A stretch of DNA of 49,976 bases from Thermodesulfobacteriota bacterium (GTDB lineage: Bacteria > Desulfobacterota > BSN033 > UBA1163). The notes beneath the pieces are model-generated. The model did not search any database, was not told the origin of the DNA, and saw only the letters and a list, made by a program, of their open reading frames with translations. Where the stretch lies: contig JASEHH010000012.1 of assembly GCA_030017685.1 (NCBI GenBank), positions 1 to 49,976 of the forward strand, given 5' to 3'. This document shows, piece after piece, positions 1 through 49,976 of this stretch. Position 1 is the first letter of the stretch; each line of letters opens with the position of its first letter. The translations under genes were made by a program, and so were the position numbers.

Positions 1-68
1 GAAGAACGAGCCTCAGCTTAAATTATTTACCCATAAATTTGTCGTGCACCCTTTTGGACATCAAAACT

Positions 69-1607
69 TCACTTCAGCCTCCTCTGAGATCTCCGAATTC
101 GGTTAACTGATTTTGAGCCTCCCTTTGATTCTCCGTCGGATTTGATACGGGCTAAAAGATCGGAAGCTGGTTCATAGGAACGACCTTCGCGGCGGGCGAG
201 GTCGGCTTCGGTCGGGACCAGGTCACCTCGAAAGGCTTTGGCGAGAATTGCTTGGGTCAGCTTTTCGGCCCGCACTTTAGCTGCATCTATTCGCTTCTCA
301 ACAGCATCAGCCAATTTGAACATTGCTTCAACTCGGCGGACGATTTCTGTTTGTTCTGTTAAAGGAGGAACGGGAACAACCATGGGGCGTATATCATCAA
401 GATTAAAATTTGCCCTGGCAACATCTGCCTTGCTCTCATGGATGTGTTCTTGGGCATAAGGGGATAGGAAAAAGTACATCAAGAATTTATTTAGCATTCC
501 GTCTGGCACTAATCGAATAATAGCGACTGCTTGATTACAGTTTGCACCTTCAATAGCTTCAGTTGCAATTGAAGATCGTCCGACAGAGGCCCCAACCAAA
601 TTCAAAAGTATGTCTCCTTGATGTATGATAGAATTTTTGTGTGATTCATTAAATACTACCGGCAGGTAAGCTACATCACTCAAATCAAAATTACCCCACA
701 AGACGTTTTGACTCCGTACGAAGGGAAGACCGCTTTCTTTGTATTCAAATCCTTGCCATTTGGGTGAGGATCCTTTTGTAACCAAAAGAGTCAATTGGTC
801 CACAGTAGCCAAACACCAAGCATCTGGTATTTCAAATGCCAGCTGGTACGCCGGTTCAATAGGCTCTTTGTAACGAGTTCGCGAACTGACTTTTCCCTTA
901 ATTTCTAGTTGTGATCGACGACGGTTGAGTATTTTTAAAACCAAATCTTCTGCACTATCCTTTTGAATATTCTCTCGCCAATCTTCAGTGAGGCGGCCGG
1001 AGCAGGCGGCGGCGAGGACAGCCTGGCGGAAGCTTTTTAGGATCATCGCCACTTTGGCCAGACGTTCTTTTGTCGCGTTAACCCGTGTGAGCAGTTCCTC
1101 CACCTTCGCCACAATCCGTTTCTGCTCGGCCAAGGGAGCTAAAGGAATCTCAAGATTCCAAAATAACTCTGGTTCAACATGGGGAATGCCAATGCCGCGT
1201 GGATTCGTATTGATGGTTTCATAAGATAATTGAAGAAAACGCAGGATATAATCAGGGTAAACCAAGATTGGTTGAATTGTTCCTAAAGTTGAACCAAGAG
1301 CTCCCCTCTCGGGGGCTTTTCCAACGTGTCCACAGCGTGCACCATCCCACACTACAATGATATCACCTTCGTTAACCAAAGCTGAAGATTCTTGATCTGC
1401 ATAACGGCGAATATTGCCCTTTTCAAATGCTTCAATGTCTATGTATGGAACAGCCCCAGGCCAAGTAGTTTTATCCACTTTATAGGGTTTCTTACCCTTC
1501 TTCAAAGTGGCTACCGTCTTTAATGAAGTAGATTCCCAACCTTCTGGCAATTCGTTGTCGATCAGGGTAACGGCAATTTGATCTTGTGAATTCATAGACT
1601 TTTGCAT
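69..1607 (-). CDS. hsdS: Type I restriction-modification specificity subunit HsdS
   Basis: This is the DNA-recognition subunit of the type I R-M complex. It has the two-repeat HsdS layout: a target-recognition domain, a conserved helical spacer near residue 160 (PLAPLAEQKRIVAKVEEL), a second recognition domain, and a second spacer near residue 420 (PPLTEQTEIVRRVEAM). At about 512 residues it is somewhat long for the family. The frame is open upstream to 1661, but that stretch translates a REP repeat and a C-run, so I place the start at the ATG at 1607, preceded by a G-rich segment. The gene is last in the hsd operon and is separated from hsdM by a RAYT/REP insertion, which must break the usual hsdM-hsdS coupling. 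The two recognition domains differ in sequence, implying a bipartite target that cannot be read from here. Confidence 0.93.
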   Translation of the reverse strand: MQKSMNSQDQIAVTLIDNELPEGWESTSLKTVATLKKGKKPYKVDKTTWPGAVPYIDIEAFEKGNIRRYADQESSALVNEGDIIVVWDGARCGHVGKAPERGALGSTLGTIQPILVYPDYILRFLQLSYETINTNPRGIGIPHVEPELFWNLEIPLAPLAEQKRIVAKVEELLTRVNATKERLAKVAMILKSFRQAVLAAACSGRLTEDWRENIQKDSAEDLVLKILNRRRSQLEIKGKVSSRTRYKEPIEPAYQLAFEIPDAWCLATVDQLTLLVTKGSSPKWQGFEYKESGLPFVRSQNVLWGNFDLSDVAYLPVVFNESHKNSIIHQGDILLNLVGASVGRSSIATEAIEGANCNQAVAIIRLVPDGMLNKFLMYFFLSPYAQEHIHESKADVARANFNLDDIRPMVVPVPPLTEQTEIVRRVEAMFKLADAVEKRIDAAKVRAEKLTQAILAKAFRGDLVPTEADLARREGRSYEPASDLLARIKSDGESKGGSKSVNRIRRSQRRLK

Positions 1608-1643
1608 CGTGGAAATTCCCCCGCCCCCCCTATTAAAGAAAAA

Positions 1644-1676
1644 GTAGGGTGGATTAAGCAAAGCGAATCCACCAAT
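1644..1676 (+). repeat. REP-like palindrome with GTAG head, left copy
   Basis: The repeat reads GTAG followed by an imperfect palindrome with GGTGGATT and AATCCACC arms and a small GC-AAA-GC tip. It lies just beyond the stop of the RAYT gene. An inverted copy differing by one loop base sits at 2218-2250, so the two copies bracket the transposase with their GTAG heads facing outward. A GTAG head plus imperfect hairpin is the known format of REPs handled by RAYT proteins. Confidence 0.85.
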
Positions 1677-1682
1677 TCTATT

Positions 1683-2201
1683 TTATTCCTTGTTCATATC
1701 TGAAATAAATGACGGTTCTTTCGTTCCCCAACCAATGGGATATAAACCCTCCTGAAGGGCTTTTTGGAACGAACTATGCGGCCAATCCGCCGGGTTTTGA
1801 ACATACCCATGTTTCACGGGATTATAATGGATATAATCCATGTGTCTTCGCCAGTCCTCTTCGTCACGAAGGAAATGCTCCCAGAAGCGTCGCTGCCAGA
1901 TGTTCTTCTCACCGCGCTCAGTTACCGGTTTATCTTTCATGATGGAGAAATATCTTTTAATCAATCGCCAACGAGTCGAGAAATCGGAATCGCCAGATGG
2001 CAATTGCCAGATACAATGGAGATGATCAGGCAAGATGACCATAGCTTCTATGGTAAAAGAACGCTGGTTCATGACATGTTTGAAAGATTGGTGGAGTCGT
2101 GAAAGATTTTCGGAGGTAGTGAGGATCGGCGTGCGGTTATATGTAACCACCGTAAAGAAATAGGAACCTCCATGTTGATAAACTCGCCGGTATTCACTCA
2201 T
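1683..2201 (-). CDS. REP-associated tyrosine transposase (RAYT, Y1/IS200-like)
   Basis: This is a single-strand HUH-type nuclease of the Y1 transposase superfamily. The HUH pair is in DHLHCIW (His60 and His62), and the family C-terminal motif with candidate catalytic tyrosines is YIHYNPVKHGYV (Tyr123 and Tyr126). At 172 residues it has normal RAYT length. It starts at ATG 2201 with no convincing ribosome site. It lies inside the hsd operon, co-oriented with hsdM and hsdS, and inverted REPs flank it on both sides, which is the classic REPtron arrangement. RAYTs are regarded as domesticated single-copy genes that mobilise or process REPs. Activity here is inferred only from intact motifs. Confidence 0.92.
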   Translation of the reverse strand: MSEYRRVYQHGGSYFFTVVTYNRTPILTTSENLSRLHQSFKHVMNQRSFTIEAMVILPDHLHCIWQLPSGDSDFSTRWRLIKRYFSIMKDKPVTERGEKNIWQRRFWEHFLRDEEDWRRHMDYIHYNPVKHGYVQNPADWPHSSFQKALQEGLYPIGWGTKEPSFISDMNKE

Positions 2202-2217
2202 GTTTATGATGATGATT

Positions 2218-2250
2218 ATTGGTGGATTCGCTTCGCTTAATCCACCCTAC
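2218..2250 (-). repeat. REP-like palindrome with GTAG head, right copy
   Basis: This is the inverted partner of the repeat at 1644-1676. Read on the minus strand it is GTAGGGTGGATTAAGC, a short GAA tip, then GCGAATCCACCAAT, with one loop-base difference from the other copy. The TAG stop codon of hsdM (2247-2249) is the TAG of the GTAG head, so the repeat boundary coincides with the end of the coding frame. Confidence 0.85.
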
Positions 2251-3674
2251 CTTTCAAAATTTCCGTTCTCCAGCATCTTCATAATGGCACTTAACTCCTC
2301 AACAGCACTCTCAAGTTCAGCAATGGCATCAGTGGCGAGTTCCTCTGGTTCAGGCAACTCATCTGAATCCTCAATGGATTCATCCTTAAGCCACTTGAGG
2401 CTATCTATCTTAAAGTCTCGTTTTTTAACTTCGTTGATGCTAAAAACCCGCCAGCGGTCATCTTTTGAATCTTTGGGATTGCGTTTGGAATGGCCATTGG
2501 GGTCTTTACCAAAGCAGGTCTCAAACTCGGCAAAGTGCTGGGGCGTGAGAGGACGCTCTTTTTTTGTAATTCGAGGAACATTGGTGCGGGCATCGTAGAT
2601 CCAGGTGTTTTCGGTTGGGTATCCTTTCGTAAAGAAAATGACATTAGTTTTTGTGCCAGGACTGTAAGGGGTGAAGGTGCCATTGGGCAGGCGGAGGACC
2701 GCGTGGAGATCACAATCCTCCGTAAGGATCTTAAACACATCACCCGCTTGATCGGCAAAAAGAACGTTGTCAGGAACGACGATTGCTGCACGTCCCCCCG
2801 GCTTAAGAATACTCATGACATGCTGGACAAAGTTGAGCTGTTTATTGCTTGTCGCAACAGTGAAATCATCACGATTAGGCGCTTGATTGGCCCCCTTTGT
2901 TCCAAAGGGAGGATTGGTCATAACGCAGTCATAACCTCCATCTTTGGGAACCCTTTTGGGTTCATAAATGGCATCCCCTAAATAGATATTAGCCTGGATT
3001 CCGTGGAGATAGAGATTCATCAAGGCAAGTCTTCTTGGTCTTGCAACAAGTTCAGTTCCGGAATAGGTAGAATTTAGAATGCGTTTGGCTTCTTCACGCT
3101 CAAGACCGCCTTTGGTTTGCTCAATTAACCATTCATAGGCGCAGACCAAAAACCCACCGGTTCCGGATGCAGGGTCATGGATGGTAAAGCCTTTCATCTT
3201 TCGAGGATCGGGCTTCATACACCGGACAATGGATTGGATAAGAATGCGTGGGGTAAAATATTGTCCGGCTCCTTTCTTTCCTTCGGATGCTGATTTTTCT
3301 AAGAGGCCCTCATAAGCCGCAGCCTTTACATCTATATTAAGAGCTGTCCATTCAATCTCGTCGATAAGATTAACCAAACGTTTCAGGTTCACAGGATTAC
3401 TAAACCTGGATAAGGCCCCTGCATAGATAGCTCCCAGCATCCCTGTTTGCTCACCCAATCCTCGAAGAGTAGCAACATAATGGTCCGTTAAATCGGTCCC
3501 CGATTTTTCTCTTAATACAGTCCAGGAATATTTCTTTGGTATTTCTACCCCCTTCTCCTCAGCCATCTTCAGAAAAAGAAGGTAGGTCAACTGCTCGATG
3601 TAATCGCCGTAGTCGATTCCATCATGTCGCAAGGTATGGCAAAATCCCCAAAGTTTACCTACGATGTCGGTCAT
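2247..3674 (-). CDS. hsdM: Type I restriction-modification DNA methyltransferase HsdM
   Basis: This is the N6-adenine methyltransferase subunit of the type I complex. It has an N-terminal helical HsdM domain, the AGQYFTPR signature (residues 136-143), the AdoMet-binding motif DPASGTGGF (167-175) and the catalytic NPPF motif (254-257). Its 475 residues are typical, so it looks intact. The start ATG at 3674 lies inside the end of the nucleotidyltransferase gene (20-bp overlap), implying translational coupling. Its stop codon is supplied by the REP element at 2218-2250, so the REP may have trimmed or replaced the last residues. Confidence 0.96.
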   Translation of the reverse strand: MTDIVGKLWGFCHTLRHDGIDYGDYIEQLTYLLFLKMAEEKGVEIPKKYSWTVLREKSGTDLTDHYVATLRGLGEQTGMLGAIYAGALSRFSNPVNLKRLVNLIDEIEWTALNIDVKAAAYEGLLEKSASEGKKGAGQYFTPRILIQSIVRCMKPDPRKMKGFTIHDPASGTGGFLVCAYEWLIEQTKGGLEREEAKRILNSTYSGTELVARPRRLALMNLYLHGIQANIYLGDAIYEPKRVPKDGGYDCVMTNPPFGTKGANQAPNRDDFTVATSNKQLNFVQHVMSILKPGGRAAIVVPDNVLFADQAGDVFKILTEDCDLHAVLRLPNGTFTPYSPGTKTNVIFFTKGYPTENTWIYDARTNVPRITKKERPLTPQHFAEFETCFGKDPNGHSKRNPKDSKDDRWRVFSINEVKKRDFKIDSLKWLKDESIEDSDELPEPEELATDAIAELESAVEELSAIMKMLENGNFER

Positions 3675-4224
3675 GGATTACCTTCTCTATGTTTCTAAAT
3701 ACCTTTAAGAATTTTCCCCCCAACGATTTGTCAAATTGCTTCAGCCACTTTTCGATATAAACTAAATCATACTTCAGGTTCTTTAAAAGAATGGATTTCA
3801 CATCTTCAAGATCCCTTGCTCTTCCAGCAATCACTTTATGGATCACCACATCTTCAAGAGAAGCAAACCTAACTAGTGATCTGCCCAATTTAATATCCTT
3901 CGCTCTCTCGATGGCTTGCCTTTCATAGGGAGAGGATGAGAAGATAAAATCAACTCGAATACCACTTTTTTTATCTATGGTAGGAAACACCATGTTCCGC
4001 TCCACAAACTCCTTTTCCTTCTCAACAAGACTTTTGAGGCCAATGATCGGGATGATATTTTTAACTCTATCCAATCCATCCACACTAATCCCCATGGTGA
4101 TGTCAATATCCCGGGTCAGTCTTGGCTCTCCATAGAGAAGCACAGCCTGGCCACCTATCACCATGTAGGGAATCGACGCCTTCTTCAACTGAAGTGCTAT
4201 CTTTTTAAGCAATCTCTCAAACAC
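3655..4224 (-). CDS. Nucleotidyltransferase-fold protein (AbiEii/DUF6036-like)
   Basis: This 189-residue protein has the minimal nucleotidyltransferase signature: VIGGQAVLLYG (Gly24-Gly25), then RLTRDIDIT carrying the metal-binding pair Asp39 and Asp41. A third acidic residue is likely in the RVDFIF segment. The start is GTG 4224. It overlaps the HTH reading frame by 8 bp upstream and hsdM by 20 bp downstream, so it is embedded in the R-M operon. Families with this fold include AbiEii/MenT-type toxins and MntA-type antitoxins. Pairing with a helix-turn-helix gene immediately upstream suggests a toxin-antitoxin or regulatory pair, but the target is unknown. Confidence 0.75.
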   Translation of the reverse strand: MFERLLKKIALQLKKASIPYMVIGGQAVLLYGEPRLTRDIDITMGISVDGLDRVKNIIPIIGLKSLVEKEKEFVERNMVFPTIDKKSGIRVDFIFSSSPYERQAIERAKDIKLGRSLVRFASLEDVVIHKVIAGRARDLEDVKSILLKNLKYDLVYIEKWLKQFDKSLGGKFLKVFRNIEKVIHDRHRR

Positions 4225-4540
4225 TATTAACGACCTTTGCTATTTTTAGATCCACCTCTATTCCATCGAGAGGGTTTTTTAATGGGATGGTACCAAGAGT
4301 CACTGCTTCTTTATAGAGAGCCTCCACAATGTGGAAATTCCTCACAATGTCTACTTTCTCTTTTCTCAAAAAGTCAAGCTCAAACTTTAGGAGCTCACTT
4401 CGTTTGCGCAGATCCTTACTCTTAACTCTATAAATGGCTTTGGCTTCAGCAACAACTGGTGGGGTCTGTTGCTTTTTGCCTTGGATTTCCACATGGACGG
4501 TTGCTTCGAGAACGTCTGCAACTCGACGCAACATGCTTAG
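4217..4540 (-). pseudogene. 3' part of XRE-family HTH gene split by an IS701-like element
   Basis: This is the C-terminal part of a helix-turn-helix protein whose N-terminal part lies at 6831-7052. When one TTAG duplicate is removed, the frame joins exactly: ...YEGHSL from the right side continues as SMLRRVADVLEATVHVEI here. This is the normal end of an XRE domain of the higB2/RelB-associated kind, followed by about 80 extra residues rich in Lys and Glu. The fragment overlaps the downstream nucleotidyltransferase gene by 8 bp. It could be translated alone from the ATG at 4534-4532, giving about 105 residues without the recognition helix. Precise excision would restore the gene. Confidence 0.88.
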
Positions 4541-6826
4541 TACTACAGCGTTAGTTTTTTCTGGACAATGGAAATGGAATCTGTTATACCTATAACCGGG
4601 GCGTATGAAAGAGGCCACGGCGTTGGGAATTTTGATCGACCGGAAGGGATGATCCGTTCCGGTGGAGAAGGATTTCTGCGTCCTTTCGACAGCGACGGAT
4701 TCATGGCAAAGTTCAGTTCTCCTTTCCTCCAAAAGCCTTTTGAAATCTTCCAGGGAACTTTAAAATCCCTTCGCCCCGTCACGTTGGAGTTGGTCAGTGG
4801 ATCCGAGTTAGAACCGGTTTGGGACGATTTGGTTAAACAATACCATTATTTGGGTTATCAAAAACTGTTCGGGCATCGGTTAAAATATCTTGCCCGGATT
4901 GGAGATCATCCGGTGGCAGCCCTTTCCTTTAGCGCTGCGGCCTTGAAAGTCGGCGTTCGGGATTGGTTTATCGGGTGGTCTGAGGATCAGAAGAAATCCT
5001 ATCTTAACCGCATCGCCAACAATAGCCGGTTTCTCATTTTGCCTTGGGTGCAGGTGCCTCATTTAGCTTCCCACGTTCTCTCTTTAACGATTCGCCGCTT
5101 ACCCCGGGATTGGGAGCAGCAGTTTCATCAACCCCTATGGCTTTTGGAAACCTTTGTGGACCCTTCCCGGTTTAAAGGAACCAGCTATAAAGCGGCCAAC
5201 TGGAAATGCCTTGGCCATACCGATGGCTTTGGCAAAGTAGGTCGCGGATATGTCCACCACGGATCCAGCAAGGAGGTCTACGTTTATGTCTTAGAGCCCC
5301 GCTTTCGAAAGATCATCGGCTGCGAACCCAAGCCCTACGACCTCTTTCATCGTCCTCCATTATCCTTAGAGAAAGTGGAGGAGCTGAAGATGATTTTACG
5401 CCAAGCCCATTGGAATCCGGAGTTGGTTCCCGGGATGACGCTTACGGAAGAAGAAGTAAAACGCCTGGCCGAAGAATTGGTCCAGTTTCATGAACAGTTC
5501 CATGACTGCTTTGGGCGGATCGAGCATCGGCGTTTAGGTCTGGCCTATATCTCCGGGCTGATGAGCAAGCTGGAAGCCAAGTCGGCTGAGCCGATGGCCC
5601 TCGAATTTTTAGGGGACGATGGCGTTCGCCCCCTGCAGCGGTTTATGAAAGAGTGCCGCTGGGATCATCCCGCGATGGAATCCAAACATCAAGTTTTCCT
5701 TTCGCCTCTGGTCGCCGACCCCCAGGGCATGATCAACGTGGACAGTTGCGAGTTTCCCAAAAAGGGGCAAGAGTCCGTTGGGGTTACCCGCCAGTATTGC
5801 GGCTCCCTTGGGAAAGTGGAAAACTGCCAATCCGGGGTCTTTGTGGGCTACTCCAGTGAAAAAGGGTATGGGCTGCTTACAGGCCAGCTCTACCTGCCGG
5901 AGATCTGGTTTTCCCCGCAATATGCCCAGAGACGGAAAGACAACTGGGTGCCGGAAGATCTGACCTTCCAAACCAAGCTCCAGATCGCTTTGGGATTGAT
6001 CCACCGAGTCGCCCAGACGAAGCTTTTTCCGGGCCGGTGGATTGGCTGTGATGCCACTTTTGGCTCCGATATCCATTTTCTGGAATCCCTGCCAAAAGAC
6101 TACTACTACTTCGCGGATGTCCGCTCCCATACACAGGTGTTTCTCAAAAAGCCCAAAGTGCAGCTTCCTTCTTACTCCGGGCGAGGACGAAAGCCCAAAC
6201 GGCTTCAACTTTCCTCCGGTCAACCCCAACCGCAAACCGTCGCTGATCTTGCTCGTTCGAGGAAATGCCGTTGGAAATCGGTAATCCTGGCCGAAGGCGC
6301 CAAGGGGCCGATCGTGGCCCAGGTGACCCGCCTCCGGGTTTATCCCTCCCGCAATGGCCTCCCGCATGACTCTTCGGTATGGCTTTTTATCCGCAAGACG
6401 CCGGATGGGAAGACCAAATTTTCCTTCTCCAATGCGCCGGGCGATATGCCTCTCTCCGAAATGTGTAAAGCCTCCGTGATGCGCTGGCCGATTGAACAAT
6501 GTTTTGAAGAGGGGAAAGGCCAACTGGGGATGGATCACTATGAACATCGCTCCTGGCCCGCCTGGCATCGCCATATGATCTATGTTTTTCTGGGATTGCA
6601 TTTTCTGCTGCGCCTGCGCATGAAATTAAAAAAAAACTCCGGCTCTTACTCTGCCCCAAGCACAGAGGTTGGTTGCGGCAGCCTTGCCTCTCCGTACGCT
6701 AACGGTTAAAGGAGCCATAGAAATCGTCAAATACCATACGCTTCGTAATCATGTCGCTTATATCTCTCATAGGAAAAAAGCTATTGCTAAAGCAACATCA
6801 TTAAAGATTAAAATGACGCTGTAGTA
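4541..6826 (+). mobile_element. IS701-like insertion sequence, complete, with TTAG target duplication
   Basis: The element spans 2286 bp. Its terminal inverted repeats begin TACTACAGCGT (left 4541-4553, right 6814-6826, one mismatch over 13). A direct repeat TTAG flanks it at 4537-4540 and 6827-6830. Four-base duplications of the form YTAR are characteristic of the IS701 family, and TTAG fits. It carries one transposase gene on the plus strand, opposite to the hsd operon. The insertion splits an XRE-type gene in frame. Both ends and the duplication are intact, so the insertion appears recent. Confidence 0.9.
4568..6824 (+). CDS. Transposase with DUF4338 (Druantia DruA-like) N-terminal domain and DDE catalytic domain; apparent frameshift at an A9 run
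   Basis: The zero-frame ORF is 713 residues. Residues about 75-270 match DUF4338, the DruA domain of the Druantia defence system (RFLILPWVQVPHLAS, PLWLLETFVDPSRFKGTSY, KAANW). The C-terminal half is an RNase-H/DDE transposase with WIGCDATFG (Asp495), YYFADVRS, and a final WPIEQCFEEGKGQLGMDHYEHR carrying the catalytic Glu region. In the zero frame the last 26 residues look random. Skipping one A in the A9 run at 6628-6636 gives a sensible tail (TLPQAQRLVAAALPLR, then HRKKAIAKATSLKIKMTL) ending at 6824 inside the right inverted repeat, about 751 residues in all. Transcriptional slippage, ribosomal frameshifting or a point mutation are all possible. No ribosome site is visible at 4568; ATG 4703 is an alternative start. 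Confidence 0.88.
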
Positions 6827-6830
6827 TTAG

Positions 6831-7052
6831 GGAGTGACCTTCATACGAAGGTGATTCCAGACGGCTAATCTGTTGTTGAGATGTCCCCACACGTTTCGCC
6901 AGCTCTTTCTGAGAAATTCCAGACGATTTACGCAGAGAAGCTAATTGAATGGCCACGTCCCAAGCTTCACCGGCTTTTCTGAATTTCTCCGCAAAATCTG
7001 GATCCTTTAACTGTTCTCCAAGGTAAAGATTAAAATTTGTTGGTCTTCTCAT
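6831..7052 (-). pseudogene. 5' part of XRE-family HTH gene split by an IS701-like element
   Basis: This N-terminal fragment starts at ATG 7052, preceded by GAGG with 8-bp spacing. It begins MRRPTNFNLYLGEQLKDP and contains a complete XRE helix-turn-helix (ISQKELAKRVGTSQQQISRLE). It reads into the IS701-like element after GHSL and gains about 7 foreign residues (ILQRHFNL) before a stop. The LYLGEQLKDP start and QQQISRLESP segment are typical of antitoxin-like XRE proteins. The truncated product keeps the DNA-binding helices but loses the rest of the domain's C-terminus. The intact ancestor would have been about 180 residues. Confidence 0.88.
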
Positions 7053-7217
7053 AAGGAATTCCTCAAGAGCCAATCCCTTTTCCTTTCCAGACCAATTTTT
7101 TAAGCCCATCCAAAAACTCCCGAATGGGGCATCGCCCTAATTCTGTTTCATAAAATTCTACAGTGAATTCCATAAATAGTCAACATCAAATTTGATGTAT
7201 TTATCCCCCCTCACCCC

Positions 7218-7245
7218 CTCCCTCTCCCGCCAGGGGGAGAGGGAG
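7218..7245. repeat. Perfect inverted repeat downstream of hsdR
   Basis: An 11-bp perfect stem (CTCCCTCTCCC / GGGAGAGGGAG) lies between the hsdR stop and the HTH gene. It is purine/pyrimidine-biased and looks like a dispersed palindrome. No T-run follows it on either strand, so a terminator role is doubtful. Confidence 0.6.
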
Positions 7246-7263
7246 ATGATAAATCTCATGATA

Positions 7264-9948
7264 TTAAGCGGCGATGGCTTCGTTAATTTCGTGAATGATT
7301 GTTTCTAATCTACCCTCAAAAACCTTGTTCAATTTATTCCAGGAAACTCCCTCACGAGTGAAAATGGGAAGCGTTTCGATGTCCTCCTTTTCCATTAAGA
7401 GGTTTTCGATAAGATGCCTTCGAATAAGCTCCAACCATCTATTCTGCTCTTCCGTAAAAGGACGACCGGATTTAACCTTCATCAAAGCCTTGTTCCCCCT
7501 TTGCTCAATGGTTAGCAATTCACCGCCTTTTACGGCAAAACGTATCATCGATATAATATCAGCCAGTTCTTTATTGTAGGCACGGTGGAGATTTTTTTCG
7601 GTAAATTTATCCACCAGATTGTCTGGTTTGATGGCCAAGGCTTCTCTTAAAGCCTTCAACTGTTTTACATCGAATTCCTTGGGCTTTTTTAGAAGGATCT
7701 CCAGCGCTTCTATATGTTCCGGATTCATTCTTATGAATTTTTCAAACTCCTGCAAATAGTCCTGGGGTCCAAGCTCCCTGCCGTCCTTTGCCCGGAAAAT
7801 GATCGTCGAATCAACATAATCTTCAGCTCCATTGGCTCTGATAAATTTCTTTTCAGGCCGGGGGTATTTCTCGCAGAAATCGAGAAAGACTTCACTCTGC
7901 AAGGTCTCGATTGTCTCAGTCCAGTTCTTCTCAAGCCTCTCATGTAAGGTCTGAGAAAAATCTGCTACGTCACAATCGAGGATATATTGGAACTGAAGCC
8001 TTCCTTCCTGGGTGATGTTTTTGGAAATCCGATGGAGCCTTTTGGATAAGATGCCGATATTGTATTCTCTATCCTCGTTATCGGCGATGGCCTGGACGAT
8101 TTCTTTGATAGTTCTGGTTGTCTTTACCGGAGCTTCGGCAGTAATTCCGGTTGTTTTTCTGAAATATTCCAAAAGACTCCCATTAAAGCAATCGAAAACC
8201 GTAAAATGGGTTTTATGGATTTCAGGGCAGAGCCGGGTGCCCCGCCCCATCATTTGTTCAAATAGAATTCGTGACTGTACTGGCCGTAAAAAAACAATAT
8301 TCTCTATCCTCGGGACGTCCACACCTGTTGAAAGCATATCCACAGTGATTACAATTCCCGGATTCTGGCGGTTCCTAAACTCCCGAATCCTTTGAAGAGG
8401 TCTGTCAACAGATGGGCTACCGGTTATTTTCTGGACGAAATCATCCCCCCGGTTAAATTCCCTCCTCAGAACTTCAACCAACTGATCACAGTGTGATACG
8501 TGTTCAATATCATTCTGAGCAAAGATTAAGGTTTTCGGAAAATGGCCGAGCTGTGCCTCTTGCTCTTTGAGATACTTTTTTATTTCCTGAACAATCTTTC
8601 TGTTTCGATCTGGAGCTGTCCAGTCGATCTCAGTGGTGGGGGCTGAGAGTTCCCTCTCGTCTTCCAGAGTTTCAAATTTAAGCTGTCCAGTCTGGGTATT
8701 TAACAGGCCGACCTCCTCCCCCTCTTTGAGAAAAACCCCTCGAAGAGTAATATCCGATTGGATGGCAACAGCATCGTAATCAACCAGATAGCCTTCACGG
8801 ACAGCGCGTTCATAATCATAGCTATAGACAATTTCCTTAAAGAAAGCCTTGGTGTGGACAGCGGGTGTCGCAGTCAAGCCGATCTTAATACCATCAAAAT
8901 GGTTCAGAACCTCGCGCCACTTGCTTTCTTCCTGGGCTGTATATCCCCTGTGACACTCATCGGCAATGATGAGATCGAAGGCATGGTTAGGAATATCCAA
9001 TTTCGAAGCATCGGAATCATCATCTAAATCTCCAGAGGCAGAGAACATACCCTCATACCCAAACAGATTAATCCGCATACGCTGGATCGTTGAGATATAA
9101 ACGAAACTGTCTCTGCTATTTGGATTAGTCAGATATTCGCCTGGAAGAATTTTAGGATCAAATTTTATCTCTTCATCTAGATCTTCCCTCCGGAGTCTCT
9201 GGCTATAAACTTCATAGCATTGGTCGAACTTCAGCCCTGGTTCGGCTTCAAAACTGGCCGCAGTCGTGACAGCCTGAGCGGCAAGAGCCCTGCGATCTAC
9301 CAGGAATAGAATTCGTTTGGCATATTCGGACTTCATCAACCGGTAAATCAAATTAAAAATCGTAACCGTTTTGCCGGTACCCGTGGCCATTGCAACCATC
9401 ATATGACGTTTTCGAGAAAGAATGGCCTGTTCTATGGCGCTGATTGCCTCAATTTGAAAAGGCCACAGATATTTGCGATCTATTTCATGGTCTTTGAGCC
9501 AATCCTTTGCTCCGGCTTCATTTTTGTTCAACATTTCCATCAGCGCCTTGGGAGTGTGAAACTCGGCAACCTCTCTCGAAAGATTTAGCGGGTCCCGTAA
9601 ATCTTGAAACCAGAATACCTTTCCATTAGTGGAATAAGCAAAAGGAAGATGATAATCGCCAAATGAGTGAGGCCCTCCTTCAAAACCCCGAGTATATCTT
9701 TTTGCCTGCTGAAGAACATTTTGAGGCCCTATACTTACTTTCTTACCCTCAACACATGCCAATGGTATTCCTTTGAAGAAAAGTATGTAATCAGCAGGCC
9801 CATTTCTTGTTGGGTATTCTTCAACCGAGCCCTGGGTGTACTTAGCGCCTACTCGGAAAGGAACGATTGGACCCCACCCGGCCTTTATTAGGGTCTTGTC
9901 TATAAACATCTTCCTGGTTTTTGCCTCGCTAATGTCAGTGTCGATCAT
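7264..9948 (-). CDS. hsdR: Type I restriction endonuclease HsdR (translocase/nuclease subunit)
   Basis: This is the ATP-dependent DNA translocase and nuclease of the type I system, about 894 residues. In order it shows an N-terminal PD-(D/E)xK nuclease (Asp53 in PADYILF, Glu67 and Lys69 in CVEGKK), helicase motif I (ATGTGKT, near 190), DECH box (near 330), motif III LTATPA, motif VI QMMGRGTRL, and a C-terminal EcoEI-type helical domain. I place the start at ATG 9948, preceded by GAGGT with suitable spacing; the longer open frame to 10008 translates a palindromic repeat. All catalytic motifs are intact. It is the first hsd gene of the minus-strand operon, and only the regulator between hsdR and hsdM is broken. 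Confidence 0.96.
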   Translation of the reverse strand: MIDTDISEAKTRKMFIDKTLIKAGWGPIVPFRVGAKYTQGSVEEYPTRNGPADYILFFKGIPLACVEGKKVSIGPQNVLQQAKRYTRGFEGGPHSFGDYHLPFAYSTNGKVFWFQDLRDPLNLSREVAEFHTPKALMEMLNKNEAGAKDWLKDHEIDRKYLWPFQIEAISAIEQAILSRKRHMMVAMATGTGKTVTIFNLIYRLMKSEYAKRILFLVDRRALAAQAVTTAASFEAEPGLKFDQCYEVYSQRLRREDLDEEIKFDPKILPGEYLTNPNSRDSFVYISTIQRMRINLFGYEGMFSASGDLDDDSDASKLDIPNHAFDLIIADECHRGYTAQEESKWREVLNHFDGIKIGLTATPAVHTKAFFKEIVYSYDYERAVREGYLVDYDAVAIQSDITLRGVFLKEGEEVGLLNTQTGQLKFETLEDERELSAPTTEIDWTAPDRNRKIVQEIKKYLKEQEAQLGHFPKTLIFAQNDIEHVSHCDQLVEVLRREFNRGDDFVQKITGSPSVDRPLQRIREFRNRQNPGIVITVDMLSTGVDVPRIENIVFLRPVQSRILFEQMMGRGTRLCPEIHKTHFTVFDCFNGSLLEYFRKTTGITAEAPVKTTRTIKEIVQAIADNEDREYNIGILSKRLHRISKNITQEGRLQFQYILDCDVADFSQTLHERLEKNWTETIETLQSEVFLDFCEKYPRPEKKFIRANGAEDYVDSTIIFRAKDGRELGPQDYLQEFEKFIRMNPEHIEALEILLKKPKEFDVKQLKALREALAIKPDNLVDKFTEKNLHRAYNKELADIISMIRFAVKGGELLTIEQRGNKALMKVKSGRPFTEEQNRWLELIRRHLIENLLMEKEDIETLPIFTREGVSWNKLNKVFEGRLETIIHEINEAIAA

Positions 9949-9975
9949 GCTGATTACCTCTACCCCCCCATCCCA

Positions 9976-10019
9976 ACCTTCCCCCCTGCCTACCGCAGGC
10001 AGGCGCAAGGGGGGAAGGT
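9976..10019. repeat. Nested palindromic repeat between radC-like gene and hsdR
   Basis: An outer perfect 11-bp stem (ACCTTCCCCCC / GGGGGGAAGGT) encloses the inner palindrome CCTGCC-TACC-GCAGGCAGG at 9985-10003. The same inner palindrome occurs at 11573-11592, so it is a dispersed repeat. Its position just upstream of hsdR explains the spurious N-terminal extension of that frame. Confidence 0.75.
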
Positions 10020-10025
10020 AAATTG

Positions 10026-11000
10026 TTACAATAACTTCTCCTCGGCCATGCTCAAGGCTTTATCTTTACATAAGATAATGTGGTCGAGGATTCGAAGACC
10101 GAGGGTTTCAGCAGCCCTTTTAAGGTCTTTGGTTATGGTTCTATCATCTTGACTGGGCGTAGGGTCTCCGCTGGGATGATTATGAACCAGAATAAGTGCA
10201 GAAGCTGATTCTTTAACAGCCGGTTTAAAGACTTCACGAGGGTGGGCGAGGCTTTGATTTATGAGTCCGACAGTGATCTGCTCTGACCTAATGACACGAT
10301 GTTTTTCATCCAGAAGGACGATATGAAATTCTTCTTGTTTGGCTTCTCTTGCCAGCCTCATAAAATGTTCTTTGCAATATGTGAAAGCATCAGAAGTGTT
10401 TCTGACTTTATGATGAGGCACCGATTCAGTGGTCCTTTGACTTGCCAATCTCTTGCCTAATTCGAGGCCTGCCATAATTTGACAATAGGCAGTCTCCCCA
10501 ATGGCTTTGCTGACCTGTTTAAGCTCCCCTCTCGCTTGCAGAGACAGTTTTTCAAGGTTATTTCCAAATAATGTGGCCAGTCTTTCACCGGCCTGCATTG
10601 CAGATTCACCTCGAAGACCAGAACGAATCAAAATAGCTAAAAGTTCAGAGATTTTAAGTTCTGACGGCCCCAATCGAAGAAGGCGCTCCCTGGGACGATC
10701 TATAGAGGGGGACCGCTTAACAGTGGGTGTAAAAACACGTTGGTCAATCCATCTGCCTGCATTTAACTCATCTCTCTTGGCCGACCAAGAATATTGGGGT
10801 TTCGTTTTTGACCCTGAGTTGGTTAAGTATCCATCCTTCACTAAATCACTAATGATCCGACCTATAAATTGAGGTTTTTCCTCTTTTAAAGATTCATAAA
10901 TTTCGGACTTGCAGAAGGAATCTTTGATCAATAGGATGTTGATTACTGATTGATACCTTGTAAAACGTTTTATATCCGGGTCAATCTTCATGTTTGGCAT
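10026..11000 (-). CDS. radC: RadC/JAB-domain protein with N-terminal winged-helix region
   Basis: This protein of about 324 residues combines an N-terminal winged-helix-like segment (YQSVINILLI ... FIGRIISDLVKDGYL), a helix-hairpin-helix-like UPF0758 region (LRLGPSELKISELLAILIRS), and a C-terminal RadC/JAB domain. The JAMM metal site HNHPSGDPTPSQDD is at about 273-286. Ordinary RadC proteins are about 225 residues, so the N-terminal extension is unusual. The role of RadC in repair is poorly established, and it is common on mobile and defence islands, as here beside hsdR. The start is uncertain: ATG 11000 or 10991 is preferred over the TTG at 11060. Confidence 0.85.
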   Translation of the reverse strand: MPNMKIDPDIKRFTRYQSVINILLIKDSFCKSEIYESLKEEKPQFIGRIISDLVKDGYLTNSGSKTKPQYSWSAKRDELNAGRWIDQRVFTPTVKRSPSIDRPRERLLRLGPSELKISELLAILIRSGLRGESAMQAGERLATLFGNNLEKLSLQARGELKQVSKAIGETAYCQIMAGLELGKRLASQRTTESVPHHKVRNTSDAFTYCKEHFMRLAREAKQEEFHIVLLDEKHRVIRSEQITVGLINQSLAHPREVFKPAVKESASALILVHNHPSGDPTPSQDDRTITKDLKRAAETLGLRILDHIILCKDKALSMAEEKLL

Positions 11001-11218
11001 AAGGGTTTGCTTATTTGAGGATAAGCGGTGTCTTAAACACCCTTTTAAATGACCCTTCAACCTCCGCTCTTCCCGAAAAAAGGAAAGAGCGGCAGGAGGA
11101 AGCTGAAGATGGGCCTACCTTATCAAAAATGCAATGTTTTGACAATGGGATCAATGGGATTTAGCTGTTACACCGGGAATTAAAGGGGGGGCATAGGATC
11201 CCGACCATTTTATATTCT

Positions 11219-11530
11219 TTAACCCTGTTTGAGGACGACATCTAAAATCTTAGCTGATAAAACAGCGGTCTTCCAGTTGTGCTTTATTCCCGCAGGGATG
11301 AAATAGGTTTCCATTGGCTTCAACCATTTCTTTTCCTCACCTATCAACATCTCTATTTCTCCCTCCACCACTATTCCGCACTGATCGAAAGGATGGTCAT
11401 GAGCAATGCCTTCTTTGTTGGGAGCGATTTCCATAACAGCCATCGTTAAATTTTTACCGGTTTCGATTTTACTCGAGATGCCAGGTCGAAACTCATCCAG
11501 CGTTAATGTCTTGAGATCCCAGAAGCCCAT
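11219..11530 (-). CDS. Small cupin-domain protein
   Basis: This is a 103-residue single-domain cupin. The first cupin motif carries His-Asp-His (IAHDHPFDQCGIVVEGE) and the second motif is ETYFIPAGIKHNW, providing the usual metal-binding His and Glu residues. A strong GGAGG precedes ATG 11530. Such proteins bind a metal and a small ligand as sensors or enzymes; the substrate cannot be inferred. It appears to stand alone, between repeat-rich intergenic stretches on each side. Confidence 0.85.
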   Translation of the reverse strand: MGFWDLKTLTLDEFRPGISSKIETGKNLTMAVMEIAPNKEGIAHDHPFDQCGIVVEGEIEMLIGEEKKWLKPMETYFIPAGIKHNWKTAVLSAKILDVVLKQG

Positions 11531-11572
11531 GGTTGCCTCCTTCTTGTTTCACTCCCCCGGGCCTGCCAGCCC

Positions 11573-11592
11573 CCTGCCTACCGGCAGGCAGG
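11573..11592. repeat. Dispersed palindrome CCTGCCTACCGGCAGGCAGG
   Basis: This is the same 20-bp palindrome as at 9985-10003, one base longer in the centre. It sits in a GC-rich repeat patch (11550-11630) between the cupin gene and hepT, and no gene is visible there. Related fragments (GCAGGCAGGCGAAC) occur near 31612. Confidence 0.75.
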
Positions 11593-11712
11593 CGGTCCCG
11601 ACCGAGGGCGGGGCAGGCTTACCTCCGACACAGGGAAGGGAAATTATATTGACGGGCAGATTGCCAAACCAAATGTCTTCAACCATTTCTTGCAGGGAAA
11701 CAAGGGGTATTC

Positions 11713-12060
11713 CTATCTTTTTCCCAGGTCTTTCAGGATTTGTTCGATCAAAGGCCTTACGGCAGGAATCCGATCCTTGACGGCGATCCAGACCGCCTCA
11801 CGGTCCACACCGAAATAGAAGTGAATAACCTTATCTCTCATCCCTGCCATTTCCTTCCAGGGAACCAAGGGATATTTCTCGCGGATTTCATCGGTTACGT
11901 TTTTGGCCGCCTCGCCGATAACTTCAAGGGAGCGCACAACGGCGTTAAATGTCCGCTTGTCAGCCACAAACTGGTCATAGGAGAGTCCCTGAATAAACTC
12001 CTCTGCGTCCCGCATGTTCTGGAAGATGTCATTAATGAATAGCGAAATGTTGCGAATCAT
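11713..12060 (-). CDS. hepT: HepT-like ribonuclease toxin (DUF86)
   Basis: This 115-residue helical protein of the HepT/DUF86 family has the active-site motif RX4HXY intact as RDKVIHFY. HepT is a HEPN-type RNase held inactive by MntA-mediated AMPylation of its motif tyrosine in characterised type VII toxin-antitoxin systems. The start codon overlaps the mntA stop by 4 bp (ATGA), the standard antitoxin-first operon. With both motifs preserved the pair is probably functional. It lies at the edge of the R-M island. Confidence 0.95.
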   Translation of the reverse strand: MIRNISLFINDIFQNMRDAEEFIQGLSYDQFVADKRTFNAVVRSLEVIGEAAKNVTDEIREKYPLVPWKEMAGMRDKVIHFYFGVDREAVWIAVKDRIPAVRPLIEQILKDLGKR

Positions 12061-12350
12061 ATAGCAAGGGCCTCTGCGAAAATGGTCTCCCGAAGCTCCT
12101 CTCTCACATCGCGTTTCGGTACAAGATCCACTTTTGCACTCAGAACTTCGCTGAGGTAAATTTCCGCTCCTACAAGCTCCAGGAGACTGATTGGGTGAAG
12201 AATATCCACCAAAAGATCAATATCACTCTGCCCTTTTTGCTCCCCTCGCACATATGACCCGAAGACACCGACCACGGCGACGCCGTATTTTTCTGCAAGA
12301 ATGTCCCGGTGTTGTCTGATTATCGTTCTGATCTCGTCGAGTGTTTTCAT
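12057..12350 (-). CDS. mntA: MntA-like nucleotidyltransferase antitoxin
   Basis: This 97-residue minimal nucleotidyltransferase has the motif GSYVRGEQKGQSDIDLLV, that is GS-x10-DxD with the metal-binding aspartates. A third Asp lies in KVDLVP. In the MntA/HepT system the enzyme transfers AMP groups from ATP to the toxin tyrosine. The start is ATG 12350 and the stop overlaps the hepT start. It is compact and complete, with no sign of decay. Confidence 0.95.
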   Translation of the reverse strand: MKTLDEIRTIIRQHRDILAEKYGVAVVGVFGSYVRGEQKGQSDIDLLVDILHPISLLELVGAEIYLSEVLSAKVDLVPKRDVREELRETIFAEALAI

Positions 12351-12532
12351 GTTTTATCACCAGATCAACGGCTGCTTCCTGTTATTGATACGTTCGACGG
12401 CACCAAATCCCGATTTTTAAATCGTGGCAAAAAACGCCGCTCAGTATCAACCCTGAGCATCCCCCGGGCGCCTGTCCTGAACGAAGTTGAAGGGTCAGAC
12501 CGGGGAGTCGAATGGGTTGATTTACAATAATA

Positions 12533-12790
12533 CTAATATACACTCTTTTTGGAACTTTTGGAAGTCTGAGAATTTCTTTTCCATAGGTGTTCAGGAGGCC
12601 TAACTCGGGACGTCACATATTCTCCGGAAAGGGTGCGAACGATCCATTGACCTATGGCACTTCTTTGGAAGCCAAAGTAATCTAACAGAGTCCCGAGGAG
12701 AAGCTCTCCGGCAAAACCTCCCACAGTAAACTTGAGAAGTTCCCCAAACCCTTCTTTTTCGAATTCTTCGTTTATAATTTTTTCAGTCAT
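12533..12790 (-). CDS. Small conserved-looking hypothetical protein, possibly membrane-associated
   Basis: This 85-residue ORF begins with an acidic amphipathic segment, followed by a Gly-rich hydrophobic stretch ([17 protein letters not shown]), then [12 protein letters not shown] and a basic tail. The pattern resembles a family of small proteins with a glycine-rich helix followed by a GQW-VRTL-GE motif, but I cannot name it with certainty. The start at ATG 12790 has only a weak upstream GAG. The surrounding DNA is repeat-rich. Confidence 0.5.
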
Positions 12791-12804
12791 CTCGATATGA
12801 TTTT

Positions 12805-12894
12805 GTCATTCCTGTGCAGACAGGAATCCAGGAGATGAAATCTTTCTGGATTCCCGCTGGAGTTTATCCCGATGGAAATCGGGGCGAGAATGAC
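12805..12894. repeat. Dispersed palindromic repeat (GTCATTCCTG ... GAATGAC class)
   Basis: The segment has an opening GTCATTCCTG with hairpin TGCAGACAGGAATCC, then CTGGATTCCCGCTGG and a second hairpin ending GAGAATGAC. Related copies are at 24976-25127, 27765-27889 and 31362-31450. The pattern is a paired-hairpin intergenic repeat, and this copy lacks the CTCGTAAAAAG outer ends seen in two of the others. Confidence 0.75.
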
Positions 12895-12911
12895 GATAGA
12901 GTGGATATTCA

Positions 12912-13478
12912 TTATGGAGCATTACATAAATGTTCGATCAGTATCTTGACGCCGATGCCGATCAGGATGAGGCCGCCAATCACTTCAATCTTCTTCTCGA
13001 AGAAGTGGCCAATTCTATTTCCGATCAGGACTCCCAGGAACGATAGAACAAAGGTCACGGTCCCGATGACGAGGATCGGAGTCACAATTGAAATGTTCAG
13101 GAGGGCGAAACTGATCCCTACCGCTAGGGCGTCAATGCTCGTGGCAATGGAAAGCATCAGGAGCATCCAGAGGCTTAAAGGGAACGTTTCTTTTTTCTGC
13201 CCGTCCATCTTTGTCGATTCATAGATCATCTTACAACCGATCAAACTGAGAAGGCCAAAGGCGATCCAGTGGTCCACGCCTGAGATCAGGTCTCTCAGGG
13301 TTAGGCCTGCTGACCAGCCGATCAACGGCATCATTGCCTGAAAGGAACCAAAGAATATTCCGATTCTTAGGGCATGGTTGGTCCTCTGATGCTTAACGGT
13401 AGTCCCATTGCTGATGGACACGGCAAAGGCATCCATGGCCAATCCGAATGCAATCAGAAGGAGGGTGAGCGTATCCAT
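12912..13478 (-). CDS. mntP: Manganese efflux pump MntP
   Basis: This 188-residue six-helix membrane protein has two repeated halves, each with a conserved acidic motif: GLAMDAFAVSISNG near the N-terminus and ATSIDALAVGISFAL in the middle. These are the hallmark of MntP/YebN Mn(II) exporters. The ATG at 13478 directly abuts the stop of the metallophosphoesterase gene (13479), so it is probably co-transcribed with the redox group upstream. No Mn riboswitch (yybP-ykoY) is apparent in this operon. Confidence 0.95.
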   Translation of the reverse strand: MDTLTLLLIAFGLAMDAFAVSISNGTTVKHQRTNHALRIGIFFGSFQAMMPLIGWSAGLTLRDLISGVDHWIAFGLLSLIGCKMIYESTKMDGQKKETFPLSLWMLLMLSIATSIDALAVGISFALLNISIVTPILVIGTVTFVLSFLGVLIGNRIGHFFEKKIEVIGGLILIGIGVKILIEHLCNAP

Positions 13479-14489
13479 TCAGGGGAGAGGCCTTTTTAAT
13501 ATATCTCTTGACGAAGAAATTAGTTTTTCAATCTCCAGATCGGACTCCATTCCAGGATGTAAAAGGATGAGATGATTCTCGTAAGTATTAACCCCTCCGG
13601 TATCGGAGACCCGGGATGATTTTCCAGGAAGGGCATCCACAAATCCTTTGGCTCCCTTTTTAAGCCTTAGATTCATCCTTCCGATATGGAGGCCAAAGGC
13701 GTCGGTTTGAGCCCAGAGGGAGGAATGGATCTGTTTTGGAAAGATGAATGACCGGTCGTTTCCTCCGATGATGATGGAGATCCGGGGGACCTTTCCGGCG
13801 AGTTCATCAATCTCCATCATGTTCAAATGAGCCTGGGCAATGATATAGTCACAATGAGACATCGGACCATTTACCATATTTAAGGCAACTTTAATCGGGT
13901 CTTCGATAAAATAGCCTGTCATCTCTTTATGAAGATAAGGCGGAAGCTGAGGGGTAAGGAGTCCAATGATTCCAATTTTCAATCCATTGATCTCTTTGAT
14001 GCGATAGGGTTCAAAGACGGGTTGGCCAGTCTTTTTCTCTCGAAGGTTAGCAGAGAGGAAGGGGATTTTCGATTTTTTTGAGAGAGTCTTAAGATAATCA
14101 ACCCCCAATACCAGATCCGTATCTCCGATATTGATAGCGTCATATCCCATCCTCTCATAAATCTTCAGAATGAACTCCGCTCTTTTTCGGGCTTTTTCTC
14201 TCTCCTTTTCATTGCCGGTTGGGCCGATGGCAAAGGTATCCCCTACGTCAAGAATCAGCCTATTCTTTGCTTCTTTGCCCACCGCTTTAATGGTGTGAGA
14301 TCTTCTCGCGAGGCCGCCGGCATTCCCGGTCTCCGGACAACAACCCGACTCTATTTCCCCCAGTGTGTTTGAAGAGTAGATCAGCGTAAGGGAGACTTCA
14401 CTTCCAATGCCTGGAGAGGAATTCAGTAGTAGAAGGAGAGAAGTTGCCAGGGGAAGATATATGAGACATTTGTATTTGCGTTTCCACAT
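13479..14489 (-). CDS. Exported 5'-nucleotidase/SoxB-like metallophosphoesterase with degenerate metal motifs
   Basis: This is a 336-residue secreted or anchored protein with an N-terminal signal segment (LPLATSLLLLLNSSPGIG). The fold is that of the UshA/SoxB metallophosphoesterase domain: beta-strand then motif I, LDVGDTF, YDAINIGDTDL, IIAQAHLN, IIIGGNDRSF. Several ligands look replaced: DxH is SNTLGEI, GNHE is GDTD, and GHxH is GNDRS. Asp in VGDTF and His in AQAHL remain. A Cys pair (GCCPETGNAGG) follows motif I. It may therefore be a non-catalytic binding protein or have altered metal chemistry. It sits directly between mntP and the thioredoxin genes, suggesting an envelope role. Confidence 0.7.
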   Translation of the reverse strand: MWKRKYKCLIYLPLATSLLLLLNSSPGIGSEVSLTLIYSSNTLGEIESGCCPETGNAGGLARRSHTIKAVGKEAKNRLILDVGDTFAIGPTGNEKEREKARKRAEFILKIYERMGYDAINIGDTDLVLGVDYLKTLSKKSKIPFLSANLREKKTGQPVFEPYRIKEINGLKIGIIGLLTPQLPPYLHKEMTGYFIEDPIKVALNMVNGPMSHCDYIIAQAHLNMMEIDELAGKVPRISIIIGGNDRSFIFPKQIHSSLWAQTDAFGLHIGRMNLRLKKGAKGFVDALPGKSSRVSDTGGVNTYENHLILLHPGMESDLEIEKLISSSRDILKRPLP

Positions 14490-14548
14490 TCCGCAATCTC
14501 TCCGAGCCAGAGGGCTCTCTGAGCCGGAGGCCGCATTCCAAAATCGAA

Positions 14549-15448
14549 TTAGCTTCCCGCCCCGATCTCTTTCAGTTTTGCGACGATCTGGTCTTTATTC
14601 ATGACCCCGGGATGTCGAAAGACCTCCTTGCCTTTGTTATCGAAAAAGACCAGTGTGGGAAGGGCCGCAATTTTATATTCCTTTGCCAGATGTTGATAAT
14701 TATAAACATCGATGACAAGGATTGCAGCCTTTCCGGCATATTCCTTGCCGATCTCCTTGAGAATCGGCCTTAACTGACGGCAGGGGAGACAGGAGTTTGC
14801 TCCGAAATCAACGAGAAAAGGCTTCCCGCCGGCAAAAGCCTTCTTCAGGTCCTCCTCCGTATTCGATTCGGGAGGTTTAGAAGCAATCTTCTGGAGAAGG
14901 ATCTGATCCATTTCGACTTTGGCTGAGGCGCGGAGTTCGGTGACATACTGCTTCATCTCTTCCTGTTGCTTCAGTTCGCGGATGAACTGTTCAATGATGG
15001 GGGATACCTGGTCCAGGGGTTTTCCACCCAATCGGTCTTTCAATAAGGGATAAAATGTTTTTATTTCTTCTTTGGTTACGGTTGGAGGAGTAGAAAACTT
15101 CTTTTTCATCAGCTCGCCGATGAGAGCCTCTTCAGGTGACAGTCCATCCTTATCCGTGTCCTTATAGGTTTTGATGGGAGGGGTTAGTCCCTGCTTTTTT
15201 GCTTCCTGGAGAAAAACCCTATTCATGATGATCCCCTCAAGAAGTTGTTGTGGATCTTCCCTGAGCATCTCTTTTAAAGGCGATTCCACTTTTTCTAATT
15301 CCTTGTTGAACTGTTTTAGGGTAATTTTTTCCCTGTTGACCTGGGCGAGGACTTGCCGGTCTGGGTTCTGGAGATAAAAAAAGTAAAAGAGAAACACGCC
15401 AGCCAGTACAACAATAATAGCTCCAAGGATAATGATTTTCCGTTTCAT
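14549..15448 (-). CDS. Membrane-anchored SurA-N/thioredoxin fusion protein
   Basis: This 299-residue protein has an N-terminal membrane anchor (residues 5-26), a SurA/PpiC-type chaperone segment (VNREKITLKQFNKELEKV ... LLEGIIMNRVFLQEA), and a C-terminal thioredoxin domain with CLPC at 220-223 and the cis-Pro segment AALPTLVFF. An EF-hand-like loop DTDKDG is at 97-102. No PPIase domain is seen between the parts. The start ATG 15448 has a strong AAAGGAGG. It probably works in the periplasm as a thiol reductase for client proteins, with electrons supplied by the CcdA-like protein encoded just upstream. Confidence 0.85.
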   Translation of the reverse strand: MKRKIIILGAIIVVLAGVFLFYFFYLQNPDRQVLAQVNREKITLKQFNKELEKVESPLKEMLREDPQQLLEGIIMNRVFLQEAKKQGLTPPIKTYKDTDKDGLSPEEALIGELMKKKFSTPPTVTKEEIKTFYPLLKDRLGGKPLDQVSPIIEQFIRELKQQEEMKQYVTELRASAKVEMDQILLQKIASKPPESNTEEDLKKAFAGGKPFLVDFGANSCLPCRQLRPILKEIGKEYAGKAAILVIDVYNYQHLAKEYKIAALPTLVFFDNKGKEVFRHPGVMNKDQIVAKLKEIGAGS

Positions 15449-15498
15449 TCTTCCTCCTTTGATTTTCCTTGAGGTCAGTGGAAGTTACTATTTATCCC

Positions 15499-17073
15499 CT
15501 ATATTAGGGCAAAAATCAATATCCCTGCGAGGGCAAAGAAGAAGAAAGAGGTGAGGAGTTTGATGGTGGATGCTCTTCTCTGAAGAAAGAAGGAGAGTTG
15601 TTCCGAGGTCACTCCCCAGTAAACGATACCAAAGATGACGAGCAGAGGAAGAATATAAACGAGATTATAAAGAACGAGATAAAAAACCGCGCTTCCCCTG
15701 AGGGAAGGGATATGGGTGACCAAAAGAAGCGTGGGGAGATAGACCTGGCTTGTGCAGGTCGATTGCAAAAGGGTAACAATGAAACCGATCAAGACAGAAG
15801 CCAGCAGGAAACGAAACGCCTGACCTTCCTGAGCACCTTCCAGTTCAGCGCTTCTTGTCCGGATGATCCAATGAATCCTCTTTTTTAAAAAATCAGGAAC
15901 CTGGAGTTTTATTCTGGAGGGCTTTCCCTTCTTCAACTGGAGGTAGTCGTAGAAACTGAAAATGGCGAGGGAAAGGCTTAATAGAAAAGTGATCAGATAA
16001 ACGACACGGGAGAATAGGGGAAGGAAGGAGAAATGCTGGATGAACCCGAGGATTCCAATGCCCAGCAACAGGTGGGTCAAAAAGGCTGTTCCTGAAAAGC
16101 CCAATCCCACCATCAGGATCTGTTTTCGTCCCTGGCCGATCATAGTGAGATAGGAGATGAAGAAGACCAGGGTGGCCAGGGCACAGGGGTTGAGCCCTTC
16201 GATCAAGCCTGCGATGAGGATGGCCAAGGGCCCAAAAGATTTGAAACGCTCAACCATCGTCTCTTCGGCTTTTGTAATCTCTTCTTGTGTGGGTGATGGT
16301 GAGAGTGATGGTGATGGTTCGGACAATTTCCTATCACCAACACTAACACCATCACTGTATCTTTTGATCAATGACTCCACTCTGGACAAGACGATCTCCT
16401 CCGGCGGGAGGTAGTCGTTTCCGATGAAAATGGCCGGTGCAATCAACCTCTTTTCAGAGGGGAGTTGAAGCCGGTTTGAAAGAATTTCGTTGAGACGCTT
16501 GCCATCAGGGGTATTGAGATCGACCTCTTTAATATTCAGTTTAGGGTATCTTCCCAGGAGATATTTCAGCAGAGCGTTTGCCCGATCACATCTGGGGCAT
16601 CCCTTCTGGTGAAAATAGGTGAGATCGATTGAGACGACGCTTGTTCCGGATGCGGTCGAGGCAATGGCAGATGGAATTTCAATCGGCGGAGTAGGGATTC
16701 CACCTTTGGCCTGATATTCGAGAATAAGGGGGGTGAGTTTTTCCATTACCTCCCTCTCTCCGGAGAGGAGATGATTTCCGATGATGACCACTGGCAGTTC
16801 GTTCTCTTTTTTGCCGAATTGATTCTCTAATTTTGAGAGGGATTCGTAATAGACAGGATTTCCAAGATCAAAGGTTTTGATCTCAAGGAAAGGGTAGATG
16901 GGTTTAAGAGTGGGGAGATAGCCCTGAAGGATGGTCTGGCAGGGCTCGCAATCCTGAGCATAAAAAAAATAGATCTGATTGGAAGGGGAGGACGTTTGGG
17001 TGATCCCCTCTCCCCCAAATAAAAGAGCAAAAATGACAGAAAGGATGGATAGGGGATAGACTACTCTTTTCAC
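15499..17073 (-). CDS. CcdA/DsbD-type transmembrane electron carrier with two N-terminal thioredoxin-like domains
   Basis: This protein has a signal segment, a first thioredoxin/glutaredoxin-like domain with CEPC, a second with CPRC, and then a six-helix CcdA/DsbD-like membrane domain with cysteines in EGLNPCALATLVFF and QSTCTSQVY. Family members pass electrons from cytosolic thioredoxin to periplasmic thiol proteins. The natural partner is the thioredoxin fusion downstream (14549-15448). The frame is open to TTG 17100, but a near-consensus promoter (17080-17108) places the transcript start at the GTG at 17073, so I choose GTG 17073 (about 524 residues) as a leaderless start. Confidence 0.87.
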   Translation of the reverse strand: MKRVVYPLSILSVIFALLFGGEGITQTSSPSNQIYFFYAQDCEPCQTILQGYLPTLKPIYPFLEIKTFDLGNPVYYESLSKLENQFGKKENELPVVIIGNHLLSGEREVMEKLTPLILEYQAKGGIPTPPIEIPSAIASTASGTSVVSIDLTYFHQKGCPRCDRANALLKYLLGRYPKLNIKEVDLNTPDGKRLNEILSNRLQLPSEKRLIAPAIFIGNDYLPPEEIVLSRVESLIKRYSDGVSVGDRKLSEPSPSLSPSPTQEEITKAEETMVERFKSFGPLAILIAGLIEGLNPCALATLVFFISYLTMIGQGRKQILMVGLGFSGTAFLTHLLLGIGILGFIQHFSFLPLFSRVVYLITFLLSLSLAIFSFYDYLQLKKGKPSRIKLQVPDFLKKRIHWIIRTRSAELEGAQEGQAFRFLLASVLIGFIVTLLQSTCTSQVYLPTLLLVTHIPSLRGSAVFYLVLYNLVYILPLLVIFGIVYWGVTSEQLSFFLQRRASTIKLLTSFFFFALAGILIFALI

Positions 17074-17079
17074 ATCCAC

Positions 17080-17108
17080 ATTATACCAACAAGTGGCCAA
17101 AGTTTCAA
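17080..17108 (-). promoter_or_regulatory. Sigma-70 promoter of the CcdA-like redox operon
   Basis: Read on the minus strand: TTGAAA (17108-17103), a 17-bp spacer, TATAAT (17085-17080). The expected start site, 7 bases past the -10 box, is the G of GTG 17073, so the message would be leaderless. The -35 box lies 12 bp from the target duplication of the MITE at 17128. Confidence 0.75.
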
Positions 17109-17127
17109 AGACACAGACATAAGAATC

Positions 17128-17362
17128 GTAACCCCTCAGTTACGTTTACCGCAGTAGCCCAGGGGTCGGCGTGGCCCTTCCTCGCGTTTCAGAAGGCGGG
17201 TTGGTTGACAGGTGCGACAAAATAGGCTTCCAGCCTTGATTGGGATGGTAGGCTATGGATCATGGGAAGCTCTTGAATAAAGGTTTCCGCCGCTGAAACG
17301 CTGTGGGTGACCAGCCCGACCCCTGGGCAAAGGTTTGAGTGCGCTCATAACTGAGGGGTTAC
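17128..17362. mobile_element. 235-bp MITE with GTAA ends and 8-bp target duplication
   Basis: The element starts GTAACCCCTCAGTTA and ends with its inverse TAACTGAGGGGTTAC. Further inward, GCCCAGGGGTCGG and GCGTTTCAG also recur inverted, so the whole element folds into one long hairpin. The flanks are a perfect direct repeat TAAGAATC (17120-17127 and 17363-17370). GTAA termini with 8-bp duplications recall the IS66 family (inference). There is no coding frame of note. It is inserted between two divergent promoters. Confidence 0.85.
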
Positions 17363-17375
17363 TAAGAATCCTTCA

Positions 17376-17406
17376 TTGACAAATTATGACTTTTGGATTA
17401 TATGAT
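17376..17406 (+). promoter_or_regulatory. Promoter of the arsR operon
   Basis: TTGACA at 17376-17381 is followed by TATGAT at 17401-17406 (spacing 19) or TATATG at 17399 (spacing 17). The -10 region lies inside the palindromic operator at 17397-17422, as expected for ArsR-type repression. Confidence 0.65.
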
Positions 17407-17422
17407 TAATGAATCATATAAT
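17397..17422. promoter_or_regulatory. ArsR/SmtB-type operator palindrome
   Basis: The perfect inverted repeat ATTATATGATT (17397-17407) / AATCATATAAT (17412-17422) has a 4-bp centre. It overlaps the -10 region and start site of the arsR promoter. ArsR/SmtB repressors bind AT-rich 12-2-12-like palindromes of this kind, and its position argues for autoregulation. Confidence 0.8.
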
Positions 17423-17435
17423 CATGGAGGAGCTT

Positions 17436-17753
17436 ATGGAGGAAAGGGTTCTTGAAATGAAGGCTGAAGTTTTAAAGGCCCTTGCCCAGCCTACTCGCTT
17501 AAAAATCCTCGAATTTCTACGAAACGGGGAAAGATGCATCTGCGAGATCGTTCCGGCGATCAACGGTGAACAGTCCAATATCTCCCGCCATATTTCACTG
17601 ATGCAGAAAAGCCATCTCGTTTCCACCCGAAAAGATGGAGTGAAGGTAATGGTGAAGGTGAAGGACCCAAAGATCTTTGAGATCTTAGACAGTATCAGCA
17701 TCGTTTTGAAGAACCAAGTGAGCGAGCAGAGCAAACTGATGCGATCTCTGTGA
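17436..17753 (+). CDS. arsR: ArsR-family metalloregulator
   Basis: This is a winged-helix repressor of about 105 residues with the ArsR core LKALAQPTRLKILEFLRNG. The metal-site motif is ERCICEIV (ELxVC-like, two Cys), and the recognition helix is GEQSNISRHISLM. I choose ATG 17436, because GGAGG at 17426-17430 precedes it by 5 bp and earlier ATGs fall within the operator. The Cys-x-Cys pair in the DNA-binding helix is the classical As(III)/Sb(III) or Cd-type sensor. It heads an operon with a permease, a thioredoxin-like selenoprotein and acr3, so arsenite is the most likely inducer. Confidence 0.93.
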   Translation: MEERVLEMKAEVLKALAQPTRLKILEFLRNGERCICEIVPAINGEQSNISRHISLMQKSHLVSTRKDGVKVMVKVKDPKIFEILDSISIVLKNQVSEQSKLMRSL

Positions 17754-17763
17754 TCGGAAGGGA

Positions 17764-18801
17764 ATGGGAAGATTGTTAAGCCTTGTTCTCAATAGCGGAT
17801 TGGATGCGTTTCTGGATTATCTTTCGGCCCATGTGTTGACCTGTCTGGTGCCGGCATTTTTCATCGCCGGCGCCATCGGAGTTTTCGTCTCCCAGGCTTC
17901 TGTGCTGAAGTATTTTGGAGCACAAGCCAAGAGGATTTTATCCTACAGTGTGGCTTCTGTATCAGGGACCGTCCTTGCAGTCTGCTCCTGTACGGTGTTG
18001 CCCCTGTTCTCCGGAATTTATCAAAGGGGGGCAGGGATCGGACCAGCCACAGCCTTCCTTTATTCAGGCCCGGCCATCAACGTCCTCGCCATCGTCTATT
18101 CTGCGAGACTTTTAGGTCTTGATCTCGGGGCGGGAAGGGCGATTGGCGCCATCGTCTTTTCCGTCGTTATTGGTCTCATCATGGCTTTTCTCTTCCGTAA
18201 GGATGAAAAGGAAAAAATGGATCAATCCATGGCCCTTGGTATTCTGGAGGGGGGGAAGAAAGGCTATGTATTGCTTATCTATTTTGCCTCTCTGGTAGGA
18301 ATACTCATCTTTGCCTCGCAGAAGAGATGGATATTGACAGGAATTTCCTTTTTAGTTCTTTTTGTCGCTTTGAGGCTCTGGTATGACAAAGAAGAGATCA
18401 AAGAGTGGCTCTCGGCCACCTGGGGCTTCGTGAAGCTTATCACCCCCTGGCTTCTTCTTGGGGTGTTTGTGGCAGGGATGATTAAAGCCCTTATCCCGGA
18501 AACCCTAATTCAACAATGGTTAGGAGGTAATTCTCTCCGTTCCAATTTTATTGCTTCTGTTTTCGGAGCCCTCATGTACTTTGCTACACTGACAGAGGTC
18601 CCGATTATTAAGGCATTTCTTGATATGGGGATGGGCCGGGGACCAGCGCTGGCACTCCTTCTGGCAGGTCCTGCATTGAGTCTGCCCAGCATGATCGTCA
18701 TCATTCGGGTGATGGGACCGAAGAAGGCTTTCACCTATATCGCCCTGGTTGTCATCATGGCAACGATGACTGGGATGGGTTTTGGATACTACTTCTCATA
18801 G
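17764..18801 (+). CDS. Permease of the UPF0718/ArsP-like family
   Basis: This 345-residue protein has about eight to ten transmembrane helices in two repeats. The first half contains the Cys-rich segment AVCSCTVLPLFSGIY and the second half ATLTEVPIIKAF, matching the permease family DUF318/UPF0718. One branch (ArsP) exports trivalent organoarsenicals. ATG 17764 follows arsR by 10 bp. The C-terminal half is followed directly by a small thioredoxin-like gene, a widespread pairing. Substrate assignment to arsenic rests on the arsR and acr3 neighbours. Confidence 0.88.
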   Translation: MGRLLSLVLNSGLDAFLDYLSAHVLTCLVPAFFIAGAIGVFVSQASVLKYFGAQAKRILSYSVASVSGTVLAVCSCTVLPLFSGIYQRGAGIGPATAFLYSGPAINVLAIVYSARLLGLDLGAGRAIGAIVFSVVIGLIMAFLFRKDEKEKMDQSMALGILEGGKKGYVLLIYFASLVGILIFASQKRWILTGISFLVLFVALRLWYDKEEIKEWLSATWGFVKLITPWLLLGVFVAGMIKALIPETLIQQWLGGNSLRSNFIASVFGALMYFATLTEVPIIKAFLDMGMGRGPALALLLAGPALSLPSMIVIIRVMGPKKAFTYIALVVIMATMTGMGFGYYFS

Positions 18802-18812
18802 GAGGTGAAATG

Positions 18813-19052
18813 ATGAAAAAGATTGAAATCCTGGGAGTGGGCTGACCCAGGTGCAATCAGCTTGCGGAGCGAGCTAAAGATGCGGTGAAAGAATTGGGTA
18901 TTGAAGCAGAAGTAATTAAAGTCCAGGACATTAAAACCATCACCAACTACGGTGTCCTCGTCACTCCGGCCCTGGTAGTGGATGGAGTGGTAAAAGTTGC
19001 AGGAAAACTTCCAAAAGTGGAAGAAATCAAGGGGTGGATCAAATCACAATAG
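18813..19052 (+). CDS. Thioredoxin_3-type small redox protein with in-frame UGA (candidate selenocysteine)
   Basis: This 79-residue reading frame is interrupted by one TGA at 18843-18845, so it is easily missed. It reads MKKIEILGVG-U-PRCNQLAERAKDAV, then TPALVVDGVVKVAGKLP and KGWIKSQ. Family members (redox-active disulfide protein 2, TIGR00412-like) have CPKC at this place, so the TGA replaces the first active-site Cys and gives UPRC. GGAGGTG at 18801 precedes ATG 18813 by 7 bp; ATG 18810 is an alternative. Apart from the TGA, frame and conservation are intact. A fitting hairpin follows the TGA. It lies between the permease and acr3, probably as their thiol/selenol partner. A nonsense mutation is the alternative reading. 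Confidence 0.85.
18843..18875 (+). promoter_or_regulatory. Candidate bacterial SECIS element
   Basis: UGA is followed by 13 bases and then the hairpin AGCTTGC-GGA-GCGAGCT (18859-18875), seven pairs including one G-U. The apical loop begins 20 bases after the UGA and starts with G, matching the known bacterial SECIS rules (loop at about 16-37 bases with a G among the first loop bases). Confidence 0.7.
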
Positions 19053-19067
19053 AGGAGGACTTCAGGA

Positions 19068-20162
19068 ATGATTGAAGAGCAGATCACTAAAAAACTCTCT
19101 TTTCTGGATCGGTTTCTAACCTTGTGGATCTTTCTGGCAATGTTTGTGGGGGTGGGCTGGGGATATCTCTTCCCCGGCGTGGTCGATTTCTGGAATCAAT
19201 TTCAGGTGGATACGACCAATATACCCATCGCCATTGGGCTGATTCTGATGATGTATCCACCACTGGCCAAGGTGAGGTACGAGGAGATGGGGCAGGTCTT
19301 CCGGAATTATAAAGTCCTTACTCTCTCTTTAATCCAGAACTGGGTGATCGGCCCTATCCTTATGTTTCTTTTAGCGATCGCCTTTCTTTCTGGATATCAC
19401 GAGTATATGGTCGGATTGATTCTGATCGGACTGGCCCGTTGCATTGCCATGGTGATCGTATGGAATGACCTGGCCTCCGGAGACAGAGAATACTGTGCCG
19501 GGCTTGTGGCCTTCAATTCCATTTTCCAGGTTCTCTTCTTCTCCATCTATGCCTACATCTTCATCACCATCCTTCCGCCCTGGTTGGGGCTGAAAGGAAT
19601 GGCGGTCAAGATCACGATCGGTCAGATTGCGGAAAGCGTCTTCATCTATCTCGGAATTCCTTTTATTGCAGGAGTCCTCTCACGAATCATTGGTCTAAAG
19701 ACCAAAGGCAGGGAGTGGTACGAACAGAAATTCGTTCCTAAAATCAGCCCCATCACTTTGATTGCCCTTCTATTTACCATCCTGGTCATGTTCTCCCTTA
19801 AAGGTGAATATATTGTTCGGTTGCCCCTGGACGTGGTGCGGGTGGCGATTCCTTTGCTCATCTACTTCGTCCTTATGTTTCTCGTATCGTTTTACCTCTC
19901 GACAAAGGTGGGAGCAACTTATGAACAGTCCACTACGCTGAGTTTCACCGCAGCATCGAACAATTTCGAACTGGCCATCGCTGTGGCCGTGGCGGTCTTC
20001 GGAATCAACTCCGGCCAGGCATTTGCCGCAGTCATCGGGCCTCTGATGGAGGTTCCGGTCTTGATCAGTCTGGTCAATGTGGCGCTCTGGTTTAAAAGAA
20101 AACATTTTCCTTATGCCGTAGAGACGCCCGCAGGAGTCTGCCATGTCACCTGCAAACCATGA
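19068..20162 (+). CDS. acr3: Arsenite efflux transporter ACR3
   Basis: This 364-residue, ten-helix member of the BASS/ACR3 superfamily carries the conserved cysteine segment [16 protein letters not shown] that is essential in characterised ACR3 pumps, and [18 protein letters not shown] in the second half. It extrudes arsenite across the cytoplasmic membrane. It starts at ATG 19068 after GAGGAGGACTTCAGGA, 15 bp beyond the selenoprotein stop, as the last gene of the ars operon. The C-terminus ends CHVTCKP, with a Cys pair. No arsC is visible in the window, so arsenate reduction would need another locus. Confidence 0.95.
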
Positions 20163-20189
20163 CCAAAACCTTAGTGCCAGGCAACGGTA

Positions 20190-20257
20190 ATTCGGTATTG
20201 GCACTGTCCTGGCACCAAACCGAATGTGCCCCCAGACATTCCCCCTGCCCCATGGCA
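20190..20257. terminator. Hairpins between convergent acr3 and chrA
   Basis: A first stem pairs ATTCGGT-A-TTGG (20190-20201) with CCAAACCGAAT (20215-20225), with one bulge. A second pairs TGTGCC (20224-20229) with GGCACA (20251-20256). They lie between convergent genes where termination is expected, but there is no T-run, so they could equally be dispersed palindromes. Confidence 0.45.
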
Positions 20258-20268
20258 CATCGGACGAT

Positions 20269-21444
20269 CTACAATACAATCAAAGAGATTCCTGTCCCTA
20301 TTAGGACGACCCAGAGGATATCCGCCTTTTTTAGGAGAGCAATAAAAGCTCCGAGCGTGATAACGAGACGCGGTAGATCCCAGGGGATATTTGAGGCAAA
20401 GTGTATGGTGACAGTTAAGAGAAGTCCCACAAAAGAACATAGGATGCCAGTGAGAACCCTATTAAAATAAGGCGAGGTTCGCATTCTGTCAAAGTAAGGC
20501 ACAATGCCGATGACGATCATGAACGAAGGCAAAAACACACTGACCGTTGCGACAAGCCCTCCCAGAAAACCATGTAACAAGTAACCCATGAAGGTTGCCG
20601 TAATTACAATAGGCCCTGGAGTTACCTGCCCCATGGCAATTCCGTTCAAGAGGGTGGGACCATCCATCCATCGTCGAACCTCAACGACTTCGTGAAACAT
20701 AAGAGGGACAGAGGCAAAACCACCCCCAAAGGCAAACAGATCTATCCTGAACATGAGGGTGGCAAGGTCGAACAGCTTTCGGTCTAAAAAATAAAAGGCT
20801 GTAAACCCTATGGCTGTAACCAACACTATTAATAAAAGAGATTTTGGAGCATGTTCCTTTTTCATGGTACCCACTGCAGGAGAAAGAGGTTGTTTGTTAT
20901 AAAGGATCATTCCCAAGAAGGCAGAGATGATAATGACCAGGATGGGGTTAATCCTCAGCCCAAAGAGACCTGCGGCAATCAACACATTGATCACATTTTT
21001 CCAGCTCTTAATGGAGGTCCTGCCAAAGGATAAAGTGGCATTAGCGACAAGAGCAACAACGATGGCCTGAAGTCCATTAAATATTGAAACAACGGAGGGT
21101 AATGTATGCGTCCTTGCATAGAGGGCAGAAAGGATCATCATGAAAAGAAATGCAGGAAGTCCAAATCCAATGAAACTCGCGGCGGCGCCTCCTACTCCCC
21201 TTACCCTGAAGCCAATGTACGCGGACATTTGCATAGCCGTTGCACCCGGTATGGTCTGACATAAGGCAATACCATCGCGGGCAGTCTTTTCATCGAGCCA
21301 ATGCTTTTGATCCACAGCCATTTTACGAATGTAGGCAACCATTGCCGGGCCGCCAAATGCGGTAGCTCCCAGTCTTAAAAAAGATGTGAAGAGATGGGTC
21401 AGGGAAGGATGTTGTTCAACCTGTTGACACTCCGAGTCTTTCAT
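20269..21444 (-). CDS. chrA: Chromate transporter ChrA (two-domain)
   Basis: This 391-residue CHR superfamily protein has two homologous halves. Each has the family signature: LRLGATAFGGPAMVAYI at the N-terminus and DLFAFGGGFASVPLMF in the second half, together with LCQTIPGATAMQ and MGQVTPGPIVI. Long-chain ChrA proteins export chromate, though many homologues in anaerobes have untested substrates. ATG 21444 has a GGAGAGGG upstream. Together with the ars operon it makes a metal-resistance neighbourhood, though the two are convergent and independently expressed. Confidence 0.93.
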   Translation of the reverse strand: MKDSECQQVEQHPSLTHLFTSFLRLGATAFGGPAMVAYIRKMAVDQKHWLDEKTARDGIALCQTIPGATAMQMSAYIGFRVRGVGGAAASFIGFGLPAFLFMMILSALYARTHTLPSVVSIFNGLQAIVVALVANATLSFGRTSIKSWKNVINVLIAAGLFGLRINPILVIIISAFLGMILYNKQPLSPAVGTMKKEHAPKSLLLIVLVTAIGFTAFYFLDRKLFDLATLMFRIDLFAFGGGFASVPLMFHEVVEVRRWMDGPTLLNGIAMGQVTPGPIVITATFMGYLLHGFLGGLVATVSVFLPSFMIVIGIVPYFDRMRTSPYFNRVLTGILCSFVGLLLTVTIHFASNIPWDLPRLVITLGAFIALLKKADILWVVLIGTGISLIVL

Positions 21445-21504
21445 AAAGACCCTCTCCTGCCATAAGATGATGGGAGTCTTCTTCCCAATTGCTCTTACCT
21501 TCTC

Positions 21505-21879
21505 TTAATGGCTGCATCCCCCTTGATGGCCCTTACAGCAACCACTCATAGAAAGTTCCTGAAGCCTATTTTCCCTGAGTAATTGAAGATTCTCTTTCAC
21601 TGTTCGGGCGCCTGCCTCATAGACCCTTACCCCCATTGTATTTAACTTCATCAGGGCTCCTGGTCCAATTCCTCCGACCACCACAGCGCAAACCTCTTTC
21701 CCGCCTAGGGCTGAGACAGGTTCGCACATGCCATGGACGTGCTGAAGATCGCGATTTGGCACCGTCACCGTCTCTTTTGTCTCCGCATCGACAAGGATAA
21801 ATGCGGGTGCCGAGCCGAAATGATTGTAAACCTGGCTTTCAATACCTTCATCCTTTTGAACAGCAAAACCTACCTTCAT
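21505..21879 (-). CDS. NifX/NifB-like dinitrogenase iron-molybdenum cofactor family protein
   Basis: This 124-residue protein has the RNase-H-like NifX fold: VGFAVQKDEGIESQVYNHFGSAPAFILVD, then CAVVVGGIGPGALMKL and GVRVYEAGARTVKENL. The C-terminal tail CCKGHQGGCSH is Cys/His rich and may bind metal. The family members outside nif clusters are small metallocluster-binding proteins of unknown role. Its first 32 bp overlap the end of the DUF134 gene, a pairing seen widely in anaerobes, so the two are translationally coupled. Confidence 0.92.
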   Translation of the reverse strand: MKVGFAVQKDEGIESQVYNHFGSAPAFILVDAETKETVTVPNRDLQHVHGMCEPVSALGGKEVCAVVVGGIGPGALMKLNTMGVRVYEAGARTVKENLQLLRENRLQELSMSGCCKGHQGGCSH

Positions 21880-22177
21880 GACTTTCTCCTTTCTCTTTGA
21901 TATTAGTCTCGATTCTCAGCGCCTTCCCTTTGAGAAGGGCCTCGGCTACTTTGCGCCTGGCCTGGTCAAGAATTCGCCCGAATGTGGCTCGAGATATTTT
22001 CATCCTTTGCGCCGCATCCTCGTGGTAAAGTCCCTCGTAATCGGCAAGCCTTAGGACCTCCACTTCGTCCATGTGAAGAGATACCTCTTCAAGCTTAAAT
22101 AAAGGAATCCCTCTTGGCTTGAAATAATAAGCATTGGGCCTGCATCCCACAAACCGGCATTTTCTCGGTCTCGCCAT
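21848..22177 (-). CDS. DUF134/UPF0251 HTH protein
   Basis: This 109-residue putative regulator begins MARPRKCRFVGCRPNAYYFKP, typical of DUF134, with a Cys pair that could bind a cluster or metal, and a sigma-70 region 4-like HTH (YHEDAAQRMKISRATFGRIL). ATG 22177 lies 7 bases past the TATAAT box, so the transcript is predicted to be leaderless. A long palindrome over that promoter is the likely autoregulatory site. It is coupled to the NifX-like gene. Confidence 0.92.
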   Translation of the reverse strand: MARPRKCRFVGCRPNAYYFKPRGIPLFKLEEVSLHMDEVEVLRLADYEGLYHEDAAQRMKISRATFGRILDQARRKVAEALLKGKALRIETNIKEKGESHEGRFCCSKG

Positions 22178-22182
22178 AAAAC

Positions 22183-22212
22183 AATTATAAGCATATGCTC
22201 ATAATTTGTCAA
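22183..22212 (-). promoter_or_regulatory. Consensus promoter with palindromic operator for DUF134
   Basis: On the minus strand: TTGACA (22212-22207), a 17-bp spacer, TATAAT (22189-22184), an exact consensus match. Positions 22183-22206 form a 24-bp palindrome with a single mismatched pair, centred on GCATATGC. It covers the spacer and -10 box, so a bound dimer would block transcription. The start site coincides with the A of the ATG. Confidence 0.82.
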
Positions 22213-22550
22213 GGCTAGGGGATGTAATTGCAACTCAGACACTGGACTTTAGACGTTAGACATCAGACTCTTCCAATATATGAAATTAATTCTATATTTC
22301 ACTCTTTTGAAATTTTTTCGTATATGCCAGGAGTGCAAATTCCACGGCTATCTGCCAGTCCTTTATCTTTGTGTCATCCCTGGCTATTCCTACTCTTCAG
22401 TCTGACGTCTGCCCGCAGCGCCAGCGCTTGCGCGGCGTGAGGTCTATAGTCTTACTGTCTGAATCACAAGGATTGAAAAAAGGGGGACAAACTGCTTTTC
22501 AGGGTTTTGAGTTTTGCCAACGAGGAGAAAAAACGGCTTGTCCGACCTTT
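22213..22550. other. Intergenic stretch without a recognised gene
   Basis: No supported gene is seen. The stretch holds short reiterations related to TTAGACGTTAGACATCAGAC (about 22250-22270) and CAGTCTGACGTCTG (about 22398), which look like low-complexity intergenic repeat tracts, plus GCGCCAGCGCTTGCGCGGC near 22420. Confidence 0.5.
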
Positions 22551-23459
22551 TCAGGCGATCAGGTCGGGCCTGGGAATTTCGAATTCGCAGGGCACTCCGG
22601 TCTGGCAGAGGCCACAGGCAGGGGGAGGGTTCTGTAAACCATAGCCCTGGCGTTTTGCTTTTAATGGCTCGGAATTGATGTATTCGTTGCATCTATCCTT
22701 ATCATGACCCTCTTCTGTGATGGCTCCGGCAGGACATCTCGGGATGCACTTCCCGCATTTTTCGTTCCGGAAGAGAAGGCAGTTCTCTTTATGGTGGCCG
22801 TACTTTCTCTCGCTCGGGGTCAGCTTCAGAAGGGTGACGACACTTCCTATTCGGACGGCCATCCCTTTCGGGGTGATGAGGCCATCGTTGAGGCTGAAAG
22901 TTCCAAGACCACAGGTGTAGGCCACATGACGCTCTGACCATGGAGAAGCCCAGCCCACCTTTTCATCCCGGAAGTATCGAAACGTGGGCATCAGGAGAGG
23001 GGCGACCGCCACAAAACCTAAATCCTCCAGAAATCCCACGACATGTCTTCGCAAAGCGCCATTGCAGACCTCGCCGAAATCCCTTGTGTAGGCCCAGAGT
23101 TTGGAAGGAAATTTTTCTTCTTTGCGATTGCTTTTCCGGGTGTCCTCGGCTGTGGGCAATATCCATGAAATGACGCTAAGCTGCTCGTACTCGGGGAGAA
23201 GAAGTTCTCTCCCCTTCTCCTTTAAGGCAGCAGCGATGATCTCTCTCGGGGTAAGGTGGAATGAACCGATAATGCTCTTATACTCAAAGAACAGAGGATC
23301 CGTTCCCGAGGCAAATCCGACCAGAGGCTCTTCCCAGTAAACGCCATTATCCAGTTGGGTTCTCCGGTTCTGGTTATTCTCATTCAAGAAATTTTTAATA
23401 AGCTGTTCGAGGACCTCATTTGGATTTTTTAGAAAGACAACCTTTTCCTCTTTTGTCAT
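22551..23459 (-). CDS. QueG-like (epoxyqueuosine reductase family) 4Fe-4S protein
   Basis: This 302-residue protein has a cobalamin-binding reductase-like N-terminal and middle region (SVISWILPTAEDTRKSNR, RHVVGFLEDLGFVAVAP, RHVAYTCGLGTFSLNDGLITPKG) and a C-terminal ferredoxin-like part with CGKCIPRCPAGAI and further cysteines (CGLCQTGVPCEF). The second cluster is partly degenerate. The proteins resemble QueG but lack its HEAT C-terminus. Such short members in anaerobes are annotated as epoxyqueuosine reductase-like and probably act on other substrates, perhaps reductive dehalogenase-like chemistry. It precedes nifU on the complementary strand. Confidence 0.82.
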   Translation of the reverse strand: MTKEEKVVFLKNPNEVLEQLIKNFLNENNQNRRTQLDNGVYWEEPLVGFASGTDPLFFEYKSIIGSFHLTPREIIAAALKEKGRELLLPEYEQLSVISWILPTAEDTRKSNRKEEKFPSKLWAYTRDFGEVCNGALRRHVVGFLEDLGFVAVAPLLMPTFRYFRDEKVGWASPWSERHVAYTCGLGTFSLNDGLITPKGMAVRIGSVVTLLKLTPSERKYGHHKENCLLFRNEKCGKCIPRCPAGAITEEGHDKDRCNEYINSEPLKAKRQGYGLQNPPPACGLCQTGVPCEFEIPRPDLIA

Positions 23460-23538
23460 CGTTTTCTCCTTGTCTTGTTATCCTGGACTCCTGATAACCT
23501 GGTATCCTGGTACCCTGACCTCCTGATACCCTTTGAGG

Positions 23539-23961
23539 TTAATCCTTCTCCATCTTTGTGGAGTCAAAGCCACCCTTTTCATGAATTCCCGTCAATTTGC
23601 AACGGTATTCCTCGATGGCCAGTTTTAATGCATCCGTGGCTAAGGTGAAACAGGGAACTTTCTCTTTTGGCAACTGGGAAAGGACTTCCTTTGATGTCTC
23701 GTCGGATATCTTCAGAGCTTCATCGATCGTAGTCCCTTTAATCCGGTCTGTCAGAATGGAACTGGTCGCAATGGCCGCCCCGCAGCCGAAGGTTTTAAAT
23801 TTCGCCTCAGTAATCTTATCCCCCTCCACCTTGATGAACATCTGCATGATGTCGCCGCAGGAGGCATTGCCTACGGTTCCGACCCCATCTGCATCGGAGA
23901 TCTCCCCGACATTTTTAGGGTTCTGAAAATGTTCCATTAAAAATTTCGGATACTTTGCCAT
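23539..23961 (-). CDS. nifU: NifU/IscU-type Fe-S cluster scaffold
   Basis: This scaffold protein of about 140 residues has the three cluster-ligand cysteines of the family: GNASCGDIM (with the following Asp), KTFGCGAAIA, and VPCFTLA. ATG 23961 has GGAG 5 bp before it; the GTG at 23967 is less likely. It overlaps or abuts the cysE stop, so both are one operon. IscU and CysE together connect cysteine supply with Fe-S assembly. No cysteine desulfurase is visible in this window. Confidence 0.94.
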   Translation of the reverse strand: MAKYPKFLMEHFQNPKNVGEISDADGVGTVGNASCGDIMQMFIKVEGDKITEAKFKTFGCGAAIATSSILTDRIKGTTIDEALKISDETSKEVLSQLPKEKVPCFTLATDALKLAIEEYRCKLTGIHEKGGFDSTKMEKD

Positions 23962-23963
23962 TT

Positions 23964-24641
23964 TCACTCCTCACTGGGAATGGTTTTGCTGTTCTGATCC
24001 TCTAATCGCTCCAGACGCTTGACCCTTTCTTCCAGTTTACTGTGTAGCTGGAGAAGCATCTTCATAATATCCGACAGCGGGTCCGGAAGGTTCCCATGTT
24101 CGAAATCAAGATCTATTTTTTCAGGGGTGAGTGACTCAACAATGCGACCCGGAACGCCGACCACCGTCGCACCGGGTGGAACGGCCTTAACCACCACAGA
24201 GCCAGACCCAATTTTTGCTCCATCCCCGATCGTGATAGCTCCCAGGATGGTGGAGTTCGACCCCACGACGACACGGTTTCCCAGGGTGGGATGGCGCTTC
24301 TTTTTTTCAAGGGTGGTCCCACCAAACACAACGCCTTTATAAATGAGGCAGTCATCGCCGATCTCGGTGGTTTCCCCGATCACCACTCCCATGCCATGGT
24401 CGATGAAAAGCCGCCTGCCGATTTTTACGCCAGGATGAATCTCAATACCCGTAAGTGCCCGACTGAGATGAGAGATGAGCCGGGCAGTGGTGTACCATCT
24501 TTTCTTATATAAAAAATGGGCAATTCGATGAAACCAGATGGCATGAAGACCCGGATAGCAGAGAAAGATCTCCACATAGTTCTTTGCCGCGGGGTCTCTC
24601 TCTCTAATCGTCCGAATATCTTCCTTCAATCGCTCCCACAT
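23964..24641 (-). CDS. cysE: Serine O-acetyltransferase
   Basis: This 225-residue left-handed beta-helix acetyltransferase has the CysE/EpsC features: [25 protein letters not shown] with the catalytic Asp-His, [40 protein letters not shown] and a final VPGRIV. It makes O-acetylserine, the precursor for cysteine. The start is ATG 24641. The length matches the short bacterial form. The C-terminal tail is a coiled-coil-like charged helix ([16 protein letters not shown]). It is the first gene of the cysE-nifU pair. Confidence 0.96.
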
Positions 24642-24680
24642 AGAAGCAATTCACTCCCAAGGATCATAGGTTGATATGGA

Positions 24681-24935
24681 TTTTAACCCAGAAAATACAC
24701 TAAATCCAATGACAAGCATCTGTAGCCACACCCTTCAGGGTGCGCTATTTTCGCTCCGGTAAGAACCGGAGCGGCTACGGTTTATGGTGTGCAATGGTAC
24801 TTTGGAATCAAACCACTATTGGTCGTATTCAAAAAAAATATTAACTCAGAAATTAAACTAAATCCAATCTATTGTATCTTTTGTAGGGAGCCCCTTCAGG
24901 GTTGCTTTAAGCAATGCTAAAGCCTTGGCCTACCG
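24681..24935. repeat. Two related intergenic repeats that fold as three-way junctions
   Basis: Copy A (24681-24780) and copy B (24839-24935) share AACTAAATCCAAT-like leaders, then a structured part. In A, GTAGCC (24722) closes with GGCTAC (24773-24778) around the hairpins CACCC-TTCA-GGGTG and GCTCCGGT-AAGA-ACCGGAGC. In B, GTAGG closes with CCTAC (24929-24933) around CCC-TTCA-GGG and GCTTTAAGC-AAT-GCTAAAGC. The stems differ in sequence but keep pairing. No gene is visible in this 496-bp gap. Confidence 0.65.
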
Positions 24936-24975
24936 TCCTTCCCCTTAAAATAGAAACAGATGCTGTGTTTTTATA

Positions 24976-25127
24976 GATGGTCTCGTAAAAAGTCTGAAAA
25001 GCCCATCATCAGTCATTAGTCATTCCTGCCCCGATTTTCATCGGGATAAACTCCAGCAGGAATCCAGTATTTTCAAGTAGTTAGAATTCTCTGGATTCCC
25101 GTTTTCACGGGAATGACGACTTTTTAC
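24976..25127. repeat. Dispersed MITE-like repeat, copy with CTCGTAAAAAG ends
   Basis: The left end reads GATGGTCTCGTAAAAAGTC and the right end GACGACTTTTTAC, an inverted pair. Inside are the two hairpins of the GTCATTCCTGC ... GGGAATGAC class, including TTAGAATTCTCTGGATTC shared with the copy at 27765-27889. Confidence 0.75.
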
Positions 25128-25137
25128 AATTCCATCT

Positions 25138-26757
25138 TTACAGGAATCCCTTTGGGTTTTGAGGCTGGGATTTCTTTTCTTCTTTCTTTCCGCTTTCGAT
25201 CTTAAATCCGGATTCTTCGAGAATGAATTTGTCATCACCGGGGTCAGCCTTGAACTCCAGCTGGAGCTTTTTGGCCTCCTTGACATAAGATCCTTCTTTG
25301 AGACGGATCTCTCCGTCGGGCACAACGACGATGGCCGATTCTCCGAGGACAGGACATCTCTGCTCGCAAAACCCACAGCCGTTGCACTTCGAGGCGATGA
25401 CGACAGGGCGGCGATACCCCTCTACAGGTCGAAAAACGATCGCATTGTATGGACATATCTCGTCACAGATCAGGCAGATCTTGTTTTGAGCCCAGACCAG
25501 GCACTTCTCCTTGAGTAAGATAGCAGTTCCCACTTTGGCATGGTTCTTCTCCTCAATGGAGACGGAGCGGATGGCCTGGGTGGGGCAGACCTTGCCGCAG
25601 ACATTGCAATTCTGATCGCAGGGAGCTAAACGGAGGTCCATCTTCGGAGTCCAGAGCCCTGAGAAGCCCGATTCCCAGAGGCAGGGTTGAAGGGTATTTG
25701 TCAGGCAAGACTTCATGCACTCCCCGCATCGGATGCAGGTTCTAAGAAATTCCGTTTCAGGAATTGCCCCGGGGGCACGGATGAGATTGTGTTTACCCTG
25801 AAGCAGGGTGAAAGGAGTCCGCGCAGCCAGAAACCCAACTCCCAGTCCCCCAGCCAGGGAATAGATGAATCCTCTGCGAGAAAAATCTATCCCCGAATAT
25901 TCTCCGCCTATGGAAAGGGAAACAGGAAAGGTAATGGCGTTCTGCGGGCAGACTTTAACGCAGGTCCGGCACTGGATGCATTCCGGGAGACGACTCGTTT
26001 TGGGATCCTCCGGAATCGCCCCCATGGGGCAGGCCTTCAGGCATTTCAGACATTCATTGCACTCCTGGCTGACCTTCCGTTTGAAAAGGCCAAGTGGAGA
26101 GATCAGGCTGAGCAGGGCTCCCAGGGGGCAGAGGTACCGGCACCAGAAGCGCGGAGCAATAAGGTTGAGAGCAACGATCCCTCCAAAGATGAGGAGCGTG
26201 ATGGCGGACATGTAAAATACGGGTTGAAAAAAATGCAAGTGAGAGAGGGATACCCATCCTAAGACTTTGGATAACGGGCGCAGAAGGTCTAGAAAGAGGT
26301 TGATCAGGGTAATCACCAGAGGGTAGATGAAGAAAGTATAAAAACGCGTCAGGAGCGCGATGGGATCCATGAGGAAGGCGAGAGACAAACCGGTGACCGC
26401 GGCTATAATAAAAACGATCAGCAAAAAATATTTTACTTTTCGGAGGTTCGATTCAGTTTTTAAACTCTCCCTTTTTTTCTTTCGGAAGAGAAGGAGGTCC
26501 AGGAAATCAATGGAAGCCCCCATGGGACAGGCATAGGCGCAGAAAAACCTGCCGATGAGAAGCGTAGCCCCGATCGTCACAAGAGCCCAGAGAGCCCGGC
26601 CAATCATCTCCCTCGCCGCGAAAACAGCATTCAGCCCCAAGAGCGGATCGAGCCGCAAGTAGATATCTGCCGGAAACCAGTCCGGAAGTTTATAGGTGGC
26701 AAAAACGAGGAAGAGTGAAAAAAGAAGAAGGGAGAGGGCCTGGAGGGTTGTCCTCAT
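25138..26757 (-). CDS. Membrane polyferredoxin, NapH/MauM-like
   Basis: This 539-residue protein has an N-terminal NapH/CcoG-like membrane part of about six helices with the paired motifs FFCAYACPMG and FWCRYLCPLG. It is followed by several [4Fe-4S] ferredoxin modules: CNECLKCLKACPMGA, CIQCRTCVKVCPQNA, CIRCGECMKSCLTN, CDQNCNVCGKVCPTQA, CLICDEICPYNA and CNGCGFCEQRCP. It thus combines NapH- and NapG/MauM-type halves and should move electrons between the quinone pool and soluble or exported partners. The stop region lies close to a repeat. Its start overlaps the DUF362 gene by 4 bp. Confidence 0.92.
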   Translation of the reverse strand: MRTTLQALSLLLFSLFLVFATYKLPDWFPADIYLRLDPLLGLNAVFAAREMIGRALWALVTIGATLLIGRFFCAYACPMGASIDFLDLLLFRKKKRESLKTESNLRKVKYFLLIVFIIAAVTGLSLAFLMDPIALLTRFYTFFIYPLVITLINLFLDLLRPLSKVLGWVSLSHLHFFQPVFYMSAITLLIFGGIVALNLIAPRFWCRYLCPLGALLSLISPLGLFKRKVSQECNECLKCLKACPMGAIPEDPKTSRLPECIQCRTCVKVCPQNAITFPVSLSIGGEYSGIDFSRRGFIYSLAGGLGVGFLAARTPFTLLQGKHNLIRAPGAIPETEFLRTCIRCGECMKSCLTNTLQPCLWESGFSGLWTPKMDLRLAPCDQNCNVCGKVCPTQAIRSVSIEEKNHAKVGTAILLKEKCLVWAQNKICLICDEICPYNAIVFRPVEGYRRPVVIASKCNGCGFCEQRCPVLGESAIVVVPDGEIRLKEGSYVKEAKKLQLEFKADPGDDKFILEESGFKIESGKKEEKKSQPQNPKGFL

Positions 26758-27677
26758 GTTGTTCCTTTATAGATTTTAAGTTGGTCCGTATCAATCTTTC
26801 CGAGACCCTGCTGATGAGCAATGAGCAGATGTTCCACCTGCCTGCCTTTAAAATTCTGGCCATACCATGGAACGATGGTGACCCCATAAGAATCCACTGC
26901 CACGGGGTCTGTTCCAGCGATGATGAGATTGGTTTTTTTGACATCGCCCGGTCCTCCGGGCCCGCCCGAAGCCAGAGCCCGTGTGGCATCGATGATCGTT
27001 AACTGGGGCTTGATCAGGGTAGCGAGATCGGACAGGGCCTGATTAATATTGATTCTGGAGTGGAAGCTTTCCCGATCCCAGATCAGGCCCATGAGTCCCT
27101 TGAGGCCCAGGCTTACGCCCGTTGCAGAGTGGGATTTGGCAACGGGAATATTGATCAGGACATCGCTCTCCAGAGCCTCCTGGATGACTTCTACCCGGTC
27201 CAATACTTTTCCTTGCGGGATTTTGATCTCTTTAAAGAACTTTCTTTCCTGGAAGGCCTGAACATGGACGCCGGAAATATTCTTACATGCCTCTCGAATC
27301 CCGCTTCTTTCAAGACAGAGTTCTGCCCGATGCAGGGTATGATCCAGTATTAAAACTTGCCGGGCCCCTGCATGAATGCATTCCTGAGCCACGGCGGCGA
27401 CGACCATGGGATGGGTGGTCGCGCCGAACTCAGGCGTTCTGGCAAAGGACATGTTGGGTTTTAGAACGACCCGGTGTCCCTTTTTCACAAAACGGGAAAT
27501 TCCTCCGAGGGTTTCCAGAGCTTTTTTTGTAGCGGCAGCAGGTTCTCCAGAGATTACTGCAAGGTCATATTCTTCTTTTGCAGGCAAGATGGAGGGCTTA
27601 CCGGCAATACCTAAGGCCACTCCTGCAGCAGCTGTTTTAAGGAATCTGCGTCGAGTTATTCTTTGATGACTATCCAC
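26754..27677 (-). CDS. DUF362 protein with Tat signal
   Basis: This 307-residue protein starts with a twin-arginine signal (ITRRRFLKTAAAGVALG). The DUF362 core is VVLKPNMSFA, ATTHPMVVAAVAQEC, DVLINIPVAKSHSATGVSLGLKGLMGL and NLIIAGTDPVAVDSYG. DUF362 proteins often accompany ferredoxins but have no established reaction. The Tat signal suggests export of a folded, perhaps cofactor-bearing protein. It overlaps the polyferredoxin by 4 bp. With the aldo/keto reductase upstream it forms an exported redox set. Confidence 0.92.
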   Translation of the reverse strand: MDSHQRITRRRFLKTAAAGVALGIAGKPSILPAKEEYDLAVISGEPAAATKKALETLGGISRFVKKGHRVVLKPNMSFARTPEFGATTHPMVVAAVAQECIHAGARQVLILDHTLHRAELCLERSGIREACKNISGVHVQAFQERKFFKEIKIPQGKVLDRVEVIQEALESDVLINIPVAKSHSATGVSLGLKGLMGLIWDRESFHSRININQALSDLATLIKPQLTIIDATRALASGGPGGPGDVKKTNLIIAGTDPVAVDSYGVTIVPWYGQNFKGRQVEHLLIAHQQGLGKIDTDQLKIYKGTT

Positions 27678-27764
27678 GAATCACTCTTTTTATATTCGAC
27701 TGAAATTTTATTATGAATGGCTCGAATGATACCAAATTGAACAAATCTTGTAGAATTTATAAAT

Positions 27765-27889
27765 GATGGTCTCGTAGAAAGGCTTAAAAGGCCATTTTCT
27801 GTCATTCCTGCGTAAGCAGGAATCCAGTCTTTTTATCTAGTTAGAATTCTCTGGATTCCCGTTTTCACGGGAATGACCTTTTTACGAGT
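27765..27889. repeat. Dispersed MITE-like repeat, second copy
   Basis: The outer inverted ends are CTCGTAGAAAGG (27771-27782) and CCTTTTTACGAG (27878-27889). The interior has GTCATTCCTGCGTAAGCAGG and TTAGAATTCTCTGGATTC, the same as the copy at 24976-25127. GAATTTAT-like flanks (27753 and 27895) are also inverted. Confidence 0.8.
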
Positions 27890-27937
27890 TTGTCATAAAT
27901 TCCATTCGATTCATTCGCTATCATTCGTTTTTGGTTT

Positions 27938-29143
27938 TTATACAAGAAAATCCGATGGAACATTTTTCAGCCGGGCCACATCTCGAATCTTCTTTGAAAC
28001 GTTGAACCCGATCGAGCATTTCACCGGGCACGAGGAACAATCCTCACAAACCCTGGAGGGAAGATTGAGTGACACGATCAAGTCCTGAGCAAGCGCTAGA
28101 TTTCGGTAGCCATATGTATACATATAGGCCCGCATCAGATCAGGGATAGGGAGTTTTTCCGGACATTGTCCTAAGCACTGTCTGCAACCCTGACAGTATA
28201 ATCCGAGGATGGAGGCTTCCTTCTGCAACTCTAATTTTTCAGGTTCGGTGAGGATCAGATCTTCCATGACGGAGAGGTCGGTTTCCAAATGTTCAAACGT
28301 GGTGAACCCGGGGATGATGGTATGAACATTCGGATCCTGAAGAATCCACTTCAGCGAAGCCTTTATATTTTTTATTGTCGGGGGTTGCTGAAAGGCCCCC
28401 CGGATCGCTTTCATGCCGATAATTCCAATGCCGGCCTGAGAGGCTCTGGCAATTGCATTTCTCACTTCCGCATAATGTTTTTGTTTGAAGTTATAGGAGG
28501 TTAGAATGACATCGTACGCTTTCGAATCGGTGGCGGCATGAATGACCTCCGGTTCGTTAGAATGAGTGGAAATCCCGACGAATCGGATTTTTCCGTCTTT
28601 CTTCGCCTTCTCAAATGCTTTCAGGGCCGGTTCGAATACGACCGATTCTTTTCTGGATACCCCATGTAAATGGAGGATATCGACATGATCGATGCCCAGA
28701 CGTTTCAAGCTGAGATCCAGTCTCCTGAGAAACTCCTCAGTGGTTGCCCCTTCCGTGAATAAGCCTTTTGTTCGGTCCTGGGGGAGACTCACTTTGCTGG
28801 CAATGTAATAGGAATCTCTGGGGCGACCCTTGATGACGCTTCCTATCACTTCTTCATTCCGGCCTCCCATATAGCCATGGGCAGTGTCCAGAAGTAGAAT
28901 GCCGGAATCCAGCGCCGCCCGGATAAGGTTGGGGTTATCAGTGAGCATTACTCCCATATTGATCACAGGAAGCTTCAAACCTGTTTTCCCGAGGGTGCGG
29001 TAAACGAGCTTCTTCTCTTTTCCTTTTGTCTCAACAACTCTTACCTCCTGTTTCATGTCGAGCGGAGGGAGAAAAAAGAGCCCTCCAAACCCCGCCAACG
29101 ATGACTTCATAAAATCTCTTCTGCCGATCAGTTTTTTATTCAC
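27938..29143 (-). CDS. Exported aldo/keto reductase with C-terminal Fe-S cysteine motifs
   Basis: This protein of about 401 residues has a Tat signal (GRRDFMKSSLAGFGG) and an aldo/keto reductase barrel (YRTLGKTGLKLPVINMG, LLDTAHGYMGGRNEE, VDILHLHGV, GKIRFVGIST). A C-terminal Cys-rich region, CQGCRQCLGQCP and CEDCSSCPVKCSIG, should bind one or two clusters. I choose GTG 29143 because AGGAGG lies 5 bp upstream. The catalytic His is present in LHLHGV, and the usual Tyr region is AHGY. AKRs with this tail are common in anaerobes but uncharacterised. A C-terminal fragment of a paralogue lies at 30164-30238. Confidence 0.9.
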   Translation of the reverse strand: MNKKLIGRRDFMKSSLAGFGGLFFLPPLDMKQEVRVVETKGKEKKLVYRTLGKTGLKLPVINMGVMLTDNPNLIRAALDSGILLLDTAHGYMGGRNEEVIGSVIKGRPRDSYYIASKVSLPQDRTKGLFTEGATTEEFLRRLDLSLKRLGIDHVDILHLHGVSRKESVVFEPALKAFEKAKKDGKIRFVGISTHSNEPEVIHAATDSKAYDVILTSYNFKQKHYAEVRNAIARASQAGIGIIGMKAIRGAFQQPPTIKNIKASLKWILQDPNVHTIIPGFTTFEHLETDLSVMEDLILTEPEKLELQKEASILGLYCQGCRQCLGQCPEKLPIPDLMRAYMYTYGYRNLALAQDLIVSLNLPSRVCEDCSSCPVKCSIGFNVSKKIRDVARLKNVPSDFLV

Positions 29144-29196
29144 TGTCCCTCCTTCTCCCCCCAACTTTAGGCACTTTAGATCACTTTAGTCACTCG

Positions 29197-30057
29197 TCAC
29201 TTTTTTGTAATCCTATCTTCAAAAAGCTTAAGGTATTTTAAACGGAGAGAAGCCTCATTGAGATTAAGTATACCCCAGATGTATCTCCCTTTCCAGTGAA
29301 GGCCAACTTCTCCATGGTGGGGGTCCGAGAGGGTATAACGACCCTCTGTTGTATCCTTTCTTGGACCCTTGATCGTCTGGAGGTATTTTTCAATCATGTC
29401 CCTGCACTCATTCTTATTTTTCCCCTCGATGACAAACAATTTGAACTTCTTGCCTTGAAGTTCATAATCGGCGGTAAAGCTGGAATGTAAGAAAGAGTAA
29501 CCCAGGAAATTTATGGCAATAAATTTTTCAGAGTGTTTCTGTTTCCCCTCGGCGGGGAAAGCGGATAAGATGGAGGGAAACGATCCCTTCGTGCCTAAAT
29601 TTTCAGCCATTTTTTTGGCAAAGGCAACCAGCACCTCCCGATCCTCCGCACCGGTATTGACGGTGCTTATCTTTACATAGTAAGGCCCCGTCAAAAAATT
29701 TAAGAAGCCTTTCTCGTAATAGCCCTGGATTCCGATATCCAGAAAGTTTGCCTCGGGAAGGCGCTCCTGACTGTAGATCCCAAAGGCATAGAGGGGGGTT
29801 CTGTGACGATAAACATCAACGGTCACAGAGACTTTCTTTTCGTTCTGGTATTCCGCTACCTTCAATTCCTGAAAATCGTAGGCAAAATAGAGATCCGCCG
29901 CTCCATTGATATATTCGTAAAGAATTTTTGGAATAAAAGTCTGGATCTCCCCGGATTGCTTCCACCCAGCCATTTCTGGAAATGCGAAGTCCTTTGCCTC
30001 CAGAGCCGCCCCCATCAAAAAAATAAACATCCCCACTCCCAAACAAATGGTTTTCAT
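29197..30057 (-). CDS. Secreted DUF6599-like protein
   Basis: This protein of about 286 residues starts at ATG 30057 with a signal peptide (ICLGVGMFIFLMGAALEAKD). The body has the pattern ILYEYINGAADLYFAYDFQEL, VTVDVYRHRTPLYAFGIYSQER and FLTGPYYVKISTV seen in the DUF6599 family, predicted beta-rich and periplasmic. No function is established. It lies just upstream of the aldo/keto reductase in the same direction, suggesting a shared envelope role. The open frame to 30174 has no better start. Confidence 0.75.
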   Translation of the reverse strand: MKTICLGVGMFIFLMGAALEAKDFAFPEMAGWKQSGEIQTFIPKILYEYINGAADLYFAYDFQELKVAEYQNEKKVSVTVDVYRHRTPLYAFGIYSQERLPEANFLDIGIQGYYEKGFLNFLTGPYYVKISTVNTGAEDREVLVAFAKKMAENLGTKGSFPSILSAFPAEGKQKHSEKFIAINFLGYSFLHSSFTADYELQGKKFKLFVIEGKNKNECRDMIEKYLQTIKGPRKDTTEGRYTLSDPHHGEVGLHWKGRYIWGILNLNEASLRLKYLKLFEDRITKK

Positions 30058-30163
30058 TGTCTTAAGTCCTTTCTGTTTCTCTAAAAAGGTGGCAGAAATA
30101 AGGGGAGACGATCGTCTCCCCCCATAAATAAAATTATAACCTTTTTTCTTAATAAAAAAAGAC

Positions 30164-30238
30164 TCACCCTGCAATAAACTCCGCCGGCACGTCTCTTAAC
30201 CGCGCCACATCCCGGATCTTGGGTGATACATTAAATCC
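30164..30238 (-). pseudogene. C-terminal remnant of a second aldo/keto reductase
   Basis: On the minus strand the segment reads GFNVSPKIRDVARLRDVP followed by AEFIAG and TGA. It aligns with the C-terminus of the AKR at 27938 (GFNVSKKIRDVARLKNVP, then SDFLV). No matching sequence continues upstream, so this is a truncated remnant of a paralogous gene upstream of the DUF6599 gene. Confidence 0.75.
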
Positions 30239-30257
30239 AACAATTATTTTGAGGTCA

Positions 30258-30345
30258 GGCAATCGTAATTTACTATTGACTTGGGTGGCTTTTCTGAAAA
30301 AGGGTTTGATCAAGAGAGGAAAAGAAATACTTTATTACGATTGCC
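30258..30345. repeat. 88-bp element bounded by perfect 12-bp inverted repeats
   Basis: GGCAATCGTAAT (30258-30269) and ATTACGATTGCC (30334-30345) bound a noncoding segment immediately next to the AKR remnant. It may mark a small mobile element or the rearrangement that removed the AKR gene. No target duplication was identified. The rest of 30058-30585 holds no other gene. Confidence 0.6.
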
Positions 30346-30389
30346 CCAGGTATGACCCAGAAGAGCATTGTTAGGCCAATATTTAGGTC

Positions 30390-30418
30390 TTGACAACTAA
30401 ACAAATGTATAGTATCTA
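30390..30418 (+). promoter_or_regulatory. Possible lexA promoter
   Basis: TTGACA at 30390-30395 and TATCTA at 30413-30418 are separated by 17 bp. The -10 match is weak. ATAG-TAT-CTAT around it is a short palindrome that might be a regulatory site. The leader to lexA would be about 160 bases. Confidence 0.4.
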
Positions 30419-30585
30419 TTGAGGCATCGGGATTTGTCTATGGGCGAGGGTTGGGAAGCCGGTTTGGTATAGGGTCGAAGGGTTAAGGCAATTTTAAAAA
30501 CCAATGACATAACCCGTCAACGAAACTGGCCTCCTTGCCTTTGCCATAAGACCGAAACCCGGTCATTCAGGTCCAGGAGGTGGCT

Positions 30586-31209
30586 ATGGAACTGACGGCT
30601 CGGCAGAGAGAGATATTCAGCTTCATCCAGGCGTTTATCAAAAAGAGGGGTTATCCCCCCTCGGTGAGGGAGATCGGTGGACATTTTAGCATCTATCCCA
30701 GGGCGGTTTTTGACCACCTGAAGGCACTGGAACGAAAGGGCTATTTAAAACGGCAGCATTCGATGTCCAGAGGCCTGGAGATACTTGTCTTTGAGGAGGA
30801 TAGGCTCCGAAAGGGAAGCAGGCCGTTGATCCGGGACATTCCCGTTTTAGGCAGGGTTGCGGCAGGAAAGCCCACCCTGGCTGTGGAGCATGTGGAAGAG
30901 ACCATTCCTCTTCCGACAGAATGGGTAAAGGGCAGGGAGGTTTTCCTTCTGAAGGTTAAGGGCGACAGCATGTCCCCCTATATCCTTCCGGGCGATTATG
31001 TGATCGTTCGGTCCCAGCCTTTGGCTGAGAACGGGGATGTGGTGGTGACCCTGATGGGTGAGGAGGCGACGGTGAAGCGGTTTTTCAAAAAGAGGGGAAA
31101 GATCGAGCTGAAGCCGGACAACGAGCGCTGGGAGACGATCCGGATTGAAGAGGGAGCAGGAGAGATTCAAATTTTGGGTAAGGTGATCGGGGTGTTCAGG
31201 AAGGTTTGA
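30586..31209 (+). CDS. lexA: LexA SOS repressor
   Basis: This protein of about 207 residues has an N-terminal winged helix (YPPSVREIGGHF, FDHLKALERKGYL), the self-cleavage bond Ala-Gly in GRVAAGKP, the catalytic Ser in VKGDSM and Lys in EEATVKRFF. These are all the elements of a self-cleaving LexA. I choose ATG 30586, with AGGAGG just upstream, over the GTG at 30580. The recognition helix (SIYPRAVFDHL) differs from classical LexA, so its operator is probably different; no clear SOS box was found. It is followed by a truncated RecA/Rad51-like ORF. Confidence 0.94.
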   Translation: MELTARQREIFSFIQAFIKKRGYPPSVREIGGHFSIYPRAVFDHLKALERKGYLKRQHSMSRGLEILVFEEDRLRKGSRPLIRDIPVLGRVAAGKPTLAVEHVEETIPLPTEWVKGREVFLLKVKGDSMSPYILPGDYVIVRSQPLAENGDVVVTLMGEEATVKRFFKKRGKIELKPDNERWETIRIEEGAGEIQILGKVIGVFRKV

Positions 31210-31226
31210 TTAAAATGCGGAATGCG

Positions 31227-31278
31227 CCCTGAACCATGTGAGATTCAGGGCTGCCATGCACCCTACGTGGTGCATGGC
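31227..31278 (+). terminator. Tandem hairpins after lexA
   Basis: Two perfect stems follow the lexA stop: CCCTGAA / TTCAGGG (31227-31250) and GCCATGCACC / GGTGCATGGC (31253-31278). No uridine tract follows, so this could be a terminator of weak type or a repeat. The rest of the gap to 31529 is repeat DNA. Confidence 0.4.
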
Positions 31279-31361
31279 GGAGTAATGAGTTCGGAGTTTT
31301 TAATTTTTGCCTCAAACTCCGAACCAACCACAAAAAGGGGAAATACAGAACATAAGAATCT

Positions 31362-31450
31362 GTCACTCCTGCGAAAGCAGGAGTCCAGTCCTCTCTGGTT
31401 CCCTGCCTTCGCAGGGACGTGGTCTGGATTCCCGTTTTCACGGGAATGAC
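31362..31450. repeat. Dispersed palindromic repeat, fourth copy
   Basis: The repeat has GTCACTCCTGCGAAAGCAGG, a middle hairpin CCCTGCCTTCGCAGGG, then CTGGATTCCCGTTTTCACGG and GAATGAC. It belongs to the class seen at 12805, 24976 and 27765 but lacks the CTCGTAAAAAG ends. Confidence 0.75.
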
Positions 31451-31529
31451 ACATAACTGTAACAATAAATGATTTTTTCAAGCATTAAAGTGTTACGAAC
31501 ATTGAAGATTTATCGAAAGGCTCTGGAAT

Positions 31530-31931
31530 ATGGATTCTAAGCTCCGAACTCCCAACTCCCTGCCTTCGCCGAAACGCCTGCCCTCCGCAAGGCTTCTGGA
31601 GGCGGGCTTCGTGCAGGCAGGCGAACTCCGAACTATCTTCCAAGGGAAGAATTCACTTGAAGATATTCTGCTTCAGTTGACTCTGGACGGTGTGCCTTCT
31701 TCTCCGAAGAAGATTCTTTTCCGTGGGGAAGGGACAGGTGGAATCGCATCCTATGCGGCGGGGTGGATGGCAGGCAAGGGGATGGATGTCATCGTTCTGG
31801 ATGGTGCGAATCGCTTTAATCCTTATATAGCGTCATCCTTCGCCAGAAAGGCGTTGATTTCTCCGGAAGAGATTCTTAAGAGGATTCGAATCGCAAGGGC
31901 CTTCACCTGTGAAAAGCTTGGAAGCAAATAA
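31530..31931 (+). pseudogene. Truncated RecA/Rad51-like ATPase ORF
   Basis: The frame is 133 codons. The first third is repeat-derived (CTCCGAACTCCC and GCAGGCAGGCG tracts) and is probably not original protein. The rest resembles the N-terminal part of a RecA/Rad51 core: a Walker A-like ILFRGEGTGGIASYAAGW, which lacks the GKT lysine, then VIVLDGANRFNPYIA, then SPEEILKRIRIARAFT, matching the Rad51-type EEVLxxIxxARA signature. It stops right after ARAFTC, where a full protein would continue for over 100 residues, so it is truncated. Its proximity to lexA suggests a former SOS accessory. Confidence 0.55.
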
Positions 31932-32061
31932 ATAAGACATTGCCGGACAAGACAGTCGCCTAACAACAGGCTAAAAGGTTGACATTCAAATCCCGCTTTG
32001 GGGACTTCTTTTGTTTTTAAACGTCAGGCGTCGTTGTTTTTATGTTAGAAAGGAATCACTG

Positions 32062-32493
32062 ATGGAGAGATTTTTATTCTGGCAAAGATGGTTATTTATT
32101 GTTGGAGTTGTCATTTCGATTTTTGGAATGTTTATGTCTTTTTTTAGCGGGACAGCGCTTTTTTATTTGTTCGACAACAACATCAATTCTATTTTCTGGG
32201 GAACCGCCGATGTTGCCGATGGTGTGAAAGGGTTTCAAAGATGGATCTATGGCGCATGGGGAGCAACGGTAGCAGGTTGGGGAATATTTGTGACCTTTAT
32301 TGCCCACTATCCGTTTCAAAGAAAAGAAAAATGGTCATGGAATTGTTTATTATCGGGAGTCCTTGTATGGTTCATAATCGATACCGGGTTTTCTGCTTAT
32401 TTCAATGTTTATATCAATGTTATTCTTAACACCATTTTTTTAATAGCAGTTATATTGCCGCTCGTTTCCACAAGAAAACATTTTGCCGGATAG
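32062..32493 (+). CDS. Hypothetical four-helix membrane protein
   Basis: This protein of about 143 residues starts at ATG 32062 (AGGA upstream). It has four predicted membrane helices: WLFIVGVVISIFGMFMSFF, WIYGAWGATVAGWGIFVTF, LLSGVLVWFIIDTGFSAYF and VILNTIFLIAVILPLV. A short aromatic loop (DNNINSIFWGTADV) lies between helices 1 and 2. I recognise no family. Composition is AT-richer than the flanking genes, which may indicate transfer. Confidence 0.7.
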   Translation: MERFLFWQRWLFIVGVVISIFGMFMSFFSGTALFYLFDNNINSIFWGTADVADGVKGFQRWIYGAWGATVAGWGIFVTFIAHYPFQRKEKWSWNCLLSGVLVWFIIDTGFSAYFNVYINVILNTIFLIAVILPLVSTRKHFAG

Positions 32494-32590
32494 AAAAAAA
32501 CAATACCGGATTCCCGATTTTTGTTTAGAGGGTTTTCAAAAAACAGGTTGTCATGTTATAAAAAGAAGGATAAAGAAAGGAGGGATACCC

Positions 32591-32776
32591 ATGAACAAAC
32601 AGGAAAAATTAAAGGAGTTAAAGGAGAAGCTTGAAGAATTAAAGGGCAGGGACCCTTCGCACTGCTCCGGAACCGAAGGTTTTGTCGGGCATACCGGACA
32701 TTCGATGTCTCCGGAACTTTTCCAACAAATCGAAGCTCTGGAAGAAGAGATTAAAAAATTGGAGAAAAAATCATAA
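32591..32776 (+). CDS. Small charged coiled-coil protein
   Basis: This 61-residue protein at ATG 32591 has a strong AAAGGAGGG upstream. A Lys/Glu-rich heptad segment (KLKELKEKLEELKG) and a C-terminal one (IEALEEEIKKLEKK) flank a central loop with CSGTEGFVGHTGHSM. The pattern is a helical hairpin with a conserved-looking loop. The function is unknown. It is probably expressed, given the good ribosome site, and stands between the membrane protein and the radical SAM cluster. Confidence 0.65.
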   Translation: MNKQEKLKELKEKLEELKGRDPSHCSGTEGFVGHTGHSMSPELFQQIEALEEEIKKLEKKS

Positions 32777-32923
32777 TCCACATGTTCCCTCTGCCATAGA
32801 TTTTCCTCGATAAACGCAGATTACCATTTCTCCATTATCCCCCAATCGGATGTCTCTCTATTTTTTTGTCCGCTTTTTTTGATTTGGAAGAAGGTAGGTT
32901 ATAATGATTCACCTAACACAACC

Positions 32924-34483
32924 ATGAAAGCCGTTGACCTTCTCTTGATTCATGTTCCCAAGTTCTCCAGTTTTTACCGGCCTTATGGCCAGTATATGAC
33001 GGTCAATCTCATTCCCATGGGAACGCTTGCCCTCGCAGACCTTGCTAGTCAGGCGGGGTATCGAACCAAGATCTTGCATCTCGGGCTGGAATGGATCGAG
33101 AGAGGGGACTTTTCTCCTCTAACTTATATGAAGGGAAAAGAAGTTAAAGTTGCCGCCATCCCCCTTCATTTTCATCCACAGTCCTATGATGTGATGAAGA
33201 TCGCCGGCGAGATAAAGGAAGAAAAGAAGGAGACCTTTATCCTTTCAGGCGGATACACAGCCAGCCTCTTTCACAGAGAGATCTTGTCCTTCTTCCCTCA
33301 GATCGATGCAATCATCCGCGGGGACGCAGAAGTTCCGCTCATCGCATTGATGAAGGCATTAGAAGAGAAGAGAGGGTTTGAGGAGATTCCCAACCTCACC
33401 TGGAGAAATGGGGGAGAGATCAGAGAAAATCCTCTCTCCTATGTAGCTTCTGAAAGTGATCTGGATCGGTCCTCCTATACTAACCTCTCACTGCTCCAGG
33501 ATAAAGAGACCTATATCCACTATATAGGAATGCCTTTTGTCTGGGCCAAAGGGTTATCCAAAGAGGAGAATCGAAAACATTTCCATCTAGGCCATCCCAT
33601 CTTTCCCCTCAATATCGGCAGGGGATGTCCGGGAAACTGTACCTGGTGCGGAGGAGGTAGTGAAGCCCAGTTGATCGTGAACGGAAGGAAGAGGGCGGTC
33701 TTCCGCTCTCCAGAGGCTGTGATGAAAAGCATGGCCGAGGCAGTGGAGATGGGATATGAAATGTTTAACATCGCCTTTGATCCCGGGAAGGAAGGGGAGA
33801 GTTATTATGCCGAGCTATTTCCCCTGTTGAGAAAGAATCATCTGCGAACAAGGGTCTATTTCGAATCGTTCTCCCTTCCCACCGAGCCCTTCCTCGAAGA
33901 ATTTGCCAGGACCTTTATTCTCGATGGCTCGATCCTCGCCCTCTCTCCTGAATCCGGAGATGAGGGCGTGAGGCACAGGAATAAATCTTTTTCTTATTCG
34001 AATGAGGCGTTGATGAAGGCAATCTCTGCGGCTGAACGATTAGGAATCAGGGTCGATCTCTTCTTCTCCATGGGCATCCCAGGTGAGAGGTATTCCGACC
34101 TATCGAAGACCGCTGCCCTTCGGAGAGAGATCAAGCGAAGATTTAAGAAGATCGGAAGGATCTGGTCCAGCCCCATCTCCCTTGAGCCTGGTTCTCCCTG
34201 GCACCTCCATCCCGAGGAGTTCGGCATCGTCTCCACAAAAAAGTCGTTTTTGGATTTCTATCGCGGGAGTTCTCCCGGAGGAGGTGGATTGGGCTACTTC
34301 ATCCCTGACTACAGGGGAGATGGAAAAGAACTCAATGAACAGGAATTTGAGTCGGTCTTAAGAGAGGCAAAGTGCAGGGAGTTCTGTTCTCTTCACCCCA
34401 ATCCGACAAAAGCCAGCGATCCCTTCTGGGGCAGGCTCTTCTGCCGTTATATGAGCTGGCGATCGAAAGGTGACCATGAGTAA
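32924..34483 (+). CDS. B12-binding-domain radical SAM protein
   Basis: This protein of about 519 residues has an N-terminal Rossmann-like cobalamin-binding domain (LLIHVPKFS, PMGTLALADLASQAGY, FILSGGYTASLF, IIRGDAEVPL) and a radical SAM core with CPGNCTWC as the cluster motif. I use ATG 32924; the open frame to 32879 has no ribosome site and contains a TATAAT-like box at 32900. No canonical DxHxxG B12 motif is seen, so cobalamin use is uncertain. It heads the plus-strand cluster ending at 42915, but a 306-bp gap with a palindromic element separates it from the synthase gene. The product is unknown; methylation or rearrangement are the usual reactions. Confidence 0.87.
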   Translation: MKAVDLLLIHVPKFSSFYRPYGQYMTVNLIPMGTLALADLASQAGYRTKILHLGLEWIERGDFSPLTYMKGKEVKVAAIPLHFHPQSYDVMKIAGEIKEEKKETFILSGGYTASLFHREILSFFPQIDAIIRGDAEVPLIALMKALEEKRGFEEIPNLTWRNGGEIRENPLSYVASESDLDRSSYTNLSLLQDKETYIHYIGMPFVWAKGLSKEENRKHFHLGHPIFPLNIGRGCPGNCTWCGGGSEAQLIVNGRKRAVFRSPEAVMKSMAEAVEMGYEMFNIAFDPGKEGESYYAELFPLLRKNHLRTRVYFESFSLPTEPFLEEFARTFILDGSILALSPESGDEGVRHRNKSFSYSNEALMKAISAAERLGIRVDLFFSMGIPGERYSDLSKTAALRREIKRRFKKIGRIWSSPISLEPGSPWHLHPEEFGIVSTKKSFLDFYRGSSPGGGGLGYFIPDYRGDGKELNEQEFESVLREAKCREFCSLHPNPTKASDPFWGRLFCRYMSWRSKGDHE

Positions 34484-34537
34484 TCCCAGAATTACGTCAT
34501 GAAGGGGAAGCATCTCCAATTTCGTGATGACAGAATG

Positions 34538-34721
34538 GACTCCAGAGGGGCAGGCGAACCAGACTTCGAAATCTTTAGGATTGCGGATCATTAGACGTTT
34601 AAGGGAAACTTTCGTAGTCAATGAAAATGAGGTTTTTATTGTTCTTGGAGCGTCTGGAGCCAATCCTTAAGCGGTGCCGCCCTAAATCTTTCTCCGCTGG
34701 CCCGCCTGCCCCTCTGGAGTC
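34538..34721. repeat. 184-bp noncoding element with perfect 19-bp inverted ends
   Basis: GACTCCAGAGGGGCAGGCG (34538-34556) is inverted at 34703-34721. The interior is noncoding, with T-rich and purine-rich patches. It fills most of the 306-bp gap between the radical SAM gene and the homocitrate synthase-like gene, and looks like a MITE or a transcript-ending hairpin. No gene is seen in 34484-34789. Confidence 0.7.
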
Positions 34722-34789
34722 GGCATTTCCATGGATTTCTATCACAGGAAAAGAGGTGTTTACTCAGGAAGGCAGGTAGGAATGCTTTT

Positions 34790-35986
34790 ATGCAATTAGC
34801 GAATAGAATCTATATTGTGGATGGAACCCTGAGAGAAGGCGAGCAGTCTCCCGGTGTCTACTTCACCCGGGACGAGAAGGTTGAGATTGCAAGAGCGCTG
34901 GATCAATTGGGAGTGCCCATTTTGGATGCGGGCATGCCATCCGTTTCAACTGAAGAAAGGGAGACCATCTCTGCCATTGCCCATCAGGGCCTCAGGGCAT
35001 CCATCGGAGTCTCCATCAGGCTGAAGAAGGAGGAGGTCGATCAGGCGGTCCAATGCGATGTGAAAGAGGTCTTCATCATCTGCCCTGTGAGTTCCCTTCA
35101 CCTCAGATTAAAACTCGGAACGGATGAAGAGGGAGTGAAGAAGTCTGCAAAAGAGGTGATTGACTATGCCTCTCGAAAAGGGCTTCTGGTCAATCTGGTG
35201 GCAGAGGACGCTTCAAGGGCGGAAATTCCATTTATCAATGAAATCCTTTGCGATGCCTATGGATGGGGAGCCCGAAGAGCTTTTCTCTGCGACACCGTGG
35301 GAGTGATGGAGCCTTTCAGGATGAAGGAACTGGTGAAGAAGGTGAGAGACCAAATCCCCGCAGAGATGGGATTGGGTGTTCACTGCCACAATGACTTGGG
35401 TCTTGCCACAGCCAATACCCTGGCGAGCATCGAGGCAGGGGCGGACTATCCCTCGGTGACGGTCAATGGGATCGGGGAGCGAGCAGGCAATCCACCTCTT
35501 CACGAGATCGTTTTAGCTCTGGAGAAGATCTTTCATCGGGAACACGGGATTGATATGAAGAGGCTCTATCGCCTCTCCCGCCTGGTTGAGCAATATTCCG
35601 GAATCTTTATCCCTCCCCATGCCCCCATCGTGGGCCTCAATGCTTTCCGCCACGAATCAGGCATCCATGTGGATGGAATTCTCAAAAATAGCCTGACCTA
35701 TAAAGCCATCGATCCGGAGGAAGTGGGGAGAGAAGCCTCTTTTGTCCTGGGGAAGCATACGGGAACCCAGGCGATCCTCCACCTTTTGAAGCAAAGAGGA
35801 TATGAAGCAAAAGAAGAGGAGTTGAGAGAGATCCTGCGAAGGGTGAAGGAGAGAAAGATGGCCGGAGGGAAAAGAGGGATCAGGAAGATGGCAGAGGAGT
35901 TGGAGGGATATTATAAAGAGAGTCTCAATTTCCCGATGGAGGCCTTCTGGGAGATTGTGGAAGAGGTTTTGAAGAAAAATGGGTAA
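34790..35986 (+). CDS. Homocitrate synthase/2-isopropylmalate synthase-like enzyme (NifV type)
   Basis: This 398-residue acetyl-CoA-dependent aldol/Claisen condensing enzyme of the DRE-TIM metallolyase family has the N-terminal DGTLREGEQSPG, metal ligands in GVHCHNDLGLA (HxH), and VNGIGERAGN. The late segment RHESGIHVDGILKN is typical of this group. It lacks the regulatory LeuA dimer domain, so it resembles NifV/homocitrate synthase in length. The substrate 2-oxo acid (2-oxoglutarate, pyruvate or 2-oxoisovalerate) is not determinable by eye. ATG 34790 has AGGAA at 8 bp. It overlaps the aconitase-like large subunit by 8 bp, indicating coupled pathway steps. Confidence 0.92.
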   Translation: MQLANRIYIVDGTLREGEQSPGVYFTRDEKVEIARALDQLGVPILDAGMPSVSTEERETISAIAHQGLRASIGVSIRLKKEEVDQAVQCDVKEVFIICPVSSLHLRLKLGTDEEGVKKSAKEVIDYASRKGLLVNLVAEDASRAEIPFINEILCDAYGWGARRAFLCDTVGVMEPFRMKELVKKVRDQIPAEMGLGVHCHNDLGLATANTLASIEAGADYPSVTVNGIGERAGNPPLHEIVLALEKIFHREHGIDMKRLYRLSRLVEQYSGIFIPPHAPIVGLNAFRHESGIHVDGILKNSLTYKAIDPEEVGREASFVLGKHTGTQAILHLLKQRGYEAKEEELREILRRVKERKMAGGKRGIRKMAEELEGYYKESLNFPMEAFWEIVEEVLKKNG

Positions 35987-37226
35987 GGGATACACGGGCG
36001 AGATCATTGAGAGGCATAGAGATGGGAGAAAGGAGGGTGAATACCTTTCCGCGCAGGTGGATTTCGTCCTCCTGCACGACCCCACCTTTGCGCTTCTCCT
36101 TCCGGAGTTAAAAGAATCCGGAGAAGAGATCTGGGACAGGGATAAGGTCCTTCTGACGGTAGATCACTTCGCTCCTCCCTCTTCGATTGAGCGGGCCAAT
36201 ATAGTGAAAGAGGTGCTCTCCTTTGCGGCGGAAAAAAAACTGCCTCATCTCTCTGTCTATCAGGGAATCTGCCATCAACTCTTGGTAGAGGGACCGTGGT
36301 TAAAACCGGGGATGTTGGTCCTTGGAGCCGATTCCCACACCGTAACCGGAGGCGCTCTTGGGTGTCTGGCTACGGGAATGGGATCTACAGACATCCTCTA
36401 TGCCCTCATCACAGGCGGAACGTGGCTCAAGCCCCCTGAAGCAGTCCGAATCGATCTCAGGGAGAAACTTCCCCCCTATCTCATGGGAAAGGATGTCATT
36501 CTGGACCTCCTTGGAAGATACGGGGAGGGAGGATTCCTCTATCAGGCGATGGAGTTTTATGACATGGATGAAGCCATTCCCATGGATGACCGGTTTGCCA
36601 TCTGCAATATGGTGGTTGAAGGAGGAGCAAAGAATGGACTCTTTTTGCCTGACAGGGTGACAGAAAATTATCTAATGGAAAGGGATGGCCATCTGGAAAA
36701 ATCGAAAGACTGGCTCGAGAGAGGTTTCAAATATTCAAGAAAGATTGAGATGGATCTTTCGTCACTGAAGCCTAAAATTGCCCTTCCACATAGCCCTGCT
36801 CAGGTGATCGATGCGGAGGAGATAAGAGACGAAGCCATCGACCAGGTCTTCATCGGCTCCTGCACAGGAGGAAGGTTGAGGGACATTGAGTTGACAGCAA
36901 AACTTCTCAGGGGAAGAAAGGTTGCGAGGGGAGTGAACCTTCTCATCACCCCTGCCTCACAAAGGATTTACAAAAAGGCCATAGAGAAGGGTTATTTCTC
37001 AGCGATCATAGAGGCAGGAGGGGTGGTTCTCAATCCGAGTTGCGGTCCCTGCGGAGGTATTGACAAAGGGATTCTTGGAAGAGAAGAAAAGTGTCTGAGC
37101 ACTTCAAACAGAAATTTTAAGGGCAGGATGGGAGATCCATCCTCAAAGGTTTTTCTCTCTTCTCCCCTTACAGCGGCCGCTTCTGCCCTCGCAGGCAGGA
37201 TCGTCGATCCGAGAGAGGTGATGTGA
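35979..37226 (+). CDS. Aconitase-family dehydratase large subunit (LeuC/HacA-like)
   Basis: This 415-residue [4Fe-4S] hydro-lyase isomerises the product of the preceding synthase. The cluster cysteines are in GSCTGGR and NPSCGPCGG. Other conserved segments are GADSHTVTGGALGCLATGMGS and AIPMDDRFAICNM. It matches the archaeal-type homoaconitase/isopropylmalate dehydratase large subunit in length. It overlaps the synthase by 8 bp, and its stop shares one base with the small-subunit start. No decarboxylating dehydrogenase (LeuB or homoisocitrate type) follows. Confidence 0.93.
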   Translation: MGKGYTGEIIERHRDGRKEGEYLSAQVDFVLLHDPTFALLLPELKESGEEIWDRDKVLLTVDHFAPPSSIERANIVKEVLSFAAEKKLPHLSVYQGICHQLLVEGPWLKPGMLVLGADSHTVTGGALGCLATGMGSTDILYALITGGTWLKPPEAVRIDLREKLPPYLMGKDVILDLLGRYGEGGFLYQAMEFYDMDEAIPMDDRFAICNMVVEGGAKNGLFLPDRVTENYLMERDGHLEKSKDWLERGFKYSRKIEMDLSSLKPKIALPHSPAQVIDAEEIRDEAIDQVFIGSCTGGRLRDIELTAKLLRGRKVARGVNLLITPASQRIYKKAIEKGYFSAIIEAGGVVLNPSCGPCGGIDKGILGREEKCLSTSNRNFKGRMGDPSSKVFLSSPLTAAASALAGRIVDPREVM

Positions 37227-37741
37227 TGGCCCTTCCTGAAATCATCTCCGGCCATGTCTGGAAGTTGGGAGATCATGTGAATACGGACCTACTCCATCCT
37301 CCCTCCCACTTCAGCCTGGATGAGAAGAGGATGAAGGAAGGGATTGTTGAGGGAATACTTAGATTGGGCGCAGGGGTGAAAGGGGATTCATCGGATGAGG
37401 GATGGATAATCGTGGCAGGAGAGAATTTCGGCTGTGGTTCAAGTCGCGAGACTTCGGTGAGAGGTCTCTCCGTTTTCGGAGTGAAGGGGGTTGTGGCTGT
37501 GTCCTTCGCAAGGATCTTTATGCGAAGCCTGATCAACCTCGGCATTCCTGTCTTTGAGTCCGGAGAGATACAGGGATGTGTGAAGGATGGCGATCTGATC
37601 CGCATCTCCTTAAAGAAGGGGTGGATTGAGAGCCCGGACTCCCGACGATTTCCTTTTTCAGCCATTGATCCCCATCTCAAAAAGATCCTCGAGGCGGGCG
37701 GATTGGTCTCCTATCTCCGGAGTGAGAAGCATGGGGTATGA
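37226..37741 (+). CDS. Aconitase-family dehydratase small subunit (LeuD/HacB-like)
   Basis: This swivel-domain subunit of about 171 residues has GDHVNTDLLHPPSHF at the N-terminus, where family members usually have NTD-x-I-x-P, and the signature GENFGCGSSRETS, then FARIFMRSLINLGIPVF. ATG 37226 (TGATG junction) with GAGAGGTG upstream is chosen over the GTG at 37223. The substrate-specificity loop after NTD differs from typical LeuD, fitting a non-leucine substrate. Its end overlaps the FAD oxidoreductase start by 11 bp, so all four genes are coupled. Confidence 0.92.
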   Translation: MALPEIISGHVWKLGDHVNTDLLHPPSHFSLDEKRMKEGIVEGILRLGAGVKGDSSDEGWIIVAGENFGCGSSRETSVRGLSVFGVKGVVAVSFARIFMRSLINLGIPVFESGEIQGCVKDGDLIRISLKKGWIESPDSRRFPFSAIDPHLKKILEAGGLVSYLRSEKHGV

Positions 37742-38984
37742 TTGCGATGTGATTGTGGTTGGAGGAGGGCCGGCCGGATTATGTGCGGCCATCCGAACCC
37801 GGTGGGTGAAGAGGTATAAAGCCATCCCGTGCAGTACCCTCCTCATCGAAAACTCCTATCTGGGCGGGCTAGCGTCCTGGCGGGGATGTCTCTTCACAGG
37901 CCCTTCGTGGAAGATGGAGGGAAAGGATGTTGTCCGTCGACTCCTGAAGGATGTGGAGGATCTGAAGATAGGGGTTCATCAGGGAAGAGTCAGCCGGATC
38001 AACGCTGAAGGCGAAGTCAAAGAAGTCTTCACCTCCGATGGGAAAGTTTTCCGCTGCCTGGCTGTGATCATTGCCACCGGCATTAAGGCTCTTGTCAATG
38101 AAAAGGACTATCTTGGCAGAGGATTAGAAGTAACGAGCATGGGTTATGAGTTTATCGTCTCCCATCTGAGAAAGGTTCTCAGCAGAAGATGGGAGCCGAG
38201 GCTGGTGGTCGTAGGAAGCGAAAAACTCCGAAACCTCATCCCCTTGATCCGCGAACTGAACCAGGACCGCTCTCCCCTGCTGTTTGTCATGGAGGGAGAG
38301 GGAAAAGGGGGTGAAGATGTTATGCGGGGATGGATTGAAAGATACTGGGGGGATGGGGATGGACGGCTTCAGGGGGTAACCGTCCGGACATCGAAGGGGC
38401 CTCGTAAGATAAGGTGCGGGAAGGTTCTTTTGGACTTTAACTCCTATGAGCTTGCGCCTGCCTGGAGGATGGAGATTGGAACTGAAGAATTCGGCTCTTC
38501 CTTCATCAAGATCAATCAGGACATGGAGACATCGATCCCGGGCCTATTTGCCGGGGGAGATGTGACATCAGGAGGGTACAACTCCTTCTCAAGGGCAGTG
38601 GCACAGGGAATGGCGGCAGGCCTGAGCGCTTATCGCTATATCTATCATAAAAAATTCGGAACCTATCCGCCTCTCTTCGCCTATCGTCCGACAGATTTTC
38701 TCATTCCGTCAGATTTTGAGGAGCTTCCTTCTCTCGATGAGGACCTTCTTCCAAAGTCTCTGGTAGATGGAAAAGAGATTGAGGCTTTATTGGGAAGGAA
38801 GTGGGCCGGGTTGTCGAAAAGTTTCAATGGAAAGCTTTCCATCCGGAAGATGGCTGAAAAAAAGAATGTTGCCATCGAAGATCTTAAAAAAGTTTTAAAA
38901 CGATTGGCGGAGAAGAAGATGATCACTTTCCATATAGACCTTATAATAAATAGACCTGGCGGGAACACTTTCAGACCCTTGTAA
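37731..38984 (+). CDS. FAD-dependent thioredoxin-reductase-like oxidoreductase
   Basis: This protein of about 417 residues at ATG 37731 has the FAD motif DVIVVGGGPAGLCAAIRT, a second nucleotide-binding-like segment (PRLVVVGSEKLRN) and the C-terminal FAD motif FAGGDVTSGGYNSFSRAVAQG. The topology is TrxR-like, but no CxxC is visible. A GGLASWRGCLFTGP segment follows the first domain where substrate should bind. The C-terminal 100 residues add a basic helical region (SIRKMAEKKNVAIEDLKKVL). The last 11 residues (NRPGGNTFRPL) are encoded by an inserted palindromic repeat (38948-39121), so the native tail is lost. It may be a dehydrogenase of the cluster's product. Confidence 0.85.
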   Translation: MGYDCDVIVVGGGPAGLCAAIRTRWVKRYKAIPCSTLLIENSYLGGLASWRGCLFTGPSWKMEGKDVVRRLLKDVEDLKIGVHQGRVSRINAEGEVKEVFTSDGKVFRCLAVIIATGIKALVNEKDYLGRGLEVTSMGYEFIVSHLRKVLSRRWEPRLVVVGSEKLRNLIPLIRELNQDRSPLLFVMEGEGKGGEDVMRGWIERYWGDGDGRLQGVTVRTSKGPRKIRCGKVLLDFNSYELAPAWRMEIGTEEFGSSFIKINQDMETSIPGLFAGGDVTSGGYNSFSRAVAQGMAAGLSAYRYIYHKKFGTYPPLFAYRPTDFLIPSDFEELPSLDEDLLPKSLVDGKEIEALLGRKWAGLSKSFNGKLSIRKMAEKKNVAIEDLKKVLKRLAEKKMITFHIDLIINRPGGNTFRPL

Positions 38985-39121
38985 TGCGGGTTTGTTGGAA
39001 TTGAATGGGTCATAAACGACTTTACCAAAAGTGGACCTTAGCAAAGTTGGTGAACCATAGTGATTACCATTTTAAAGGTTCCCGCTACAAGGCTCTTACA
39101 GTGTCCCCGCCAGGTCTATTT
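38948..39121. mobile_element. 174-bp MITE-like palindromic element overlapping the end of the FAD gene
   Basis: The left end AAATAGACCTGGCGGG...CTTGTAATGCGGG (38948-38990) is inverted at the right end CCCGCTACAAGG...CCAGGTCTATTT (39081-39121), about 40 bp with a few mismatches. It encodes the stop and last residues of the FAD gene and separates it from the luxE-like gene. The interior is noncoding. No target duplication was recognised. Confidence 0.8.
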
Positions 39122-39158
39122 TTGTGTTTTATTGCAACATTGAGATAGAGGATAGACG

Positions 39159-40283
39159 ATGAGCGAACTACCGAAAGAAGCCCTTGAACTCGATCAAAAG
39201 ATCATCGACTTTATTCGGAAAGGAGTGGATCAACAAGACCCTGAAGGGTTCAACAGGCTTGCACTCGAAGTCTTTGCCCTCCAGTTTAAATCTATTCCAC
39301 TTTACAGGCGCTACTGTGAGAAGAGGGGAATCGAACCAGAGAGGATCTCTTCCTGGGAAGAGGTCCCGGCCCTTCCCACGGATGTCTTCAAGGTGATGGA
39401 ACTCTCCATGTTTCCCTCGCAGACAGTGAGGACTTTCATGACGAGCGGAACAACAAAGCCTGAGGAGAGAGGAAAGGTCGGTTATGATGAGGGAGGGCTA
39501 AGACTCATGGATGCGACGATCGAGGAGGCGGCCTCTTCTTTTCTTTTTCCCGACGGGACGAAGACGAAGATCCTGATCATTGCTCCCTCTCCTGAGATGG
39601 CTCCACATATGATCATGGCCTACGGAATGAACCGACTGAAGGACTATTTCGGTCTGCCTCAGAGCCGCTTTCTTGTGGGCAGGGAGGGTTTTGAGGTGGA
39701 AACACTCCTGAAGGAGCTCCGTTTTTCGGAAGAAGAGGGCGTTCCAGTGACGCTCTGTGGTGGTTCTTTTGGTTTTGTCAATTTTTTCGATTACTGTCGC
39801 GAGAAGGGGTTAAAATTTAAACTCCCCTCTAGCTCTCGCACACTCGATGCGGGTGGATTTAAGGGAAGAAGCAGGGAAGTGAAGCGGGAGGAGTTTATAA
39901 AGGAATGTGGAGAGATTCTGGGAATCGAAAAAGAGTACTCTGTCAATCTCCTGGGGATGACGGAGATCAGTTCACAATTTTATGACAGCACATTGCGGAA
40001 TTTTCACAAGGGTCTCCATCTTTCAGGAGCGAAGATCAATCCTCCCTGGACAAAGACGCTTGTGGTTGATCCGGAGACTCTGAAACCTCTTCCGCTCGGT
40101 GAGACAGGCCTGCTCAAGCACTTTGACCTTGCCAACAGAGGCCACATCCTGGCCATTCAGACCGATGATCTCGGGAGGATGACTGGAGAAGGGTTCGAAG
40201 TCTTCGGAAGATCGAAAGAGGGAGAGGCGAGAGGCTGTTCTCTGACGATCGATGAGATGACCCATATCGAAAAGGGAAAATGA
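39159..40283 (+). CDS. LuxE-like acyl-protein synthetase
   Basis: This 374-residue adenylate-forming enzyme of the LuxE family has LPTDVFKVMELSMFP, the phosphate-binding SGTTKPEERGKVGYDEG, LDAGGFKGRSREVKREEF and the catalytic-region LLGMTEISSQFYDS. In bioluminescent bacteria LuxE activates a fatty acid as acyl-AMP and transfers it as a thioester to LuxC. Here no LuxAB exists, and its substrate is probably a carboxylate made by the upstream enzymes. ATG 39159 has GAGG 7 bp before it. It overlaps luxC-like by 4 bp. Confidence 0.93.
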   Translation: MSELPKEALELDQKIIDFIRKGVDQQDPEGFNRLALEVFALQFKSIPLYRRYCEKRGIEPERISSWEEVPALPTDVFKVMELSMFPSQTVRTFMTSGTTKPEERGKVGYDEGGLRLMDATIEEAASSFLFPDGTKTKILIIAPSPEMAPHMIMAYGMNRLKDYFGLPQSRFLVGREGFEVETLLKELRFSEEEGVPVTLCGGSFGFVNFFDYCREKGLKFKLPSSSRTLDAGGFKGRSREVKREEFIKECGEILGIEKEYSVNLLGMTEISSQFYDSTLRNFHKGLHLSGAKINPPWTKTLVVDPETLKPLPLGETGLLKHFDLANRGHILAIQTDDLGRMTGEGFEVFGRSKEGEARGCSLTIDEMTHIEKGK

Positions 40284-41719
40284 TGGAGAATTTTGAATTA
40301 GAGGCATACCATGTTCCCCCCGAATTGAGAGATCAGGTGAAGATATCCAGAACCATGGTCTATGAAGACGAGTCGACCCGCATCCTCTTAAAAATTCCAT
40401 CGATCGATCGGACACTTATTCAATCCCTGCCCCATCATCTTAAGAAGAAGAGGTCCTATCTTGCCCATCTTCCGATCGAAAAGATCGTTCATGTCCTGGA
40501 TGAGGCTTCCCGGAGATGGCTGGACAAAAATTATCCCCTCAGAAAGCTTGCTCTGAAGACCATTCCCCTCATCACCGGTTTCTCCCCGGAGGTTGTGGAA
40601 GCAAGCATTGATGTGGAGATGGAGAGTTCTCTCAGGGAGGATATGTGGCGCACCCTTTCTCTGGAGATCGGAAATCCACTTTACTTAGACGATTTTCAAT
40701 ACTCACCTCAATTGGGCGGTTACAGCCGGGCCTTTGGCCCTGAACTGATCGTCTCCATCTTCTCAGAAAACATCCCGGCCCTTCCACACCTTCTCTTCAT
40801 GAGGTCTGCCCTGGTGAAGTCAGCCTGCCTCGGAAAAGTGGCAAGAGGCGAGCCCACCTTTGCTCCCCTCTATTTGAAGACGATCGAAGAGATCGACCCG
40901 GAGATGGCAAAATGTATGGCCGTCCTCTACTGGCAGGGAGGAGAGGAGGAGATTGAGGCTTCTCTCTTTGAGCAGGCGAGTGCAGTCGTCCTTTTCGGAG
41001 GAGTGGAGGCATGTAGATCGCTCATGGAGAAGATTCCCCGCAGGATTAGGACGCTGGTTCATGGCCATAGATTAGGTTTCGGAGTGATCGGGCGGCAAAG
41101 GATGAACCGTCAAGGGCTGGAGAGACTGGCAGAAGCCGTTGCCCTTGATTGCTCCATGTTCGATCAGCAGGCCTGTCTTGCCCCCCATGTCTACTACCTG
41201 GAAGAGGGCGGTGAGGTTTCGCCGAAAGAGTTCTGTCAGGCCGTTGCCGTGGCTATGAAGGCACTGAATGAGAGAATGCCGAGGGGAAGAATCTCTCCTG
41301 GAGAGGCATCAGCCATCCATCAACTCCGAGCCGCATACGAATTCAGGGAGTTGAATGGAGAGGATGTCTTGGTGTTGGCTTCGTCCCCAAAGACGGATTG
41401 GACAGTCGTCTATGAAAAGGATCCCGGAATTTTCTCTCCATCTCCTTTGAATCGGTTCATACGGATTTTCGGGGTGGAGGATATCTTTCAGGTTCCTCCA
41501 GCCCTAAAACCGATTGGTCCGTTCCTGCAGAATGCGGCTGTGGCCATCGGAGATGATCGGGAAAAAGAGTTCATCAGGATACTTGGAGGGCTGGGAGTGG
41601 CGCGAATCACCTCTCCAGGTAAGATGTCTGTTCCCTCCATGATGTGGCATCATGACGGAATATCACCTCTGGCCTCTCTTCTTCGCTGGTGCGATATGGA
41701 GAAGAAGGATGAGTTTTGA
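40280..41719 (+). CDS. LuxC-like acyl-CoA/acyl-protein reductase
   Basis: This 479-residue member of the aldehyde dehydrogenase-like LuxC family has the catalytic cysteine in CSMFDQQACLAPHVYYLEE. It takes an acyl thioester and NADPH to an aldehyde. Conserved features are LGGYSRAFGPELIVSIFSENIPALP and the C-terminal HHDGISPLASLLRWCD. It is paired with LuxE by a 4-bp overlap, so together they form an acid-to-aldehyde reductase. It matches the family length. No luciferase or fatty-acid thioesterase (LuxD) gene is present, excluding a light-producing role here. Confidence 0.94.
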   Translation: MMENFELEAYHVPPELRDQVKISRTMVYEDESTRILLKIPSIDRTLIQSLPHHLKKKRSYLAHLPIEKIVHVLDEASRRWLDKNYPLRKLALKTIPLITGFSPEVVEASIDVEMESSLREDMWRTLSLEIGNPLYLDDFQYSPQLGGYSRAFGPELIVSIFSENIPALPHLLFMRSALVKSACLGKVARGEPTFAPLYLKTIEEIDPEMAKCMAVLYWQGGEEEIEASLFEQASAVVLFGGVEACRSLMEKIPRRIRTLVHGHRLGFGVIGRQRMNRQGLERLAEAVALDCSMFDQQACLAPHVYYLEEGGEVSPKEFCQAVAVAMKALNERMPRGRISPGEASAIHQLRAAYEFRELNGEDVLVLASSPKTDWTVVYEKDPGIFSPSPLNRFIRIFGVEDIFQVPPALKPIGPFLQNAAVAIGDDREKEFIRILGGLGVARITSPGKMSVPSMMWHHDGISPLASLLRWCDMEKKDEF

Positions 41720-41733
41720 AGGAGATATCAGCA

Positions 41734-42915
41734 ATGCGTTTTTCAATTGCAACCAACTGGGATTTGGGCTTGCTCGATCAGCTCAAGGGAACTCCGGTTG
41801 AAAGCCTCTATGGACAGATGTGGGGAGATCCTCTTGGAGGAGGAAGGATGGCCCTCTTCATCCCCAAAGTGGGGAAGGAAGAAGTGGCCAATTTCATCGC
41901 CGGAGCGAGAAAGATGGGATTGGAATTCAACTATCTCATTAACGGGACCTGCTTTGACAATATGGAGTTTACGAAAAAGGCGTATCGGGGAATTGTAGAG
42001 CATATCGAATGGATTGCCTCGACGGGGGCCGATATGGTGACCGTGACCCTTCCTTTCCTCGTCGAGATCGTGAAGAGAGAATTTCCACATCTGAAGGTGG
42101 CGGCCTCTTCTTTCGCACGGGTGCAAAATGTTCACCTGGCCCGCATCTGGGAGGAGATGGGAGCGGATAAGATCATCCTGCCTGAATCGATCGGCCGGGA
42201 CTTCCGGAGCCTTCGGCTCATCAGAGAGGCGGTCGATTGCGAGCTGGAGCTGATCGCCAATCACTGCTGCCTCTTTCAGTGTTTCCTCGACCTTCATCAC
42301 CGGAATATGGTCTCTCACGGTTCGCAGGCGGACCATCCCTGCGGCGGTTTTGCTCCGGACTATTGCAAACTGGCCTGCCAGCGGCTGAAGATTCTCCAGC
42401 CAGTTGAGCTCATCAAATCCACCTGGATCCGGCCTGAAGATGTCTCCCATTACGAAGAGATCGGGATCGACTGTTTGAAGCTTGTTGAGAGGTTCAGAGG
42501 GACGGAGAGCCTGCTTCAGATCGTCCATGCCTATGAGAAGAGAAATTACAATGGAAATTTAGTTGAACTTCTAACTTTGCCCCAACAGGGAGCCTTTCTG
42601 ATGCCCAACCTGGAGATCATCGAGCGAACCGACCTCATCGAGCCCGAAAAGATGGAAGAGGTGATGGCTGTCCTCCGGGAGCCTTTCTCCGGGAAGGTTC
42701 ATATCGATAATAAAAAACTGAATGGTTTTTTAGACCATTTTAAAAAGGTGGACTGCCTTCGCACCGATTGTGGCCAGTGCGGCTATTGCGAGACTGTGGC
42801 AAACAGGGTGATTTCCATCGATGAGGGATGGAGAAAAGAGATGGTCGCGAGGTTCGATCGAGCCATGGAGATTTTGACCACGGGTGAGATCGCAGGTTTC
42901 AGGGGAAAAGGATAA
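41734..42915 (+). CDS. U32 peptidase-family Fe-S protein
   Basis: This protein of about 393 residues belongs to peptidase family U32, whose studied relatives (UbiU/V, RlhA, TrhP) are oxygen-independent Fe-S hydroxylases rather than proteases. It has a TIM-barrel-like start (NYLINGTCFDNMEFTKKAY), the Cys-rich segment ANHCCLFQCFLDLHHRN with downstream HPCGGFAPDYCKLACQ, and an additional C-terminal motif CLRTDCGQCGYCETVANRV suited to a cluster. ATG 41734 follows AAGGAG; the TTG at 41716 overlaps luxC. It is the last gene of the cluster and probably introduces an oxygen or modifies the product. Confidence 0.9.
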   Translation: MRFSIATNWDLGLLDQLKGTPVESLYGQMWGDPLGGGRMALFIPKVGKEEVANFIAGARKMGLEFNYLINGTCFDNMEFTKKAYRGIVEHIEWIASTGADMVTVTLPFLVEIVKREFPHLKVAASSFARVQNVHLARIWEEMGADKIILPESIGRDFRSLRLIREAVDCELELIANHCCLFQCFLDLHHRNMVSHGSQADHPCGGFAPDYCKLACQRLKILQPVELIKSTWIRPEDVSHYEEIGIDCLKLVERFRGTESLLQIVHAYEKRNYNGNLVELLTLPQQGAFLMPNLEIIERTDLIEPEKMEEVMAVLREPFSGKVHIDNKKLNGFLDHFKKVDCLRTDCGQCGYCETVANRVISIDEGWRKEMVARFDRAMEILTTGEIAGFRGKG

Positions 42916-43220
42916 ACTTTTGCAACCGTTTAGCCAGATAGAGGTTCCCGCGGAGTCGGAGATGGGCAACCCACTCTCCAAGGCTTCGAACGGCGGTTTT
43001 TGGATTGAATGGGAAGCGGACGATCTCATCTGAGCCAGCCCCATCGATCAGGATGAAGGCTAGTGCCAATGATCCGAAAGGTGCGCCACGAAGCCTTTCC
43101 GAGCGGCTCGTCCATCTCCGTGATACGATTTTGTGCTTGATTTGGTTAAACAGTTTCAAAATTTCAACCTTGACGGAATGTTCATCTGAGGTTATGAAAT
43201 AAAAAAATGAGGAGGCTTTT
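42916..43220. other. Gap with an unconvincing minus-strand frame
   Basis: A minus-strand frame ending at 42899 reads through this gap (for example SLALAFILIDGAGSDEIVRF, then LRLRGNLYLAKRLQKFILF). It has no family match that I recognise and no good start, so I do not call a gene. The end of the gap supplies GAGGAGG for the DedA gene. No repeat was recognised. Confidence 0.4.
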
Positions 43221-43862
43221 CTGATTTCGGAGATTACGCAATGGATTTTAGAGCTGATGAGGGCCCATGGCCAGCTCTCGGTCTTCATCGGCGTGATGAT
43301 CGAGCAGGTGATTGTCCCGATCCCTTCCCCAATGATCATCATGGGCGCAGGAGCCATTCTCATCTCCCCTGAGCTTTCCATTCTTAATGCCTTTCTTCAA
43401 ATTCTATGGCTCATCGTCCTTCCCGGCACGATCGCTTCGACCTTAGGTTCCTATATCGGATATACCATCAGTTATTATGGGGGAAAGGCTTTAGTGATTC
43501 GTTTTCAGCGTTTTTTAGATGTGGATTGGAATCAGATAGAAAGATTGGAGAGGCGATTTCAGGGAAAGAAAGAGGCATGGAGCCTCTTTCTTGCACGCGC
43601 CATTCCTGTCTTTCCCATCTCTCTGGTCTCCATCTTTTCCGGCCTCTTCCATATTCCCATCAGGCCCTTTACCCTCTATACCTTTTTAGGCTCGATCTTC
43701 CGGTGTCTTTTCCTCGGTTTTGTAGGCTGGTGGGCCGGCGCGACTTATGAAAAAGTGGCCGGTCATTTAGATTCATTGGAGACGATCATCTCGATTCTCA
43801 TGCTGATCGCCATGGGAGGCATCCTCGGATACCTCTACTATAAATTCAGAAGGCAGGGCTGA
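43221..43862 (+). CDS. DedA-family membrane protein (VTT/SNARE-associated)
   Basis: This is a DedA protein of about 213 residues: N-terminal amphipathic start (ISEITQWILELMRAHGQ), reentrant loop with EQVIVPIPSPMIIMGAGAIL, GSYIGYTISYYGGK, FLARAIPVFPISLVSIFSGLF and further helices. The family consists of lipid flippases or transporters (undecaprenyl phosphate among them) in the cytoplasmic membrane. GAGGAGG at 43209-43215 points to a CTG codon at 43221, and the residues from there match the family N-terminus; the first ATG (43257) would delete them. It looks monocistronic. Confidence 0.87.
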   Translation: MISEITQWILELMRAHGQLSVFIGVMIEQVIVPIPSPMIIMGAGAILISPELSILNAFLQILWLIVLPGTIASTLGSYIGYTISYYGGKALVIRFQRFLDVDWNQIERLERRFQGKKEAWSLFLARAIPVFPISLVSIFSGLFHIPIRPFTLYTFLGSIFRCLFLGFVGWWAGATYEKVAGHLDSLETIISILMLIAMGGILGYLYYKFRRQG

Positions 43863-43925
43863 ACCGTGGTTTGTTAAAGACGAATCTTGAATCGGGGGGA
43901 ATCTAAATAGAAAGGAGGGTGAAGA

Positions 43926-44114
43926 ATGAAGGTAACGGTGGATGAAGAGACCTGTATCGGGTGTGAGGTCTGCGTCGATACTTGCCCTGAAGTCTTTGAG
44001 ATGGCGGACGATAAGGCTCGCGTCAAAGCAAATGAGGTTCCAAAGGATGTGGTCGAATCCTGCAGGGAGGCTGCTGAGAACTGTTCGGTAGAGGCCATTC
44101 AAATAGAAGATTAA
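43926..44114 (+). CDS. Small 4Fe-4S ferredoxin
   Basis: This 62-residue ferredoxin has CIGCEVCVDTCPEVF near the N-terminus and CREAAENCSVEAI near the C-terminus, giving one [4Fe-4S] cluster, as in Fer4_13-type ferredoxins of anaerobes. The protein is acidic, as expected for an electron carrier. A strong AAAGGAGGG precedes ATG 43926. It ends 57 bp from the rpoD stop, converging on it, with a terminator hairpin between. Confidence 0.95.
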   Translation: MKVTVDEETCIGCEVCVDTCPEVFEMADDKARVKANEVPKDVVESCREAAENCSVEAIQIED

Positions 44115-44124
44115 TCCCCCATCT

Positions 44125-44160
44125 AAAAAAAAGGGGCATCCCCCATATGCGGGATGCCCC
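44125..44160 (-). terminator. Intrinsic terminator of the sigma factor gene
   Basis: On the minus strand a perfect 10-bp stem (GGGGCATCCC / GGGATGCCCC) with an 8-base loop is followed by eight T residues (A-tract at 44125-44132 on the plus strand). It lies 10 bp after the rpoD stop. On the plus strand it lacks a U-tract, so it serves the ferredoxin gene at most weakly. Confidence 0.92.
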
Positions 44161-44170
44161 TCATCCAGTA

Positions 44171-45484
44171 TTAGTCGAAATATTCTTTGATCTCCCTATA
44201 GCGACCGGGATCCCGCAATCGCTCAAGGGCTTTGGCTTCGATCTGCCTGATCCTCTCACGGCTGAGACCAAATTGTCTTCCGATCTCTTCGAGTGTGCAT
44301 TCGCCGTCTTCTCCGATTCCGAAACGAAGCCTGAGAATCTTCTCCTCTCTCGGTGAAAGCCCGGATAAAAGCTTGCCGATCTGGTGGACCAGATCCTTCT
44401 CCAGGAGTGAATCGGAAGGAGAAAGGCTTTTTTCATCGGGGATGAGGTCTTCGAGCGTGCTATCTTCTTCGCCAATGGGCAAATCGAGGGAGATCGGTTC
44501 CTCGATGAGGTTGAGAATCTTTTCCACATCATTGAGTGGAATGCCACTGTCTTTTGACAGCTCCTGGGAAGTGGGTTCCCGGCCCAGCCTCTTCACCTGA
44601 TCTTTAAAGGATTTCATCATCTTCCCTTTGATCTCAAAGAGGTAATTCGGGATACGGATCGTTCTCGATTTCTCTGCAAAGGCCCTTAGAATGGCTGCCC
44701 TAATCCACCAGGAGGCATAGGTGCTGAATTTATACCCCTTCGTATAATCGAATTTGGCCATGGCCTGCATGAGGCCAAGGTTTCCTTCCTGGATGAGGTC
44801 GAGGAAAGAGAGGCCCCGGTTGGCATACCGTTTTGCGATGCTGACCACGAGACGGAGGTTGGCCTGGATCAGCGCATTCTTCGCCTGCTGGGTATCGAGA
44901 ATGGCTCGCTGATGCCGGGTTAACATCTCCTTATACTTTCGACTCTTCTCCCTTTTTTCGGAAAGAGTAAATTTCAATTTTTTCCCGTTCTTCCCTTTGG
45001 CCTTCTGGCCTTGCCGGGAATGTCCGTTAACCTGTTTCTTTCCGTTCCTTGGGACAGAAGGCAAAGAAAGCTGTGCCTTCAGACGGTTGGTCTTAATCTC
45101 AAGGTCTTTTACTTGCTCCTCCCCTTCCTTAATCCTCTTGGCCAGGTCCACCTCTTGTTCAGGCGTCAGAAGAGAGATCCTTTCAAGGCTTTTCAGATAT
45201 TCGAGGGTGATATCATGGGGGAAAAAGTAAGGTTCGTCCTGGAGACCCTGTTCGGATTGCACCTCCTCCTGTTCCTCAGCAGCGGCCTCTTCTCCCGCCT
45301 GGAGTTCAAACTCTTCAAGAGTCGCTTCATCCAATTCGCCCGCACTGTAATTGGGGGAATCAACGGAAGTCATAGAGGATGCTGTCTCATCGATAACGGA
45401 CGGAGACGATGTCTCTTCGGTTGCGAGTCGTACCGACAGGGTTGGCTCCTCTCTCTTTTTCCCATTTGTCCTGCCCTGTTTCAC
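44171..45484 (-). CDS. rpoD: RpoD-like sigma-70 factor
   Basis: This sigma factor of about 437 residues has no long region 1.1 but an acidic, low-complexity N-terminal segment (ELQAGEEAAAEEQEEVQ). Region 1.2 (ISLLTPEQEVDLAKRIKEGE), region 2 (ALIQANLRLVVSIAKRYANR, GNLGLMQAMAKFDYTKGYKF), region 3 (RTIRIPNYLFEIKG) and region 4 with HTH (EECTLEEIGRQFGLSRERIRQIE-like) are intact. The start is GTG 45484 (AAAGGAG 10 bp upstream); the TTG at 45493 is too close to the ribosome site. The length is short for a primary factor, so it may be RpoS-like or a second group 1/2 factor. A clear promoter and terminator bound it. Confidence 0.93.
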   Translation of the reverse strand: MKQGRTNGKKREEPTLSVRLATEETSSPSVIDETASSMTSVDSPNYSAGELDEATLEEFELQAGEEAAAEEQEEVQSEQGLQDEPYFFPHDITLEYLKSLERISLLTPEQEVDLAKRIKEGEEQVKDLEIKTNRLKAQLSLPSVPRNGKKQVNGHSRQGQKAKGKNGKKLKFTLSEKREKSRKYKEMLTRHQRAILDTQQAKNALIQANLRLVVSIAKRYANRGLSFLDLIQEGNLGLMQAMAKFDYTKGYKFSTYASWWIRAAILRAFAEKSRTIRIPNYLFEIKGKMMKSFKDQVKRLGREPTSQELSKDSGIPLNDVEKILNLIEEPISLDLPIGEEDSTLEDLIPDEKSLSPSDSLLEKDLVHQIGKLLSGLSPREEKILRLRFGIGEDGECTLEEIGRQFGLSRERIRQIEAKALERLRDPGRYREIKEYFD

Positions 45485-45961
45485 TTGAATCAAACTCCTT
45501 TCTTATTATAATAAAAAACCCCTTCCAATCTTAAATATATGGAAAGGGTGAACCACCCAGCCAATTTTCTTTAGATTTATAGGTTATTAGGCTATTGAAT
45601 TACTTTTCTTATATCATCATCACCCTGTTCGGGTGATTCATCCTTTTTATTTTAATATATTCAAATCTTCGTCATTTGTCAAGAATTATTTATCTATAAA
45701 ATTAATCAATTATATCAATCAGTTATGTATTGACAAAGGAAATCCACCAATTTCAGATAGGATTTGTTACGAAATTTTCTCTTAAAAGGAAGGAAAGGGT
45801 ATGGGAAATCGGGCCGATCTTGATTATCCGAAGGGTTGACTTTGAGAAGGCCTTCTTTTATATAAAGTTGAACCTGAAATCGAAAGAGTTTTCAATTTCC
45901 TCTTTCAAAACCCAAATGTGAGGGTTAGCGGCAAGGAGGCGGATAAAGGAAGGCTTTATAG
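45485..45961. other. AT-rich leader and intergenic region between rpoD and PHP gene
   Basis: No gene is supported. The left half is the sigma-factor leader with two hairpins (45523-45553, 45623-45641). The plus-strand frame at 45730-45921 lacks a family and a normal start and is not called. Three AT-rich stretches near 45660-45730 hold the divergent promoter region. Confidence 0.5.
45709..45736 (-). promoter_or_regulatory. Promoter of the sigma factor gene
   Basis: On the minus strand: TTGTCA (45736-45731), a 16-bp spacer, TATAAT (45714-45709). The leader to GTG 45484 is about 220 bases and contains the hairpin ATCACCC-GAACA-GGGTGAT and CCCTTTCCA / TGGAAGGG near 45523-45551, so post-transcriptional control is possible. 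TTGACA on the plus strand at 45730-45735 overlaps the -35 box but has no good -10. Confidence 0.7.
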
Positions 45962-46813
45962 ATGGGATATGTTGATCTTCATCTCCATACCACCGCCTCG
46001 GACGGGGTTAAGAGCCCTTCCGAGATAGTGAGATATGCAAAATCCAAAGGGCTTCAAGCCATTTCCATTACCGATCACGATACGATCGGAGGCCTGGAGG
46101 AGGGTTTGGCAGAAGGGGATAGGATCGGGTTTGAAGTGATACCGGGCATTGAGATCAGTGCGGTACATTCACCCGGTTCCATGCATCTCCTTGGTTATTT
46201 TATCAACATTCACCATCCCCCCCTCAACGAGAGGTTGAAATATCTCCAGAGAGCAAGAGAAGAGAGAAACCCCAGGATGGTGGAGAAGCTCAATCGGCTG
46301 GGGGTTAACATTACCTATGAAGAAGTGGTCAGAGCTTCCGGGGGAGGGCAGGTGGGACGACCCCATTTCGCCCAGGTCCTTATTGAAAAAGGATATGTCA
46401 GAAATTTTCAAGAGGCTTTCGACCGGTATCTGAAGAAGGGGGCTCCCGCCTATGTTGATAAACTCAGATTTACACCGAGAGAAGCCATTCATTTTATCAA
46501 TGAAGCCAGTGGGGTGGCTGTGCTCGGTCATCCCAACACCCTTGGTTTGAATGGATCCACGGAGCTGGAAAACCTCACCTTGAGCCTTCTCAAAGAGGGT
46601 CTGAAGGGGATAGAGGTCTATTATCCGGAGCATTCTTCCTCAGAAATCGGCAAGTATAAGGCTCTGGCTGAAAAACATTGTCTCATCCTGACTGGAGGGA
46701 CGGACTACCATGGAATTGATAAAGAAAGTTTAGATGTCGGAGTGGGAAGAGGGGAGATGAAGCTTCCCTATTCGATGGTAGAATCTCTTAAAGCGGTTCG
46801 AAGTCGGCCTTAA
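45962..46813 (+). CDS. PHP-domain phosphoesterase (RNase AM/TrpH-like)
   Basis: This 283-residue member of the polymerase-and-histidinol-phosphatase superfamily has metal-binding motifs DLHLHTTASDG, ITDHDTIGG, GIEISA, GHPNTL and GTDYHG. It resembles YciV/TrpH, which hydrolyse 3',5'-nucleoside bisphosphates and act on 5' ends of structured RNAs. All four PHP motif groups are present. ATG 45962 follows GGAAGG. It is followed 17 bp later by a small EamA gene with its own GGAGG, so both may be co-transcribed. Confidence 0.93.
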   Translation: MGYVDLHLHTTASDGVKSPSEIVRYAKSKGLQAISITDHDTIGGLEEGLAEGDRIGFEVIPGIEISAVHSPGSMHLLGYFINIHHPPLNERLKYLQRAREERNPRMVEKLNRLGVNITYEEVVRASGGGQVGRPHFAQVLIEKGYVRNFQEAFDRYLKKGAPAYVDKLRFTPREAIHFINEASGVAVLGHPNTLGLNGSTELENLTLSLLKEGLKGIEVYYPEHSSSEIGKYKALAEKHCLILTGGTDYHGIDKESLDVGVGRGEMKLPYSMVESLKAVRSRP

Positions 46814-46830
46814 AAACCAGGGAGGCAAAG

Positions 46831-47244
46831 GTGGTTGTCCTTCTGTTGACCATAACTGCTCTATTATGGGGTGCGACGCCCATCCTTGAAAAGATGGGTT
46901 TGGCAAAAGTCGATCCTCTGGTGGGGGTTACTGTTCGGAGCACAATCGTGACCATAAGTCTCTTAATCCTCACCTTTCTTCTGGGTAAGAGCAGAACATT
47001 GGTTTCACTGGATGGGAAGAGCATCCTGCTCTTCGGTGCAAGCGGTATGATGGCGGGTCTTCTCGGGATGTGGACTTACTATATGGCGCTACAAATGGAA
47101 GCCACTTCCAAAATAGTTCCCATTGCTGCCTGTTATCCGTTGGTCACCGCCCTTCTAAGTGTTCTGATCCTCAATGAAGGGTTGAGCGTTTCGAGAGTAA
47201 TCGGGACAGCCTTAATTGTGTCAGGAATTTGGCTGGTCAAGTAA
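46831..47244 (+). CDS. Single-domain EamA/DMT transporter
   Basis: This 137-residue protein corresponds to one EamA repeat of about five helices (LLLTITALLWGATPILEKMGL, VRSTIVTISLLILTFLLG, SILLFGASGMMAGLLGMWTYYMAL, VPIAACYPLVTALLSVLIL, VIGTALIVSGIWLV). Full DMT exporters have two repeats, so this half-size form must dimerise, as in other 5TM EamA proteins. GTG 46831 is supported by GGAGG 5 bp upstream. No substrate can be inferred. Confidence 0.9.
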   Translation: MVVLLLTITALLWGATPILEKMGLAKVDPLVGVTVRSTIVTISLLILTFLLGKSRTLVSLDGKSILLFGASGMMAGLLGMWTYYMALQMEATSKIVPIAACYPLVTALLSVLILNEGLSVSRVIGTALIVSGIWLVK

Positions 47245-47272
47245 AAAATGCGAGATTGGAATATTGGAATGT

Positions 47273-47354
47273 TGGAATAATGGCCAAATATTAAGAAATA
47301 AAAACAATAAGATATATTCTTTTATAAATCATCACCCATTGTTCCATTATTCCA
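47273..47354. repeat. Inverted TTCCA-rich repeat
   Basis: TGGAATAATGG (47273-47283) is inverted at 47344-47354 (CCATTATTCCA). The arms sit in short reiterations of TTGGAAT and ATTCCA, giving an AT-rich hairpin between the EamA gene and the radical SAM gene. Confidence 0.6.
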
Positions 47355-47388
47355 GAATTCCATCATTCCAGCATCATGGGGGGGACAT

Positions 47389-47493
47389 ATGAAGAAGAGA
47401 GGGAAAACGAATCGGTTGAAGGCGGCTTTGAAGAGAAAGAATGTGAGAAGTTCGTTGAGAAAATCGAAAGGTGAGCGGAAGTACCCCACCTGA
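47389..47493 (+). CDS. Possible 34-residue highly basic peptide
   Basis: The frame starts at ATG 47389 six bases after a G7 run that could act as a ribosome site. It encodes a peptide with 16 Lys or Arg of 34 residues (MKKRGKTNRLKAALKRKN...). It is too short for composition tests, and there is no known family. It could be a nucleic-acid-binding micropeptide or chance. Confidence 0.3.
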   Translation: MKKRGKTNRLKAALKRKNVRSSLRKSKGERKYPT

Positions 47494-47528
47494 TCCCTTG
47501 GCTCCTCACCCGCCAATCTTAGTTTAAC

Positions 47529-48929
47529 GTGACAAAGTTTACATACCCCAGTCTTATCTTTTCCGGTCCCAATGGGAAAATCTTCGACCATCCCCACCTG
47601 AAATTGTCCGGCCGATCCGGAGATCGATTGATCGTTCCCGATCCCTCAGAACTGGTTCCTCTCCCCAGAGGAAGCCAACTTTTCACCCTTCCCGGGAGAA
47701 AACCTGTTGGATGGGATGAGGAGAGGGGGGCTTTCACCTTATCAGAGAAGATGAGGATCGGAAAGAAAGAAATTGAATGCGCCGCTGTTGCTGCTTTCCT
47801 TCCACCCGGATATATCCGCACACTCCTTCCAGCCGCTCAGATGAGAACAGGAGCTCCTACGCTTCCCCTGTGGGCATACAGTTGTGTGGGTTGGGGAGGC
47901 GGAAAATTCTGTGCTCCGGGCCTGCTCATCGATCCCAATCCGCACTGGGATCCCAAATATTTTGGGGATGATCGCCTTTTAAAAAGAAAGGTTGGAATCT
48001 CACTGAAGGCAAACTCCCGGAGCCGGCTCCTTCGACAGCTTGCCCGGTGCGCCCTGGAGTATCATTGCTTTGCGGCGAAGAATGTCTTCTTTCGGAGGTG
48101 GGAATGTCCTTTACCCACCTCTCCGTCATGTAATGCAGCCTGCATAGGATGTATTTCACTTCAACCCTCAGAATGCTGTCCGGCCTCGATGGAGAGGATT
48201 GGCTTTGTGCCGACTCGGGAGGAAGTTGTGGGAGTTGCCTTGCCCCATTTGAAAGAAGCAGAAGATGCGATTGTCAGCTTCGGTCAGGGTTGCGAAGGAG
48301 AGCCATTGATGCAGTGGCAACTGCTGGAGAGGTCGATCCGGAGACTTCGCGAAGAGACCGATCAGGGGACGATCAATCTCAATACGAACGGAAGTTTTCC
48401 AAAACGGGTTGAGAAGTTGTGTGATGCGGGACTCGATAGCATCCGTGTGACCCTCAACAGTCCTCATCCGAAATATTACAACCGTTACCACAAACCGAAG
48501 AGGTACACTTTTAGAAAAGTGGTGGATTCCCTGCTCATAGCGAAAGAGAAGGGGATCTATACTTCTATCAATCTTCTCGTCTTTCCGGGATTTACGGATA
48601 GGGAAAGAGAGATAGAAGGGCTGGTCGGATTAATCAAAAAGACGAATCTCGATCTCATCCAGATGAGAAATCTGAATATTGATCCTGACCTCTACCTTCA
48701 AGCAATGGGAAAAGGGGAGGGAGTGGGGATTTCTAAGATGATCGAAATTCTGAAGAAGGAATTCCCACGTCTCCAATTGGGTTATTTCAACCGCACCAAA
48801 GAAAACTTTCATAAAAATCCCCCCCCTTCCCCCTTTATTAAAAGACTGTGTCGCAAGTCCGTTCATGGTTCGACAGAGCCTGTCCTGAGCGAACCGTTCA
48901 CCCTTCGAGAACCTCAGGGCAAACGGTGA
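47529..48929 (+). CDS. Radical SAM protein
   Basis: This protein of about 466 residues has the radical SAM cluster motif CNAACIGCISLQ in the middle, preceded by an N-terminal region with LPRGSQLFTLPGRKPVGWD and EYHCFAAKNVFFRRWECPLP, and followed by SFGQGCEGEPL, TINLNTNGSFPKRVEKLCDAGL and SINLLVFPGFTDRERE, typical of the core barrel. The start is GTG 47529 without an obvious ribosome site. The last 25 or so residues (from SVHGSTEPVLSEPF on) translate a dispersed hairpin repeat, so the native end is probably earlier or replaced. Substrate unknown. Confidence 0.87.
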   Translation: MTKFTYPSLIFSGPNGKIFDHPHLKLSGRSGDRLIVPDPSELVPLPRGSQLFTLPGRKPVGWDEERGAFTLSEKMRIGKKEIECAAVAAFLPPGYIRTLLPAAQMRTGAPTLPLWAYSCVGWGGGKFCAPGLLIDPNPHWDPKYFGDDRLLKRKVGISLKANSRSRLLRQLARCALEYHCFAAKNVFFRRWECPLPTSPSCNAACIGCISLQPSECCPASMERIGFVPTREEVVGVALPHLKEAEDAIVSFGQGCEGEPLMQWQLLERSIRRLREETDQGTINLNTNGSFPKRVEKLCDAGLDSIRVTLNSPHPKYYNRYHKPKRYTFRKVVDSLLIAKEKGIYTSINLLVFPGFTDREREIEGLVGLIKKTNLDLIQMRNLNIDPDLYLQAMGKGEGVGISKMIEILKKEFPRLQLGYFNRTKENFHKNPPPSPFIKRLCRKSVHGSTEPVLSEPFTLREPQGKR

Positions 48930-49014
48930 GTCGAAGGGCTCACCACGAACGGAAAAGGGCACATTTAAATCAATTATTTAGCCGTTCGCCCTGAGCGTGT
49001 CGAAGGGTGAACGG
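48857..49014. repeat. Dispersed hairpin repeats overlapping the end of the radical SAM gene
   Basis: A perfect-looking stem CCGTTC-x-CCCT / AGGG-x-GAACGG lies at 48982-49014. Another set (GTTCATGGTTCGACAGAGC ... GGGCTCACCACGAACGG) spans 48870-48951. The class resembles the widespread CCTGTCCTGAGCGAA / TCGAAGGG repeats; a related fragment is near 12473-12505. Confidence 0.7.
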
Positions 49015-49075
49015 CGAATCACGACACAGTTTCTAAAGGGAGAGGTTGAGGGGATTAGGGGGTCCTTATAAATTA

Positions 49076-49756
49076 ATGGATGGCAGAGGATTCAAAGAAG
49101 GAGCCAGAGCCGCACTTCCCGTTGTCTTAGGGTACCTTCCTGTGGGAATGGCCTTCGGCGTTTTGGCACGAAAAGCGGGGCTGACCACTATTGAAGCAGG
49201 CTCAATGAGTCTCCTTGTCTATGCTGGTGCGAGTCAATTCATTGCCGTAGAGATGATCTCAAAAGGAATGGTCTGGTTTCCAATAGTCCTTACGACTTTT
49301 CTTATTAACCTCAGACATCTCCTCATGAGCTCGACCCTCTCCCTTTATTTCAACGGAAATCGAATTCAAACCCTTGGCCTCCTCTCCGCACAGTTGACCG
49401 ATGAGTCCTTTGCCGTGGCGATGTCGAATACCTCAAAGATTGAAAATCGGCCAGAATATCTTTTCGGGCTTCAAATCACCTCTCATATCGCATGGATAAC
49501 GGGTTCGGTGGGAGGAGCGCTATTCGGAGGGCTGATCGATCACAAATCGTATGGCATTCCTTTTGCTCTGCCGGCCCTTTTTATCTGCCTCCTTCTCCTC
49601 CAGATCAGGAAGGTTCATCACTTTTATATCATGGTGATAGCCGGGATATTCTCACTCTTTTTCAAATGGGCATTGCCTGGAAACTGGTATATCATCCTGA
49701 CCGCTCTTCTCGCTTCAGGAATAGGAATATATATCAGTTCAAAGTTGAAAGTTTGA
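49076..49756 (+). CDS. azlC: Branched-chain amino acid exporter large subunit AzlC
   Basis: This membrane protein of about 226 residues has the AzlC signature GYLPVGMAFGVLARKAGLT, YAGASQFIAVEMIS, FLINLRHLLMSSTLS, and LSAQLTDESFAVAMS. AzlCD pairs export branched-chain amino acids or analogues. I choose ATG 49076, the first Met, although the ribosome site (AGGGGG) is about 13 bp away. Its C-terminus is followed by a short AAAGTTGAAAGTTTGAAG tract and then azlD. Its substrate is not determined. Confidence 0.93.
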   Translation: MDGRGFKEGARAALPVVLGYLPVGMAFGVLARKAGLTTIEAGSMSLLVYAGASQFIAVEMISKGMVWFPIVLTTFLINLRHLLMSSTLSLYFNGNRIQTLGLLSAQLTDESFAVAMSNTSKIENRPEYLFGLQITSHIAWITGSVGGALFGGLIDHKSYGIPFALPALFICLLLLQIRKVHHFYIMVIAGIFSLFFKWALPGNWYIILTALLASGIGIYISSKLKV

Positions 49757-49789
49757 AGTTTAAAGTTGAAGGAATAGGGATGACAAAGA

Positions 49790-49976
49790 ATGAGACATGA
49801 GATCCTTATACTCATCTTAGGAATGGCGCTGGTCACTTTCCTCCCCCGCTTTTTTCCCATGGTATTTTTTACCCGATGGGCCATTCCGGAAAGGGTTAAA
49901 AAGGGATTGGACTATTTTCCCATCTCCATTTTAAGCGCCATTGTCTTTCCCATCCTTTTCTTCAACGGAGAAGGAA
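49790..49976 (+). CDS. azlD: AzlD-like small subunit, cut by the window end
   Basis: This frame starts at ATG 49790 and is incomplete at the right edge. It encodes ILILILGMALVTFLPRFFPM, then WAIPERVKKGLDYFPIS and ILSAIVFPILFF, matching the AzlD family (VTYLPRxxPL, helix with xVPxAxLxAL). It follows azlC by about 33 bp, with a short reiterated A/T-rich tract (49738-49772) between. AzlD is the small partner needed for AzlC function. Confidence 0.88.
   Translation, partial: MRHEILILILGMALVTFLPRFFPMVFFTRWAIPERVKKGLDYFPISILSAIVFPILFFNGEG

Follow-up and report, generated by a model that had tools for sequence, protein, structure and literature searches.

We analyzed a 49,976-nucleotide stretch of DNA from a Thermodesulfobacteriota bacterium (the window), in which genes for ArsR, an ArsP-type permease, a small thioredoxin-like protein interrupted by an in-frame TGA, and Acr3 form one cluster of uniform strand (Table 1). 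On the opposite strand, and divergent from the ars genes, positions 14549 to 17100 encode a 299-amino-acid (aa) protein with a thioredoxin domain and a protein of 533 aa in which several CxxC motifs occur; open reading frames resembling the 533-aa protein hold the same place in two other genomes (G007 and G008), and a counterpart of the 299-aa protein does so in a third (G009). The region 5′ of arsR contains a 235-bp MITE-like insert (17128 to 17362) bounded by a 15-bp perfect inverted repeat (17128 to 17142 and 17348 to 17362), inside which lies a further, imperfect inverted repeat of 36 nt. We failed to find a second copy of this insert in the source genome, the assembly of which is incomplete. 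Adjoining the arsenic genes on their other side, the minus-strand gene at 20269 to 21444 presumably encodes a chromate transporter, judging by eye.

Table 1. Features of the arsenic gene cluster in the window
Feature	Position	Strand	Remarks
ArsR/SmtB-family metalloregulator	17409..17753	+	Ordinary TGA stop
ArsP_1 family permease	17764..18801	+	PF03773, 275.5 bits; Cys82-Ser-Cys84
Shine-Dalgarno-like AGGAGG	18800..18805	+	7 nt 5′ of ATG 18813; read by eye
Predicted gene of a thioredoxin-like selenoprotein (ArsE/MTH895 family) with the active site U-P-R-C	18813..19052	+	79 codons, the UGA counting as Sec; ends in TAG
Predicted Sec codon (in-frame TGA) at the U of UxxC	18843..18845	+	
Bacterial SECIS-type hairpin (putative)	18860..18874	+	6-bp stem 18860-18865/18869-18874; apical loop GGA 18866-18868
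ACR3 arsenite efflux transporter	19068..20162	+	TIGR00832, 465.6 bits; ordinary TGA stop

The thioredoxin-like frame translates as MKKIEILGVG*PRCNQ...KSQ*, with a single internal TGA and a TAG at its end, in agreement with the original prediction that the frame is unbroken on either side of one TGA. A second in-frame ATG is present at 18810, and the one at 18813 has the more usual distance to the ribosome site. The open reading frame list of the window gives just a 55-aa remnant of this gene, starting from GTG 18885, and genes of this type are thus easily missed. When the window was scanned for further genes with a single TGA to be read through, one candidate was obtained, a stop/start overlap near 13478.

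With U placed at the TGA, the product matched the TIGR00412 model (MTH895/ArsE) with 104.2 bits against a cut-off of 62 (residues 3 to 77, profile positions 1 to 75 of 75) and the Pfam Thioredoxin_3 model with 94.2 bits against a cut-off of 24.8 (residues 3 to 77). It has a UxxC at the start of helix 1 and no literal CxxC, so that the redox pair of the TIGR00412 family is present if Sec is allowed for the first Cys. In an alignment of 41 of the 58 sequences available (the window, 8 Sec-type loci, and 32 Cys-type loci), both the column of the TGA and that of the Cys three positions later were invariant when U was counted as C. The TGA had been predicted to occupy the position of the first Cys of CxxC, and that column was indeed Cys or Sec in all 41 sequences. 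An AlphaFold2 model built from the same alignment (pLDDT 93.3) has a strand at residues 2 to 7 and a helix at residues 12 to 28, right after residue 11, indicating the active-site arrangement of thioredoxins. Its nearest structure in the PDB was MTH895 (1ilo; TM 0.80, 43% identity), to which the sequence profile also matched with an E value of 4.5e-17, followed by an ERp57 domain, ArsD (3mwh, TM 0.60), and thioredoxins.

The TGA is not confined to the window. Among the matches listed, we found 14 distinct Sec-type genes in 14 genomes of three families (9 in f1, 4 in f21, and 1 in f12), and in all of them the TGA was codon 11 and the sole stop in codons 1 to 77. A search of 198 relatives gave a family match in 141, at least 11 of them with one TGA; 11 of the 23 genomes of the class had a match, 9 in the TGA form; and 395 genomes drawn from the phylum included 274 with a match and at least 13 TGA forms. 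No other stop was seen among the matches listed for these three sets. In the class of one of the carriers (G112; 8 genomes, E ≤ 1e-22), all 4 matches had the TGA, as did 1 of the 3 matches in the family of another (G209; 8 genomes, E ≤ 1e-15). Public genome records provided 57 loci, namely, 8 with TGA, 48 with Cys, and 1 fragment without the motif; one of these (L070) is the same record place as that of G209 and was counted once. The 8 titled Sec-type loci came from MAGs labelled Syntrophaceae, Deltaproteobacteria, Thermodesulfobacteriota, or "uncultured bacterium," and the Sec-type sequences come from draft assemblies, of which nearly all those with a title are designated MAGs.

The segment beyond the TGA is selected as protein, given that pN was well below pS there: over 91 pairs of the 14 genes, mean pS was 0.721 and mean pN 0.134 (ratio 0.19), compared with 0.723 and 0.084 (ratio 0.12) on the 5′ side. 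Between the window and a genome of the same genus (G003), the differences 3′ of the TGA affected 29 synonymous sites (of 46.8) and 8 nonsynonymous sites (of 151.2). These data bear on the explanation that the TGA ends a 10-aa leader and serves as a selenium or arsenic switch, the remainder being translated by reinitiation. A 55-aa frame from GTG 18885 does exist as a possible product, but it would have neither strand 1 nor any of the UxxC motif, though those codons are conserved, and we consider this reading very unlikely.

The original prediction presupposed a selenocysteine machinery, and the source genome (3.96 Mb in 326 contigs, 92.14% complete, 2.78% contamination) has selA (632.2 bits), selB (373.9 bits), two selD genes (391.9 and 368.6 bits), and a tRNA-Sec (82.2 bits) with the anticodon TCA. 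Both selD genes (L062 and L063; G000:C295 and G000:C121) hold an in-frame TGA of their own and are thus probably two selenoprotein SelD genes. In a survey of 24 genomes, 14 with the Sec form and 10 without it, selA exceeded the cut-off in all 24, hence in all 14 carriers, and tRNA-Sec did so in 22. Twelve of the 14 carriers had a tRNA-Sec score of at least 70 bits; in the other two it was 47.0, at the cut-off (G009), and 41.7, below the cut-off (G209, 85% complete). One genome with no family match (G004) also had a tRNA-Sec score below the cut-off. The machinery does not discriminate the carriers, since the 10 surveyed genomes lacking the Sec form all had selA too. Genome-wide recoding of UGA, for example to Trp, found no support and has next to no probability: the adjacent ArsR and Acr3 genes end in TGA, which is thus a normal stop here, the internal TGA aligns with Cys rather than Trp, and a tRNA-Sec with the anticodon TCA is present.

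In bacterial SECIS elements, the apical loop lies about 16 to 37 nt after the UGA and starts with a G. The window hairpin, GCTTGC-GGA-GCGAGC, begins 14 nt past the TGA and has its GGA loop 20 nt past it, in line with this rule and just as had been predicted. In any single sequence the hairpin is marginal. The window stem alone, with 6 of 6 pairs, was matched by 5% of synonymous shuffles, and the fold of 48 nt gave a p value of 0.16 against such shuffles in the window. Among 12 Sec genes, 3 had a p value of <0.05 for this fold, and the z values of 84 Cys homologues averaged −0.57. The case for the hairpin comes instead from its conservation over the 14 Sec sequences, in which 81 of 84 stem cells were standard pairs, compared with 8 to 48% when the partner strand was slid by 1 to 3 bases. 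Synonymous shuffles with local codon usage yielded 55.2 ± 3.6 pairs, with a maximum of 67 in 5000, in a summed test that overstates independence because the 14 sequences are related. The closing C-G pair was replaced by A-U in two genomes (G010 and G214), two others (G011 and G014) were without the closing pair and kept the other five, and one (G013) had one pair broken. Covariation was slight: of 500 column shuffles, 30 reached its score and 237 reached the count of doubly changed pairs. Only 2 of the 84 Cys homologues had 5 contiguous pairs in the same register.

One of these two, G008, belongs to the same genus as the window and likewise has ArsR and ArsP genes on the 5′ side, with TGC at the Sec codon; its 5 retained stem pairs are what would be expected of a remnant. 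A tree of 47 protein sequences, built from as few as 77 columns and with many forks open, placed the 14 Sec forms and G008 in a single group with a support of 97/88, and G008 paired with G009 (83/84, a branch that was not starred). The Sec label required 2 changes on this tree, compared with 12.2 in shuffles. The nesting of a TGC form within the Sec group suggests one gain of Sec from Cys and one reversion, and the G008 sequence is consistent with such a Sec-to-Cys reversion. The Cys/Sec exchange that the original prediction had looked for among homologues is thus seen, with Cys at the U11 column outside the Sec group and G008 within it. It had also named the opposite outcome, a lone nonsense copy among relatives with TGC, and what we found was TGA in 13 other genomes. 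Separately, one genome (G016; L050 and L064) carries a Cys-type copy directly 5′ of its Sec-type copy, providing a natural paralogue pair, and another (G012; L058) has an intact Cys-type copy together with a second copy that is split over two frames and apparently broken.

A recent nonsense mutation, a sequencing error, or a pseudogene might be suspected from one TGA in an otherwise Cys-containing family and from an assembly in 326 contigs. We regard this as extremely improbable in view of the TGA being present in 14 genomes of three families, the purifying selection downstream of it, the Sec machinery, and the conserved hairpin. We are highly confident that positions 18813 to 19052 are a functional selenoprotein gene with U11 replacing the first active-site Cys. 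This assignment is supported by sequence comparison, namely, by the frame, the conservation of the TGA, the hairpin, the Sec machinery, the Sec/Cys exchange, and the link to ArsP.

The last of these was the most widespread feature of the gene neighborhood. An ArsP-type permease was found 5′ of the Sec gene in 12 of the 14 Sec loci, within 90 bases in 10 and within 340 bases in 2, as measured to stop-to-stop frames. At one of the remaining loci (L050), no permease was found in the 922 bases upstream, and a Cys paralogue was there instead; the sequence of another (L056) starts 42 bases before the Sec gene, at a contig edge. Acr3 was located 3′ of the Sec gene in 4 of the 14 (the window, G140, G112, and G236), with several loci being clipped by contig or fetch ends. 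The original prediction that the order of permease, thioredoxin, and acr3 is kept therefore stands for the window and, as regards the permease, for 11 of the 13 other loci, but the acr3 part holds in only 3 of those 13. In other Sec loci, the 3′ side has a gene presumed, from homology to picked sequences, to encode a small Trx, CcdA, a CLCEPTEILIF-type protein, or a low-molecular-weight ArsC-like protein. At six loci (L049, L050, L051, L054, L057, and L058), a downstream open reading frame of 164 to 184 aa ends in a TIGR00412-like domain of the ILGPGC/LLGLGC type. Among 51 aligned permeases (one per locus, at least 280 aa, picked by similarity to the window permease), Cys82 and Cys84 were invariant, and Cys35 was present in 41 overall and in all 11 permeases adjacent to a Sec gene. 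The permease was also directly 5′ in 25 of 48 Cys-type loci from several phyla, which agrees with the account of ars operons in PMC2963123, where the TIGR00412 family was found with CcdA and Trx.

Several known systems resemble parts of this cluster. ArsD, a metallochaperone (3mwh), shares a related fold (TM 0.60) and an arsenic operon setting at 23% identity, and we do not claim membership of its family; it presumably uses its cysteines differently from the window protein. SaoT and SaoE belong to the selenocysteine-assisted organometal system. The window protein did not match SaoT (NF040730) at E ≤ 0.001. The window permease is a relative of SaoE (NF040736; 121.4 bits, under the cut-off of 325) and of the SO_0444 Cu/Zn efflux transporter (NF033936; 127.2 bits, under the cut-off of 300), and, unlike the SaoT/SaoE system, the same-strand genes from 17409 to 20162 include no ABC transporter. 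Like the window protein, SaoT is a thioredoxin-like UxxC selenoprotein according to Table 1 of PMC13188914. SO_0444 is given there in a UxC form, whereas the window permease keeps CxC and the Sec sits in its partner; the UxC and the CxC probably represent the same site.

The closest likeness is to MTH895/ArsE itself (TIGR00412, redox-active disulfide protein 2; 1ilo) in fold, profile match, and, from PMC2963123, the ars operon setting. The window protein differs from it in having Sec for the first active-site Cys, and the NCBI description of the model names no selenoprotein form. Selenoproteins with the same Pfam domain, PF13192, have been predicted in Brachyspira (Sec.1 and Sec.2; PMC5330540). 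However, their Sec belongs to a short extension at the N terminus (CxU or UxC), whereas U11 of the window protein is within the domain and there is no extension. A 2026 review (PMC13188914) tabulates 119 selenoprotein families and subfamilies, and in its available portion PF13192 is represented by Sec.1 (CxU) and Sec.2 (UxC) only, with the UxxC form of TIGR00412 being absent from Table 1. Nor did a published UxxC form of TIGR00412 turn up in literature listings, supplemented by passages of PMC5330540, PMC7435645, PMC2963123, PMC12013277, PMC9312934, PMC2398784, and PMC5029168, with the work of Haft and Gwadz (2023) and of Haft and Tolstoy (2025) covered through the review. The broadly defined GOS group "Trx-like 1" (COG0526, UxxC) could hide members of TIGR00412. 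Within the literature as covered here, the UxxC variant of the TIGR00412 family appears to be new, with a predicted Sec position unlike that of earlier PF13192 selenoproteins.

We propose that SelB and Sec-tRNA would read the UGA at 18843 with the aid of the hairpin just 3′ of it, producing a thioredoxin-fold protein of 79 residues in which U11, where helix 1 starts, is the nucleophile and Cys14 its partner. The protein would be cytosolic and the cluster cotranscribed. The Se-S pair may then reduce or handle trivalent arsenicals on behalf of the neighboring permease, in which Cys35, Cys82, and Cys84 could accept them; Sec would be expected to attack As-S or disulfide bonds faster. On the cytosolic side, the selenol could maintain the permease, or else an arsenate reductase, in the reduced state, or it could pass trivalent arsenicals to the ArsP cysteines.

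Alternatively, Sec may merely make a better general reductant, acting on ArsC, a CcdA/Trx chain, or a disulfide of the permease, and not as a ligand or carrier of arsenicals. This is a plausible reading, to which we give somewhat less than an even chance: the fold is that of a plain thioredoxin, and genes for CcdA, a small Trx, and a low-molecular-weight ArsC-like protein, named by homology, occur in related loci. The redox-active disulfide protein 2 was itself proposed, together with CcdA and Trx, to work within an arsenate reductase system (PMC2963123). On the other hand, it is the CxC-bearing ArsP permease, and not an arsenate reductase, that accompanies the gene most constantly. Judging from the gene neighbors, we moderately favor a redox or arsenical relay to ArsP over a general reductant of the operon. 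The strict carrier version, in which a trivalent (organo)arsenical forms an As-Se adduct with Sec11 and is then handed to Cys35, Cys82, and Cys84 of ArsP, is considered only tentatively and is rather unlikely.

In the predicted protein, the catalytic position of a widespread family of ars-operon thioredoxins would be occupied by Sec, giving an arsenic operon a selenium-based part. The window and G008, both from one genus, are a naturally occurring Sec/Cys pair, which lets one ask what benefit selenium brings to arsenic handling. If the As-Se relay is true, selenium chemistry would directly drive arsenic efflux in these uncultured bacteria.
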